Positions 1-64,000 of a stretch of DNA of 64,000 nucleotides are shown here, piece by piece. Source of the stretch: Fragilaria crotonensis (lineage: Eukaryota; Bacillariophyta; Fragilariophyceae; Fragilariales; Fragilariaceae); assembly GCA_022925895.1 (NCBI GenBank), contig JAKSYS010000881.1, positions 806,001-870,000 on the forward strand, given 5' to 3'. The translations under genes were made by a program, and so were the position numbers. A model generated the notes under the pieces. The model had not been told where the DNA came from, searched no databases, and worked only from the letters and a program-made list of their open reading frames with translations. Positions within the stretch are counted from its first letter, which is position 1. Each line of letters starts with the position of its first letter.

Positions 1-116
1 TGAGGTGTCACCAAGTAGGTTTTATGTAGAATGAGTAACAATTAGGACGTCCGGGACCATGGTATCGCCTGCAACGCGAGTGGCATACCCAGTAGCTTTC
101 TACGCACACTATATGC

Positions 117-168
117 GATTCCATGCAACTCAAGAGCAGGGTAATTCCGGGGTGATTCCATGCAACTC
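117..168. repeat. 15-bp direct repeat near Crypton 5' side
   Basis: The 15-mer GATTCCATGCAACTC occurs at 117-131 and again at 154-168, 37 bp apart, just upstream of the recombinase reading frame. Crypton elements lack terminal inverted repeats, so this could be part of the element's 5' region. It could equally be a chance duplication. No matching copy was seen on the 3' side. Confidence 0.5.
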
Positions 169-193
169 TCATAGAAAACAAGGGGTGTGAAAA

Positions 194-2274
194 ATGCAAT
201 ATCCAGACGACGAAGAAATTGCACCAAGTACTATCCCGCCGCTTCAAGGCACGGCGGTGAAGTACAAAGCAACACTGGACAGCTTCCTCTCATTCGTCCA
301 CAACCGCCAGTATACACGCCAGAAGACCTACACGAAGGCTGAATTGAGAGCTCTAACCCCACAGCATGTTCTTCAGTGGATGAATTTGAAGGCATTTGGG
401 GTCATTGATCCCCCAAATGATGCGAATCCTATGTTTGCACGCAGTAATTCCCTGGCATTTTGGAAAAAAGCCATCTCGTTCTTTATGCCGAATCGCTTGA
501 TTCCCTGGTATTCGGGTCGGAATGAAGGCAATCCCACAAGGAGCATTGAAATCAACAACCTCATCAAGCGTGTGAAGAAGAAAGAAGTTCGAAAGCAAGG
601 TGCAGCGTCACAGAGCAGGCGGGCGATAACCGAAGATGAATATCGGACTATGCAGAATATACTTCAGAATCAGGACAGGAGTTCGTTGGTGTGGCGTTAT
701 GGTTTGTATGCTCTTACTAACTTTCAATTTCACTTGATTGCTCGCATCGATGACACAACACAGGTATTGGTAGACAATGTTCGCGTCCATGATAATTTTT
801 TGCAACGCCCTTAAGACCAGGTTGAACTGGTCGAAGAATGTCACTGAAGAACGTGATGCACCATGGCAAGTGGTGTTGGGATCAATGGATACTTCGTTTT
901 GTGTGTTGACTAGTTTGGCGTTATGGATGGAGTTAAACCACAGGAGAACGAATGCAGCACTGTCGCCGATCTCTTCAATTTCAGCGACGATGTGTCGATT
1001 CCAAAAGGTGGACAGAAGTCAAAGGAAACTGCGCAGACAATGTTCAACAAGATCTTCAAGATGGAGGTATTCGGAGGCGAGACCGCAGATGGAGGAACAG
1101 ACAGCTTGGGAAGCCACTCGATTCGAAAATTTGCTGCAACTCATGCTCGACGTTCAGGATGTACGAAAGATGACAAAGATATTCGCGGTCGTTGGAAGTC
1201 GAAAGCCCGAGTATCGGATGTGTACGAGACACAGAATTACCTTACCCTGATGCAAAAGTTGCTGAAAAGTTGTGCTTTGGCGGTGCTTGCTACTACTTGT
1301 TTCCGGAAGAAGTGACAAACACTGCGGTGGAGGGAGAATCAACGACAGCAATGATGAAGACATACATTCTGAGCAATGTCGTGCCCAACATTCGAAAACG
1401 ACTTCCAGATTCGGCAGCGCTTGTTCTTGGGAAGGCTCTGCTATGGCTTGTATACTCACCATATGATGCTTCTAATCATCTTGTTCCGCAGGCATTCAAA
1501 GACCGGATTCGATTAGAGTTGAATGAGATTGTTACGGCAACCGTGAGAGGAGTTGACTGCAATGCACCTGACTACAATCCGATCCGACGAGTGCCGGTTG
1601 TTGTCACTGGAGATCAAGGTTGCGTTTACATTGATGTGGTGCCAGTTTTTGATGAACAACAAGTTGCTGTTGGAGTTGCGGAACATGGTGGTGGTGGGAT
1701 TCTTGGCGGAGGTGCGGGAGTGTCGGCACAATTGCTGTCTCTACAGGCAGCAGCCAGTCAGATTCGGCGAGAGCTACAGGAGTTGCGAACGAACCAAATG
1801 GCGGACAGAGTTTTATTTACTAAGCTTTTCACAGTGGTTAATGGGAACTTGCGAAGAATCAATTTGCAACCAGGAGTGCGAGGCGGAAGGAGGAGTACAC
1901 CGGGCGATGATGATGATGATGTTGCTGCAGCAGCGCTGACAGCGATAGCTGGGCGCGGCGCACCACCAAGTCTGAGCCCAAACCCGAAGAATCTTTTTGA
2001 GCTGTGGGATGAATATCAAGTTGGAATTGGAGGAAGAAAGGCAGCTCGGTTGTTTACTCAAGCTGAGCGCGGCGGCAAGATGAAACATAAATACTGCAGG
2101 AGAAAGGTGATTTGGACTATGGTTTCTGGTTTGGTGAGACAAGGGTATACATCGGATACGGCAATTGACCTCATCTATTCTGTCTATGGACAGCAGATGA
2201 GTGTCACCAACATTATCAATAGGATCAAGAAAGACAGAAAGGATGGGACTCTTAATCCCAACCTCCGAGTTTAG
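194..2274 (+). mobile_element. Crypton-type tyrosine-recombinase transposon, decayed
   Basis: This is a recombinase coding region broken across several reading frames: 194-814, about 790-930, 923 to about 1200, and 1192-2274, i.e. about three frame changes. The N-terminal part (residues about 15-190) looks like a core-binding helical domain. The catalytic part contains SHSIRKFAATHA, the H-x-x-R box of tyrosine recombinases, followed by RGRWKSK and VSDVYE, a plausible position for the nucleophilic Tyr. The last 85 or so residues (about 1995-2265), starting at LFELWDEYQVG, match the GCR1_C-like DNA-binding domain found in Cryptons. There is no reverse transcriptase nearby, which argues against a DIRS retroelement. 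A Crypton inserts through a circular DNA intermediate using only this recombinase. The present copy cannot make a full protein as written. Confidence 0.72.
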
Positions 2275-2585
2275 TATGAGACATGTGACACGTGAAATTG
2301 GATACGAGATAAGCATACGAGACGACACGACAGTAAGAATTTTTACGACGAACTTAGCGGATTTTCACACATCGACTTCACTCTATCTTAGTATTATGAT
2401 ACACGTACATACGCATCACCCAGTACTGTTCCAACATGGTTGCACCCTCAGTTTCATCTACTCCGAGTACTTTCACAGTATCATGTGCAGATACTGAACG
2501 ATCGAAAATCATGTGCTGCATAAAAAAATAAGAAGTCGTCCTACGACGATATCGAGAATGACGATGAACTACAACTCACAAGTGC
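2275..2585. other. Spacer between Crypton and ArfGAP 3' end
   Basis: About 310 bases between the Crypton reading frame and the stop codon of the ArfGAP gene. It holds the presumed 3' end of the Crypton and the 3' untranslated region of the ArfGAP gene. I see no gene, hairpin or repeat I can support. Confidence 0.5.
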
Positions 2586-4203
2586 CTAGGCGCCAAAGGA
2601 TGCAAAGAAATCTTCGTTGCTTTCGACCTTCAACTTGACGGGTGCGGCCTTCTGTGGTGTTGCTGCCACAGCACCCCAGCTACCCGACGTGGGTGCTGAT
2701 TGGAATCCTGCTCCAGCTGCTCCAGCAGTTTGAGTTGGTTGTTGAGCTGAGCTGGAGCCTGAAGAAGGGGCCGCGGGCGGTCTATGCGCAAACGACATGG
2801 AGGAAGAGGACGACGCAGAGGACGCAGAGCTGAGGCCTCCTCCTCCAAACTTCGCTGCCATCCGAGCCTTGGCTTCCTCACGAAGTCTTGTCTGTCGCAT
2901 TACGTACTGCTCATCCGTCTCACCTGTCAGTCGCTCGATGCCGTTGCGGTCTTCTCCAGGCGCACCTGGTGCCTCTTGGATAGCCACCGATGAAGAACGC
3001 CCACCAAATGAACCACCGTTGTCAACGCCGTTTCCGCTAATCATAGTGTCAGAACCAAAGCCTGAGTATTTGGAGCCAGTTGAGGATCGCTGAGAGGCCA
3101 TCTGGCGATTGAAATCCTCGAGCCCATCGCCGGCATCCGGTTGGGTAAGAGTGGCTGCGACCGATGAGACTGTGCTCGAGAACGTATTCCACATACTGCC
3201 TCCAATACTCTGGATTTGCTCGTCCTTAATCAGAGAGCTGGCGGATGCGGCGGCACCCTTGGCTACCGAACCGATCGAGCTCAAAGCAGATCCAAATCCA
3301 GCCACCAAGCTATCGACGCCCAAATCTGAGGAGTATCCTGCATTTGGATTGTAGTTGGGATTACTTCCAATCCCTGCCATGCGAGTGGATCCTACTCCGC
3401 CCATACCGCCTCCGCCACTAAACTTAGCGGCCATTCTCTGTCTCGCTTCGTCTCGTAGACGCGTCTGACGCGCAATGTACTGCTGATCGGTCTCTCCAGT
3501 TAAACGTTCCATTCCATTGGGGTCTTCACCCGGCTTGGGCATGACGCTTCCAAAGCCTCCGCTCGACGGTGCCGGGCTATATGTTCCACTTCGAGGGGCC
3601 ACCTTGGGCAATTCGGTAGGTTCAGGGCGTCCTCAACACGAGCCTTCAAGATTTCCTTGTAGAGTTGGGCTGCTGGAGATTCGTACTTTTGCTTAATTGG
3701 CGAACTGGGATCAACGCCCTTTTGCTTGAGGAACGCCGCACATTTGGAATTACCTCCAGCCTTCATAAGATTGAGCTGCACAGGCGTCCAGGAATCCATC
3801 GCGATGGAACGAACGAATGAGATGTGGACACCAAGTGACCTGTTGACGGAAGAAAGTCGCAATGCGTCGAATCGTTGTGAGAGCGACGGCGTTAAGGTGA
3901 AGTGTACGTGCGATGATTAGCTCAACCATTACTGAAAGAAGTCCGAAATGAGCGCACCCAGTTCAGATGCCCGCCAACAGAACTAAGTACTAGCGAAGAA
4001 GGCACTCCCCCCCATAGAGAGAGATTCTGCACACTATGTTCAGGATGTACTACGTACCGATGAACACCTGAACATTCCAAGCAGAAAACGGTGCCAAAAC
4101 TGACTGACGCCCATTGTGGGTTCTTCATGCCGCACTCAGCACACTTGTCATTGCCAGGCATAGCCTTGACAATGGCCTGGTCTTGTGCGCTCATTTGACT
4201 CAT
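2586..4203 (-). CDS. ArfGAP1-type ARF GTPase-activating protein
   Basis: The gene encodes an ARF GTPase-activating protein of the ArfGAP1 type, which stimulates GTP hydrolysis on ARF during COPI vesicle traffic at the Golgi. Exon 1 is 4203-4058 and begins MSQMSAQDQAIVKAMPGN. An intron runs 4057-3840 (GTACGT...CAACAG), and exon 2 starts at 3839. The spliced product gives the zinc finger CAEC-x16-CLEC followed by SGVHRSLGVHISFVRS, which includes the catalytic arginine of the family. The C-terminal half is Gly/Ser-rich with two copies of an ERLTGETD-Q-Y...RQTRLR-EA motif (about 3490 and 2920) and ends FFASFGA. Near 3630-3645 the frame changes by one missing base within conserved sequence (ARVE... 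to ...PEPTELPKVAPRSG) with no room for an intron. I read this as an assembly error or a recent lesion. Confidence 0.9.
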
Positions 4204-4916
4204 CTTGAGAGAATGGTTGGAATGACTTGCTTGACCAGGTATAAGAGTCTGTTCCGGATTCCGACACCACCGATGTTATGTTCAGACCAGAAAATGGCAG
4301 CGGACGAACTCGTGAACCACCACGATCATGAATACGAGTACACGCTACTTTGATACTCCTGTAGAGGGTTTTTCACCGTTGTTTCGTGCTTTCGTGCAGT
4401 TGACAAATGGGTCATTGGTGACTTCTCCCTGCCTGGCCCTCCTGCAGCTGTAGCAATCGGTACAATCGGTACTTTATGACATACTCGGAGTGCAGTAGTA
4501 CTTCTACTGACCTCCGTGTAGATCCCAACGGCACATGACATGCGACTTCCATTCTCACGTCTCAGTTCTTTGGTGCTGTACGAGTAGTTCCTGTTTCCTG
4601 TATGCATACTACACTACTCAGACAGTACTTCTACCTGGTCTACATACGAAAATACGACATAGTAGTACTACGAACTACAGAGTACTTGTAGTATGATGCG
4701 ATTGAAGATACGCCCGGTGTACTGGTACTCAAGGAGTCATTAGTACTGGAGTACTGGAGTACAGGTGTACAAACAATGTGGGGCTCCAGGAAGGTCCGGC
4801 CCAAGCACGTTTCGCGATTAACAGATGTACCTTAAGGCTGTGCGCGCCAGCCAATGACCGGCCGGCGTGATGAGAGCTTGTTAGGATCTTTGTCGTATCA
4901 TTCGAGCTGGCAAGGT
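4204..4916. other. Gene-free spacer, GTAC-rich
   Basis: This lies upstream of the ArfGAP start. It has no convincing reading frame. From about 4580 to 4770 it is crowded with GTAC-centred words such as AGTACT and TAGTACTACG. It may contain the ArfGAP promoter. Confidence 0.5.
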
Positions 4917-5178
4917 TCAGCAAATGTCAGCAGATTTCTTTTTCGTCAGCAAATGTCAGCAGATTTGCTTTTCGTCAGCAAATGTCAGCAAACTTGATTC
5001 TCGTCAGCAAACGTCAGAAGATGTCAGCATCACCGTAGCTTTTGTATTGGGAAAAACTCGTTTTCGTCATCATATGTCAGAAAATGTCAGCAGATTCGAA
5101 TTCGTCAGCAGTCAGCAAATTCGTTTTTGTCAGCGGATGTCAGCAGATCTGTCTTTTCGTCAGCAAGTGTCAGCAAAA
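4917..5178 (+). repeat. 29-bp minisatellite, about eight degenerate copies
   Basis: The unit begins TCAGCAAATGTCAGCAGATT and ends in a T-rich tract plus CG. Three clean copies start at 4917, 4946 and 4975. A fourth, diverged copy starts at 5004. After an interruption (about 5030-5065) further degenerate copies run to 5178. Each unit itself contains the half-repeat TCAGCA twice. The small reading frame across it is a by-product of the repeat. Confidence 0.9.
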
Positions 5179-7317
5179 CGACGATGACTGCATAACAGTT
5201 TAGCACCAATGATTTCGCCTCCGGCCAGCGTGAATTCGACCTTGATTCACGACTAAGCGTGTATTGCCGGACCTTCCAGGTACTAATGTATGCACACCAG
5301 GTACGTACAGTAGTACTGTACCCATTGTATTGATTACGTTGTGCTCGGAGTTGAATTTTTTTGCATTTTGAACGCCAAAGAGTGCCTTTTTTGGTCAAAT
5401 GACGAGCACGTGATGAAAATTGAGTAGAGTTGTTCTTGGCGGGCTGTATTCTGTTTTCTACCTTCTACCGTCGTAGCTCGTGACTGATCTAAAATAGGTT
5501 CATGTAATCTTGTATAGCGAGGTGTCAAATTCCACTTCTTTGTCCCTCAGAAATCATCCCAGTACCCACGAGAATGTTGCTATTCTGTTCCTCCCAAAAT
5601 CATGCCTGGTACCACTGAGAATGTTGCTATTCTGTTGTTCTTGTTGGTAAAATCATCATCACATCTCGTCTCCCTTTTATTTCTGAATGCCACTACCTGC
5701 TGCAGAAGTGCCAGGAGAGGAAGCCAAGGAGCGAACATCAATGTTGAAAAGCACATTGTTTCCATGGCAGAGCTGACCCTTCACATTTGTGACCAGGTTG
5801 ATTTTGCAGTTGCAAACAACCCAAAGAAAACATCAGAGGACAAGTTCAAGAGTCAATGATGAAACCGCAGGACAAGAAGGCAATCCAAGAGGACTGCTAT
5901 GCCCCAACTCCTGTCATTAAGGACAGACAAAATGAATGGAGTTTTTGGTAGATACGAAAACATATTGCACAATTTCATATCCTCACGTGGTAGCGGAAGG
6001 TTTTGCGATGGACCTCTTGTTAAGGTGCTGCTTATGGCCTTGAAGCACCATGCATTTGGTCCTTCCCCAGCAGGTGTTTTTGCTACAGGATGTTTTACTT
6101 AAGAGCATCATCAGCATGGCATACTGGTGCCTTATTCTTGCTTTAATCTGTTAGATTTTCATTTCAAGAGAAGATAAAGGATTGCAGAATTGTAATATTG
6201 CCAGCAGATCCATGAGAAGATGGTCAGATTTTACGTCTTGGTCATGATTAATGAAGCACCAGCAAACCATTTCTTCATGCCAAGAATGTGCTGGGGATTC
6301 TGGACTGTGGTGTGCGTGTCTTCTTGGAGAATGATCTGGCTCTCTGGTAAGGAGCTCCAAATGGAAAGACTTAAAGTCTTGTTCTGAAATCCTTTGCGGA
6401 CCTTGGTGTTCTCCCATCATCTCCATTTGATGTCTCAAACAAGACATGAAGCAGGTGCTGCTGTCAGCTGGTGGATTGCCATGTTAGGTTGGTGATGACA
6501 AATCACCCTGCCCTCCTGGTGAGTACTACATAAATGCATTCTCAGATGAAGCAACTAGTGCCCTCAACACAAGCAAGTCCTCGTCAAGTCCTTGCACCAC
6601 ATTGGTGCACCCTGTCCACATTCAGATTGCTCAAAGAATGAAGTCAAGAAACTGCTGCTGTCAGCAGTTGCAGTGTCTTGGGTTAGCACTGACAAATCAC
6701 ATGGGGTGAGCCGCTCATGGTGATCAAGTGTTAATGCGAATTCAATATAATCCGACATTAGTATCAAATAATTCGAATTTGATCGCAGACTAAAAACCAC
6801 AAAACTGAGGCAGGCTGCGCGAGACCCTTGGTTTGGGAATTTCGATATTGATCTAATGTTCATTGAAATCAGTAGCCCAGGCATTTACCATTACTTGATT
6901 ACCCCCTCATAATGAGGCAGTGACCCACAGGAACGTGACTTGAGACTGGGAGGTAACGAACCAAGGCGAAACTTCTGAACCTCCTGTGCATGCATACCAG
7001 CCTAGTACCGGCCGGTATGCATAGTAGATCGTGCAAGTTGCAGCTTGCAGACATACGAGACATTACGTATTCTGGTGGATTCCAGATTCCTGCTCGCAAA
7101 TTGCCAGTTGCAAGTGTTGCCAGCGCAAAAATAAAAAAATTGTACTACTAGTACTGAGTAGTATTTTTTCCGTGTCAAGGATGTTTTAAGCCTCCGATGT
7201 TGGCAGCTTTGTGACATGATGACATGATGCTCATACTTCACATTTCACAATACACACAACTTCAACGCGGCCTTGAATTGAAAGGTACTCGGAGTACTGC
7301 TGTAGACTAGTTTGACG
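5179..7317. other. Gene-free region with coding-like debris
   Basis: About 2.1 kb without a supportable gene. An imperfect tandem duplication of about 46 bp lies at 5546-5640, both halves containing GAGAATGTTGCTATTCTGTT. From about 5800 to 6450 there are short stretches that translate smoothly but are closed by stops, for example around 5900-6100 (+) and 6240-6370 (+). They look like a decayed coding sequence, which I could not assign to any family. The last 300 bases precede the AAA+ gene and should hold its promoter. Confidence 0.4.
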
Positions 7318-9706
7318 ATGCGAGGGACCATGGGTTCTATGTTCTTGATTCTCGCCGTAGGCGCCTTCACAACCGCGTTTGTAACGCCGAGTTGTCGTCG
7401 CCATCCTGGCACTTTCCTCCGCGCCGAGAACTATGGCTTTGAAGCCATTCGAACCTTGGATTTCCGTCTGGAAAAGTTGGAACTCAACGCTCCTGATATC
7501 CTTGGTAATTTCTATGAGCCGCACCTCAAAAGTTTCTCAATCGTACCAGGGACAGTCACTGTAAGTTCCATCGATGGCCACAGACGATGCTCCCACAAGT
7601 CAAACAGGCAACGAATTTAAGAGACTCACAGGATAGTTTCTGCCATACACAGAGACTTAGCGTCACTAGCACATGTTACGCGTTGCAAGCGATTTCAGTG
7701 GCTGCCGAGGCGGGACTTTACGAGTCATTCATCGTAAGAGAAACGGTTGATCATAATGACATGCGCCCTTCGATCGCATCCATCATAGAAGCCCTGTTGG
7801 CTTCCCCATTGCGTGAAGATGATTTGTTTCAGCTCCCTGTCGTACTCTATACCATATTGAAAATTGATACAGATCGATCCATGTTGAAACGGGCGCTTCA
7901 AAATCCTGAGATCGCATCCAAGATGAAGCGTATCATCGCCGGCGTACTAGCATCTCGTCCTCAACGACGGGATGGAGAAAGTCAACAATACTCAGACTAC
8001 ATTATGTTTCAATGCTGCCAAGTGTTCTCTGCCTTGCAAAATACAACATCGATACCACCAGATCCAACCATCACCACGAATACCCATCCATCCAATCTTG
8101 ATTCGACCATTTGTGGCCTGCCATCCATCGTCGTCCCCGACGACGCGACCTCACAAATACCACTCGCCTTGGCCCGATGCGCCGAGACCGGGTTCAACGA
8201 GCTGTGCCGACAATTGGCCTACCGTGCTGCTGGAGACATCACGTCCTTCGATGTGATGCGTCTGGCGTACAGTCTCCTAACATATATCAAGGCCACGAAC
8301 AGCATGGCTGGTACGGCTGGGCGAGAGCTCGTGCCTGGCGAAGGTCCATCTCCGAGGACGAAATCACCACCCATGAATCGACGACTCGTCAAGGCAGCAC
8401 TTGCAGCTTTCTTCGAGGAACAAACACCAAATGGCCTTTGGGACAAGGGACAACCTATTTACAAATCTTTTCGTCGACAAGGACGCAATGTTGGGAATGC
8501 ATTTGTTTTCGCTATTGATACAGTGGGAAGTCTGTTAGAGGCCTTAGCGCCAGAGGACTTTCGTCCGCATCTTGGAGGCCTAGAAAAGGTTCTGGAATGG
8601 ATTGAATTGCACCAAGTCGTTGATGTGATCACTGATTACTGCGACACAGAAACTGGGCAATGTTTTGGTAAGCCGATACGTGGTTGGGCGTCTCCCCATC
8701 TGAGTCCGGGAACAGGTCCTCAAGCTTGGTCAACGGCGCAGGTGTTGACTTGTGTTTCGTTGATGCGTTCGACTATCCAACAACTTATGAACGACGATGT
8801 CCTTAATGAATTCAATGGTATCAAGCTGTCCGAAAATGGTCAGCGTCCTGCAGCGTGGGATCGCTTACTGGACACTGATCTCGGAAATCCCTCAGAGCCT
8901 GGAAAGTGTCGTACCATCAAGGCGGTGTTGGACGAGCGCATGTTGATTCCTTTTGCTAACTCTGTGAAGTCACCTGGCTTTGGAGCCGCTTATTCCGCCA
9001 TATTATTCGGTCCACCAGGAACCGCAAAGACGACGATTTGTGAATCTCTTGCTCAGCGAATGGGATGGGATTTTGTGGTGATTGACACCACCGCCTTCCT
9101 TGCTGATGGTCTGACAAATGTGGCATCCCGCATCCGATACGTCTTCGAAAGACTGCAACGATTGAACGAATGCGTGATTCTTTTTTGATGAGATTGAAGA
9201 ATTCTGTTTGGATCGCGAAACTCCAGGCTTGGGCATGGAGAGTCGCATGCTGACCACTGCGATGCTCACAGCGATCAACGACTTACGAAGGCAAAAGCGA
9301 TCCATCTTTTTCCTTGCGACCAATCGGTTGCGCGCCTTTGATTCTGCAATAACGAGGGCAGGTCGATTTGATTTGCAGCTTTTTGTTGGGACACCCAACC
9401 TCGAATCTCGCGTTATTCAATTGCAACAAAAAGCTTGCAACCATTGCCGCAAGCGAAGAGCTCAAACGAGCCGCCACCGAAACCTATCGAAACTATCTGA
9501 CTTCCGTTTGGACCGTTGATGCCATGTTCATGAACTACCTTGAGGGAGCCCAGTTCGCAGCTGGATGCGCCAATATTGTGGCGTCCGGTTTAGAGCTGAC
9601 GGTCGAAGCAATGCAGCGTATAATGACACAACAAGCAGCTGTCATGACTGTGAGAGGTGCTGTTCGTGAAGAATACGTGGCTTCTATGGACATGTCGAGA
9701 CTATAG
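7318..9706 (+). CDS. Plastid-targeted AAA+ ATPase
   Basis: This encodes an AAA+ ATPase with an N-terminal signal and transit region: a hydrophobic stretch (MFLILAVGAFTTA) followed by FVTP, giving the A|F context that marks diatom plastid presequences. Exon 1 is 7318-7560. The intron is 7561-7652 (GTAAGT...ACACAG), and exon 2 begins RLSVTST. A long helical region of about 480 residues precedes the ATPase module. The module has Walker A GPPGTAKTT (about 9010), Walker B and sensor region FDEIEEF (about 9187), and the second-region-of-homology signature ATNRLRAFDSAITRAGRFD (about 9320-9375). The frame shifts twice by one extra base, at a T6 run (9181-9186, inside Walker B) and an A5 run (9428-9432). 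Allowing for these gives about 764 residues, and both look like homopolymer errors. The ATG at 7318 is chosen because it precedes the signal sequence. The substrate is unknown. Confidence 0.82.
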
Positions 9707-10251
9707 CTTAGCACGCAGCTAACAGGACTTGCGTAACTTTCATGGATGCGTTGGAGTATGTGACTGACGCTACCGTAGACTTCGTATTTATAGGAGGAGT
9801 CTCACACAGGTTATGCGATATCCGGTTCGCATCTGGTGAATGTCTTGCACCTCATCGTGCCGAGCATATTCAGCATGGAGTTGTACGGAGAAAGTAGCCC
9901 GCCTCTACAACCCACCAGTCTACCGTCACACCCGGTTACCAGACACTCGGAGTTCGGAGTACTAGTACTTTTACAAGTACGACGAACGCACTACAGTACT
10001 GGTACTGGAGCACTTCTGATTTGTGACGACAGGCGACGCGCGACGCCCCGCACTCCGCACTCATAGTTAGTGACGGTTAAAACGCGAACACTGGGTGGAT
10101 CTCTGTTGGATGCTGCGCAACTTGCAAACGTTGCAACACCAGATCGATGTTGTGTTGAGCATTTATTGCTCCATGATTCGACTCTTACACGTGGCTTCGA
10201 CCCCGATCAAACGCCTCTCACTGAAATTAGACTAATAGAGACAAGAGGGCA
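9707..10251. other. Spacer between AAA+ and TTLL12-like genes
   Basis: About 545 bases separating two genes on the same strand. From 9955 to 10015 it is dense in GTAC/AGTACT words. I see no gene. It must contain the 3' end of the AAA+ transcript and the promoter of the following gene. Confidence 0.5.
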
Positions 10252-12260
10252 ATGGAAGACTTTGTGGCGACCCATCAAGCTCAACTTGAGTTTCTGGGTA
10301 TCCCTGATGTGTTCGTCCCTTCAATCAAAGAGCAGCTGGAGGCAGCATACGTTGCGGATGACAATACCCCCATGAAACAACAACGCATTTTAAGTGCCGC
10401 GAAGGCAAATCTACATCATCTCGAGCCTTCGGATATCGGTGCGATACTGAGTATTCCGTACCTCTGCACTTGGGATATGATGGACTACAGAGGATTGTGG
10501 GATGCCCTTTCCCAGCTTTCAATACCGACACTTCAAGAGGTACTCCTTGCATTCAAGACTTTATGGAACGATCCACTTTCTGAAGATATCGAAGACAAGG
10601 AGGCGCTGCTGAATCAGATTTGTGACCCCCGTGTGTGGTCCCGCGTTATCTTGTTCCGGAAGTCTGGTCGAGTTCGAGGTGCGTTGCCTGCTCCCCCCTT
10701 TGTGTTGCAGATGGACGTGGCGAGTGATGATGATGGCACGGAAGCAGATCTGAGTGGTCCGTTTCCTTTTGAGTATCACACACCTTGGGGTTCGGTCGAG
10801 GACTGTGCGTTGGCGTATGCAAATCCGAATCGAGCATTCGGCGAGTTCCATGTACCATCCATCGACCTTGTCCCACTGTATAGCGTTGCTGACGTTCAGA
10901 CCCGATGCATTCGCTACGCGGCACTCCTTGGAGAGGATGCACCTTCTTTTGCAATTGAAAGGGCCAAAGAGATTTATGCTACTTTCGTGCATCAAATGCA
11001 CCTTGTCCGCCAGAAGAAAGTGGAGGAGAAAGAAACCTTGGGAGAGGGGCCGGAAGTCTTCGGTGTCGATGCTGAGTCGGTATCTATAAGTGGGAAAATG
11101 TGGAAGGTGTACACAGACTCCAACGATCCAATGGGGTTAGCGCATCCTGAAGCTGGGTTGTCGAGTGCCATTTTTACGCTCGTCGACGATCCCCACGACG
11201 CAGACATTATATATTCTTACCGATCGTTGTTCGTGGCGGGGACTTTACGAGACGCATGGGAAACTCGCACTGATGTGCTGATCAATCAGTTCCCGTATGA
11301 AGGTGCATTTGTGCAAAAAGATCACCTAGGACAAGAAATACTGAAGCAACATGGCTTGCCTCTTCCCAGTTGGGCGATCGAGACCTACGACCTCGATGTT
11401 CTGCTCGGGGAGTTTGTTGGGGCCGGACTTTTGGAAGCATCTCGGTCTGGCGGTGCTCCTCCAGTGTGGATCGTGAAACCTGCTAATGGCACCCAGTCAC
11501 AAGGCCACGTAGTAACGCGGAGCTTGGGACACATCCTCCGACTGGTTGATTCTGGAGGAGGCAGCCGGGTTGCTCAACGCTATATTGTAAGAAATGTGCA
11601 TTCGTCGCTCAATCGGGCTATGTTTTGAGCTGTGTTGATAACCTATTTCGCTGTAATTTGCAGGAGAACCCTGTCTGCTACAAAGGAAGAAAGGTCGACT
11701 GTCGCTGTCTTGTCATGATGACTTCTGCGAAGAACGGTATACCAAGATTATACATGTACAATCGAGTTTACTTTCGGATAGCTGGAAAGCCGCATTCAGT
11801 GCTGTTTCCTAGCGACTTGGTAGACCATCAGTCTGTCCTTACTGCCATGCATCTTGTGGATCGGGATGAGAAGAAAATTGATCGAAACGTTTTGCCAATT
11901 GACGTCAAGACAATTTCTCAGTTGGAATGTGACTATGGGGCGCAAGGCTTCAAATGGGAATCTTTGATACTGCCCAAGCTGAAGGCCATGATCCGCGAGT
12001 TGCTGACTGGGATGGCGCAGGCGTACCCAGCAATGGGCGACAGGGATCAATACAGGGCTCTATATGGAGTCGACGCAATGTTCTCGATTGAGTCGGGATG
12101 TGTGGAGCCAAAGCTAACAGAGGTATCGTTTTGTCCAGCGAACAACGCTATGTGTGATGCTTACGAACGGGACGATGACGACTTCAGGAGCTATACCACG
12201 GACGTATTCAGGTGTCTATTCCTTGGCGAGATGTCGAACCGCATCACGAGATTGCAGTAG
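10252..12260 (+). CDS. TTLL12: TTLL12-like tubulin-tyrosine-ligase family protein
   Basis: This is a member of the tubulin tyrosine ligase-like family, closest in layout to TTLL12, which joins an N-terminal SET-like region to a C-terminal TTL ATP-grasp-like domain. Two exons are read, 10252-11586 and 11664-12260. The 77-nt intron (GTAAGA...TTGCAG) falls in phase 0, giving YI|ENPVCYKGRKVDCR. The product is 643 residues, close to the length of animal TTLL12. Recognisable blocks are PPVWIVKPANGTQSQGH (ATP-binding), KVDCRCLVMMTS, YNRVYFRIAGKP, and GVDAMFSIESG...KLTEVSFCPANN near the end. TTLL12 is thought to act as a pseudo-ligase affecting tubulin and histone marks. Whether this protein has ligase activity cannot be told here. 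It converges with HSP90, with stops 150 bp apart. Confidence 0.9.
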
Positions 12261-12410
12261 AGTAGCAAGTGAGGGCCGCTACGTCAACACCAGGCGGTCT
12301 CTTCCCCCATTCTCGAAGGCTTGGCTATCAGAATGTCTCCGTGCCGTTCGTTTGCCTAGACCTTCAATCTAATAGTCTCTAGTGATACTTTCTATAATCA
12401 ATCCTAACGT

Positions 12411-14853
12411 TTAGTCCACTTGTTCCATTGCAGACTCTTCGTTGTCATCGTCCCCGTCAAGCGGTGGCAAGTCTTCCATTTCCTCCACATCGTCGTCATC
12501 GTCATCGCCGTCAATGGAAAGCCCAAGCTTGACAAGACGGTGAATTCTAGTGGCGAAAGTGGCTGGCTCGTCGAGAGAAAATCCACTTGTCAGGAGGGAG
12601 GTCTCGTAGAGCAGCCAGATAAGGTCCTTCACGGTCTTGTCGCTCTGGTCTGCATCTGCCTTTTCACGGAGAGCACTGATGATAGGGTTGGTGGGGTTGA
12701 TCTCAAGTGTCTTCTTCGATGACATGTACGAAGATTGAGAGGCATCTCGGAGAGCCTGCGCCTTCATAATTCTCTCCATGTTCGCGGACCAGCCGAATTC
12801 ACCAGTGACAAGAACGCAAGGAGAATCAGCAAGACGGTTGGAGACAACGACCTTCTCGACCTTGTCATCAAGAACCTCCTTCATCAGCTTGCAGAGGCTT
12901 TCGGTCTTGGCCTTAGCCTCTTCGAACTTCTTCTTCTCCTCATCATCCTCAGCAATGTCAAGGCCCTCCTTGGTAGCACTGAGAAGCTTCTTCCCCTCGA
13001 ACTCCTTGAGTTGTTGCACGGCGTACTCGTCAATTGGATCAACCATGTAAAGAACTTCATATCCCTTCTTCTTGAGCTTCTCGAGGAATGGCGAAGTCTC
13101 GACGCTACGCTTCGACTCTCCAGTAACGTAGTAGATACCAGGCTGCTTGTCATCCATGCGGCTCACGTAGTCATCGAGGAAGTCATCTCATCGCCAGATT
13201 TAGTCGAGTGGTAACGCAAGAGCTTAGCAATCTTCGCTCGGTTGGTTGAGTCCTCGTGAATTCCAAGCTTGAGACTCTTCGAGAAGGCCTCGTAGAACTT
13301 CTTGTAGGCATCTTCGTTCTCGGTGAGGTCGGTGAACATCTCAATGCACTTCTTGACAAGGTTCTTCTTGATGACTCTGAGAATCTTGTTCTGCTGAAGA
13401 GTCTCACGAGAAATGTTGAGCGGGAGATCCTCAGAGTCAACAACTCCCTTGATGAAGTTAAGCCATTCTGGCATCAAGTCTTCGCAGTTGTCCATGATGA
13501 ACACACGACGGACGTAAAGCTTGATATGGTTGAACTTTTTCTTGCTTCCACCCTCGAACATGTCGAATGGAGCACGCTTCGGGCAGAACAGGATGGCCTT
13601 GAACTCCAGCTGACCCTCCACGGAGAAATGCTTGACGGCGGCATGTTCTTCCCAGTCATTGGAGATGGACTTGTAGAAGGAGACATACTCATCCTGGGTG
13701 ACATCATCAGGTTTGCGCATCCAGATTGGCTTCATGTTGTTGAGGTGCTGCCACTCGTGGCTGACCTCCTTGATCTTCTTCATCTTCTTCTCTTTCTTAG
13801 CCTCATCCTCATCGACTTCCTCGACCTTCGGCTTGTCGTCGTCGTCATCATCATCGTCGTCGTCGTCATCATCTGGAACTTCCTTCTCAGTAGTCTTCTC
13901 CGTGTAAAGCTTAATAGGGAATCCAATAAACTCAGAGTGCTTCTTGACGAGGTCCTTGATGCGCTTCTCTTCGAGGTATTCTGACATGTCTTCCTTGAGG
14001 TGAAGAACGATACGAGTACCACGTCCAAGACTGCTGCCCTCTTCGGTCTTGGTGACGGTGAAAGACCCACCAGCCTCCGAGATCCAAGTGTAACACTCAT
14101 CGTCGTTGTTCTTGGAAACGACTTCAACTTTATCAGCAACTAGGTAGGCGGAATAGAAACCAACACCGAATTGACCAATCATGGAGATATCCGCACCAGC
14201 GGTGAGGGCTTCCATGAATGACTTAGTTCCAGACTTGGCAATGGTACCGAGATTGTTGATCAAGTCAGCCTTGGTCATACCAATACCAGAGTCTTCGATG
14301 CTGAGGGTGTTGTTAGCCTTGTCAGCAACGAGCTTGATCTGCAACTCGGGTTCCGAGTCGAGGATCGAGGCATCGGTCAAAGATTGGTAACGGATCTTAT
14401 CAAGAGCATCACTGGAGTTGGAGATCAACTCACGAAGGAAGATCTCCTTGTTGGAATAAAAGGTATTGATAACTGTGAACGACAGAGACGATAGGGTTAG
14501 CGATGTCTTCCGATTCCATGTACAGTGTACATCGAGGACATCACACCCTTGTCAGTGGCGATACTTACTCAACGACAAAAGCTGGTTGATATCAGCGGAG
14601 AACGCATAGCTTTCGGCTTCTGGGGCGGCGTCAGTCTGAGGGGAGGAATAGTGAAGGTGAGAGAATGCATTTCGGGTGAAAAAATGGTTTCAAGCAGCAG
14701 CTGCTTGGCATCACTTTGGTCAAGTCATGACTCAAGTAATAATCGAACATGTTGTTTCAGGAAAGCGGATGAAGTTCCAATTCCGAACATCGTTAATCCC
14801 TGCACTACACTATCAGTCAACTGCTCATATCTTGCCAAAGCATTGCTTACCAT
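12411..14853 (-). CDS. HSP90: Cytosolic HSP90 chaperone
   Basis: This is an ATP-dependent homodimeric chaperone of the cytosol. Three exons can be traced: 14853-14851 (only the ATG), 14635-14569, and 14472-12411, joined by GTAAGC...CCTCAG and GTAAGT...CACAG introns. The spliced start reads [19 protein letters not shown], then [20 protein letters not shown]. The N-domain has [19 protein letters not shown] and [16 protein letters not shown] run of 13 Asp forms the charged linker (about 13850). The middle domain has [13 protein letters not shown], and the C-terminus is MEQVD, a variant of the MEEVD that binds TPR co-chaperones. At 13178-13180 one base is missing, so GDEMTS passes out of frame before [14 protein letters not shown]. 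With it restored the length is 710 residues, normal for the family. An assembly error is most likely. Confidence 0.95.
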
Positions 14854-15456
14854 CTGGTCCGAGGGGTTTGTTATCGTAGTCAACAGGAATACAAAGTTAT
14901 GAGATCTTTGTGGTGGGACGTATGCTGGGATTCATTCGGATGGAGATCAGACGACCTCCAAAGAGCTGAAAAGAAATTCGAGGAGGGGAAGTCGTAGGAT
15001 TTTGTACCTGATGTACAGTCCAGGCTTTTGCTACACGCTCCTTACGCGGAATTATGACTTAAGAACGCTCCAAAATTGGATACTGTCTGCTGGACGACTA
15101 CGGATTTCGATCAGTAGACAGTAAACTGAATCCAGTAGTACAGTATTTTCACAAAGCACTGCGTATGTTCATACTTGAACCAGCTTAACCAGTATTCGAT
15201 GCTAAGTAGTACTACAAGTTATGTAGACTGTAGAAGCACAAGTTGTGTACACCACTGTACTTGCAGGACTAGTACGAGTACTGTACGCCTGCGTACTGTC
15301 TGATGAGAGTATGATATGACATACCCTGGTACCAGGTAGTACATGGTACTCACCGCGACGGGTACACGTACAATGTATGATACTTATATATTGGATGGAG
15401 TATCGTAGTCGTGTACATTGGACTGGAGACTGGAGTACCATACTCTGTATTCTGTA
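14854..15456. other. HSP90 upstream region, GTAC-rich
   Basis: About 600 bases between the HSP90 start codon and transposon copy B, presumably the HSP90 promoter. The stretch 15120-15430 is unusually rich in GTAC, AGTACT and GGTACC words. I found no clear perfect heat-shock element array (alternating nGAAn) by eye. Confidence 0.45.
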
Positions 15457-18409
15457 TGGCTGGTTTCATTCTCGACCATCCTCGCGTACAGCTCGGTATG
15501 TTTTATGCTACGCATACAAAATCCCAGAGTAAAATTCCGCCGAATAATTCTGCAATCCATATCTTTCTTGTTACACATTCACACTCTCACAATCGTAGTA
15601 AGTCACCTTCGACCCTTGCATTCCTCAACTCGGAATGAACGAAGCCGCTGTCAAAATCAAGAACGCACCGATGACTCCTGAAGTCTTTCTTCACCCTTTC
15701 GATGTCGGAGTATGATAAAAGTTCCTGTTTGATGTGAGTTGTTGGAATTGGGGCAACACGAATCCTGGCGGTGGCAGAAGAATTTGGATCCTCATTTACC
15801 GCGGCAGCAGCTACTTGCTGCTGCAGTTGTTCAAGATGATGGTACGTGCATATATATGCTCGCGCTCGTGATGCAAACTTCTCAATCCTCTCTTTTGTTA
15901 GAACCTTTATGGGCCACGTGCAATCTTTGACAAGCTGTTTAAAGTTGTCACGACCTCGTTTCCTTGACAATGGCATACGTCGATAGAATGCTTTGGAATG
16001 TGCCCAGCTGTACTCAACGCCCTCACCAGCCAACTCCGCGTGAAACTTTGGCGTTAGATTAACCACAACTCCAAGCTGAGAACCTAGAAACTGAAGAGCG
16101 GTTTCCTCTTCTTTGAAATCATAACATTCGGCAAGAAGGTGTCGAAGTGAGTAACGTAAGTCCACAATGCCGGTGATTGCGTCTTTTCTTCCTTCAAGAG
16201 TGTATTGTTCTAATGATGCTCTGTCGATCAGTCCTCGCTCCCCCAGAACTTGCAGGAGGCCTTTAGGCTTTCCCTCCCATCCCGGAGCAATCTGTTCCTT
16301 TACATCGACTACGTCAATGCCATTGTTCCTTGCAAAATCTTGAAGCTCTTTTTTTGTATACCCTCGTTGCTGTTGAAGCGTCACTCCCTTATCTTTTAGA
16401 GCCTCAAGGAGCACCTTCTTGGACCTTTCAACAACTTTGGTTTTGCCTGTCGGTCGGTCATGGCGTTGAATTCTCTGCTGATGGTCCGATAAATACCATG
16501 GACCGACATCATCAACTTGAAACACCAAGGATTGAGTGTCCGCAACGCGTAGTGAAGGTAAGTGTGGACCGAGAAACCCGTCTTCTTTCGGCACCTCCTC
16601 GAATACGATTCCAGTAGTCAATGTGGAATTCGATTCGTTGTTCATTACCGACGATGTCAAAATAGCTGTGTCCGAATCCGATATCCAAATCTGTAATAGT
16701 CATAGCTTCACTAAGAGAAACTTGTATCCATCGATTACAATAGGGTTCTAACTCAGTCAGGTAGTTCTTGCAGAACTGTGTACGATTCGCCACAACGTCG
16801 TCCCGTTCGTGACCATCGACGTAGAAACTCTTTCGTCGCGTGTCGTACCGAAAGCCAAGTAGACGCATCCAGCGCCATGCCGTTGAGAAGCTCATCTTTT
16901 CAAGTCTATGAGCATGAAGGAACAAGCTATTAAGAACTTCTTGGTTGTTGTGGTCGTTATCGGCAGGTTGCGGTGTGTCACTCATGGTAGTACTACTAGT
17001 TGTACTAGTATCCGCGGCCGTTGCCGCAGCAACCTCCTCATCCTTCTGCCACTCCGATGCAAGTCTCGGTATAACGGTAGAAACAATGAAGTCGTGTAAA
17101 CCTTCTATTGTTAGGGTCGCTAAGTTTTTGACTCCGAAAGCAACAATCTGGTCTTTTGCATCGGGGAATATCTCCAGCAGCCTTGGCAGGGGTCGCTTCC
17201 CACATTGGATTTATGGGTTCGGGTGGGGAAAACATTCGAGCTTCCTGAAGATGATGTTCCATTGCGCAATGGTCTTAAAAAAGTAGCCTGATGCATCCCG
17301 AGACTATTCAACGTTTGACAAGCTACTTTGCAGCAGTGATGCCACGTCCATTCATTCATGTTGGTGAGTGCAAGTTGGTAAGCCAAACAGAGAAAAATCG
17401 CCCTTTGTCGAATTTCAAAGACTTCTGCCTTTGTACAGATATTGTCGGGGTCTCCACCTTTCACAATAGCACGCCAGCTATCTTTGCTCTCGTGAACGGC
17501 CTGAAGCTGAATGATGCGGCGCTCCAAGGCCTCCTGGGGACTTTCAAGATTCGTCGTATCAGTATTGTCGACAATGGCACCTCCATTGTACTCTCTCGGT
17601 CTGAAGAGCTGATAAGCTTCTGGACTTTCTGGCCAATACAAACATGATGGTGATTGAGCAACATTATCAACCCTTTGGCGCTTAAGAGGGGAAGCATTCT
17701 CGTTTTCATTGGTGCCAGGATGCCCAACTCTTGTTGTTGGCAGTACTGGAGCATTTTCGACAGTACTCGGTCTCCCTCTTGTTGATGGAATTACAAGAAC
17801 ATTTGCAGCATGTTGGAGGACTCTTTCCTTCCATGTGCCATTTAAAGGGCGCGGTAAGCCACCTGTCTTGTTTCATCAGTGAAATAGTAGAAGTATTGGT
17901 GTTGGTAATTGATACGAACACGCCGGTCGCGTTTGATCCTTCAAACCTTGTCATGAGTTCTCCAAATAAACTCGACTTTGACATGGCGGTATTAAATTTT
18001 CGCACGTCAATGATGAGAGAGCCATCAATGTGACCAGACTTTCTTATTGCTTCAACCCAAGTTGCAGCAGGAAGCCAACAATTGGACATTCGAGGCCCAT
18101 ACGTGTCATCGGCACGAAGCAACATGACAGCCCTGAACAAAACGGTGTGGATGCCTTTGTCAGACATCAGTGCAATCAACCTCACTTAGTCAGTTGGCTT
18201 GCCAAGTGTATTGAGAAGGCTCCTGTCAGGGCTGGGTTGATTGCAAAGAGTGTAGGTGTCGCGAACGACGGCGTGCAATATCATTGTAGAACCCTTGCTT
18301 CCAGCACGACAACATACTCTAAACGTGACGTCACCGACGCAGCAAATCTTCTCTTCTGTACAATCAATACTGCAGCCTGCGCCAGGTTTCTTTGACGTGA
18401 AACCAGCCA
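15457..18409 (-). mobile_element. DDE transposon copy B, TA-flanked, deleted and decayed
   Basis: This is a second copy of the DNA transposon found intact at 22569-26221, in opposite orientation. Both ends carry the 12-bp inverted repeat TGGCTGGTTTCA, directly flanked by TA (15455-15456 and 18410-18411), as expected for a Tc1/mariner-like insertion. Its coding remains on the minus strand occur in the same order as in copy A but in several frames: N-terminal parts at about 18185-17120, the VDGHERDDVV block at 16985-16620, and the C-terminal block with SAP-like helix, GWEGKPKGLLQVL and AELAGEGVEYSW at 16660-15587. The sequence jumps near 16620 from FHID to a segment that in A lies about 190 residues further on. 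Both catalytic Asp residues are therefore gone. It cannot encode an active transposase. Confidence 0.88.
15587..16660 (-). pseudogene. Transposase C-terminal remnant of copy B
   Basis: An open stretch of 357 codons corresponds to the last third of the copy A transposase. It keeps TQSLVFQVDD, one SAP-like helix pair (VLLEALKDKGVTL...KKELQDFARNNG), the block WEGKPKGLLQVLGERGLID, and the third acidic motif in AELAGEGVEYSWAHSKAFYRR. It ends with FRSHRCVLDFDSGF, matching FKTHRCVFDFDYKF in copy A. The ATG at its start is internal to the family protein, so this is a remnant and not a gene. The length of the open frame suggests that B is not very old, or that its C-terminal part has been spared by chance. 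Confidence 0.85.
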
Positions 18410-18574
18410 TACAGTACACATCCACCAGCGACTGAAGGCTTCAGTTTTGAGTTTCTGAACGGAGAGCCTAAAATCCAAACTGATAGATTGGCGCAGTCTT
18501 CATTCCGCACATGGGATTTCAAGTCTTCGATCCTTCATTGCCGCTTTCCATCTTGTTGTACAACGAAAAGCCCA

Positions 18575-21412
18575 ATGCCCTCGAACGGGATTCATAGTTG
18601 CTTTACAATCATGTTATGTATTCTACTGTCGACTCGTCACGGGTCGAGTTTTTCGAGCAATATCAGATTCTATCTTAACCGAGATGGGAGTTATCGGTTC
18701 CTCTCTTCATTATCTCAACGTTTTGAGGCGCACAACTACTTGCACAATCTCAATGACGCTCAAATAGAAGCAGTGACACAGCCTCTTGAAGGAATCACGA
18801 GAGTTGTGGCGGGCCCGGGAGCTGGAAAAACAAAGGTACTCACATGTCGGATAGCCCACTTACTCAGAGAAGACCCAACAAACAAAATCTTGGCCGTCAC
18901 CTTTACGAAGAAGGCATCTGGCGAAATGCAAGAGCGTTTGAAGAAAATATTGCAAGAGGAACATGGAGATGTTGACGAATTCGTGTTGTCTAGTAGCAAC
19001 GGTTTTGATGAGGACGCACCTGTACTCAGAGCAGTTGGATTTGATCGCGTCAACCTGGGGACTTTCCACTCGATTTGCGCCAAAATCCTGAGATGGAATG
19101 GCAAAGAGTTATCGTCGCTTCCTTCGGTAATGAAAGATCTTATGGGCAGTGGAATGACTGCTAGCCTAGATTCCTCATTTGCAATTATCGACCAAAGCGA
19201 TCAGTTGCGGTTCGTGAGAGAATTGATGAAGGAAAAGGGCATTGATTTGACGAAAGAGAAGGAGCTCAAGGCTCAGTCAGTATTGAGTGCAATGGCGAAG
19301 GTAAAGGCTGGAAATTTGGATCCTAAAGAGGTGCGCAGGAGTCGGCTGCTCTCAATCGCCACGGAGATTTTCCCCCGATATCGCGAACAACTCCTGCTAG
19401 GCAACGCGTTGGATTTCGATGATCTCATCTCGTTGACAGCTGAACTTCTGAATGTCAATGGAACTATTCGTGACTCACTGCGTCGTCGTTGGCCACATGT
19501 TCTGGTGGACGAATTTCAAGATACATCAGAAGTGCAGTTAGACCTTGTGAAAATGTTGACTTCAAAGTCTTTGTTGGTGGTTGGTGACGCGGATCAATCC
19601 ATTTACAGCTGGAGAGGTGCACATGTAGAGAGTATGTCCGATTTTGGCCGTGCGTTTCCGGCCGTACATACCGTTTATCTTATGGAGAACTATCGATCGA
19701 CCACCAACATCGTTCACGCTGCTCAAAAAGTAATTGCAGGCTCAAAATCCACGTCTGCAAAGGACTTGCGTCAGGCTATGAAGCCCATGCGAGGGTCGGG
19801 GTCAAACATACTTGTGAGAGGCTGTGCGAATGCCAAAGCGGAGGCGTCATATGTGGTCGGTATCGTTCAGGAGATGATTGAAAAGAGTGAGCTTCTCCCT
19901 CACCAGACTGTGGCGATCCTATACCGAACCAACGCGCAGTCGCGAGCCCTGGAAGAAGCGTGTGTATCCAAGAATTTGCCTTACGTGGTCCGTGGGGCAA
20001 CAGGGGCCTTTTACGATCGAGCTGAAATCAAAGACTGTCTGTGCTTTCTTCGGTGGCTCCGCAATGGACGGGACCAATCAGCAATGCTTCGAGCATTCAA
20101 GACTCCGAGCAAGGGACTGGGGGATAAGGGAGTCAGTGAGTTTCAAGCATATTGTCGAGCTGTGGAGAAAACGTACGCTGAAGAAAACATTCCAGATGTA
20201 CCCTCCCCCCTTGATCTATTGATTGCAATGACCGATGAGCGAGTGTCGATCATTGATGACGCTCCAACTCCAGATGGGTATATTTCGAGACGCACTTATA
20301 AACCGCTTGCGTCATTTTCAATGAAGATGAGTGCCATCGTCCAACGGGCGAACAAGGAATCAGTCTCTGAGCTGATAAAATCAGTCGTAACGACAATTGG
20401 CCTCGAGGATCACTTCAATGCCATTTCCAACTCTCAGGGGGAATTTTCAGATCGCTTGAGCAACGTAGAAGAGTTGCGACAAGCTGCTGAGCGGTACACA
20501 AACGGGAGAGCAGCCCTGATACCCCCTGATGACGACATCATCGAGGGTTCTCCCCTTTCGAACTTTCTCGATGACGTATCCCTGTTCACGGACGTCGCTG
20601 AAGAGCGAGAGGGGTTTAAGGTCAACTTAATGACGATTCACGCTGCCAAAGGAATGGAATTCGATGTTGTTTTCGTTGTTGGTAACGAGGACGGCACATT
20701 TCCAACCACTCAGGCAGTTCAAGAAGGTGATGGCTCGGTAGCCCTCGATGAAGAACGCCGACTGTGCTATGTGGCAATGACGAGAGCCAAGAATCGCCTG
20801 TTTTTGACTTGGAGGAAAGAGGTTTCGTTCTTTCAAGGTGACGGCTTAAGGACAACAGAACGAGAACCAAGTAGGTTTTTGAATGTCCTTTTGTCAAAGA
20901 AAGGCATTGGGTCGAATGGGACGAGCACTGCACCTCAACGGCGCAGTTTTTCCTCGACTACAGAAGAAGCGCGAACGCCAACAAGCGGCTCATACAAATA
21001 TGAGCTTGCTGACATGTCGGGAAAGCTCGATGCGCAATTGCAACGAGCCAAGCGCGGACGTGAGGGTGTCAAGAGTATTGGTGAGATTCGCGCTATTTTA
21101 CGACAGTCGCCTCCACCAATGGGGGTCAAGCAAAAAATCTCATCTTCGAGACCGACAGAGTCTAGGCCTATCACAGTCCCCAAAGCTGATGGTTCCGGCA
21201 CAAGGCAAGCGAGAAAACCAATTGAGGAGACGAAACCAGATTCTACGTGGTTCTTCCCCGTAGGAAGCTCGGTCGTGCACCGGGAACACGGCCCTGGAAA
21301 GATTCTACCCCCGCCAGCGGACCGCAACGGCGAAATGATGGTGCGCGTCAAGTTTATGGATGGCAAACAGATAGATCTTCCCGCCATGACACGAGACTTG
21401 TTTCCGAACTAA
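18575..21412 (+). CDS. UvrD/SRS2-like superfamily 1 DNA helicase, probably organellar
   Basis: This is a 3'-5' superfamily 1A DNA helicase of the UvrD/Rep/PcrA/SRS2 group, acting in DNA repair or replication. All motifs are visible in order: I GPGAGKTK, Ia VTFTKKASGEMQER, II LVDEFQDT, III GDADQSIYSWRGA, IV ENYRSTTNIV, V MTIHAAKGMEFDVVF, VI RRLCYVAMTRAKNRLF. The C-terminus (about 55 residues from WFFPVGSSVVHREHGPGKI) is a small beta-barrel-like domain, as in PcrA tails and plant UvrD homologues. The first ATG is 18575. A second at 18611 starts a Ser/Arg-rich presequence (STRHGSSFSSNIRF) typical of mitochondrial import, and I cannot decide between them. Length is 945 or 933 residues, with no introns. 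The gene starts about 165 bp beyond the end of transposon copy B, so that element may overlap its promoter. Confidence 0.92.
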   Translation: MPSNGIHSCFTIMLCILLSTRHGSSFSSNIRFYLNRDGSYRFLSSLSQRFEAHNYLHNLNDAQIEAVTQPLEGITRVVAGPGAGKTKVLTCRIAHLLREDPTNKILAVTFTKKASGEMQERLKKILQEEHGDVDEFVLSSSNGFDEDAPVLRAVGFDRVNLGTFHSICAKILRWNGKELSSLPSVMKDLMGSGMTASLDSSFAIIDQSDQLRFVRELMKEKGIDLTKEKELKAQSVLSAMAKVKAGNLDPKEVRRSRLLSIATEIFPRYREQLLLGNALDFDDLISLTAELLNVNGTIRDSLRRRWPHVLVDEFQDTSEVQLDLVKMLTSKSLLVVGDADQSIYSWRGAHVESMSDFGRAFPAVHTVYLMENYRSTTNIVHAAQKVIAGSKSTSAKDLRQAMKPMRGSGSNILVRGCANAKAEASYVVGIVQEMIEKSELLPHQTVAILYRTNAQSRALEEACVSKNLPYVVRGATGAFYDRAEIKDCLCFLRWLRNGRDQSAMLRAFKTPSKGLGDKGVSEFQAYCRAVEKTYAEENIPDVPSPLDLLIAMTDERVSIIDDAPTPDGYISRRTYKPLASFSMKMSAIVQRANKESVSELIKSVVTTIGLEDHFNAISNSQGEFSDRLSNVEELRQAAERYTNGRAALIPPDDDIIEGSPLSNFLDDVSLFTDVAEEREGFKVNLMTIHAAKGMEFDVVFVVGNEDGTFPTTQAVQEGDGSVALDEERRLCYVAMTRAKNRLFLTWRKEVSFFQGDGLRTTEREPSRFLNVLLSKKGIGSNGTSTAPQRRSFSSTTEEARTPTSGSYKYELADMSGKLDAQLQRAKRGREGVKSIGEIRAILRQSPPPMGVKQKISSSRPTESRPITVPKADGSGTRQARKPIEETKPDSTWFFPVGSSVVHREHGPGKILPPPADRNGEMMVRVKFMDGKQIDLPAMTRDLFPN

Positions 21413-21419
21413 ATTCCTA

Positions 21420-21788
21420 CTAACTCGACTTAAGGATCTCTTCTAATTGTCTTCGGAATTCTCGCATGCCATTGCATCTCAAGTACTTAAGAAGTCTATC
21501 GTTCTTTTTTTTCTCCGGCTTGGACTTAAATTTGATGGTGTTATGTGTCATGTCTACAGTTTTGATCTGAGACTGAGTCACCGCTGACCTTTGCCTTACT
21601 ACATGTTTCGCTTGATACCCTTCGCCCACCACGTGATTCTGAAATTGCTTTAAATCCACCGCTACAATCGTGTCGTCTCCCGTCCCTTCCCGCAACTTCT
21701 CCTTGTGATGATTTAGTTCCATTTCGTCTCCTTCCCATCCTTTGCGCTTCCTAAGCACTCCGGAAGGGATTACATCCTCATCCGACAT
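21420..21788 (-). CDS. Small basic hypothetical protein (122 aa)
   Basis: A 122-residue single-exon frame, strongly charged, with no signal or membrane segment. It starts MSDEDVIPSGVLRKRKGWEG and ends in a basic helix-forming segment, KKKNDRLLKYLRCNGMREFRRQLEEILKSS. The stop codon lies only seven bases from the stop of the helicase gene on the other strand, so the two genes converge with overlapping 3' regions. I do not recognise the family. The composition and well-formed C-terminal helix argue that it is real, but the short length leaves doubt. Confidence 0.55.
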   Translation of the reverse strand: MSDEDVIPSGVLRKRKGWEGDEMELNHHKEKLREGTGDDTIVAVDLKQFQNHVVGEGYQAKHVVRQRSAVTQSQIKTVDMTHNTIKFKSKPEKKKNDRLLKYLRCNGMREFRRQLEEILKSS

Positions 21789-21879
21789 GGCTTAGTAATC
21801 CCGTGGGTGGCCAGTGGCCAGTGATGGGATGATGTTTTTCGATGTGGGTGTGCCTCGCCACTCGCCAGTGTGTATCTTA

Positions 21880-22400
21880 AGTGTGGATTCCACACTCCAC
21901 ACTCCACACTCCACACTCCACACTCCACACCAGAGTCCTGCACTGGGTACCCATACCCAGTACCCACCCACTACCCACCCATACCCATGGTTAATGGGTG
22001 GGTATGGGCATGCCCAACCCACTGGTTGGGCAATGGGTGGTCCCAACTTGACTCGCAAAGCGTGGGTGGGTAATGGGTGGTCCAAGCCTGCCAACGCGAA
22101 TCGACCATTGTACTCCAAGTATACTGTAGCTAGTAAGGAGTAGTAGAGTATAGTACGCGGTGAGAGCAACTTTAAGAAAATCGCCTGCGGCGGGCTAAAT
22201 TTTTGCAGGGAAAATGGGTAGTGGGTGGGTATGGGTACGCCCTACCGGGCGTGGGTGGGTAACGGTGGTCCAGCCGTGACCGCGCGAAGCGTGGGTGGGT
22301 CATGGGTGGTCCAACCCTGCCTACCGGCAGCCTTGGGTACCCATGGGCACAGGCTTCATACCCGGTGCAGGACTCTGCTCCACACTCCACACTCAAGACT
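21880..22400. repeat. G/C-tract fold-back repeat with CCACACT arrays
   Basis: The 7-bp unit CCACACT is repeated about six times at 21890-21930 and twice more near 22380. The word CAGAGTCCTGCAC is present at the left and as its complement at the right (about 22365), so the outer parts are inverted. Between them two direct copies of a GCGTGGGTGGGTAATGGGT-type segment lie at about 22058 and 22288. Four C-triplet tracts at 21950-21986 and four G-triplet tracts at 22216-22235 fit quadruplex-forming motifs on opposite strands. No coding sequence is evident. It may be a small non-autonomous element. Confidence 0.75.
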
Positions 22401-22568
22401 CACGGACTGTAGTGCAAATAGTAGTACAGTACAATTTCGGTACAATAGTACTGTGCAGTACTTCAGTACGTGTACTATACTGCACCTGGCACCTTGTACT
22501 GTACTGAGTATGCATAGAGCACTATCATAGTACCGGTCTAGCCGGTACAAGTACAAGTCTATGCACTA
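22401..22568. other. Short GTAC-rich spacer before transposon A
   Basis: The 170 bases before the left end of transposon A are rich in AGTAC/GTACT words (22415-22560). No gene is seen. The TA at 22567-22568 is the left flank of the transposon. Confidence 0.5.
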
Positions 22569-22614
22569 TGGCTGGGTAGAAATAAATGGAACCTTGGGTA
22601 GCCTTCGTAGAGCT
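22569..22614 (+). repeat. Left terminal inverted repeat of transposon A
   Basis: It begins TGGCTGGGTAGAAATAAA and continues through GGGTAGCC. It pairs with the complement of 26176-26221 with roughly ten mismatches over 46 positions. The preceding dinucleotide is TA. Confidence 0.85.
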
Positions 22615-22748
22615 AGTATGCTATTTTTTTAGTTTCACACTCCCTCCGATGTCTCCATCGCGTCGATCGTCATGCTTCATTGTTGTTGACCTGCACCATC
22701 GATTATCTCTTGATCGAAACACTCTCCCGCGTGGCCTAAGGTCTCAAA

Positions 22749-25700
22749 ATGACAACCTTCAACACGATGAGTGACAACCGTTCCTACCCACGCGGGAAAC
22801 ACACTCCAGAGGTTTTTATCCTGTCTTGTCTTCACACTGTTTTCAAAGAACCATTGATTCATGATCGATGGTTACCAGCGGAACAACTTCGTACCTACAT
22901 GCATATGAAATGCAACATTGCAGATGAGATACAGTTCAATCAAGCAGCTATGATGCGGGTCATCAACAAGAAGATGTTACCTTTAGTTGGCACGGAGCCC
23001 AACATCATTGAAGGCGCTACTGGTGGAGTCGATCTGAAAGTTTTTCGGCATTCGTTTCAGGTAAAGAAGCGATGCTACTTTTTCTGGATCACGACGAAGG
23101 TTGAAGCCATACCACCCTTGATGCCTTCAACGCGCAACGCTGTAAAATGGGAAGAAGACTGTGTTTTGAAAAGGTTAATTGCAGGTGGCCGATCGCATGC
23201 GTTGGAAATAGACGTGACCATTGAGCCCGAGCCTAAACGAATGAAAGTCGTGTCGTCAGAAACAACAACGACCGCAACAACAATCAACAACAATCACCAT
23301 GCTTCCTTGAACACAGAGGAAGAGCAATCACATAGAGCGAATGCTACAATTTCTTCTTGGTGGGAATCTGGTGATGCTCGCAAACTCTTTGCGCCGTGCA
23401 CTGTCAAATATGACTCCAGTGAATGTGTGAAAGGGATTGTGATAGAGCGGATTGAGCTGCTAGAATCTGTCAACAGAAATGGCAAGAACTGGACAAAGGT
23501 TGTCGAACTTGGGACATGGAATGTGGACACGTGTCCCTACTCTGAATCCGATGTCTTTGCGTTGCGACTCAAAAGTATGTATCTGGTGTCGGCATTGCGA
23601 CAATTCGTTCTAAATATGACTGACGATTTGACGACACAGTGGACTTGGAAGAGCTGTCTTCTTTTTGCGATCAAAGCCATGAATGATGTCGGTACAGAAT
23701 ACTATTCCAATTACAGGACGTTGGCGAGATGGCACAGGAAGTTGGCCAAGCACCGACTCTTTTTTTGCAAAACGCCCGAGGCAAAGACAACAATCCCCCC
23801 ATTCTTTCGCGACAACCCTGACGCCATGGCTGCATTCAAGAGATATGGAGTTGCTAACATCCAGGATCTACGGGTTGAACTGATGTACAACTATGTGCAT
23901 CAGGATCTTATTCCAAAGCTCTTGCAAAAGGCGCAGCAAAATGGCTTGTTCAATGATGACGGTGACGAATGCAATGCTCCTGTTGTCGGAGTACTAGCCA
24001 TCACCACTGCTGACAACAACATTGAGGACGTAGGGGTAACGTCTATTAGTACTCCAAAGGACTTGTTTCTTCAAACATATGGACTTCACAAGTTAGGTAT
24101 CACAACGATTGCAAAGTGGATGCATGCCGTTGGGTTTCGCTACAAGAAGCGCGAAAAACACTACTTTGTTGACGGCCACGAAAGATTGGAGACGCTTGCG
24201 TACCGACCAGTATTTACAAAAAAGTACTTGGATAATGAAATACGAGCTCACCGATGGATCCAAATGACATTAGAAGAATCAAAAGAGCTGGAGTCAATAG
24301 GACACGTCCCGATCAATTGCGGTTACAACTACGTTGACAATGGGACCCAAAACATGGTCGAATATCATATCGACACAACTCATACATTCGAGGGCCGACT
24401 ATCTAAGCTTCGATTTGGAGGAAACTTGAGTGTTAGAAAGCCAATTGATTCGAAAACTGTTATCTACGTTGGTCAAGACGAAGCTATCTTTAAACAATTC
24501 CTGTTTTTAAGTAAGATGTGGGTCGGTCCGAGTGGTCAACGTCCTCTGCTCCCAAAAGACGAAGGAGCTGGTACGATGGTTTCGGCATTTGTCTCTCGCG
24601 AGTATGGGATCATTCGAGAGATCAGTGACATGATACTTGACGAAGTAAATGAACAACGACATGGCAAGAAATATGCAGATGAAGAGGCTGCAATCGAGAT
24701 TCTGGGAAGCCCTGACAAGAAGCCGCTCACAAAAGACAAGTCTCCGTTCCTTCACTTCTTTGAGTATGGAGAGAACCGCGAAGGCTATTGGAACTACAGC
24801 AACATGGTCATCCAGTTCGAGGACGCAGTTGATGTTCTTCAAGTAATGCATCCTACTTTCGATTTCGTCTTTCTGTTTGACCACAGTTCCGGCCACGCAA
24901 AACAACGACCCGACGGCCTCAATCATCACAGGATGAACCGCACCTTTGGTGGCAAGGCCAATCGGATGCGGGATACAATCATTGAAAGTGAAGAAGGATA
25001 CCTTGGTAAATTTCCTCGAATCTTGGAGCCCGGCAACACTCAGTCTCTTGTCTTCACTGAATCAGACCCTGGTCCCTTCTGGTTGTCCGACGCCAAAAGA
25101 GAAGAATGCCGTCACGACCAACGATATGGATGTTTCAACGATGTCAAGCTTTCAATTGCTGACATGAAAGAGCAACTAGCAAACAAAGGCATCCTTGAGG
25201 AGGATATCGCTTCAAAAAATACAAGGCAGCTCAGAAACCTTTGTTCGCAACATGAGATTCCAACCTTTAGACGTGTTGAGAACGTGGTTGAGCGGAATCG
25301 AACTGAACTGGAGCTTGAACTTAGAGGCAGGGGATTGTCTATTAAGGGGAAAAACAAAAGGGAGCTGGTTGAGATATGCAACAATAACAACATCGCAATC
25401 ACGAAGACAATTGAAAAAATCAAGGAAGGATGGGAGGGGAAAGCAAAGGGGTTATTACAGGTTCTATGGGAAAGGGGATTGATCGATGGAGCCAATTTCA
25501 AACAGTATTCACTTACCGGGAAGAAGGATGAATTTGGGATTGTTGACAATGGCACAAACCTGACGCATCTCATGGGTTTGTGCCACGACTTCCTCAATGA
25601 AGAGGGAATGTTGCAGCACATCGCAAAACGTATTGGCGTTGAAGTCCTATTGACACCGAAGTGTCACGCTGAGCTTGCGGGAGAGGGCGTGGAGTATGTA

Positions 25701-26009
25701 TGGGGTGGTGCAAAGGGTGAATACCGACGATTGAGCCTTGCACAGAAGCGAGGTAAAGACAACTTCAAGACCAGTATGCATTATTGCCTGTCTGAAGAGG
25801 TGATACCGATTGAGAGAGTTAGAAAATATGCGCGTCGAGCAAGACAATATTTGATGGCGTATCACGCAGTCGACACAGGGCAAGTTGATCCTCAAACTCA
25901 TCATGATTGTTTGAAGTTCGGTCCAGTGGCGGTTGACAAGCTGATCAACAACTTCAAAACGCACCGTTGTGTGTTCGACTTCGACTACAAATTCATCATG
26001 GAGGCATGA
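22749..26009 (+). CDS. DDE transposase with SAP-like insertion (1086 aa)
   Basis: A single-exon transposase. Around residues 455-490 lies WMHAVGFRYKKREKHYFVDG followed by HER, a hallmark I recall from fungal and algal DDE transposases related to IS630/Tc1. The proposed catalytic triad is Asp in YVGQDEAIF (about residue 577), Asp in FLFDHSSGHAKQ (about 706) and Glu in AELAGEGVEYVWGGAK (about 980). Between the second and third positions sit two helical repeats, residues about 798-835 (MKEQLANKGI...RQLRNLC) and 851-882 (LELELRGRGLSIKGKNKREL), that resemble SAP DNA-binding motifs. A conserved WEGKAKGLLQVLWERGLIDG block follows. The N-terminal 450 residues are not recognised and presumably bind the transposon ends. 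The protein ends FIMEA. Placement in the superfamily is an inference from the motifs and TA target. Confidence 0.85.
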   Translation: MTTFNTMSDNRSYPRGKHTPEVFILSCLHTVFKEPLIHDRWLPAEQLRTYMHMKCNIADEIQFNQAAMMRVINKKMLPLVGTEPNIIEGATGGVDLKVFRHSFQVKKRCYFFWITTKVEAIPPLMPSTRNAVKWEEDCVLKRLIAGGRSHALEIDVTIEPEPKRMKVVSSETTTTATTINNNHHASLNTEEEQSHRANATISSWWESGDARKLFAPCTVKYDSSECVKGIVIERIELLESVNRNGKNWTKVVELGTWNVDTCPYSESDVFALRLKSMYLVSALRQFVLNMTDDLTTQWTWKSCLLFAIKAMNDVGTEYYSNYRTLARWHRKLAKHRLFFCKTPEAKTTIPPFFRDNPDAMAAFKRYGVANIQDLRVELMYNYVHQDLIPKLLQKAQQNGLFNDDGDECNAPVVGVLAITTADNNIEDVGVTSISTPKDLFLQTYGLHKLGITTIAKWMHAVGFRYKKREKHYFVDGHERLETLAYRPVFTKKYLDNEIRAHRWIQMTLEESKELESIGHVPINCGYNYVDNGTQNMVEYHIDTTHTFEGRLSKLRFGGNLSVRKPIDSKTVIYVGQDEAIFKQFLFLSKMWVGPSGQRPLLPKDEGAGTMVSAFVSREYGIIREISDMILDEVNEQRHGKKYADEEAAIEILGSPDKKPLTKDKSPFLHFFEYGENREGYWNYSNMVIQFEDAVDVLQVMHPTFDFVFLFDHSSGHAKQRPDGLNHHRMNRTFGGKANRMRDTIIESEEGYLGKFPRILEPGNTQSLVFTESDPGPFWLSDAKREECRHDQRYGCFNDVKLSIADMKEQLANKGILEEDIASKNTRQLRNLCSQHEIPTFRRVENVVERNRTELELELRGRGLSIKGKNKRELVEICNNNNIAITKTIEKIKEGWEGKAKGLLQVLWERGLIDGANFKQYSLTGKKDEFGIVDNGTNLTHLMGLCHDFLNEEGMLQHIAKRIGVEVLLTPKCHAELAGEGVEYVWGGAKGEYRRLSLAQKRGKDNFKTSMHYCLSEEVIPIERVRKYARRARQYLMAYHAVDTGQVDPQTHHDCLKFGPVAVDKLINNFKTHRCVFDFDYKFIMEA

Positions 26010-26175
26010 AGTGATGAGTGACGATGTGCTTCGTTTTTGGCAAGAATGTGATGTTTCTCTCGTCTGCGAATTCTCCAGAGCATGCTATCAAAGTATACAA
26101 TATTGTAGCTTTTTTATACAGAAATCTTTCTGGTGCTCATCATAGACGAATTGAGAACTAAATATATTTTATACG

Positions 26176-26221
26176 AGAGCCACGATGGCTACCCAAAGTA
26201 CTTTTTATTTCCATCCAGCCA
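26176..26221 (-). repeat. Right terminal inverted repeat of transposon A
   Basis: Read on the minus strand it begins TGGCTGGATGGAAATAAA. It matches the left end imperfectly. The TA that follows (26222-26223) also borders the next element, so the two insertions share one dinucleotide. Confidence 0.85.
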
Positions 26222-26223
26222 TA

Positions 26224-27675
26224 GAGAGAGAGACCATTCGGCCTCTGAAGCAGTGGCCCGATTTTTGGTTATGAGCACTATTTTGTCACTAATTTTAACG
26301 ACTTCTGTGTTATGCGTCATACATCATACATCATACATCATACATCATACATCATACATCATACATCATACATCATACATCATACATCATACATCATACA
26401 TCATACATCATCTACCAGACATAACATTTAAAAAATTCGTTTAAGTGTATGCATAAATTGAAGGACTTGGTGTGAGCGTTTTTTCATCGGCGCGCATTTT
26501 CTACGCTCGAGCTCTCGAGCTAAAATCAGTTCCTGCTCTCGATTCTCAGATGAATCAATGCAGAAGTAGTACGGTGCCAGACGACAATGATAACAAATTC
26601 ATGACGCCGCTTCGTTGTTAAAGTAAACAGGACGGCATTGAAGTCACTCTAGTAGGCTTGCAAAAGTAATACACAGCTACAGGATGTATTGAAACTTTAT
26701 GCAATTTATCCACTTCAGCCTACCGTAGTATTAGAAAGATGACCCTCCATGATTATTCCGAGTTCACAGCAGTTAGGTTGGCACTGCCTTTACCAGCCCT
26801 TCTTGATATGATTGATGCTGGAGAAATACGTCATTTGCTGCAACCATGCTCCTCTTCTTATTTATCTTGTTGTAGTTCTGCTTTGGTGTCGCTTGCTGGC
26901 TGGTGTGATGATGGTGTCACTTGCTGGCTGGTGTGATAATGGCGCCGCATGGTGTTGGCAATTTGTGTCGACAGTCGACAGTCAACACCCATCAACTGAA
27001 AGCCAGGAGAGAGGAGCGAATGAAGTGAGAGACGATCGGAGGAGGACATCATTCAAGACAACAGAATAATAAATGGTTGAGCACATCAAGTCGTACCGCG
27101 TTTGCATTTGTGAAGCGCTATCGAACAATGAAATTTGATCCGAAGGAGTATTCATCCACTCTCTCCTTCGGTTTTGCTGCTGACCTCAGCACCTTTTCCG
27201 GCTCCTTGATGGGTGGAAGTTGTTCTTCCTTCTCAACTGGATGCCGATGAGCATTCATGCACAGATTGTTCATTGTCAACAGTGCTTGAAAGTGTGTCTT
27301 CCTCCAAAATGCATGAAATTCTCGGCGATCCAGAATTTCGCTCGCGTAGAGCTTACGTGGGAATCAGCAGATTTTTAAGGTGCATCCACGTGGAATGTCG
27401 ATTTCAGGCCGCAAATTGACTTCACCAAAAAGCCGAAGTTTGCAGCGTCCGTGCATATCCTGATGCAACACCACCCAAGGAGCATCAATATGCACGATCT
27501 CATCGAAGTTGGAATTGGTGGAGAAATCGCACATTTCATGAGCTCATAAACCGTTATCTACTCTGTCGTAAAGAATCAATTCTTCAGACATTCAAATTTT
27601 AGAGTCGTAACGGTGGTATAACGAGAGGCCGGCGGGATCGGGCCCCTGCTTCAGAGGCCGAATGGTCTCTCTCTC
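26224..27675. mobile_element. Non-autonomous TIR element, TA-flanked, abutting transposon A
   Basis: A 1.45-kb segment bounded by inverted repeats of about 37 bp. Both ends start GAGAGAGAGACCATTCGG and continue with CCTCTGAAGCA, with about one mismatch up to GGCCCGAT. TA lies directly outside each end (26222-26223 and 27676-27677). No long reading frame is present. The minus strand around 27350-27560 translates smoothly for short runs but with stops, possibly remains of a gene. A CATACAT array lies near the left end. The element belongs to a different family from transposon A, judging by its ends, but shares the TA target preference. Confidence 0.78.
26318..26408 (+). repeat. (CATACAT)13 heptanucleotide array
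   Basis: Thirteen perfect tandem copies of CATACAT. Perfect identity between copies points to recent expansion by slippage. It lies inside the TIR element that starts at 26224. Confidence 0.97.
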
Positions 27676-27697
27676 TAGTGCATACTAGAGAGAGACC
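27664..27697. repeat. Palindrome made by two facing GAGAGAGAGACC ends
   Basis: The right end of the preceding TIR element (GGTCTCTCTCTC, then TAGTGCATACTA) is followed directly by GAGAGAGACCATT on the top strand. This gives a near-perfect inverted repeat around GCAT. The second half looks like the start of another copy of the same family, of which only the first dozen or so bases are recognisable. Confidence 0.75.
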
Positions 27698-27739
27698 ATT
27701 ACTGGTTACTGGGGTACTTGTACTGGTACTACATCAGAG

Positions 27740-28500
27740 TATTAGATGAACTCATCCAGAATGGTTTGACATCTGTCTTGGTGAACAATCATCAATTGCT
27801 GAGTTTGACCAGGTTCAAGGATATGAGAGGTACAGGAGCCAGGGAATCCAGACTCCCTTTCCATTGCAGCAGTCGGGTGCATAGCTGGGCATTTGCGTCC
27901 AAATGAATTCATTCTTGATGATGAGACCACAAGGGTGCTATGTTTGCATGCCCTGAACAATGGTTGAGCGAATAAAAACACAAATGATAATGGTCCAGAT
28001 GCATAACCTTTAGCCAGCGGACTATATTGTGAAACTGAAGGCCAATGGTAGTATGGTGGTCCTTTTCCCAGAAGCCTCTTCTGTTTTCCCAAAAGTCAAA
28101 GCAGGGAAGAATGGGGACTTGCCTTCTGAAAACCTTGGCTTCTTGATACGAGAGCCATACACCTCCATAGCCAATTCCTGTCTGCATATTTGGCTCGTCC
28201 TTGCTTGTTGTATCTCATGAGCGGAATCTACGGCGTGTTGATCTAGCTATTTGTAACTTCTGGATTAAACTATCATCTCTGCCAATAGAGGAGGATATCA
28301 TTACATCTGGCTGCTATTTCATCATCATTTCGTAGGAGAGGATGATACTCTCCATTGGGACCTGTCTGTCCATATTTTTGAGCAAAACAAGAATTGCTTA
28401 TTGATTGCTTCATCTTGCATCATGAACATGCATTAGAAAGGCGGTCCTTGGTTACCATGGACATATCAGCAAGGGTGTGAATGCCAGCAGCACAGTGTGG
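27740..28500 (-). pseudogene. DDE transposase fragment, copy C
   Basis: A minus-strand remnant of the transposon A family in several frames. It retains QDEAINKQFLFCSKIW (about 28430-28385, matching QDEAIFKQFLFLSKMW in copy A), ENRRGFW and KVMHLDHYHLCF, CSGHA (matching SSGHA of the second acidic motif), then a stretch ending ILEPGQTQQL (about 27800). Neither the N-terminal third nor the C-terminal part with the third acidic residue is found next to it. The two flanking spacers give no matching inverted repeat. It is more diverged than copy B and probably older. Confidence 0.75.
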
Positions 28501-28961
28501 CAGGCTTGATCAGATTTTGCAAATGTCATCAATAGAAGGTACTACTGGACAACTCCGAGTACATCATTTTGGTTGTTGAAAATGATCGAAAAAAAGGCCT
28601 TGCATGCAGTTCCTGGTACTGGTAGCATTTGTGACAAACTACCAATCACGCCCTGATATGCCTACGTCATGGAATACATTTTTATGTAAGAGTTGGTTTT
28701 ATTTTCTCGATTTGTGACCACTGTGTCGCCCAGGTCATCAATTCTTCGAATTCCAAATTACAATGAGCGCAAATGACTAAAAAGAAAACTAATCTACTTG
28801 TACTGTGTACAGTCCCTACCATCGGACTTCACTATTTTCATACTCTACATAATTAAAATTCACCACCACAGTGACTTCCTCGTTGGTAACCTCGACCGAA
28901 GGACTGATAGGTTCTACCTATTGAATTGCGCCTCATCTACCGCTTCGTTGAGAAGACGAGA
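28501..28961. other. Spacer upstream of the PAS kinase
   Basis: About 460 bases with low GC content and no supportable gene. It should include the promoter of the downstream kinase. Confidence 0.45.
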
Positions 28962-31900
28962 ATGGCCATTGTTTGCGCATTAGATTGGTTGAATGAGGTC
29001 GACGCCAGCATTTTTGCCATTGATGCTGTCGGAAATGTAATCATGTGGAACCGGGCGATTGAGTCCTTACTCGGTTTCACATCCGACGAGATTGTGAATG
29101 GGTCTCTGTCTACTCTGGTATACGATGATGATGCTAACGTCGAAATAATTGCCGGGTGTAGGGACGGTTCTGCTGAGCATTTTCTCAGGATGAAGACTAA
29201 GGACGGCCCTCCCATTGACGTCAGAATAAAGACAGCGGTCCAAAGAAACCAAGCTGGTGAGTTCATCAGTCTCGTATGCTTTGCGGAGAGGAAACAGGTT
29301 AAGGTTTTCAAACGTAAACAATTGCAAGCTTCTCTTCAACGGCCGCACATGAATTTGCACGAAGTCAGTGTTATGCTCTTTGGTCTTGACGCGTCGGGCA
29401 TTATTGATCTCTGGAACGAGAAGTCAGTTGAGCTCACTGGGTATTCTAAAGAGGAAGCGATTGGGGGATCATTCCTTAACTTGGTGGGACAGTCACCTTC
29501 TGACGGTGCCGTGTCGACGACTTTTCAAAGAGCGATGACAAGTGCCGGAGAATCATCATTTATTGTTGAAATATGTACAAAGTTTTCGTTGCCACTCCAG
29601 TTGATTGTGCGCTCTACAGAGCGACTGGATCGCGATGGGCAACGTATCGGAACTCTCTTTGCTGCACATTGTGTGACCGAGATGGACTCCTACGAAAGAT
29701 CGATTGAAACGATGTTGCTTGATAAGGCCAATCTTCCCGTTTTTGGTGTTGACGTGGACGGTAATGTGAACCAGTGGAACGACAAGATGCATGAAACCAC
29801 TGGGTTTTCCAAGGAATCGGCATTGGATAGAAGTTTTGTGAGCACGTTCGTTGTAACGTCGTTGCATCAAACCTTCCAAGAAATCGTGGACAAAGGGCTT
29901 GAGGGATACGGGACATGTGGGTTCGAATTCGAATTCAGAACTGTCGATGGTGACGTTCGATACCTCCTCCTAAACGCATCGACTCGAAGGGACATCATCG
30001 GAAACATTGTCGGGGTTCTCTTCGTTGGTGAGGATGTGACAGAGCAAGTTCATCACTCCCGGGCAACGGCTGCAGTGGCCCGCGAGCTTAGACAACTTGT
30101 AGACACATCAAATGCTCCCATATTCGGAATCGATGTTGATGGTATGGTAAATGAATGGAATGAAAAGATGGCTGACATAACTGGTTTCACTGGAGATGAA
30201 GCATTCAATCGACCGCTTATTGAAACATTCATTGCTCCAGCCATTCGAGACCCAGTTCAAGAAACGTTCGATGAGGCTCTAAGAGGCACGGGAACTTCCA
30301 ATTATGACCTGGAATTCCTTACCAAGAACAAAGAGAGTCGGCATCTGCTCGTTAGCGCCACGACTAGAAGGGATGTCGAAAACACTATAATTGGCGTCGT
30401 TTGCGTTGGTCAAGACGTAACGGAAACTTCCAAACACGATCGCGCTGTAGCCTCCATGGCGAGCGAGCTTCGTCAGCTCATCGACACTTCGGTCGCTCCA
30501 ATTTTCGGGATAGATCGTGACGGAGATGTCAACGAGTGGAATAACACGATGACTCAGGTGACAGGATTTACGAAGGAAGAGGCGTTTGATTGCAACTTGG
30601 TTGAGAAGTTTATTGTTCCTTCGTTGCGAGGGTCGGTGCAAGAAGTCATCGACAACGCGCTTATGGGAGAGGGAAGATCGAATTACGAATTAGAATTTCG
30701 AACAAAATCGAACGAAATCAGGCATCTTCTCATCAACGCAACGACTCGTCGTGATGCTGAGAACAATGTTGTCGGTGTTGTTGCGGTATCACAAGACGTT
30801 ACTGAAGCAGTTCGTCGTGACCAGGCTGTCGCCAGTATGGCAAATGAGCTTCGGCAGCTTATCGATACTGCCAACGCCCCTATTTTCGGCATTGGTGTCG
30901 ATGGCAACGTAAATGAATGGAATAACAAAACTGCCGAAGTTACCGGTTACCTTAAAGAGGAGGCTTTTGACGAATCATTAGTTGAGAAATTCATTGCTCC
31001 TGCAATGAGACACCAAGTCGCAGAGATTATGAACAAAGCATTGGCAGGACATGCGACGTCAAACTACGAAGTAGAAATCATCGCAAAATCAAAAGAAATA
31101 CGAGTGTTGCTTGTGAATGCAACAACAAGACGAGACCAAGACCATAATATCGTCGGAGGTAAGTTTGTTGACATGTTTCACAGTTTTCAAGTTATGCAGC
31201 GCGAGAACCCTCATCTGTACCTTAGTTGTGGGAGTTGCGCAGGACGTCACTGAGGATCGGAAACACTCACGCCAGCTTCGAGAAATGCAATATTTGAGGG
31301 CGTCGCAGGATGCCAAGGTGGAAACGGAGCGAAATATGACGGCATATTTTGCCCACGAGCTTCGTAACCCGCTCGGGGCCATAGACAGTGCTCTCCATGC
31401 CATGCCTGCTGCCCTACCAGAGTCAGTGAGGACTTTGGTGTCGGGAATGCAATTATGTACTGCATTTATGTCGTCAATCATGAACAATTTACTGGATGTT
31501 CGAAAAATGGAAGAGGGTAAGATGACACTTCACAATGCCCCTATTTCACTGCAAGCAACACTTGACAGCATACACAGAATGCTGCTTCCTTCTGTGCGAC
31601 GAAATGTTGAATTCTTAGTGGAATGCCAAACCGCAGACCGAGATTGGGTGCACGGTGATTCGCATCGACTGCAGCAGGTGATGACGAACGTGGTTACCAA
31701 TGCAATCAAGTACACTGTCTGTGGTTCAATCACATTATCCGTTCGATGGATTGAGAATTCCGTCTGCTTTTCTTGCGATGACACCGGTCCAGGAATTCCG
31801 AAAAGTGAGCAGAAGAAACTTTTCGAGCGCTATGTCCAACGAGGAGGGGCGCCTGGTACAGGCCTTGGTCTCGCCATCGCCAAACATCTTGTGGAACTGA

Positions 31901-32421
31901 TGGCCGGTGACATTCGCTTTGACAGTGACCCGAGCGTCAAGCCTGGGACATCCTGCATCGTTACGTTGCCCCTTATCGAGTGCGCGGCTCCCGATGTGTT
32001 CGTGATGGAGGACGACAAAGTCATTGAGAGTGAAATATCGTTCCTCATTGTTGACGACGTGAAAATGAACAGAGTGATGTTGGCCCGAAGGATCAAGATG
32101 GGAATTGCTCCAAATTCAGTCGTCAAGGAAGCGTCGACAGGGGAAGAAGCGTTGCTCATATGTGGCACCGAGAAGTTCGATGTCATTGTCGTTGACCAGT
32201 ACATGGAGGAAGCCGGTGGTGTGATGGTAGGGACTGATGTAGTCTTCGCAATGAGAAGGATGAGAATAGACTCAATTGTGATAGGCTGTTCTGGGAATGA
32301 CATTGACCAAGAGTTTATCGAGGCCGGAGCAGATTGGGTATGGAAGAAACCGATGCCACCGAACTCCAAGATTATTTCCGACTTGAGGAGTGCGATGATG
32401 AGAAAAGGAAGAGACGTGTGA
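28962..32421 (+). CDS. Six-PAS hybrid sensor histidine kinase
   Basis: A soluble hybrid histidine kinase of about 1130 residues in two exons, 28962-31158 and 31226-32421 (intron GTAAGT...CCTTAG, phase 1). Six PAS-like domains are strung N-terminally. The last four open with variants of NAPIFGIDVDG-VNEWN. PAS 4-6 repeat with a strict 127-residue (381-nt) period, each preceded by a helix like AVASMANELRQLID, a signalling coiled coil. Next come the HisKA H-box (AYFAHELRNPLGAI), the N-box (QVMTNVVTNAIKYT), G1 (DDTGPGIP), G2 (GTGLGLAI), and a receiver domain with LIVDDVKMNR, phospho-acceptor Asp in VIVVDQYME and Lys in VWKKPM. No transmembrane segment is seen. The PAS domains lack the NCRFLQ flavin-binding motif, so it is not a LOV photoreceptor. 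The ligand is unknown. The ATG at 28962 is the first in frame. Confidence 0.93.
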
Positions 32422-32530
32422 ACATCAGATGACTAGTCTACCTGACGCGCCGTCACTTTCACACCACGGATGAATGATCCAGGTACATTTGTACTTTTGC
32501 CGTGTAAGACTTACTGCATCTTCTTAAGGC

Positions 32531-35406
32531 TTACTGTATCATGTTACGACTCAGGAGAGATTTATCCACTCTGACGCCGCGCCTGAGTGCATCTGACACA
32601 AACTGATCGCATACCGAGTGAGCTTCTACAGTCCTCAGCGCTACGATTACCTCTTCAACAAAAATCTTGTCGTTCCATAGGGGTGTGGTGTCTAGCTCGG
32701 CAATGACATGACGAAGAAGGTCGGCCCACGCTTCTTTCTCGACTGGTAATTTCATTTCAAGTTCACTGATAAGCGCTGCGAGCTTTTGGTAGTGTCGACA
32801 GTGCCTAACAATTGCCCAGAGGATGCCGACGTTTGGCCTGCTGCCTACCAACTTGCTTTCATTCAGTTGCTCGATCGCAAGTTGTAGCTCGAACACTTCA
32901 CTGGTCCGCTGGTCATTCCACCACATCAACAATCGAGAGTAACGAATTCCAAGGCTTTGTTTCAACGACCAGTATCTTGAATATTGCCACTCATTCTCCA
33001 CTAGACCAGTGAAGGAACAAATCTCTTTTACTATTCCTCGCAGTACTCGAATTTTTCCGTCAAATTCGGGAGATTCCACAACTGCCTTCATTGCGATGAT
33101 GCCTACGTGCTCGGTCAGGCAGCCACTTTTGAGTGATAAATGATAAAGGTCACCAATCCTGCTCCATCGCTGCTCCTTCCCCAATGCTTTTGTAAGGGTG
33201 ACAAACATACCTGGCGTCCACGAAGACTGGTTGATGGATTGAAACAGCTCAACTGCTTGCCCAAGACGGCCGACATCAATCAGAGCTTCCAGCGCTTGAT
33301 TAACACTCAATGGAATTGACTCGTACGAACTATTGCTCTCGTTCCTGACTGTTTCGAAAAGCGTCAGCGCCTGCTCAGGCGCTTGACGCAACCTGTGGGC
33401 ACGTATTGATTCTGCCAGGACTGGATCACTTTTAGCAAGAATTGAGTATTCCGGAACCTCGACAGGATCGATTCCAAGAAGCGAACGGACTGCGCCCTCC
33501 ATCGAGGGCTCTGCCTTCTGCAACTTTAAAGCATGTTTCTGCACCTGTCGCATCAGACGAATTGCTGCCTCTGGTTGACCAGCGTTATTGCAGGCTTCCG
33601 CTGCCTTAGCCAGAGCCGCAAGAAGTGTATCCGTCTGTTTTGACGTCAATGGCGTGTTGGGTAGATCTCCGACGGCGTGAATCAACTTTACAATCATCGC
33701 ATGGGCGGTAAGCCACCGATCTGATGTTGCTACAATCGACTTCGCATACTGGTAAAGATCAGACGAGAAAGGATATTGATCAATGTTTCCCTCGACTACG
33801 TTTTCGAAGAGGAAGCACGCCGCGCCGGTAGAGTCAAGTCCGCACAGCGCCGTCATGATGGCGGCCAACGTTTCGTCACGATGGGTACATCCGGAAATAC
33901 GGGTGACGAGGTCATGCTGCCAGCTCTCTTCTCGATTCGAGTGGTCTGGTGCCATCAGTTCGTAAAAAAGTAGTGACAAGCCAAACTCCCCAGCGTGGTT
34001 ACAATGGCGCAGAATGGGAAGAATGATTGCCTCCAAATGTTCCGGCCGAGCGTCCGTCGCACGTTTCCCCTCGTCGCTATGAACAATGCTCAAATTATCG
34101 CCATCTACCAACCAGCTCCTGTCGTGACAGAGATAGTCTATAATGTCGAAGACGTCAGCAAGACCACTGCATGAACCAACCACTGCCCTCAAAGCCTGCA
34201 CGCTAACCTGAAAACCTTCGTCTTTGGCTTGCTTAAACAGGGCGAGAGACTGTGGACCACCCGCTCTCATTGCAATATCTCGAACAACGGGATCAATGAT
34301 ATCTGCACCTCCACTCCACTGCCATTCACTGCTCACACCCCCAGGCCCCTCTCCCAGTTTGGCGAATTGGTTCAAGGCTTCCTCCCGCTGGTCATTGAGG
34401 ATACACGCGTACATCACTGCGCCGATCAACGACTGCCCAAGTCTAGCACTGTTGTAACTGTTGGCTTGGTAGTCGATAAGCTCTTTCCAAGCGCCAACGC
34501 GACCAAGAGCTGTACCAGCCGCGAGGACGTCTACAAAGCATGGTGAGAAATATGCAATTCATTGCAGAATGGAGATGGGGTGAGCCAAGGAAGGACGTGC
34601 TGCGTGTACTTACAGTTATTTTGATCTGTTGGATTCACCATAGTCAAATTCATGACTGCATCCATGACTTGCTCTGCCACTGGGATCTTCCGTTTTTGCG
34701 CGTCTCTCGCAATTGCATAAAGCCCAAGGGGTTCTTTGGTGCTGATTTCCATTGGCATAAACCCTGCCATATCTGGATCAATTTGCCGCGTAAATAAATT
34801 AGAAGCTTCATCCCATCTTTCTTCCAAACATGCTGCCTCTAATGCCGGTTTTTGATGAGTGATATTTAGGTTCAACCTTTTGGCAAGCGACATGACTCGT
34901 TTGCAGTCCGAGTAGGAGGTGCGAAAGAGCATGAGCGATTGCTCCAATAGAAATGACACCTCTCTCATAAATCTCTGATCCAACTGCCCTTGATCGATGG
35001 CCTGCTGCAACTGATCGACAAACGCACGAGCATCAATAACTAAAGTTGAGTAACCTTCATCTGGCTTGACGTTGGATGACGACCACACGGTCGGGATCGC
35101 CGGTAGTTGGAAGAGTCGCTGGCGAAAGGCAATCATCTGCTGCTCCAGCTCCTTTATCTTCGCTTTTCCAGTACCCTGAAGCCTCTGGCGTTCACTGTCT
35201 TGGCGTTGCGAGCTTGTCCTCTGGTCGCTGTTCCTCGAGTTTTTGTGGGCATTACTATTCTTATTATTCTTGGTTGAAAAATAGTGATGGCTGTCCGACC
35301 GACGAGTTTGTGATAGTGACGGAGCAAACGCTGCATAGTTGAAACAATCATGATTCCTGCGATTCGCGAGGCGAAAAAGGTCGCGTCGGGCACAAAGACG
35401 CATCAT
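32531..35406 (-). CDS. PPR-like organellar RNA-binding protein
   Basis: A 930-residue protein in two exons, 35406-34614 and 34530-32531, joined across an 83-nt intron (GTAAGT...TTGTAG) in phase 1. The N-terminus (MMRLCARRDLFRLANRR) is Arg-rich and lacks acidic residues, as in mitochondrial presequences. It is followed by a low-complexity Asn/Ser/Gln stretch. The body is all-helical with pentatricopeptide-like repeats, for example GAVMYACILNDQREEALNQF and NQALEALIDVGRLGQAVELF, a pattern of 35-residue units. PPR proteins bind organellar transcripts and act in processing, editing or translation. The target is not predictable here. It converges with the PAS kinase gene (109 bp between stops). Confidence 0.75.
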
Positions 35407-36000
35407 GTCGAATGCGGCTCGTCAAGGTGGCGTGGTCGTTTTTCGGCTCGTAAAGAAAAGTGAGTCAACGTTGTCGACAATCCGAAGTTGTAAGTACTGT
35501 AGTGATGCCCGTGCCGATGGCCTCTATTGGTGTGAGCTGTGACTGACGACTGACGACTGACGACGGAGTGCTTCTTGTACTACGGTCTACATGCACTACT
35601 GGTACTTCTGTATTCGTACTCGGACTATACTTGCTACTTGTTAGAGTAGGTAGTACTCGTACGTCCTGCTGGAGTACACTACTACCGGGCTGTAGTTGAA
35701 AGTTGAAAAGAGTGGAAACGATCAGTGTTCATTGTTCAGTGCCAGTAGCCAGTACCGAAATCAACAATCAACGACGGTTGACGTGTCATCCTGTCATACA
35801 CGCCATGAACGTATCAGTGTCATACCTGTAACCATTTAAGTATATCACGACGTCACGACACCAGCAACAACTCTTCGATGCAATATAAGACGAGCTGAAC
35901 TACCTGTACCAGGTACTCGAGTACTCCGAAGTCAGAAGTCAGAAGAACACATACTCTACCAGGATCACTTACTGAAAGAAAGGAGCAAAGGCTCCATTCA
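35407..36000. promoter_or_regulatory. Shared upstream region of two divergent genes
   Basis: About 590 bases separate the PPR-like start (minus) from the CRAL-TRIO start (plus), so both promoters should lie here. It holds a three-copy TGACGAC heptamer at about 35540-35562 and GTAC-rich sequence at 35575-35690 and 35905-35925. No conserved promoter element can be named. Confidence 0.45.
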
Positions 36001-37292
36001 ATGATAACCCCTTACTCAACGAGACCTTCGCAGCACAAAAGTCTGCATTTTTGCTATCCTTCCTTTCCACTTACAGCGTCTCTCGTTATGCTACTTCTGC
36101 GTATTGCGAAAGCCGTCAGCATGGATTTGTACTACCCGGAAGATATCCTCTCCAAGGTCTTGGACTCGGAACCACGCTTCACTAACGCTGAACAAGAAGA
36201 GAAGACTCAGGTAGGTACATCAGTGAAGTCGTGGCAATGTCGTCCTCACAAATGATCCGAACTCAACAATTCGTATTCACCAAACCAGCGACTTGTTGAT
36301 GCACTGTCGGAGGAGGATCGCGAAATCGCAGCTCGCACATCGTACGCGTATTGGTACGCTTCCAGGAGAGGACCAAATGACCATTGTCTGACTCCCACCA
36401 TTCGAAACAACATGGCGAAGAAAGAAGCCCGCCGGCATCTTGTCGGTAAAGGGGGAGACGAGAACTTGGCACGAAAAACTTTGCAGGCAAGTCTTGAATA
36501 CCGAAAAGTGAGTGCAAGTGGTGTCTTGGAAGGAGAGGTTTCTTTGTGTGAATGGATAGCTCACAGTCGCGTTGATGACAATCGCTGTCTAAGGAGTACG
36601 GCATCGACGCGTTGCGGCTATGCTTCGTTACGAATCCCGTTTTTGCGACGGATGATGAGAGAATACTTTGTACAAAGTTCCAAACTCAGATCGAGACGGA
36701 GTTACCCAAACAGCATCTCATAGTACGTGGAATGGACAAGGACAGTAGACCAATAACGGTATATTTGAGTCGCCAGGAGGTCACCAGCACAGCAGCATTC
36801 GACACAGAAGCCTTTCTGATCACCCGCCTTTACGTTGCGGAGCGGGCCACGGCTGCCGTCGAGTTTTTAACTGCTGGACAGGAGGAAAAATTGACAGTAT
36901 TTTTTAGAACCGGCGATTATGTGCGAGCAAACGCTCCTCCCGTGTCTGCCATCCAAAAAATGGTGACGTTGTTGCAACGAAATTATCCAGAGCGATTGCA
37001 CAAATTCGTTTGGTTAGATGCTCCGCTTTGGATGAGAACGCTCTTTTCACTTCTGCGGTACTTTTTAGACGAAACAACTGCCAGCAAACTCGTTATGGTG
37101 TCGGGAGAAGAAGAAAGAGAACGCGTTGTATCGGATATTGTTTCTAGTGATCAGGCGATGCCATTTATGCTATCGGACGGAAAACTGGGGCTTCCCATGG
37201 AACCAGCACACTACCTGCATCAAGTTCCTTTCTACTGTCCCTACGACGAGACTCCCGCAACATCAATGCCTCGCATCGTAGAGAAAGGCTAG
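36001..37292 (+). CDS. CRAL-TRIO/Sec14-like lipid-binding protein
   Basis: A 375-residue protein of the CRAL-TRIO (Sec14) family, which binds and transfers small hydrophobic ligands such as phosphoinositides between membranes. Three exons are read: 36001-36210, 36289-36507 and 36594-37292, with GTAGGT...CCAG and GTGAGT...CTAAG introns, both in phase 0. The joins read EKTQ|RLVDALSEED and LEYRK|EYGIDALRLCF. The CRAL-TRIO lipid-binding region runs from about residue 195 (RPITVYLSRQE) through NYPERLHKFVWLDAPLWMRT to about residue 340, including the strand SKLVMVSG. The upstream helical part corresponds to the CRAL-TRIO N-terminal domain. The start at 36001 is the first ATG; an in-frame ATG at MLLLRIAKAV is an alternative. 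Confidence 0.82.
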
Positions 37293-37607
37293 TTGAAAGC
37301 TGAAAATGGAAATTAGTATCGTATTGTCCCGCTTCCCGTCCGCATTGTGATGATTTTTACTGGTACTGGCATTGTAGAACCACAGCTTTGTTCGTGACTG
37401 GCACGTTCGCGAATGAAAGCAGTTGATCGTGCAGAATTCTCATTCCACACGTGACATCCGCAGATGCGGGATATTGGTGCGAAATACGAATGACATCGCA
37501 GTTCAGTACCTCCCCCTTTCCAGACGTACCATTAATCGAGAAGGCTCAATCCGTTTCGACTCGCGTGTTTCGAAACTCTGCTTGCTATTGGCAAATCAAT
37601 CAGTATT
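37293..37607. other. Spacer before cystathionine gamma-lyase
   Basis: 315 bases between two plus-strand genes. I see no gene or repeat. It should contain the 3' end of the CRAL-TRIO transcript and the next promoter. Confidence 0.4.
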
Positions 37608-38939
37608 ATGGCGAATCATGGAAGGAATGAACTCGAGAAAGCGATCGAAGAAGCTGGTAAGTTTGCGTCATGTGACAGACTAATTCTTTGTGAAGGCGTC
37701 AAATCCTTACAACCATCTTCCCGATCAGATCCCTATCGCGGTCGTGGTACCATCTATCTTCATTCGAAAAACAATGACAAAGCGAACCATGCCGGAAATC
37801 CAACTGGAGCCGTGGTAGTTCCAATCAGTCTCGCCACCACGTTTCGACAGGATAAACCTGGTGTCGCAACAGCAAGTGACGACCCCAATAGCTTTGGCAA
37901 GGGGTACGAGTATTCTCGAACTGGAAATCCCACTCGAGGCGCATTCGAGCGAGCTGTTGCTTGCGCGGAGAATTCCAAACATTGCGTCGCATTTGCGTCC
38001 GGTTCAGCAGCTACATCAGCTGTCATTCATCTCCTTGAACATGGCGATCATGTTCTTTGTGTCGATGATGTCTATGGTGGGACTCAAAGGTACTTTCGCA
38101 AGATTGTGAGTCCTGTTATGGGAATCGATATCGACTTCGTGGACTTTCAGAAAGATGGAGTCCCTCTCAAGGATCGCACAAAGCTAATTTGGTTGGAGAC
38201 GCCTACCAACCCAACACTCAAGATTACAGACATTCGACTGGTCGCAGACAAAGCTAGTGAGGCTGATTGTATTCTTGCAGTCGATAACACCTTTTGTTCC
38301 CCATACTTTCAGAACCCATTGGACCATGGTGCAGATTTGGTGGTGCACTCGGTCACCAAGTACATTGGGGGACACTCTGATGTTGTCATGGGCGTTGTTT
38401 GCTGCAACAGGGACGATCTCTATCAGAAACTCCGATTTATTCAGAATGGGATTGGGGCTGTTCCTTCACCATTTGATTGCTTCCTTGCTCATCGTGGACT
38501 CAAAACACTGCACATCCGTATGGAGGCAGCGGCTCGAAACGCCATGGCCGTGTCCTTGTTTCTGAATAGTCATGCTGGTGTGGCCAAAGTAGTGTACCCC
38601 GGACTGCAGTCGCATCCTCAACACGAGCTCGCAAAACGTCAGCAGCACGGCTTTGGCGCCATGATTACCTTTTATTGCGTTGGCGGGAGGGATCAGTCCG
38701 AAATTTTATTGCAAAATTTGTCAGTCTTTGCTCTTGCTGAATCCCTTGGAGCCGTCGAATCCCTTGCGGAATGCCCTTCGCTTATGACGCATGCATCCGT
38801 ATCGGATGAACAGAGAGCCCTCCTTGGTATAGATGACACCTTGATTCGCCTGTCAGTTGGGATCGAAGCATGTCGGGACCTGATCGATGACTTGGACCAA
38901 GCGCTCAATGCTGCGTTGGTTTCCTTGGAGAAGCCCTAA
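37608..38939 (+). CDS. CTH: Cystathionine gamma-lyase-like PLP enzyme
   Basis: A pyridoxal-phosphate enzyme of the Cys/Met metabolism family, most like cystathionine gamma-lyase, which cleaves cystathionine to cysteine, 2-oxobutyrate and ammonia. The cofactor-binding lysine is in SVTKYIGGHSDVVMG. Other family blocks are YEYSRTGNPTR, FASGSAATSAVIHLL, DDVYGGTQRYF, WLETPTNPTLKI, VDNTFCSPYFQNPLDHGADL and ALAESLGAVESL...MTHASV. It is 443 residues with a roughly 60-residue N-terminal extension before NPTGAVVVPISLATTF. No plastid or mitochondrial presequence is obvious. Cystathionine gamma-synthase and beta-lyase share these motifs, so the exact reaction is inferred. Confidence 0.9.
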   Translation: MANHGRNELEKAIEEAGKFASCDRLILCEGVKSLQPSSRSDPYRGRGTIYLHSKNNDKANHAGNPTGAVVVPISLATTFRQDKPGVATASDDPNSFGKGYEYSRTGNPTRGAFERAVACAENSKHCVAFASGSAATSAVIHLLEHGDHVLCVDDVYGGTQRYFRKIVSPVMGIDIDFVDFQKDGVPLKDRTKLIWLETPTNPTLKITDIRLVADKASEADCILAVDNTFCSPYFQNPLDHGADLVVHSVTKYIGGHSDVVMGVVCCNRDDLYQKLRFIQNGIGAVPSPFDCFLAHRGLKTLHIRMEAAARNAMAVSLFLNSHAGVAKVVYPGLQSHPQHELAKRQQHGFGAMITFYCVGGRDQSEILLQNLSVFALAESLGAVESLAECPSLMTHASVSDEQRALLGIDDTLIRLSVGIEACRDLIDDLDQALNAALVSLEKP

Positions 38940-40063
38940 AGCATCGCGGCATTGTCAGCACCTATCTTGATGCTTACCAATACGTCGTGTGTTGCCTTGG
39001 AATACGTGCACGTATTTAGGGCATAGTTGGACGCGCATTACTCCGCCGCTGCTCACATTCGCCGGATTGCAAAATCTCTCCATGCGCTATAGTAGTTTAG
39101 CGTTGTCGTCTTCAAGTATTTCCGGTGCCCTTATGTTTGTGTCTCCTCTTGAGTATGACATCGTCCCATTGTTTCGTAGAACTATGTCATCATCGGGAAA
39201 GTGCACAATAGCGCCATGATCCTCTACTAGAGCCTGCAAACAACGGCACGGTCAAGTGTCCCTGCTGGTTTTCTGCCTCTCGGTTGTTTTGCGTTACAGT
39301 GGTTTCATCTCCTGCAAAACCGAGGCCAACTATGTCGCACGAATTTCGCTATACCTTCCATCGTTGCCACATCGTCATACCCGCGGGTCGTGGTGTTGAA
39401 TGCGGAATAGAGCGTTGCTCAAGCGCCTTTCACAAACACACACCGTCGAAGTGTGTGTGAAACGTTGATGGGGTGATTAATGAATCATCAACAAACGCCA
39501 CCTCGACCGTTCATTTTTTGCTTGTAACCAATGATCGTTCGATGCATGCCACATCACTTGAAACTTTTGCCGAGACCGTAGGACAAGCCACAAGTGAGAT
39601 CCACCAGATTTGGTAGCCGCTACTGGAGCTAGCCCTACAACCACACCTCCTGATATCCTCGGAAATCCTCGCACTTTTCCACCTGACGTTGTAATTGTCA
39701 ATTGAAACGGAGTTGAATCCACAATTGAGAGCGCCCTGCACTTTCAATCGCTTCAGCTGCGACTTTTCTAGTGTGAATGCGGCACGGCAATTAGCTATAC
39801 ATTTCTATTTAGATTGTTAGGAAAGCTTCTTGCATCATCTGGTTCTTGCTCTTCTCAGTATTCCGAACCCAAGACTGTCATCGTCACTATCGTATTCATC
39901 ATATGGCATGCTGGATTCCTTCTCCGGCCTTTTGGCAAAGACCAACGACGGATATTGGAGATGCATGGATTGGCGTTCGGTTGTGAGTTCTCTCGGTGGC
40001 ATCTTCCTGGCAGAGCCATTGACCGATCGCCCGTTTTCAATCACCTCTTCCTGTTCAATGCTC
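38940..40063. other. Convergent spacer with weak minus-strand frames
   Basis: 1.1 kb between two convergent genes. Short minus-strand frames at 40044-39835 (acidic DEYDSDDDS followed by a basic end) and 39722-39477 could be pieces of a small gene, but no start, splice pair or family supports them. The sequence CACACACACCG...CGGTGTGTGTG-like near 39440 forms a short inverted repeat around TCGAA (CACACCGTCGAAGTGTGTGTG). Otherwise I see nothing. Confidence 0.35.
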
Positions 40064-42241
40064 TCACTTCAGAGGACATCCCGTTACGTCGCGGCAAAGT
40101 AGGCACGTCAATGCGTCATGCTTCACAAGTTCGCCATTGGTACGGCGCAGCTTCGCTTTATGAATTGGATGCTCGCGTTTCGGTGGGGGAGGTGCTGTCC
40201 CACAAGGCATACAGAATCGCTCAAACCACGTTGGTTGATTCGTCTCGACACCAAAGAGCATCCAGCGAAGAATACCGAGTTCCATTTCATCGGCATCTGG
40301 TCCAGTTTCCCCATCGGAAAGTGTTTCCTTGTATTCGTCCGGGACACCATAGTCCGCGGCTTCCTGCCATAGATAGTCAATCATGGTGGTCAAATCTCGA
40401 CCCTCGACGTTGTTGTCGATCAGACCAAGAAATGTCAACATTGAAATGACACGCTTCTTGCTTATCTTCATCGTGTGTGTGTTCGCTGCCGATAGGGGTC
40501 GGGGTAAATTCATCGTCCTACTATCTGAGAGCGTCATGGCAGTCGGGGGCGACCCAACAATGGCCAATCCCATCAAGGCATTATACATGATTTTTTCGCT
40601 CGGCAGTGTGGCAGGAATGGCTCGTCGACTTACAACTGGCTGCTCCGCGCGATCACGCATGATTCGAAGCTTCTTCACGGCTTTTGCAGCGGTGATGTCA
40701 CCTCTGTCTAGCTCGTTAATGATTAGATCCAGATCTGCCGTATAGACAGCTGTGAAAATCGAGTTTGAAATATCTCCAGCTTTGACATTCCAAACTTCCT
40801 CAGATGACTGTTGCTTGCCTGGCGGGCGCTTCGCATTCTTGATTTCAGTAGATTTTGCGACAAAGCCCTCTCCTTCATTCGGAATCACAGATCGAGCAAA
40901 CAATCGATACCACAATTGAATGGCGCGCACAATGTCCTCTCCGCGTCTGCGAAGTTTTCGGAAGTTCGGGTTGATATCCATTTCGAGTCGCAGCAGAGTT
41001 GGAACAGCAAGAATCTTCCCCTGTGGCAAAGAACGGCGGTGCGAAGCTACGTACAATTGCGAGGCTGTTCGGAAAAAAATTGCCGGAGAAAATCGAACCC
41101 ACTGGGAAGTCTCACCTCCACTGGATGTGAATTGTCGATGGAGCAATTCCTTGGTGTACTCATGGCCGGGGAAAATCAAGACGTTGGATCCATCTCCAAG
41201 ACTGGAGTAGTCAGTAAATGCCCTTACAACAATTTCTGTAAAGCACCGCTCAATCGCATTTATACCTGCGGAAGCTCGAATATAGCTGCCGGCTTTCTTC
41301 GGAGCTCTATGGAAAGGATCTGCGTCGTAATCTGCCTCAAACGGGACGCCTCCGCCGCCGCTAAACATGGTATCACCGGTAAAGAGAAAGGCAGTTGAAT
41401 GACTGTCCTTGGGTCGGAGAGCGTAGACAACAGAGCCTCGCGTGTGTCCTGGGACGGACACAACTTCGATCTCTATCAACGCATTCATGTCGTTCCCTTG
41501 GATCTTGGGGAGGTCTAAAAAATCCCCATTTGCCACTGTATGATTGCAGTAAGGGACGCGTTCCGCCACGGAGCCATAAACTTTGGTCAGAGTGGTACAA
41601 GATTCCAAGAGACCTCGATTGCCAGCTGTATGATCGTGGTGTTTGTGAGTACAGAGAGCAGCGTGAAGTTGCACTTCGCGATCTCCGTAGTGCCGTGCAC
41701 GTATTGCCGCAACTTGTTCAGTGAATTCCTTAGCATCGCCGCAGTCTATCACTATCGCGACTAGGGGACTTTCGTCATCGTTGCAGCACACGACAAGGTA
41801 CGCTAAATTGTCAAGAAGTTGTGAGATGGGATGGATGTAGAGCTTATCAGGGATGACTTCAATACGTTGCTCGAGTGTACGCGAATGCAACTTGTCTACG
41901 TCCTTCTTGGACGTTAGCCTCATTAGGAATAGGTGACCCCATCGTCCCAGGTTTGTAGCATATAAGAATTCTGGTCAAGCATGTGAGACAATCGTCAATA
42001 CATGACATGTGCGTGGTGAATTCCGATTGTGTAGGAACTTACGGATGAGCCACTGGCTACGTGCCAATGCTGGCGCAACCAACAACCCCAGGAGAAATGT
42101 AGGTATTCTCAGCGCCAATGTCACTAACGAGAAGATTGCTAGAATGACAAAAAGGACAGCCGATATAGGTGTCATAAGGCAAGGGTTGTGTCGCATTTCT
42201 CGGAGACGTATCGACGTAGAATCATCTCTCAGGGGTTCCAT
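40064..42241 (-). CDS. Membrane-anchored metallo-beta-lactamase-fold hydrolase
   Basis: A 701-residue protein in two exons, 42241-42043 and 41970-40064, across a 72-nt intron (GTAAGT...GACCAG). The join reads SQWLI|QFLYATNLGRW. Exon 1 encodes a strong hydrophobic segment (ISAVLFVILAIFSLVTLALR, residues about 26-60), a signal anchor or membrane span. The hydrolase domain follows with the zinc-binding motif THKHHDHTAGN (about residue 174), VPGHTRGSVVY, FTGDTMFSGGGG and FPGHEYT, the order seen in glyoxalase II. The last 370 residues are an extension without a family I recognise, including MRDRAEQ and a C-terminal CLLCRDVTGCP. Glyoxalase II proper is about 260 residues and soluble, so a thioesterase role is only inferred. 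Confidence 0.85.
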
Positions 42242-43593
42242 CCTGGTGGAATTGGTGTACCTGCACCGACAGCGTCAAGATGCAAACAGATCAGATCACC
42301 TTGGTTGATTAGGATGGCAGATAATGCTCAAGAGCTTCACCACAGGATGGGCGAGTCAGACGATTAGGGCTTTACTTTCGTTTTCTTGTCGTCGCTCTGA
42401 TGCTCCATGCACTCGCTTGTGCATCTGCGCACGGCTCATCAATGGGGCGATGAGAGGCAAAAGGGGCCAATGCTGCGCTTTTAATTGGTCGCCTCAAAAT
42501 GCCTGGACATTATTTGTACTCAGTACGATACTACAGTACTCAAGTCTGGTACTATTTTTACGAGAACAGTGATGGTACTACTGTACAGTATACATTCGGA
42601 TTGTGTGCCGGCGACCAGCGACCGTTGCGGGGTCCCACCCAGTACAGTGCTCGAGTACTGACGTACGAGGTACTTGGTACTTGTAGTCCCTAACGTGTGT
42701 TTCTCCGTTTCTCCGAATATATGTGCATATTTGGACATGAATATGAGACGCCAATTATCTTTGGTTGTGTACCACTACTCGTATACTCACATAGGTTGTA
42801 CGGCTGGTTGCAATAAATGAAAACTTATAGTAGCCCACGTAGACCCTAGTACAAAAGAATAGCATTAACCCTGTCGAACTAAAATTATCACGGCAAATTG
42901 CACGCTTCGTTCGTCTCACAATGGCGCTCAAAGATCTCTCAAGATCTCCGTTGTTTTTTGAGCTGCCGTATTTCCACGAGAGTTTATAGACTTGTGTTCA
43001 AGTCCATGAATGAAAACCGTTCATGGAAATACTGCAGCAATGAAATTCACAAAGTTATGGCAACATCGGTGAACATGCCGCTGCGCTCATTGTGGAAATG
43101 CTATACGAGGGTCTCATGCGCCATGCTTTCCAAAAAAATTAAGAACGAGATGTTTAGTATGGCTCAGTACGTAGAATCGTTAAATGTCAAATAAATCCAT
43201 ACGAGGGTCTACGCATCCTACGAAAATCATCATCATGATGCAACCAGCTATAGTGGTATGACGTATGACGTATGACGCATGACGCATGACGCATGACCAT
43301 TTGGATACTTGTACTCTTGTACATATTTATCCGGCGTACAATCCTCGAGTACGGAGTGCATCACAGTACCTGGTACCTGGTACACGCCAGATTACTACAG
43401 GTAGCCGAACGCGTATGACGTATGAACAATAAGATGCTGAATGCTGAAAGAATGCATCATGCTATCATGCATCATGCATCACCTAAGAACACTGATGGGA
43501 GGCCCCTACTAATTCCAACACCATATCAGACATGGTTTCCATATACATATATACATCAATCTCGCAGCCATAACTGAAGAACGCGATTATCTG
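42242..43593. other. Divergent spacer, GTAC-rich, with heptamer repeats
   Basis: 1.35 kb between two divergent genes. GTAC words crowd 42505-42690 and 43300-43395. A tandem heptamer G(T/C)ATGAC is repeated six times at 43256-43297, and a looser CATCATG-type array lies near 43450-43485. A 98-codon frame at 42898-43194 has no protein-like features I can support. The promoters of both flanking genes should lie at the two ends. Confidence 0.5.
43256..43297 (+). repeat. Heptamer array G(T/C)ATGAC x6
   Basis: Three copies of GTATGAC are followed by three copies of GCATGAC, then the array stops. The block-wise change of variant indicates expansion of two neighbouring units. Confidence 0.95.
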
Positions 43594-44309
43594 ATGACGA
43601 CTCGAAACAAGCGAGTGCTCTTGGGCATTACTGGATCGGTCGCCGCGGTCAAAGGGCCTGAGCTGTGCCTACGCCTTGTCGAACAAGGATTCGACGTCAA
43701 GGTCTTGCTAACGAAAGGAGGATCCAACTTTTGGCACAAATCAGAGGAGTACAACAGTGAGATTTGGCAAGCGCTACAAGAACAAGAGAACTCGGATCAA
43801 ATTTTCATTCACTGTAAGTCAGTCAAGAAGGAAGGCTCGTCTCCACCACGCCCAATCTCACAAGTCTGACCACCGAAATGATCGACTTGGTAGCGCCTGA
43901 CGACGAATGGCAGGCATGGAGTCGTATGGGCGATCCGGTGCTTCACATTGAGTTACGAGACTGGGCTGACATACTTGTGATTGCGCCCCTATCGGCACAC
44001 ACCCTGGCCAAGGTTGCTGCTGGACTGTGTGATGACACGTTGACGTGTGTCGTTCGAGCTTGGGACCTAGGACATGTCACGGACCGCCCACCCAAGCCAA
44101 TCGTTCTAGCCCCGGCAATGAACACGGCCATGTGGTATCATCCGCTGACGCAACAACAGCTACAGGCGATTAAAGAATTCTCGAGTACTGACGTGATCAA
44201 AGTCGTGGCACCAATGGTCAAGACTTTGGCTTGTGGTGAGGTTGGGGCAGGCGCATTGGCACACGTCGACGACATTGTCAAGGCGGTGCGAGATGCCATT
44301 TCGTCATGA
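43594..44309 (+). CDS. PPCDC: Phosphopantothenoylcysteine decarboxylase
   Basis: A flavoprotein of the HFCD family that decarboxylates 4'-phosphopantothenoylcysteine to 4'-phosphopantetheine in coenzyme A synthesis. Visible motifs are the flavin-binding start VLLGITGSVAAVKGPEL, DPVLHIELRDWADILVIAPLSA (with the active-site His), PAMNTAMWYHP, and the substrate clamp region LACGEVGAGALA with the active Cys. The length is about 238 residues. The first 75 codons and the rest are in different frames; the change falls between about 43813 and 43840. A GTAAGT at 43814 suggests an intron, but no acceptor restores the frame, so a one-base deletion is the simpler reading. The intervening stretch is longer than in animal homologues. 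Confidence 0.88.
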
Positions 44310-44969
44310 ATTTTCTGGTCGTTTTCATCTAATTGCAAAATGCGAACAAAGTTGAATCACAACGATGACACGTGCCAGAATGAAACCTAAATGAATCTCA
44401 GGCTGTCAAAGCTCGACGTCGAATGTGCTAAAGCACGTATTGCGATAGAGCAATCAAACCCATACCGGAAGCGCTACTCTCATCTTCCATGCTGAAAGCA
44501 GCCTTAACGAATCAGTTTACTTGCTATTGCTGTTCTGGTAGGACTCTCTACCATGGACATACGACAGAAACCATCGGTGCCGTTCAGCAAGTGAGATCTG
44601 GAAACTAATAAAGTCGTTTCAGTATGCAATCAATTATACACGCTCTCGTTCTCGTTATTTCAGTCTACTCTAACCGGTTTTGCTCAGAGTAGAATTCCCA
44701 CTTCCAATAGTTTTCAGCGGTTGCAGTTTACTGCAGTACACTCGCTACTAGCAGCTGCTTGAAGTTGATGCGAAGGCCGCTCTCAGAATTTCAAATTTGC
44801 AGCAGAAGCTTTGGTACAAACCTTGAAATTCTGAGCAAGGCATGCTACAATAACAACTATAGCTCATATAGGTATGCTTTATAAAGTGTCCATACTCATC
44901 ATACAGTTTTGAAATTTTAGAAAACTTAGATGCGGTATCTTTCATGTCCCACAAATCACATTGATCACC
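44310..44969. other. Spacer between PPCDC and RBR ligase genes
   Basis: About 660 bases with no supportable gene or repeat. The lower-GC part from 44590 to 44960 leads into the ligase start and is the likely promoter. Confidence 0.45.
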
Positions 44970-46622
44970 ATGGCCGACATCTTTCAATGGGGTGTACCAG
45001 ACGTGCTTACTTGGGCCCAAGATGTTGCCAAACTATCACAACCTGTTATCGATGCGCTTGCTGACAACGAAATTGACGGCCAAGCCTTGGTCTGCATCAC
45101 TGAAGAAGAAATTCAGAGTAAGCTCGGAGTGTATTCCATACCTGCTCGTCAATTTGTATGGGATGCGTTACAAGTTGTGCGCTATCGCCTCATGATTGCT
45201 GACTTTGCAATCGCAGTGGACCTGAACGAGAAGGAGATTGCAAATCTAGGTGCCCCCGATGCCCATCACCTCGACCATGCCGTCATCGATGTCTTAAAGG
45301 AACATACCCAACCTGTCCTGCAGCAAATTCTTGACGACAATGCTTTCGCATTGAGCTTGCAAGGAAGTGTCGCAGAGCAGCAATTCTACGACGACAGGGC
45401 ATTTGCTCTTAAACAACAAGAGCGCCATGACCAGCAGCGCCTTCAATCAGAATCCGACCACCTGTTCGCCATGTCCCTTTCTCGAAATCCTGGTCAGCCC
45501 AACGTGGTTCCACCACCGAGGACTGTCGTCCCACGATTATTCAAGAAGTGTATTGATGTATGCGTCAAAGAGAAAATCAATGTCGCGGAAGCAATCATGC
45601 CTGATACAGCTGATTTGAAACCACCCAGCGTACGTCAATCAGGAGTAACGAATCAAGCCAAAAGTAGGACTGACAGACGAAGCGGGGTTGCGGAACACAA
45701 GGAGGAAATTGACGAGACCAGCAATGTCATTCTAACCTGCCATGTTTGTTTCGAAGAGAGACTCGAAGGTTTCGTTTTCGCGTGCGAACATTCGAACTGT
45801 CAAAAATGTCTTCGTCAGCTTTTTCGAACTGCGCTTGGGGACTCGTCGTTGTTGCCGTTGCGGTGCTGCGAGCTTCCCATCGACATGAACATTGTTGACT
45901 ACTTGCTCAAGCCAAGGGAGGCGCTTGCCTTGAAGAACCGCATCGTTGAGCTTTCTGCGCAAGACAAGTTATACTGTCCTAGCTGCGGAGTTTTCACCAA
46001 TCTCGACCTTGTGGACAAGGCTGAATCGACAGACATGCAGTGTCATGGATGCGGTACCACTGTTTGTGTTGTTTGCAAGACTCTTTATCACCCGACCATG
46101 TCTTGTGAGACAAACAAGCGTAATAACAACGGAGCTGACGAAGAATTTCTGGAATATGCAAAACTACAGGGTTGAAAGCATTGCCCTCAATGCAACGTCA
46201 CGATAGAGTTTATATCGGGGTGTAATCACATGACATGCGAGAGCTGTACACACGCCTTCTGTTTCAAGTGTCTCCGGCCTTGGGATAAGAAATCGGGTTT
46301 GTGCAGTTCGGGCACATGCGAAGTGTGGGAAGAGGCCAATCTCGTAATCGCAGGAGAAGCACGAATTCGAGCCGAGGAAGTTGCTCAAGGAGTCGTTTTC
46401 CGACCAGAACAGCGCCGCGAGAGACAGGATGTTCACATCCGAGCCCTGTTGACGAACGAGGTGTGCGTACATCGGTGGAGACGACAAGATGGATACCGTG
46501 GTGAATGTGAACGATGTGGGTATGGATTGTATATGTATGGCATGGTCTGCAGAGGCGATTGCGGCACCACGGTTTGTTACACCTGTGCTCATCACAGGAT
46601 TCCCGCAATCGGTTGGCGGTAG
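44970..46622 (+). CDS. SAM-domain RBR-type E3 ubiquitin ligase, in-frame TGA
   Basis: An RBR (RING1-BRcat-Rcat) ubiquitin ligase, which receives ubiquitin on an Rcat cysteine before passing it to substrates. The N-terminus (residues about 1-70) is a SAM domain, WGVPDVLTWAQDVAKL...ALQVVRY. A Gln-rich helical linker follows. RING1 starts LTCHVCFEE with FACEHSNCQKCLRQLF, BRcat has YCPSCGVF, CHGC and CVVCKTLYH, and Rcat has HCPQCNVTIEFI, GCNHMTCESCTHAFCFKC. The catalytic Cys is that of HMTC. At 46173-46175 the frame carries TGA exactly where the family has a Trp just before the Rcat domain (G-W-K-x-C-P-x-C). The frame then continues intact to 46622. As written the product stops before the catalytic cysteine. 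ATG 44970 is the first in frame. Confidence 0.85.
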
Positions 46623-47352
46623 CCAGCATTTCGGGACGATCCCCACAATCCACAGTGCAGTCGTGCAGTCAACGACAAGAGTGTGTTGAGGTGTGTCATA
46701 ATGAGATACATCGTTGTGTTGGCACATTGGGCCTGTCATGTAGTCATTGACTCTGAGAGAGAAACAACAGAGATATTCCGCGCCAGGATTATGGACAAAC
46801 AGGCGACTTCATGATTGAAACCGCTACCAAGATAGAGATGCTGGTGAACTGATGATACACGTAGACGAACAGCCACCTTTTGGCGCTCGCCAAGATCAAC
46901 ATATTACTTGGTCATTACAAAATTCCTCAGCCAATCCCTCTAGCCGTAGGCAGTTGGAAGCTTTGTGCATTTTGTGCCCTGGATTCCAATCATATAGAGC
47001 GATCCCTGCTCCGTCTTGACGCCCCAATGTGATTCACGGTGCTGATGCGCGATCGGGTTTGCCTCCTTGCTTGCGAGTTCTTGATGTGTGGTTTCTGGTT
47101 TTCTGCTACGTAGCACTCGTACTAGAGAGCAATACCACTTACGAATAGTACTGTAGTACAATGTTTGCTGTGGGGGCACTCGACACTCGCATACTGTTGT
47201 ATTTGTACAGGAGCACTCGTACTGGAGACCTCCAGCATCTCCGGCGTGTTGACCCTGAGCTGCGGACAGTGAGGTTCTGCCCGGTGTAGCCGAAGAGAAA
47301 CCTCGTTATCACATTTCATGACTTGGAAAGGCAGATTATCCGACGATCAACA
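46623..47352. other. Spacer between RBR ligase and CDK7-like kinase
   Basis: 730 bases without a supportable gene. GTAC words are frequent at 47105-47230. The promoter of the kinase is expected in the last part. Confidence 0.45.
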
Positions 47353-48273
47353 ATGGAAAATTACAAGGTTATCAAAGCGCTTGGTCAAGGTACTTGGGGT
47401 GTGGTGCATCAGGCGGAGCAGAAAGGGACTGGAAGGATCGTTGCCGTCAAAAAGATCAAGTCCGAAAAGGCAGATGATGGGGTCAACTTCACAGCCGTTA
47501 GAGAGATCAAACTTCTCAGGGAATTCAAACATGAAAATATTATTGAGTTGGTAGATGTATTTACAACTCCCGACCAAGCAGTTTGCTTGGTGTATGAATG
47601 TGCAGTGACTGATCTAGAAAAGATAATCAAAAACAAAGCAATTCCGTTGTCGATGGCAGATGTCAAGCAGCATTGTCTGACGCTGTTGAGGGCGGTAGCC
47701 GCTTGCCACGAGCGGTGGATCCTACACCGCGATCTCAAGCCCGATAATATGCTTTTCTTGGAGGATGGCACAATGAAATTGGCTGATTTCGGTCTGGCTC
47801 GTATGTATGGCACACCAAAGGCAAGATTGAGTCCGCAAGCGATCACTCTTTGGTACAAACCGCCAGAACTGCTACTTGGCGCTTATGAATACAGTTCATC
47901 CGCTGACATGTGGAGTGTCGGGTGTATCTTTGCTGAGCTTCTGCTACGAAGGCCATTCTTACAAGGTATCAACGACATCAGTCAATTAGATGTTATCTTT
48001 ACCGTTTTTGGCACGCCCACAGAGTCCAGCTGGCCAGACCACAAAGCGCTGCCTCTGCCAGCTCAGGGTCTCATTTGGGACGACTGTGTCGCTCAACCGT
48101 TTGACGATTTCTTTACGGCAGCCCCTCGAGACGCCATTTCTCTACTGCGATCCATGTTGGTCCTGGACCCCAACAACCGGATTTCAGCTTCAGAAGCCTT
48201 GTCTCATCCCTACTTTATCAACGACCCACCTCCGACTCCGAAAGGAAAGCTAGTCCTAAGATCATCGCAATAG
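47353..48273 (+). CDS. CDK7: CDK7-like cyclin-dependent kinase
   Basis: A 306-residue serine/threonine kinase of the CDK family, best matching CDK7, the kinase of TFIIH and CDK-activating complex. Motifs are the glycine loop GQGTWG, VAVKKIK with the catalytic Lys, the cyclin-binding helix NFTAVREIKLLREF (CDK7 type), HRDLKPDN, ADFGLAR, the activation segment ending ITLWYKPPELLLG, and DMWSVGCIFAELLLRRPFL. The tail NDPPPTPKGKL recalls the proline-containing tail of CDK7. It is about 40 residues shorter than animal CDK7 and lacks the basic C-terminal extension. An upstream TTG-initiated extension is ignored in favour of ATG 47353. It converges with the symplekin gene, 66 bp between stops. CDK9/20-type alternatives are less likely but not excluded. 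Confidence 0.88.
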   Translation: MENYKVIKALGQGTWGVVHQAEQKGTGRIVAVKKIKSEKADDGVNFTAVREIKLLREFKHENIIELVDVFTTPDQAVCLVYECAVTDLEKIIKNKAIPLSMADVKQHCLTLLRAVAACHERWILHRDLKPDNMLFLEDGTMKLADFGLARMYGTPKARLSPQAITLWYKPPELLLGAYEYSSSADMWSVGCIFAELLLRRPFLQGINDISQLDVIFTVFGTPTESSWPDHKALPLPAQGLIWDDCVAQPFDDFFTAAPRDAISLLRSMLVLDPNNRISASEALSHPYFINDPPPTPKGKLVLRSSQ

Positions 48274-48339
48274 AATCAATTCCAACTCTTTAGCTCATTA
48301 AGGATTTAGGGCCGTTGCCCACACGAGGCTTGAGTCGCT

Positions 48340-51300
48340 TTAAGCCTTCGCGGGATACTTGCTCCGATAAACCTCCATGTGTTCTGGTGGGAGTTTTCGG
48401 ATCACCTCTTGGACACCATCCACACCTGCTTTCTCCATCATACTCACGCATCGCATCCATCCCACCCATTGACGGGGAAGCTCGTAGATCTTACCATCGA
48501 CCAACCTTGGCAAGAGGACGTGGCACATCCAATTCTGCAAACTCTCGTGTTTCGTTGTACTCAAAATGATTGTACGCATGTATGCCAACGGAAGCGTACC
48601 GTCATCTTCCGCCAAGAACGTCCCACTTATGTAGTCGAGTGCCTCACGAACAATGGCATCAGTAAAGACTGCGTCATCCTCGAGACAAAGGCGGACAGCC
48701 TCCAAGTATCGCTTCTGCGGAATGTCCAAAGCGGCAAAATCCATCTTATGCAAAAAGACAAAGCTTTCGCACAACGTCAAACCGGTTAGCATCGGATTTT
48801 CGGGATCTGGTTCTTCACGAAAGATAAGTGCATGCCGACCGAGTCGACTGCCCATGTGAACCAAGGACGCCATAAAGATGTTATTTTCGGCCATAACGAA
48901 TGATGGGAGGGCTTCCACCAAATCAGCACGTTTCATCCCTGTTACAACAGGAATGAGGAACCGAGGGTCTTCCTTACCGTCAGCTGTCAGTTTTGATTTT
49001 TGAATTTTGCGGCAAGCGTCGATCAGCTCCTCTGACGGCAGGTTGCGTTCGCCTGTTGGAGCCAAGTTGTCTAAGAAAGCCAATAGCATCGGCACTTCGT
49101 CAAGGCCCACCATGTCTGCAACTTGCAAGGCAATGGCAGCAGCGCCATGCTTGGTCGCTAAAGCTCGAGCCAATTTAGGCATATTTTCACGCACAGCCTT
49201 GGACAGAACATCAGCTTTCTTTCGGCAGCTTTGTTCCATCAATTGTTTCATCATCTCAGGACGCCGCACACATAGCGCCATGAAAAGAAGGGCGGGCTTC
49301 CTGACCTTGTCTGTGGCCGATTTCTCCTCGTCGCTTGACGCATGTCCATGATCACCAGCACCAGGACTCTTTGCAACTACTTTGTTTGCCACTTCAATTT
49401 TGTCAAAACTATCGATTGCGAATTGTGCAGCTTGTTCCAATGCAGAGGTTGCTGCTTCAACAACCATAGCGCCGTGTCCTTCAGATTTTGGGAAGAATAC
49501 ATTCATCACAAGCTTGAGGGCCTTGTCTTCGACGGAAGCACTTGCAGGTATATGCCCTGCCGCAATTGAGACAGCACAGAAGATTGCTGCGCGCCTGGTT
49601 TCAGGATTGCTGCGCTGAAAGGCAACGTCGCGAAGCGACACCAAGGCTGCTGTCGCTCGCTTCTCTGCTGCCATTTTGGCAGCGTTGATAGCCGCTGAGG
49701 CTGCGATGGTTTGCGACGACGACTTGCGCGCTGCATCGGATGCCTTTTTCGTAATGTCCTCAATATCACAAAGGCCGCAGACAAAGCGTAACGTTGAAGG
49801 TGCAACGTACGGCAGTATTCCCAATTGTTGCGTCAGAGACGACGTCCCAAGTGTCGTCACCCTCTTCTTTTCCACATCGTTTGGCTTTTCGATGGCTTGG
49901 CCACTGCTGTGGACCACCGCAGCAGCGAACAAATTGAAGGCATTGTCGTAACTTAGGCTGGTGCCGTCCTTTGTGGCATCACAGCTCTCCATGTATGCTT
50001 CACTAAGGAGGCTATTCGCAAGTGTAAGAGATGGATTGACCACGGTTGATGGTCGGGCGCCAGCGTGATTCACGGTGCCCACCCTGGGCGTTAAATCGCT
50101 GACAAGGCAAGCTGAAACTAGTGGGTATTCATCAACGAAATTCTGAAGGTCAGACTTTGCAACCCCTAGCATATGAGAGCTTGAGTTATCTTGGATTTTT
50201 TGAACGACACGATGGACACTCTCCGATGCGAATTCCTGGGCTTGAGCCAAATCGGGAGATGGCTTTATGTTTTGAAGTGTCCATGCCAGCTTGGCAGCAA
50301 CCTTAAATCCGAAATCCAGCATACCGTCGTCACGAGATCCCGCCGTCGTCTGGAGGATACGACTGAGCGCTTGTGAAGCAGCAGTTCGACATTGGGATTG
50401 AAATATCTTCGGTAGGTCTTCCGCTGCCTTCTTGTCTAGCATGTCGGATTTTGCCACATCATGCTCGCTTTCAGCTGCGAGGAGCGTCTTGTCATCGAGC
50501 TTGAAGCAAGGTTCGTTGTCAGTATCCATATGCCAGCAGTTTCCTCCATCACGTTCATACCAACGACCTTCGTCTTCCGCAAGAGAAATTCCATTAGTCA
50601 TGACAGCATCGATAACAACATCAAAAGTAATAGGTCGTTTTCGGCTCTTTGAGGCACCCGCCGGACGAGTAGATGGAAGGTGAAGTAGATTAGCAAGGAT
50701 CAACTCCACCCCATCTACCATGCTGGAAGGAAGTTGAATCCCATGACCAAGACCCCGAGCAGCCTTGGCAGCCCTCATTTTTGCCAATGCATCATCGGTC
50801 TCGCGACTTCGCTTGCTTACGCGTTTGTCTTCGCTGGCATCCCACTCATAAAACATAGCGGCGCGATTACGAGCAGCTCGACCAGCAGTCTTGAGCGCCG
50901 CGGTCTGCTCTGCCATAGCTAGCGCCTTATCGGCTTGCATGGTCATATCGTACTTAGAGAGAGCCTTATGGAGAATTTCAGAACCATTTGTAGTGACGGA
51001 AAGCGCATTTCGAAGGAGCGTTAGACAGGAGGCTCGAAGATGTGAGGCTATGGAAAGAGCAGCTGCTCTGGTGAAAGCTGCACTCTCGACAGGAGGATCT
51101 GCCGCCCGACGTGCTAGACAGGTAGCTGCTTCTTTGAAAAAGACTGGTCGATTGACAGCTAGCATGGATACCGCATTGATGGTGAGCGAATATGGCTTTT
51201 GTGTGAGAGTGAATTCAAAATCAATCTCGGCTCGATTGATATTCAATTCAAGCTGGTCGTCGTCGACTTGAATGGATGACTCGAGGGCCAAGTATGCGAG

Positions 51301-52503
51301 AGCCGCAGGCTTGAGGACGTTGACAACTGCTGAAGAAGGCAGCCCATCGTCACCTCCTTGTAATACATCGGACAACAGATTATCATCAATCTTGACTTGC
51401 CCGCCCATTGCCACCAGACCGCGCAGTGTTGTAAAGGCGTACTCAGCAATTGCTTCCAAAGCCTCTCGAGTAATGACAGGGTTACCCTCCGGCAAATCTT
51501 CAATAGAAAAATCCTTTGAGTTCATGCCTTTACGCCGTCGTCCATCGTTCTGTTCCTCCTTACTAGAGCACGACACAGCAACAATTTCCAAGAATTTGAT
51601 GCAAGCACTGCGTAACCCATCTCCACTGTCTCCGGCGTTGACAAAAAGTTTCTTAAGAACTCCTTCCACCATTTTCATGACAGGACCGTACAACTTGGCA
51701 GCACCTCGATCATCAGCATCATCTACCCTCCTAGCGATATGACGAAGGGAAGGACGAAGCGACGCCGATGCTGCAATTACCCCACGTGACGCCACGGCAT
51801 CTTCCGACACATTCGAAGTAAATACTCCAGGCAATGTACAGTAGATGGATGCCTGCACCCAGTATCGAAGAATCTCGCCTTCGCGCGCCATCCTCTTTAC
51901 CGCACGTCGCTTTTGTAGCAGTCGGAGGGCTGGGGTGTCGCTGGAAGAGGCGTGACCTCCACCTCCAGATCCATACGGTCCCATATTTGGACCTGTACTG
52001 GTAGTATCTAGCCAACTGCCTGCTTTCTGACACTCCCCCCAAAATATATGAAAAAATTCCAAACTTGCTGCTCGTTTTGCCGGGATGGTATCAGATTGAG
52101 CAAATTCCAACATGAAGGGCAATACCAAATCAGAAACCACTCGTTCGTACACATCTTCGCAACTCGCTTCGACTCCTTCTCCCGGACCACCCAGAGACGA
52201 ATAATATGTTCGTGCAATCGACGGTCCTGTATGCGCCGCCACTTCCACGACGGGCCTCAGAAGTGTGGCCAATTCCTCGTGCACCGTCATCTTCAATCCT
52301 GGTGATCGCGTCCCCGAATGGCGCTTGACCTGATCAATCGCTGCCACAACCCGTCCCATGAGATCTTCCAATGCCAATGTGAGAGGATCCTCCTTGTCGC
52401 CTTCTGGTTCCGACGGCAGATCAGGTGCGGCGTTGTCATCGTCGGACATGTCCTCGGTAGTTGGCGGAGGGTCGTCATCGCGTTGTTGCTGGCGGCGCAT
52501 CAT
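48340..52503 (-). CDS. SYMPK: Symplekin/Pta1-like mRNA 3'-end processing scaffold
   Basis: A 1387-residue single-exon protein, the expected size for symplekin, a HEAT-repeat scaffold of the cleavage and polyadenylation machinery. The C-terminal 200 residues match the Symplekin_C domain: LTGLTLCESFVFLHKMDF, KRYLEAVRLCLEDDAVFTDAI, PLAYMRTIILSTTKHESLQN, LPRLVDGKIYELPRQWVGW and VIRKLPPEHMEVYRSKYP. The N-terminal half is alanine-rich and helical with HEAT-like spacing, starting after an acidic disordered head (MMRRQQQRDDDPPPTTEDMSDDDN). A nuclear location is inferred from the family. The assignment rests mainly on the C-terminal domain. The neighbouring convergent gene, CDK7-like, also serves RNA polymerase II, but shared regulation is not shown. 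Confidence 0.87.
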   Translation of the reverse strand: MMRRQQQRDDDPPPTTEDMSDDDNAAPDLPSEPEGDKEDPLTLALEDLMGRVVAAIDQVKRHSGTRSPGLKMTVHEELATLLRPVVEVAAHTGPSIARTYYSSLGGPGEGVEASCEDVYERVVSDLVLPFMLEFAQSDTIPAKRAASLEFFHIFWGECQKAGSWLDTTSTGPNMGPYGSGGGGHASSSDTPALRLLQKRRAVKRMAREGEILRYWVQASIYCTLPGVFTSNVSEDAVASRGVIAASASLRPSLRHIARRVDDADDRGAAKLYGPVMKMVEGVLKKLFVNAGDSGDGLRSACIKFLEIVAVSCSSKEEQNDGRRRKGMNSKDFSIEDLPEGNPVITREALEAIAEYAFTTLRGLVAMGGQVKIDDNLLSDVLQGGDDGLPSSAVVNVLKPAALAYLALESSIQVDDDQLELNINRAEIDFEFTLTQKPYSLTINAVSMLAVNRPVFFKEAATCLARRAADPPVESAAFTRAAALSIASHLRASCLTLLRNALSVTTNGSEILHKALSKYDMTMQADKALAMAEQTAALKTAGRAARNRAAMFYEWDASEDKRVSKRSRETDDALAKMRAAKAARGLGHGIQLPSSMVDGVELILANLLHLPSTRPAGASKSRKRPITFDVVIDAVMTNGISLAEDEGRWYERDGGNCWHMDTDNEPCFKLDDKTLLAAESEHDVAKSDMLDKKAAEDLPKIFQSQCRTAASQALSRILQTTAGSRDDGMLDFGFKVAAKLAWTLQNIKPSPDLAQAQEFASESVHRVVQKIQDNSSSHMLGVAKSDLQNFVDEYPLVSACLVSDLTPRVGTVNHAGARPSTVVNPSLTLANSLLSEAYMESCDATKDGTSLSYDNAFNLFAAAVVHSSGQAIEKPNDVEKKRVTTLGTSSLTQQLGILPYVAPSTLRFVCGLCDIEDITKKASDAARKSSSQTIAASAAINAAKMAAEKRATAALVSLRDVAFQRSNPETRRAAIFCAVSIAAGHIPASASVEDKALKLVMNVFFPKSEGHGAMVVEAATSALEQAAQFAIDSFDKIEVANKVVAKSPGAGDHGHASSDEEKSATDKVRKPALLFMALCVRRPEMMKQLMEQSCRKKADVLSKAVRENMPKLARALATKHGAAAIALQVADMVGLDEVPMLLAFLDNLAPTGERNLPSEELIDACRKIQKSKLTADGKEDPRFLIPVVTGMKRADLVEALPSFVMAENNIFMASLVHMGSRLGRHALIFREEPDPENPMLTGLTLCESFVFLHKMDFAALDIPQKRYLEAVRLCLEDDAVFTDAIVREALDYISGTFLAEDDGTLPLAYMRTIILSTTKHESLQNWMCHVLLPRLVDGKIYELPRQWVGWMRCVSMMEKAGVDGVQEVIRKLPPEHMEVYRSKYPAKA

Positions 52504-53499
52504 GATGGAATGAACGAATCAGCGATCGTGTGATCGTGTATGATTGCGTTTCGGGAGTGGTACGAGGAATCACGCCACAACAGCAATGTTCATCAGCTGT
52601 TCTGAACTTTGATCACTTGACTCCGGTTAAAGTGATGCGACAGCCAAAATCTTCCCCTCTCTAGTAGAGTTTGTCGTTCTTACTGTATACGACTAGCTAG
52701 TATCTCACATCTGATCACATCCTCGCCTTGTGTAGAAGCGGTAAGTCGACAGACGGCATGCAAGACTGCAACCGCAAATCATCACGTCCCTCACCAAGCG
52801 CGCCTTGTCCTCTTGATGCAACCACGTACTCCGTACTGGTACGATGAAGTACTGGATGTTGCAGTACCAGTGCTCGAGTGGGAACCAAGTACTATGGTAC
52901 TTGTACAGGGAGTTGTACGAATGCAGTATCCAGATATGAAGTATGCATATGCAGCAAGCATTATATACATATATGCATAGGTTGTATTGTTGTGTATGAA
53001 GATATACTGTAAGTGCGTACAGTCCCTCTAGTATAGAACTACAGGTACCTGGTGGCTAATACCCCTATCTAGTAGACGTAGACACTCTAGAGTAGACACT
53101 ACTACTACTAGCACTTCGGATTCGGCGTCCTACAGTATTTTTCATCCTGAGTACAATGTACCTGGTACACTGTACCTGGGACATCCGGAATTCCGGGTTA
53201 ACCCAAACATTTCGAAGTTTTTGGGGATACGAGTGATTCTTGTCGGGAGCATGGCGGAAACCGTACAAGGGTACTGTACGATGCCAGGCAGAGCTCCTGT
53301 GTCATTCATACTCATTGATTTTCCCCGCCTATCATACATAGGCACAGACACCTAAAGAAAAAATTTTGTCGTTAACGCATATTAATAACGATCATATAAC
53401 GTCATCAGAAGATGGAAGGCGACAATAATACTTCTGCGCCGGCCGGCCACAAACTCAAGTTTGCATGTATGGACATCGCTCCGAACACGATTTCCATTG

Positions 53500-53830
53500 A
53501 ACCGATTTCGATGAACCAGATTTTCGATGAACCGATTTTGATGAACCAGATTTTCGATGAACCGATTATGATGAACCGGATTTTTGATGAACACGGTTTG
53601 ATGAACCGGATTTCTCTTGAATACAGTTAATGAACCGGGACTCCTTATGACCAAAGAATAGAAGCGGGATTCTTAATTAACCAAAAAAAATAGCCGTATT
53701 CTAAATGACCGAAAGAATGAATCGGGATTCTTAATGAACCAAAAATGAACCGGGATTCTTAATGAACCGGAAAATGAACCGGGATTCTCAATGAACCGAA
53801 AACATGAACCGGGATTTATATTGAACTTTT
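53500..53830 (+). repeat. Degenerate ATGAACCG(A/G)(G)ATT minisatellite
   Basis: Tandem variants of GATGAACCGATTTT at about 15-18-bp spacing (53508-53620) pass into longer units of roughly 25-30 bp built on ATGAACCGGGATTCTTA (53625-53830). The shared core is TGAACC. The short reading frames through it, such as 53412-53630, are artefacts of the period. Confidence 0.85.
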
Positions 53831-54512
53831 TGCCGTTGCGCGCCGGCCGACCGATGAATCAAGAGTTACGCGCCTGCCAAGCTCTTCGCGCGCCGGCCTA
53901 CATTGTAATAATTTGATATTTCGATAACCGTTTTCCATCGAATGATTTAAAATACCTTTCGTGTTTGGATATGTCTATAACTTTCATTCTTTGTCAGCGT
54001 GTCTGTTCTATCTTCCATCCAAATGACACATCATTTTTCGAGCTATTTTCTAGTTTTAATAATTCGGTCATTTGATTGCATTGCTCCATAATTCTGTCCT
54101 CCACGTCCTCAACGACACGATTTTCCGGATGTCCCTGTACTGAAGCACTTTCATCGCATCCGCCAGCATTTTACAGTGCGCATCCCATGGAGTCTGTGCC
54201 GATGAAACTGGAACCTTGTATACTACAAGTATTGTACCTGGTACTGAGTATTTACTATTTAGTACGGATTACAGTATGATAGAGAACGTGGTAGCGGTAC
54301 GTACAGACAAGTAGTACGATAGTCCCATCCAAGGATGAAACCTACCGGTACATGAAGGATACTGTTCACGAGTACCGGTACTCGAGTGCGCAAGTGGGCG
54401 GCCTACTGGCAGCTGGCAGCTCGAAACGATGGCAAAACTGTGATCATTAAAAATTGGGGATATTGCTTTTGTACCTGTTAACTTTGCAAACACCTGTTAT
54501 CTTTGTTAATAC

Positions 54513-54538
54513 ACCTGTTTTCTACGTAGAAAACAGGT
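54513..54538. repeat. 26-bp perfect palindrome
   Basis: ACCTGTTTTCTAC is followed immediately by its reverse complement, centred on TACGTA. The word ACCTGTT recurs directly upstream in two diverged copies (54474 and 54492), each followed by A(A/T)CTTTG, and once more as AACAGGTG near 54553. It could form a cruciform, act as a dimer binding site, or be a small fold-back element. It lies 200 bp upstream of the PfkB start. Confidence 0.9.
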
Positions 54539-54740
54539 TTTATAAGAAAGAAAACAGGTGTTTTAAAGTTGTTGCAAAAATAAAAGGTGGAATAACAATT
54601 TCCCCTTAAAAATTTCTCGACTTCAACCTTCACACCAACAATCAACAATCAACGACGACTGCCACCATGCCTGATTGAACGAGAGAATCACATCCACATT
54701 TTCCTCGCATGGCCACTTCATTATTGAAACCTAGGATCCC

Positions 54741-56003
54741 ATGACAAAAGTGATTCTGGTTATTGGAGCCTGCGGACTTGACCGACTCTTGTCCGTTGCA
54801 TCCTTTCCCGAGGCTGACACCAAGGTTCGAACGACCGCCTACCATGAAATTGGCGGAGGCAATGCTGCCAATACGGCGCATACCATGGCCCTGTTGAAGG
54901 ATGCGACACTTTTGAGAGATGAGGGGATTGTAGTCAAATTGCTTTCAAAAATCGGAGATGATTCCATTGGCAGGCAACTAGCTTGGGAATTGCAACATGC
55001 TGGGGTTGATTTGACGTCGCCCCTGTTTCGGTATGGTCACCAAGGATCGACAACATCCTTTACGACCATCATAGTTTCCGACTCTGAGTTCACCAGAACG
55101 TGCATTCACACTCCTGGAACTTGTGGTCCATTGACACTTGATGATGTGAATGAGGTAGACATGGACCAAATTTTTCAGGATGTGGTTCATGTGCATTCCG
55201 ACTGCCGATACGCAGACGTTTCTTTGGTCTTGGCAAAAGAAGCCCGCAGCCGCGGTCTATCTATTTCCGTTGATCCCGAGAAGGATCGGATGCTGGCAGA
55301 GCAAGACGAATTGCTGGAGCTGGCAACAACTGTATTTCTGAATTCACATCAAATGCATGCCTACTTTAAACGGCGGACAGCTGCCCTAGAAGAGATCCAC
55401 GGTCGGACAGCCTTGCCAAAACACGAAGTGGAATCTCTCATAACAAACAGCGCCGTCGCGGATGCGATAACGAATAGCGTTCGTCCACCATTGTTCTATC
55501 TACGGTGGCACGGAGAGTCGCAGCTAGCCAAAGATTTTGTGATTACCAAGGGCTATTTGGGCGCGATCCATGTACAACCAAAATTGTTTCACGTCCTGGA
55601 TGCTACTATTTGCGAGCCTGATAAGGTCATTGTCCATGAAGAATCGAGTGGTTACCTAGAGATCAATTGCAGTCTGGCTGACGGTTCAGCTCTCTCTACG
55701 TATACATTAGCTGTCCAAACATGCGGAGTCCTGACGAATGTTACCATAGTCGACACGACTGGGGCTGGCGACGCATTTATAGCTGGGTACTTGTTAGTTT
55801 CGTTGTCGCCGGTTCGAGGGTCCACGACATCGTCATTGGCCTTGGAGTTTGGTAGCTGGGTGGCTGGCAAGAAATTACAAGAACCAGGAGCTCGATTAAA
55901 GCTTCCGGGAAGGTCACTCGTGGACGACGAACTTGGTCATTCACTATCTGAAGTTGAAAACAATCTGAAGAAGCTGTTGGGTGCATTTGGTGCAAAACTG
56001 TAA
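54741..56003 (+). CDS. PfkB-family sugar kinase
   Basis: A 420-residue ribokinase/PfkB-type kinase that phosphorylates a sugar or nucleoside with ATP. The N-terminal substrate motif is GGGNAANTAHTMALL, followed by LLSKIGDDSIGRQL. The C-terminal signature DTTGAGDAFIAGYLL holds the catalytic Asp (GAGD). An insertion of roughly 60 residues in the middle (about 215-290) and poor conservation of the substrate loop prevent naming the substrate. Ketohexokinase-like and unassigned PfkB kinases are the closest in layout. No targeting signal and no intron are seen. Confidence 0.87.
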   Translation: MTKVILVIGACGLDRLLSVASFPEADTKVRTTAYHEIGGGNAANTAHTMALLKDATLLRDEGIVVKLLSKIGDDSIGRQLAWELQHAGVDLTSPLFRYGHQGSTTSFTTIIVSDSEFTRTCIHTPGTCGPLTLDDVNEVDMDQIFQDVVHVHSDCRYADVSLVLAKEARSRGLSISVDPEKDRMLAEQDELLELATTVFLNSHQMHAYFKRRTAALEEIHGRTALPKHEVESLITNSAVADAITNSVRPPLFYLRWHGESQLAKDFVITKGYLGAIHVQPKLFHVLDATICEPDKVIVHEESSGYLEINCSLADGSALSTYTLAVQTCGVLTNVTIVDTTGAGDAFIAGYLLVSLSPVRGSTTSSLALEFGSWVAGKKLQEPGARLKLPGRSLVDDELGHSLSEVENNLKKLLGAFGAKL

Positions 56004-56584
56004 ATCGGCCGCACTTGTCAAGTGGCCTTTCAACCATGAGTCTTTGCTTTGCACGTGCACAGAAGTTCCCAGCAGGACTTCCCTCGTACTGACACCCATT
56101 TATGTCATGAGCACAGCCTCAAATACAGTTGCACCGTAGCCAATATTATAAACGGATTGATGAATGACGGACGATCCGCCTACCCGGTAGTCAGATTTTT
56201 CACTCTCTCGAGGTTGAAGTGCGGAGTCGATTTAGTCGATTATGCAGTCGTATGAGTCGATTTTTCAAATTTTTGTCATCTGCTCGTCTCGAACCTCGTC
56301 GTAGATTTGAATCGTTGCATCTTGGTCACCGTACTTCCAGTACTGTCGTACCCACGAAAACGATGGACTGCGTCGTAAAATCCGTTTATGTCCTCAATAT
56401 TTTTGAATTTTTGAAGGTGTTCGCACCTCCCTAGCACTCCGAATGTACGGACCCTTACTTTTGCGTGTATTCGCGACACAGTCCTACATCTTCAGCTCAG
56501 GCGGCAAAATTGAGCACGAAAACGCAAGGAAGGATCAACTCTAGCTCCACATTTTGCTCGTTTTCTTTCCAAGGGTCTTCAATC
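56004..56584. other. Spacer between PfkB kinase and the charged protein
   Basis: About 580 bases between two plus-strand genes. A short ATCGATTTAGTCGAT/TGAGTCGATTTT-like reiteration of AGTCGAT lies at 56222-56260. No gene is supported. Confidence 0.4.
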
Positions 56585-57763
56585 ATGACTTCGCCCGACG
56601 AAGACACCGACAACAGTTACTCATTCTTGGTCAACGTTGCCCTCGCTCCCTACAGTAAAATAGGGGCAAAGCCCCACGAAAATGCCGTCTACAACAGCAG
56701 CGTTCGATTTCAGGTTGTCGTCACGAAAGACGTCTTCGGTTCCGTAGCAAAAGCTGCTCGCAGGTTTGTGGAGGATGCTCCATCCAACATTTTTCTGGCA
56801 CCCATCATCAGCCGTGAGTTGGAAGACGCTACTGTTGCAAGTGCCGCGGTCGAGTTTGTTTACGGCGATGGCTACCGCACTTTTGTAGTGCGAAAGGATG
56901 GTCCAGAACCCAAATCGTTCAGACAAGTAGGAGTTCTCCTCTCCATTGGCGACGATGATGTGGAAGATCCCTCCACTTTGCCCATCCTCATGCCGGACGA
57001 CGACTTCTGGCAACATGTCATGAACACGTACGACCCTTACAGTGGTAAGGGCATTCCGACAGTGTTCATTCGAACATCTGAATTGCTTTTCCTGTACCCG
57101 GCAAATACCGAGCACCAATCGTCCATTGCGCTCACGGTCCCTACCAAGCGGGGGTTCTGGACGGGTCTTTCCTTTGATGGAGCGCGTGGCAAATATCCAA
57201 AAGAATTGCCCAAGGGAGCAACGCGCAAGCGAAAGCAGATAGACGAATCATCGGATGCTGCCAAAGAGGGAGGGAATGAAAAGAAAAAGGTCAAGATTGG
57301 TACGTGAATATCACATTATCTACACTGTCATGGGAGCTTCTGGTAGTCCACTCACTCTGCTCCGCAAATATTTCTGAAGATGCCAAGAAGGCCGTGGAGG
57401 AAGATTCCGACGACGAAGAACCAGAGGAAAAACCAAAGAAGAAGAAAACTCCGACGAAGAAAAAGACACCCAAGAAGGCAGAGAAGGAGGAAGTTGGTAC
57501 GTTACCTTGTCAGCTCCCGGGCTTTAGCTTGATATTTGATTTTTCACTGAATTTGATGCTACTATCTAGATGATGATGATGACGATGATTCCGATTCTGA
57601 GGAAGAGGAGAAACCACCGAAGAAGACTCCAGTCAAGAAGAAGGTACACAAGAAGGTGAAAGAAGTCGAAGATAGCGAAACTGAGGAAAAGGAAGGAAAG
57701 AAGAAAGCCAAGCGCAAGTCGACGGGCAGTTCCAAATCCAAGGGTTCAAAGGAAACGAAGTAA
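56585..57763 (+). CDS. Unknown protein with acidic/lysine-rich tail
   Basis: A 341-residue protein in three exons: 56585-57299, 57380-57496 and 57570-57763. Both introns (GTACGT...TGAAG and GTACGT...ATCTAG) lie in phase 1, and both acceptors complete a GAT codon. The N-terminal 220 residues form a compact domain I do not recognise (starting YSFLVNVALAPYSKIG, with FVYGDGYRTFVVRKDG and TVFIRTSELLFLYPA). The tail is highly charged, with alternating acidic (DSDDEEPEE, DDDDDDSDSEEEE) and lysine-rich (KKKKTPTKKKTPKKAEKE) blocks, typical of nucleolar or chromatin proteins and histone chaperones. The tail blocks coincide with exons 2 and 3. Nuclear localisation is likely; function is unknown. Confidence 0.78.
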
Positions 57764-58929
57764 GGGGAGCTTCATTTCCATTTTCTGTATGTGGTTTGAT
57801 CGCGCTACTGACCTGGGACAGCTTAGCATCAATGTTATGAAACAATCTATTTAGACGTGTATCAGCATCTGTACCGAGGAGGTCTAATAGACCAATCGGT
57901 TGCATTTGTGTTTCCATACTACAACATCCTGAATGCGGAAAGATTTCTGCGTGAAGCGGATCTTTGCCTCAGGAATGTCATGATATTTCCCTGCAATGGG
58001 GGCCCATGGATTCTACTGGATCTATCTATGAAGTTGGCCAGATGGAGGGAAGAAGCTCCAAAGACTCGCAACCCTTCGCGTGTCGAGGTTTAAGGGGTTG
58101 ATCCTTGGAGCACGACGAAGAAACCTAACCCAGGGGTCGGAGGCGATTTTATCAGCAATCCCAATTCTGTGGGGCATCTTTTCAGATCTCCCGTATGTAC
58201 GGCTGGTATGCAAGGAAAGACGTACCAATGAGCATGCTCTCCCTATGTTACTGTCTTACTGGAGTACTGTATAACCGTAGGTAGTAAGTGTAACGGTCAG
58301 TACTGTGACGTCATCCTTGACGTCATTTCCTTGCTCGTACTGTACCTGGTACTGGTATGATACGAGGACTCTACTCTACCGGTAGTGTAGACTCGAGAAT
58401 CTGTGCATGCTCCGTGTATGCATTAACGCAGACGGAAGCAGGCTTTCTTGCTTGGTGCACACAGGTAGCGCGAACTGAACCACCTTCTCATCAGCAACAC
58501 ACTCGCCAGTCGCAAGTCGCAAGTAGATCAAAGCAGAGTTTTGGAAATGGGAAAGGTTGGTAATGCTGCATAGAAATATGTATATGCCCCTTCGTTAGTT
58601 CACGAAGAGTTCACTGCAAGGACAACTCCGCGAGGCACGATTCATCGTACGACATGAAGATTTGTTTTCGGGGCAGAACAATATCAACATCAGACAGGAG
58701 CAGGGAAAGGTTCTCAAACTAGATTTCGCCCCTTCGTCAATTCAAGAAGGAGCTGGAGCGAGCGAAGGTGTCAGCAGTGCATATTCGATCAACCACAAAG
58801 GGAAGCTCACAGTCCTGACAAGAAACTTTTGTCGCGACACGAGCACACCAATAAAACTGCCATCTGTAAAGCGGAGTTGCTCGAGAAGCGGATTTTCCTC
58901 AAGTTGCAAGGCGTATTCTCACGGTGACC
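57764..58929. other. Spacer before the beta-helix gene
   Basis: About 1.17 kb with no supportable gene. GTAC words occur at 58250-58380. A short AGTCGCA duplication lies near 58508. The open stretch 57857-58093 lacks homology I can name. Confidence 0.45.
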
Positions 58930-60846
58930 ATGGATGAACCAAATCCACCAATTTGGCCGGACAGCGTCAAGTTGTTTCGTCCCACGGATGATAAAGAATC
59001 GGTAAAGACAATTTTGAAAGGAACAGAAGATTCTTGGAACGAAGAGCATGGCTGTTACACTTCTGATCATCATTTTTCCAAACGTCGACTTGCTCTCTTG
59101 TTCGCCCCCGGAGACTACAGTGGCATCAATGTTGAAGTTGGATACTATGTGCAGATCCTAGGTCTTGGTACACAACCTGATCAAGTGCGATTTCTCGACT
59201 GTGACCTCGGTCCGCATGTACCAGCCCTCAACAAGCACCTCCCGAAACACGTCGGAAGCTTGGACACCTTCTGGAGAAGTGCGGAGAACTTTAGCACCCT
59301 CCCCAGGACACGGAAAATGCTCTGGGCTGTCAGCCAAGCGTCTCCCCTCCGTCGTGTTCAGGTTGAATGTGACCATCACCTATTTGATCAGGGGTATGCA
59401 AGTGGCGGTTTCATGGCCAACTGTCACGTCAAAGGAAAAACAGATTTTGGAGGACAGCAGCAGTGGCTTAGTCGGAATTGTCATTTTGGTGGGAGTGTCG
59501 AGGGTGGGGCTTGGAGCCTTGTTTTTGTCGGCTGCTCAGGAAACATCCCTGCGGAACGCTTGGGAAGTGATGAACATGCGTCGATATCCATTGAACGAGA
59601 GACTCCGGTTCTGGTTGAAAAGCCGTACATTGCCATGAAGGACGACGGGAAATGCTATGAGTTGCGAGTTCCAGGTGTATTAAGAGAGGACAATCTGCCT
59701 GGACCTTGTTTTGATCACGCGAAGGAGCAAATTCATGATTTTTCACGTGTCTTCGTCGCGAAAGCAGACGAGGCGGATGTGGCGACCAAGATACAAATGG
59801 CTTTGGACGACAGGAAGCATGTTGTCCTTGCTCCAGGAATCTTTGCGCTTGACAACACACTGCACATCCGTCATGACAATCAAGTCGTGCTCGGCATTGG
59901 ACTTGCTACCCTCACAGGGCCATCAAATGGCTTACCTTGCATTGCTGTGTGCTCTAACACCTGCGGAGTGCGTATTGCCGGTATCATGTTGGAAGCATCG
60001 AAACGAATTGGTGCACCAGGGTCATCTTCGTTGCTCGAATGGGGGTCTGCTGGTGACAAGGACGTAGGCGATCCCGACAATCCAGGTGGTTTGTTCGATG
60101 TTTTCTGTCGAGTCGGAGGAGACACCGACGGAGATCGACCTAGTTATTACATCGATTGCATAATGAGAATTCACTCCGGAAACGTGATTGGCGACAATCT
60201 CTGGATTTGGAGAGCAGATCATGCCAAACTCATGCAGGGTGAGAAACCGAACTTTGAACCGATTCCTGCGTATCACCAAACCGAGGAAGATGAATATCGA
60301 GTCCGGAATGGAATTCACGTGTCTGGAAGTGACGTGATCATCTATGGGCTGGCGGTCGAGCATGCCAACGAACACCAGGCTGTGTGGAGTGGCGAGCGAG
60401 GTCAAGTCTTCTTCTATCAATGTGAATTGCCTTATGATGTGTCTCAGGCATCCTTTGGCGACAAGGACTACGTTGGATACTTCATTGAAGACCACGTTGA
60501 AAATCACAAGGTTGTTGCACCGGGAGTATACTCTAACTTCCGAAACGCAAGAGTAGCAGTCAAAAATGCCGTGAAACATCCGAAACGAAACACCATCTAC
60601 TGCGCGAATCCTTTTACAGTTCACCTCGATAACAACGGGTGTATCGTGTCAGTTGTGAATGGAAGAGGGATGCCCGCTCTCAAGCAGGGCCTCCCTTCGA
60701 GAGTGGACTCTGATGTGCGAGTGAACGAGAGGGACGATGAGCTGGAGGATGAGAGTAGCTCGATGATTGGAAGTGTGAATCGAGCCAGGAATCAGAATGC
60801 GAAGAAATTGAAGCGCTGCAAAGACGAGATAAATGCGAATGAATGA
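58930..60846 (+). CDS. Right-handed beta-helix (pectate-lyase-fold) protein
   Basis: A 638-residue single-exon protein. It has repeated short beta-strand segments with Gly/Asn turns (ADVATKIQMAL...KHVVLAPGIFALDNTLHI, VVLGIGLATLTGPSNG, GVRIAGIMLEAS, ...GDNLWIWRADHA, NGIHVSGSDVIIYGLAVEHANEHQAVWSG), the pattern of a parallel beta-helix as in pectate-lyase-3/GH55-like proteins. The middle block FMANCHVKGKTDF...QQQWLSRNCHFGG recalls a family of bacterial and fungal proteins, often labelled adenylyl cyclase or beta-1,3-glucanase-like; this is recollection, not a search. No signal peptide follows the ATG at 58930. The C-terminal 60 residues are charged and probably disordered. A role on polysaccharide is possible but unproven. 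Confidence 0.75.
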   Translation: MDEPNPPIWPDSVKLFRPTDDKESVKTILKGTEDSWNEEHGCYTSDHHFSKRRLALLFAPGDYSGINVEVGYYVQILGLGTQPDQVRFLDCDLGPHVPALNKHLPKHVGSLDTFWRSAENFSTLPRTRKMLWAVSQASPLRRVQVECDHHLFDQGYASGGFMANCHVKGKTDFGGQQQWLSRNCHFGGSVEGGAWSLVFVGCSGNIPAERLGSDEHASISIERETPVLVEKPYIAMKDDGKCYELRVPGVLREDNLPGPCFDHAKEQIHDFSRVFVAKADEADVATKIQMALDDRKHVVLAPGIFALDNTLHIRHDNQVVLGIGLATLTGPSNGLPCIAVCSNTCGVRIAGIMLEASKRIGAPGSSSLLEWGSAGDKDVGDPDNPGGLFDVFCRVGGDTDGDRPSYYIDCIMRIHSGNVIGDNLWIWRADHAKLMQGEKPNFEPIPAYHQTEEDEYRVRNGIHVSGSDVIIYGLAVEHANEHQAVWSGERGQVFFYQCELPYDVSQASFGDKDYVGYFIEDHVENHKVVAPGVYSNFRNARVAVKNAVKHPKRNTIYCANPFTVHLDNNGCIVSVVNGRGMPALKQGLPSRVDSDVRVNERDDELEDESSSMIGSVNRARNQNAKKLKRCKDEINANE

Positions 60847-61450
60847 TGGCGATGCAATAATCAGAAGCGGAAAGAGAACAATAGGACCGAGGGAGGAACA
60901 ACAACGTTGACCAATGACGTACAATATCAGTCCCAGTGCGAATCGCGCAAAACATCAAATGGACTGAGCAGCAAATGAGAACGAAACCAAACAACTTCCT
61001 AGGGTAGGTTATAGTCTGTGATTTAGTGAAAGCAATTCAAGTACGACTACGATCGGTATCGACGCTCGGAGCCCTCAAACCTCTGACGCTTACAATATTT
61101 GCTGTTGCTTGCAGACTTAATGTTTTCATCGTAATAGAATTGTGAAACTAATTTGACTGGGAATTCCTTCATCGTTGTGCCTTTATGCATGCAGTGCGTC
61201 GTATCGCAATTTGGAAGATAGGTTGGTAGGATTACTTGCGCTCCGCAACATCGTAACCACTACTGGGGATTTCATGGTGTTGGTTCGTTTCTCATTACCG
61301 GATCCCACCTGGGTTGTCCAGTCATCTCGGCATTCAAGACTCGTTTCTCATCTGTGAAAACAAGTTTCCTCTGTATACCGACTAGAATATATGGATTACG
61401 ACGTACAAGTGCAAATTGAAAAACTACACTGCTATGCTAAAAACTAAAAG
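60847..61450. other. Convergent spacer
   Basis: About 600 bases between two convergent stop codons. It has no gene, no clear terminator hairpin and no repeat that I can support. Confidence 0.45.
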
Positions 61451-63535
61451 CTATGATCCCGTATCACACCGTATTTTCGACACTTTTCCCGATCCGACTC
61501 CGTTCACTTCAGTATTATGCCTTTTGCTCCTTCCTTGAACAACCTGAGCCTTCTCCCCATTCTTTCCAATGAGGTTTGAGCTTCCATTCGTCGCCTCTTT
61601 CTTCACTTCTTCAACGCTTTTCACTGTCTTATCCTCGTCCTCTGCGGTCCCTCTGACCTCCGCAGCACTAACACAATCCGATGGAGCATCTTCCGGTGCA
61701 CCTTGCCGAACATGTGTACGTTCCTCCGGAGGCTTTTCTCGCAAGGCTTGACTCGCCTTCTCAGCTGCGCGTTTATCACCGATATCGACCCATTTGTTTG
61801 TAACGCCATCCTTTCTCAGGAACCGCCCCGGTGGGTCGCTGTTTCGGATTGCCTTAACTATCATTCGAGCCACAGCTGGCTTGTTGACTTTCACGGCACG
61901 GACATAGTCGGGACGGTGTAAAGCTACAACATCGCGGAAGCGTTTGTTGCCCTTATGATGATTGGTAAGGCCACCTCTTCCGCACAGAATGTCATTTTCT
62001 GTGACCAAAATATCTCCATTTTCATCGACCGGCCCGGACGGCGGGGGAGGGTCGATCGATACGCGCGTATTTACCGTTTTTTCACCGACGAGATCAAGGC
62101 GAATCGCTGGTTCTCCGAGTGACTTGTTGCCATCACGTTGGTTGTGTGCATCATCCTTCGCCTGAGTCGTACCAGTCATGGATCCATCGCACTTGTCATT
62201 GCCAACGCCTCCCATTCCATCAACGGATTGAGTGGTCACGAATTGTGCTGGCACCAGCAGCTTGAAGGTGGTTGGATCTAAACAATCGCCAATCTGACCA
62301 CCCCCGTCTTTGCTCAGACGAATGCGAGTAGCTTGTGCTTCGCTTAGAGCCTGCTCCAGCAGTCGTTTTCGAACATCCGTCTCTGATGTCCCTGCTACCA
62401 TGCCATTCTTTTCCGCCTGTGTTCTTTCTCGGAGTGCTTGTGATGTCTTTTCGGCCGCATGACGATTACCGACGTCGTACCACATCAAGTCAGTAGGATT
62501 GCGCTTCATGAATCTTCCTGGTGGGTCGCTTCCTCGAATGGCTGCAACAATTCGACGGGCAACATTCGGCTTTTCAATCTTGGCGGCGCGAACGTAGTCC
62601 GGCCGATGCAGGGAAATAATGTCGCGAAATCGCTTGTTACCGGCGTGACTGTTGGTCATTCCCCCGCGACCAAACAAAACATCGAATTCGGTGGGCTCCG
62701 CCACTGGTGTCGTTGATGGCTGGGAGAAATCTTGAAATTGAGAAAGGTCAGCAATCCCGATGGAAGGAATAAGGGATTTGAGGTCGTCGGCGGTGGCAAA
62801 AGTTGCGCCTGATGACTTGGAAAGCAGGGCATCAACAACGTATCCCAAGACAAATTCAGCCGACTCCTTATCATCGAGGACAGTCCAACCGCCGTGATCT
62901 ATTCGGCGCATGAAGCGTGCTTGCTGCGTTCCGTTCGCGACATTCTTTGTTTGCCTGAGAGCTAGGATAGTCGCTTTGACTCGAGTCGAAGGCGGCGCCA
63001 TGATAGTGACAACGCCATCATCTATGTATTTTTTGACAAAGTCATGAAATCTCATGTTTCCATAGCTTCGCTGATCAACAGGGATCACCACGTCGTAGTC
63101 ACCAGGTCGATTCGTATCCAACTGAGGTTTCTCTTCGATCTTTCCATCCGCTTTACTACCACTTTTAGCTTCCCCAGCTTCTTCCAGTTCCTCTATAGGT
63201 GACCCAATCGCCTCAACTAGCATCGATTTGACAAAACATGATGCATCATCATCGCTCGCTACGACCGACGACACCCCTGCAACCTTGACAAACATTCCCT
63301 TGCCGTTGAGACAGCTCACCCCCTCTAGCCCATTCTGCATTAACATGACAAGGCGCTGACAAGTCTCGTCAAGAGTGCCTTCCTGGACGTAGCCTAGCTG
63401 ACGATGAAGTGCCAGGAAATCGCACAGCAATCGATTTGCGAACCTGGTATTCGAATGATCGCCGACTATGACATCCCGCTCAGTCGCATGGTACTCTGCA
63501 GTAGGCCCATCCTGGGTGACTACTGTAGAAGCCAT
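61451..63535 (-). CDS. Protein with two clear and two degenerate DUF6824-type domains
   Basis: A 694-residue single-exon protein. Two near-identical domains are obvious: residues about 290-385 (DVLFGRGGMTNSHAGNKRFRD...HRPDYVRA...VARRIVAAIRGSDPPGRF...WYDVGNRHAAEKTSQALRER) and about 520-610 (NDILCGRGGLTNHHKGNKRF...WVDIGDKRAAEKASQALREK). This is the domain known as DUF6824, common in diatoms. Two more regions follow the same order of motifs without the glycine loop: residues about 19-115 (RDVIVGDHSNTRFANRLLCDFLALHR...) and 147-240 (YDVVIPVDQRSYGNMRFHDFV...ARFMRRIDHGGWTVLDDKES...). The protein is acidic with low-complexity linkers and no signal or membrane segment. Its function is unknown. A DNA-binding or regulatory role has been suspected for the family but cannot be shown here. 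Confidence 0.88.
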   Translation of the reverse strand: MASTVVTQDGPTAEYHATERDVIVGDHSNTRFANRLLCDFLALHRQLGYVQEGTLDETCQRLVMLMQNGLEGVSCLNGKGMFVKVAGVSSVVASDDDASCFVKSMLVEAIGSPIEELEEAGEAKSGSKADGKIEEKPQLDTNRPGDYDVVIPVDQRSYGNMRFHDFVKKYIDDGVVTIMAPPSTRVKATILALRQTKNVANGTQQARFMRRIDHGGWTVLDDKESAEFVLGYVVDALLSKSSGATFATADDLKSLIPSIGIADLSQFQDFSQPSTTPVAEPTEFDVLFGRGGMTNSHAGNKRFRDIISLHRPDYVRAAKIEKPNVARRIVAAIRGSDPPGRFMKRNPTDLMWYDVGNRHAAEKTSQALRERTQAEKNGMVAGTSETDVRKRLLEQALSEAQATRIRLSKDGGGQIGDCLDPTTFKLLVPAQFVTTQSVDGMGGVGNDKCDGSMTGTTQAKDDAHNQRDGNKSLGEPAIRLDLVGEKTVNTRVSIDPPPPSGPVDENGDILVTENDILCGRGGLTNHHKGNKRFRDVVALHRPDYVRAVKVNKPAVARMIVKAIRNSDPPGRFLRKDGVTNKWVDIGDKRAAEKASQALREKPPEERTHVRQGAPEDAPSDCVSAAEVRGTAEDEDKTVKSVEEVKKEATNGSSNLIGKNGEKAQVVQGRSKRHNTEVNGVGSGKVSKIRCDTGS

Positions 63536-64000
63536 GGTGACGGTGATGAGAAAAAGCTACAACAGTCAGGAAGGAGGCATATCCTGTGAGTTGATATGTC
63601 TCAGTCACGGATTCGAGGAAAGAGTGTCACAAAGTCACAAACCAGCACTTGCGACTTGCGACTTGCGACTACAGTAGCAGAGACTTGAAAACGAATTGAT
63701 TCACGAGGAAAATATCTGAATTTGTACGACACACATCACGTGCGGGGACAAAGTTTCATTTTCACTATCCAACCCCAAAGTCGTTCTCCAAAGAGAACGC
63801 GATGCCATCGTGGACCAACATCGCCTTACCTTGCTCTGCAGTGCCGTTCTTAACGAAGCGAAGTCGCCAGCAGCATTTAAGAGACCGCTCCCTGAGACCT
63901 TGACTTGCTTTGAATCCGGTCACGAGGTCGTCGCGATTCGTGATTGGTTCTATTCATATACCGAAATAGACGTACGAGTACATGTCGAGAAATATATATT
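63536..64000. other. Upstream region of the DUF6824 gene
   Basis: The final 465 bases hold the promoter side of the minus-strand DUF6824 gene and then unassigned sequence to the window edge. The heptamer ACTTGCG is repeated three times at 63647-63670. No gene is seen. Confidence 0.45.
63647..63670 (+). repeat. (ACTTGCG)3 heptamer repeat
   Basis: Three tandem copies of ACTTGCG plus a partial fourth. It lies about 110 bp upstream of the DUF6824 protein start codon. Confidence 0.9.

Follow-up and report, generated by a model that had tools for sequence, protein, structure and literature searches.

What kind of element occupies positions 22569 to 26221 of the window (the whole 64,000-nucleotide stretch of Fragilaria crotonensis DNA analyzed here), and how are the helical repeats in the presumed catalytic part of its protein to be read? 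The first half of the question can be answered directly. The element is mobile: it has been inserted, it carries TGGCTGG-type terminal inverted repeats, and TA was duplicated upon its insertion. The features on which this rests are as follows.

22569..26221, + strand: complete autonomous-type DNA transposon, 3653 bp, recognized by its ends, TA flanks and empty site
22569..22634, + strand: left terminal inverted repeat (TGGCTGG box, then GGGTAGCC box), identical to the right end at 50/66 positions
26156..26221, - strand: right terminal inverted repeat, pairing with the left end
22567..22568, no strand: left TA target duplication (empty site with a single TA)
26222..26223, no strand: right TA target duplication (empty site with a single TA)
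27637..27684, - strand: right end of the host element in which this copy is nested, intact and used for the empty-site comparison (47/48 identical across the junction, one TA)
22749..26009, + strand: transposase open reading frame, 1086 amino acids, no stop, with relatives at 32-64% identity

The first-pass annotation had placed the ends TGGCTGG...CCAGCCA, with TA on both sides, and a single intact 1086-codon frame at this locus, and both were correct as described, the frame being stop-free. The left and right ends match at 7/7, 16/18, 29/35 and 50/66 positions, depending on the length compared. With up to three mismatches allowed, the end pattern was found three times in the window; two of these matches are the exact ends of the element and the third carries three mismatches, while shuffled windows contained a mean of 0.24 matches and 0/100 shuffles reached three. 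The copy lies nested within one end of a second element with inverted repeats. The opposite end of that element, also in the window, is intact, and comparison with it gave an empty site with a single TA and agreement at 47 of 48 bases. Further single-TA empty sites were obtained when locus L046 was compared with the flank of L035 and L031 with that of L036, a local gap lying to one side in the second case; within the DNA searched, empty-site matches were found for 3/15 flank joins tested.

The element belongs to a family of about 124 loci in the 62-Mb host genome. More copies with the same ends, a search for which the first-pass annotation had proposed, were indeed present within this genome: 22 of the 25 long loci read had matching TA-flanked ends, and the 7-base TGGCTGG box was exact at both ends in 20 of these 25. 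Five short, internally deleted derivatives (629-636 bp) have kept the family ends and are flanked by TA on both sides in all five cases, with differing flanks. Their mutual identity of 93-99.5% suggests recent movement, and we infer that the transposase of the family mobilized them. This enzyme evolves under purifying selection wherever pairs could be measured, all of them from branches other than that of the window copy (three pairs free of saturation, with dN/dS = 0.21, 0.26 and 0.14); pairs that include the window copy were saturated. Relatives outside the host genome were not found in viral contigs, in genome contigs or, with query P0003 only, in phages, nor in sequence searches of the PDB with queries P0001, A1 and A6, and a PHROGs search returned only four weak, unnamed families with one member each. 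One further locus, L051, showed a weak DDE_3 match yet no real match to P0001 and was rejected as a family member; its long frame has integrase- and reverse-transcriptase-like stretches and by eye resembles a copia-type retroelement.

The catalytic center proposed for the transposase comprises the following residues, preceded by a possible DNA-binding stretch.

24066..24152, + strand: helix-turn-helix-like stretch, residues 440-468, aligned to members that match HTH_33 or IS630 models
24477..24479, + strand: D577, proposed first catalytic acid (QDE), invariant in 11/11 and included in the signature permutation test
24879..24881, + strand: D711, proposed second catalytic acid (FLFDHSSGH, with H716 at +5); D in 10/11, E in L043, H716 in 11/11
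24882..25691, + strand: 270-residue stretch from D2 to E, spacing measured from the motifs
25692..25694, + strand: E982, proposed third catalytic acid (W985 at +3, K989 at +7); E, W and K invariant in 11/11

The motifs QDEAIF, FLFDHSSGH and GEGVEYVW, read earlier as a D-D-E triad with about 270 residues between D2 and E, were all recovered, with 133 residues from D1 to D2 and 270 from D2 to E. Locus L043 has an intact frame, but E replaces D711. D577, D711 and E982 form the sole IS630-type signature (DE at D1, D....H at D2 and P...E......K at the third acid) among the conserved columns of the family, a result reached in 0/20000 permutations with a signature that was taken from 12 IS630-like proteins when the family was already known, and with allowed spacings set to include it. 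A single-sequence structure model of residues 535-1086 had a mean pLDDT of 31.8 and was set aside.

Profile comparisons yielded less. A search against DDE families, proposed in the first-pass annotation and run with Pfam, matched no DDE family in the 13 proteins scanned (nine members of set A1 and four further proteins) at the E-values listed. HTH_33 was matched below threshold by five of the nine A1 members and by all four further proteins, and an IS630 model matched L074 weakly (E = 0.0004) at the helix-turn-helix-like stretch; the window protein itself matched neither model, and the stretch was placed in it by alignment only. In hhalign, the catalytic domain of the family scored 19.1 against IS630 (shuffle mean, 14.3), a score reached by 7/100 column shuffles; the best local match aligned E982 with the IS630 glutamate, within this nonsignificant overall score. 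Across the profile comparisons with 12 bacterial IS630-like transposases, whole or restricted to the core, none was significant.

The nonsignificant profile homology to IS630 leaves some room for a misassigned triad. The element would then belong to IS3EU or to a different superfamily that inserts at TA, either ESTA (CACTA/Transib-like) or PHISTA (PIF/Harbinger-like). According to the available part of PMC12730594, TA duplication also occurs in PHISTA and ESTA, and the IS3EU ends TAYGG..CCRTA would fit if TA were counted inside the element. However, the CACTA/Transib type, including ESTA, is characterized by C(2)C and H(3-4)H motifs and was rejected because no C(2)C pair is conserved between D711 and E982, where C945 (10/11) and C972 (8/11) are the only conserved cysteines. 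IS3EU was rejected because its duplications are of 6 bp, whereas here at most 3/6 bases agree outside TA in the 18 of 21 copies with enough flank, and the empty sites contain TA only. For PHISTA, with its IS5/Harbinger-type transposase, the comparison was the Pfam scan above, in which no DDE family matched at the E-values listed. We regard a different superfamily as the least probable of the alternatives considered. The family probably comprises divergent IS630-Tc1-mariner-like transposons with a SAP-like insertion.

The insertion itself contains two units in the window copy.

25143..25283, + strand: SAP-like unit 1, residues 799-845, present in 4/9 rows of A1 and, by the tree, in this branch only
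25284..25412, + strand: SAP-like unit 2, residues 846-888, with a unit-like stretch in all 14 members compared and a helical model

Two SAP-like repeats between D2 and E had been reported from the window sequence; they are real and mutually homologous (0/2000 shuffles in each of four members), but most members compared have one unit-like stretch, and the tandem pair is confined to four members, among them the window copy. The additional unit in these four is a tandem duplicate. The stretch between D2 and E measures 268-272 residues in the four two-unit members and 222-244 in eight one-unit members. From branch to branch the sequence of the unit shows poor conservation, and the blocks flanking it on either side are conserved; dN/dS for the unit (42 codons) was 0.26-0.29 in two of the three unsaturated pairs.

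The best unit of the family reached E = 5.5e-5 with Pfam SAP, but the window protein stayed below the Pfam threshold, both whole (E = 0.13) and as isolated unit 2 (E = 0.012; 15.7 bits against a cut-off of 23.9). The insert could be a structural or dimer-forming spacer without DNA contact and its SAP likeness superficial, in keeping with Pfam SAP matching just 5/14 isolated units. A 122-amino-acid model of the region was helical (mean pLDDT, 67), and Foldseek returned 14 weak matches to it (E up to 10; best E = 2.0; none at 0.001), none described as a SAP domain; the unit profile found no significant match in the PDB, where 1zrj, which we take to be a SAP domain, appeared at E = 0.24. The common pattern of units 1 and 2, the best SAP E-value and the matches of a second model, SAP_new25, to 4/14 units (second by units matched) argue against a mere spacer, and we consider that reading improbable. 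The helical unit may instead grip DNA within the presumed catalytic part.

IS630/Tc1/mariner transposases are DDE enzymes of 300-400 amino acids with about 35 residues (29-43) between D2 and E and are not known to carry an insertion domain. The family resembles them in its TA duplication, in the DE at D1, and in having H at the fifth residue past D2 and K at the seventh past E; an upstream helix-turn-helix-like stretch, seen in sub-threshold matches, may be a further likeness. The family differs in its large D2-E insertion (222-272 residues). Uncharacterized basidiomycete DDE-like proteins presumably have resembling motifs (QDES, GYW, D.SS.HA, GGKQ, QSMVF, GKPKG, ERGL and PKFHCELN.IE.WG); those known to us have a shorter D2-E stretch and no SAP-like unit. 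Target duplications are of 8 bp in hAT and 5 bp in Transib elements, and the family departs from both in duplicating TA and in lacking a conserved C(2)C pair. Its insert lies at a sequence place comparable to that in hAT and RAG1 (Transib). In those enzymes, as described in PMC6900584, the RNase H-like fold is broken by an insertion domain that helps to shape the DNA at the active site.

The first-pass annotation knew of no described family with such a layout. In the accessible text of PMC8533490, Sailor (DD82E) is a superfamily within the IS630-Tc1-mariner group that occurs in stramenopiles and has insertions both between D2 and E and between the two D residues, and its D2-E range of 78-111 means that long D2-E spacing as such is not unprecedented. 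Sailor shares the D2-E insertion but mostly duplicates TATA and has transposases of up to 676 amino acids and ends that usually start with GT/CC; the window family has neither that duplication nor that spacing, with TA, a D2-E stretch of 222-272, transposases of about 1000-1160 amino acids and TGGCTGG ends. A SAP-like unit is not mentioned for Sailor in that text. The SAP-like D2-E layout was not found in the available parts of PMC7325037 or PMC5963040, and searches of the available literature returned no paper joining a SAP domain with a transposase and IS630 or DDE, and nothing for the family motif strings.

We favor, at roughly 60% probability, a cut-and-paste DNA transposon with an IS630-type helix-turn-helix, a D577-D711-E982 center and a DNA-clamping SAP-like insert between D2 and E. 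N-terminal domains of the transposase, including the helix-turn-helix, would bind the bipartite ends (TGGCTGG box and GGTAGCC box), and an RNase H-like center related to IS630-Tc1-mariner enzymes would cut. The D2-E insertion of about 220-270 residues, with its one SAP-like helix-loop-helix unit (two in the window copy), would clamp DNA (end, flank or bent target) beside the active site, as hAT and RAG insertion domains do. The earlier interpretation of a DNA-binding insert in a DDE transposase survives in part, namely in its TA-inserting transposon, DDE-type signature, same-end copies and SAP-like unit between D2 and E; units inside an RNase H fold, IS630-Tc1-mariner membership and a part in end recognition or target choice are its more conjectural side. 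With the same transposon and chemistry, the unit could serve target or chromatin choice on AT-rich or matrix-type DNA and not end processing. SAP domains bind AT-rich chromosomal DNA, and the unit varies between branches while its neighboring blocks stay conserved; against this, the presumed catalytic part has conserved blocks on both sides of the unit, a position that fits a role near the active site, and we think the alternative unlikely, if less so than those above.

A bolder form of the favored reading, which we put forward tentatively as somewhat more apt to fail than to hold, is a deep, undescribed TA-inserting DDE superfamily (DD~220-270E) in which a SAP-type unit in the RNase H domain grips transpososome DNA and was tandem-duplicated in one branch without loss of mobility. 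If a DNA-binding unit does lie between D2 and E of an IS630-Tc1-mariner relative, close relatives with one or two units would let nature's own comparison show the contribution of insertion domains, and a single genome offers members of either layout together with intact frames and short derivatives that seem to have moved recently. Since no Pfam DDE model matched the scanned proteins of so large a family, annotations may label such frames as ordinary genes.

The transposon at 22569-26221 belongs to a family present in the host genome as many dispersed copies with shared ends, inserted with duplication of TA. The first-pass annotation had described an intact 1086-codon frame between TA-flanked inverted ends, and both parts of this description were borne out: no stop interrupts 22749-26009, and TA flanks the ends at 22569 and 26221. 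The terminal repeats agree at 7/7 of the first positions, 16/18 of the first 18 and 50/66 overall, and the end pattern lies far above chance within the window.

Features of the family and of the insertion's host element in the window
22569-26221, + strand: complete element (the window copy), TA at both flanks
22749-26009, + strand: transposase ORF, 1086 residues, stop-free
22560-27684: host element of the insertion, inverted-repeat, ends TATGCACTAGAGAGAGAGACCATTCGGCCTCTGAAGCAG, similar DNA elsewhere in the genome
15457-18409, - strand: degenerate second family member, TA-flanked TGGCTGG ends, several broken frames
27735-28432, - strand: short family relic, residues ~575-800, right of the window copy
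42931-43191, + strand: N-terminal family scrap

The left flank of the window copy ends in TATGCAC-TA and the right flank starts with TA-GAGAGAGAGACC. Read in reverse complement, 27637-27684 spans this junction with one TA and is identical at 47 of 48 bases. As this stretch crosses the junction with a single TA, the window copy was inserted at a TA within one end of another inverted-repeat element, which keeps its opposite end intact. The junction match is the most direct evidence of movement and is found in the window itself. Flank joins were matched across the junction in 3 of 15 cases tested against the analysed DNA, including the window copy. The other two were family loci: the L046 join matched a flank of L035 (one TA, 436/530 aligned positions identical), and the L031 join a flank of L036 (one TA, 397/466 identical, locally gapped on the left). 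A TACATCA microsatellite (26319-26411) lies within the nested host element. Elsewhere, the window contains eukaryote-type genes (Symplekin, tubulin-tyrosine ligase family) and a repeat rich in GGGTGGGTA that covers ~340 bases (22050-22390); elsewhere the genome has 21 near copies, 91-99% identical over most of this repeat, plus shorter pieces.

Three protein queries run against the host genome, which comprises 62.1 Mb in 881 contigs, returned at least 74, 64 and 64 family matches. These correspond roughly to at least 124 loci (starts >4 kb apart counted separately), a count that is probably low because only 42/1073, 43/1135 and 46/1106 first-look candidates were scored per query. The further TA-flanked copies expected by the first-pass annotation were found: among the 25 long loci read (the window copy, L031-L050 and L070-L073), 22 had the same terminal repeat at both ends, flanked by TA. 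TGGCTGG was exact at both ends in 20 of these; in L040 and L044 a single base of it differed, at one end or at both. One end was found in L034 and L072 and none in L073. The 7-base box was exact in L071, which encodes a protein sharing 32% identity with that of the window copy; in L070 the terminal box is doubled at 278-300 (TGGCTGGGTGGCTGGGTGCA). A genome scan with a 20-base end pattern (≤3 mismatches) gave 63 matches, compared with 21 for the reversed control.

Six short loci were also fetched. Five were complete 629-636 bp derivatives with family ends, 93-99.5% mutual identity, TA on both sides (5/5) and differing flanks; the sixth, L057, had just one kind of end. Matches of the degenerate member at 15457-18409 skip from residue ~545-590 to ~745, which means that it lacks the D1 and D2 region; its best-scoring matches are to the L071/L073 branch.

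In divergent branches (L031, L034, L036, L040, L041, L043, L071, L072 and L073), frames stay open over 991-1160 residues from stop to stop, and the family protein P0003 has a full-length partner at 98% identity. Many other family copies are disrupted by stops, frameshifts or deletions. In three pairs from other branches with unsaturated synonymous sites, dN/dS was 0.21, 0.26 and 0.14; the seven remaining pairs, including all with the window copy, were saturated. The transposase is under purifying selection in the unsaturated pairs.

The D-D-E motif triad proposed earlier was traced in an 11-member alignment, in which the putative catalytic residues D577 (D1) and E982 were invariant and D711 (D2) was kept in 10; L043, with an intact 1064-aa frame, has E at this position and may be either a dead copy or a case where the change is tolerated. 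A reference set of 12 IS630-like proteins from named plasmid records (5 annotated as IS630 transposases), whose profile retrieves the PDB entries for Sleeping Beauty and Mos1, supplied a signature of DE at D1, H at D2 +5, P upstream of E and K at E +7. This signature occurred once in the family's conserved columns, exactly at D577-D711-E982 (0/20000 permutations of the whole protein or C-terminal part), a test weakened because signature and allowed spacings were written after the family had been seen. The whole-profile comparison with these proteins was not significant; its best local match sets E982 on the IS630 E. Upstream of the triad, HTH_33 matched 5 of 9 members and 4 of 4 further proteins, always below the cut-off, and the NCBIfam IS630 model gave a weak helix-turn-helix match in 2 of 9 (best E=0.0004). 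The conserved W of this helix-turn-helix-like stretch lies 113-129 residues ahead of D1 in 11 members. Given the signature match, the weak helix-turn-helix matches and the nonsignificant profile comparison, the family is probably IS630-Tc1-mariner-like and a putative member of that group.

Of the published IS630-Tc1-mariner variants that we found with D2-E insertions, Sailor (PMC8533490) comes closest; its spacing, target duplication and ends all differ from the family's, as does the size of its protein. PHISTA and ESTA superfamilies can also duplicate TA, according to PMC12730594, so TA alone is no proof of the IS630-Tc1-mariner group. A CACTA/Transib type was rejected as the C(2)C motif is absent from the family, and IS3EU as its 6-bp target duplication was not seen in 18 copies. 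Similar motifs may occur in basidiomycete proteins. No relatives of the family turned up when viral and prokaryote contigs were scanned.

The ~270 residues originally reported between D2 and E agree with the 268-272 of four two-unit members; eight one-unit members measured 222-244, one extra unit making up most of the difference. As for the two SAP-resembling repeats, the window copy does contain two mutually homologous units (residues 799-845 and 846-888), but a window unit scored 15.7 bits against the Pfam SAP cut-off of 23.9, and the eight one-unit members lack the repetition. Scores between units 1 and 2 were 36-66.5, against shuffle means of 0.1-4.0 (0/2000 shuffles in each of 4 members). 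In a midpoint-rooted tree built from the core sequence conserved among 14 members, the four two-unit members formed one branch beside one-unit relatives (support 88/89, under the tool's strong-support mark), and the second unit is therefore probably a later duplication.

SAP was the Pfam family matching most isolated units (5/14, best E=5.5e-5), followed by SAP_new25 (4/14). A genome-wide SAP scan gave 65 places at E up to 10, three of them within family copies (C304, C380 and C162, the L070 copy), all below cut-off; another 38 places at E < 0.001 (G000:C758, C328, C372 and others) lie outside the listed family copies. A 122-residue model of the region predicted a row of short helices (mean pLDDT 67), and its Foldseek matches did not include a SAP domain. 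We call the units SAP-like.

The DDE centre would carry out cut-and-paste transposition, with the N-terminal part binding the bipartite end, and the family's transposase may also move the short derivatives. Hermes and RAG have insertion domains, as described in PMC6900584; by analogy, the SAP-like insert may touch DNA near the active site.
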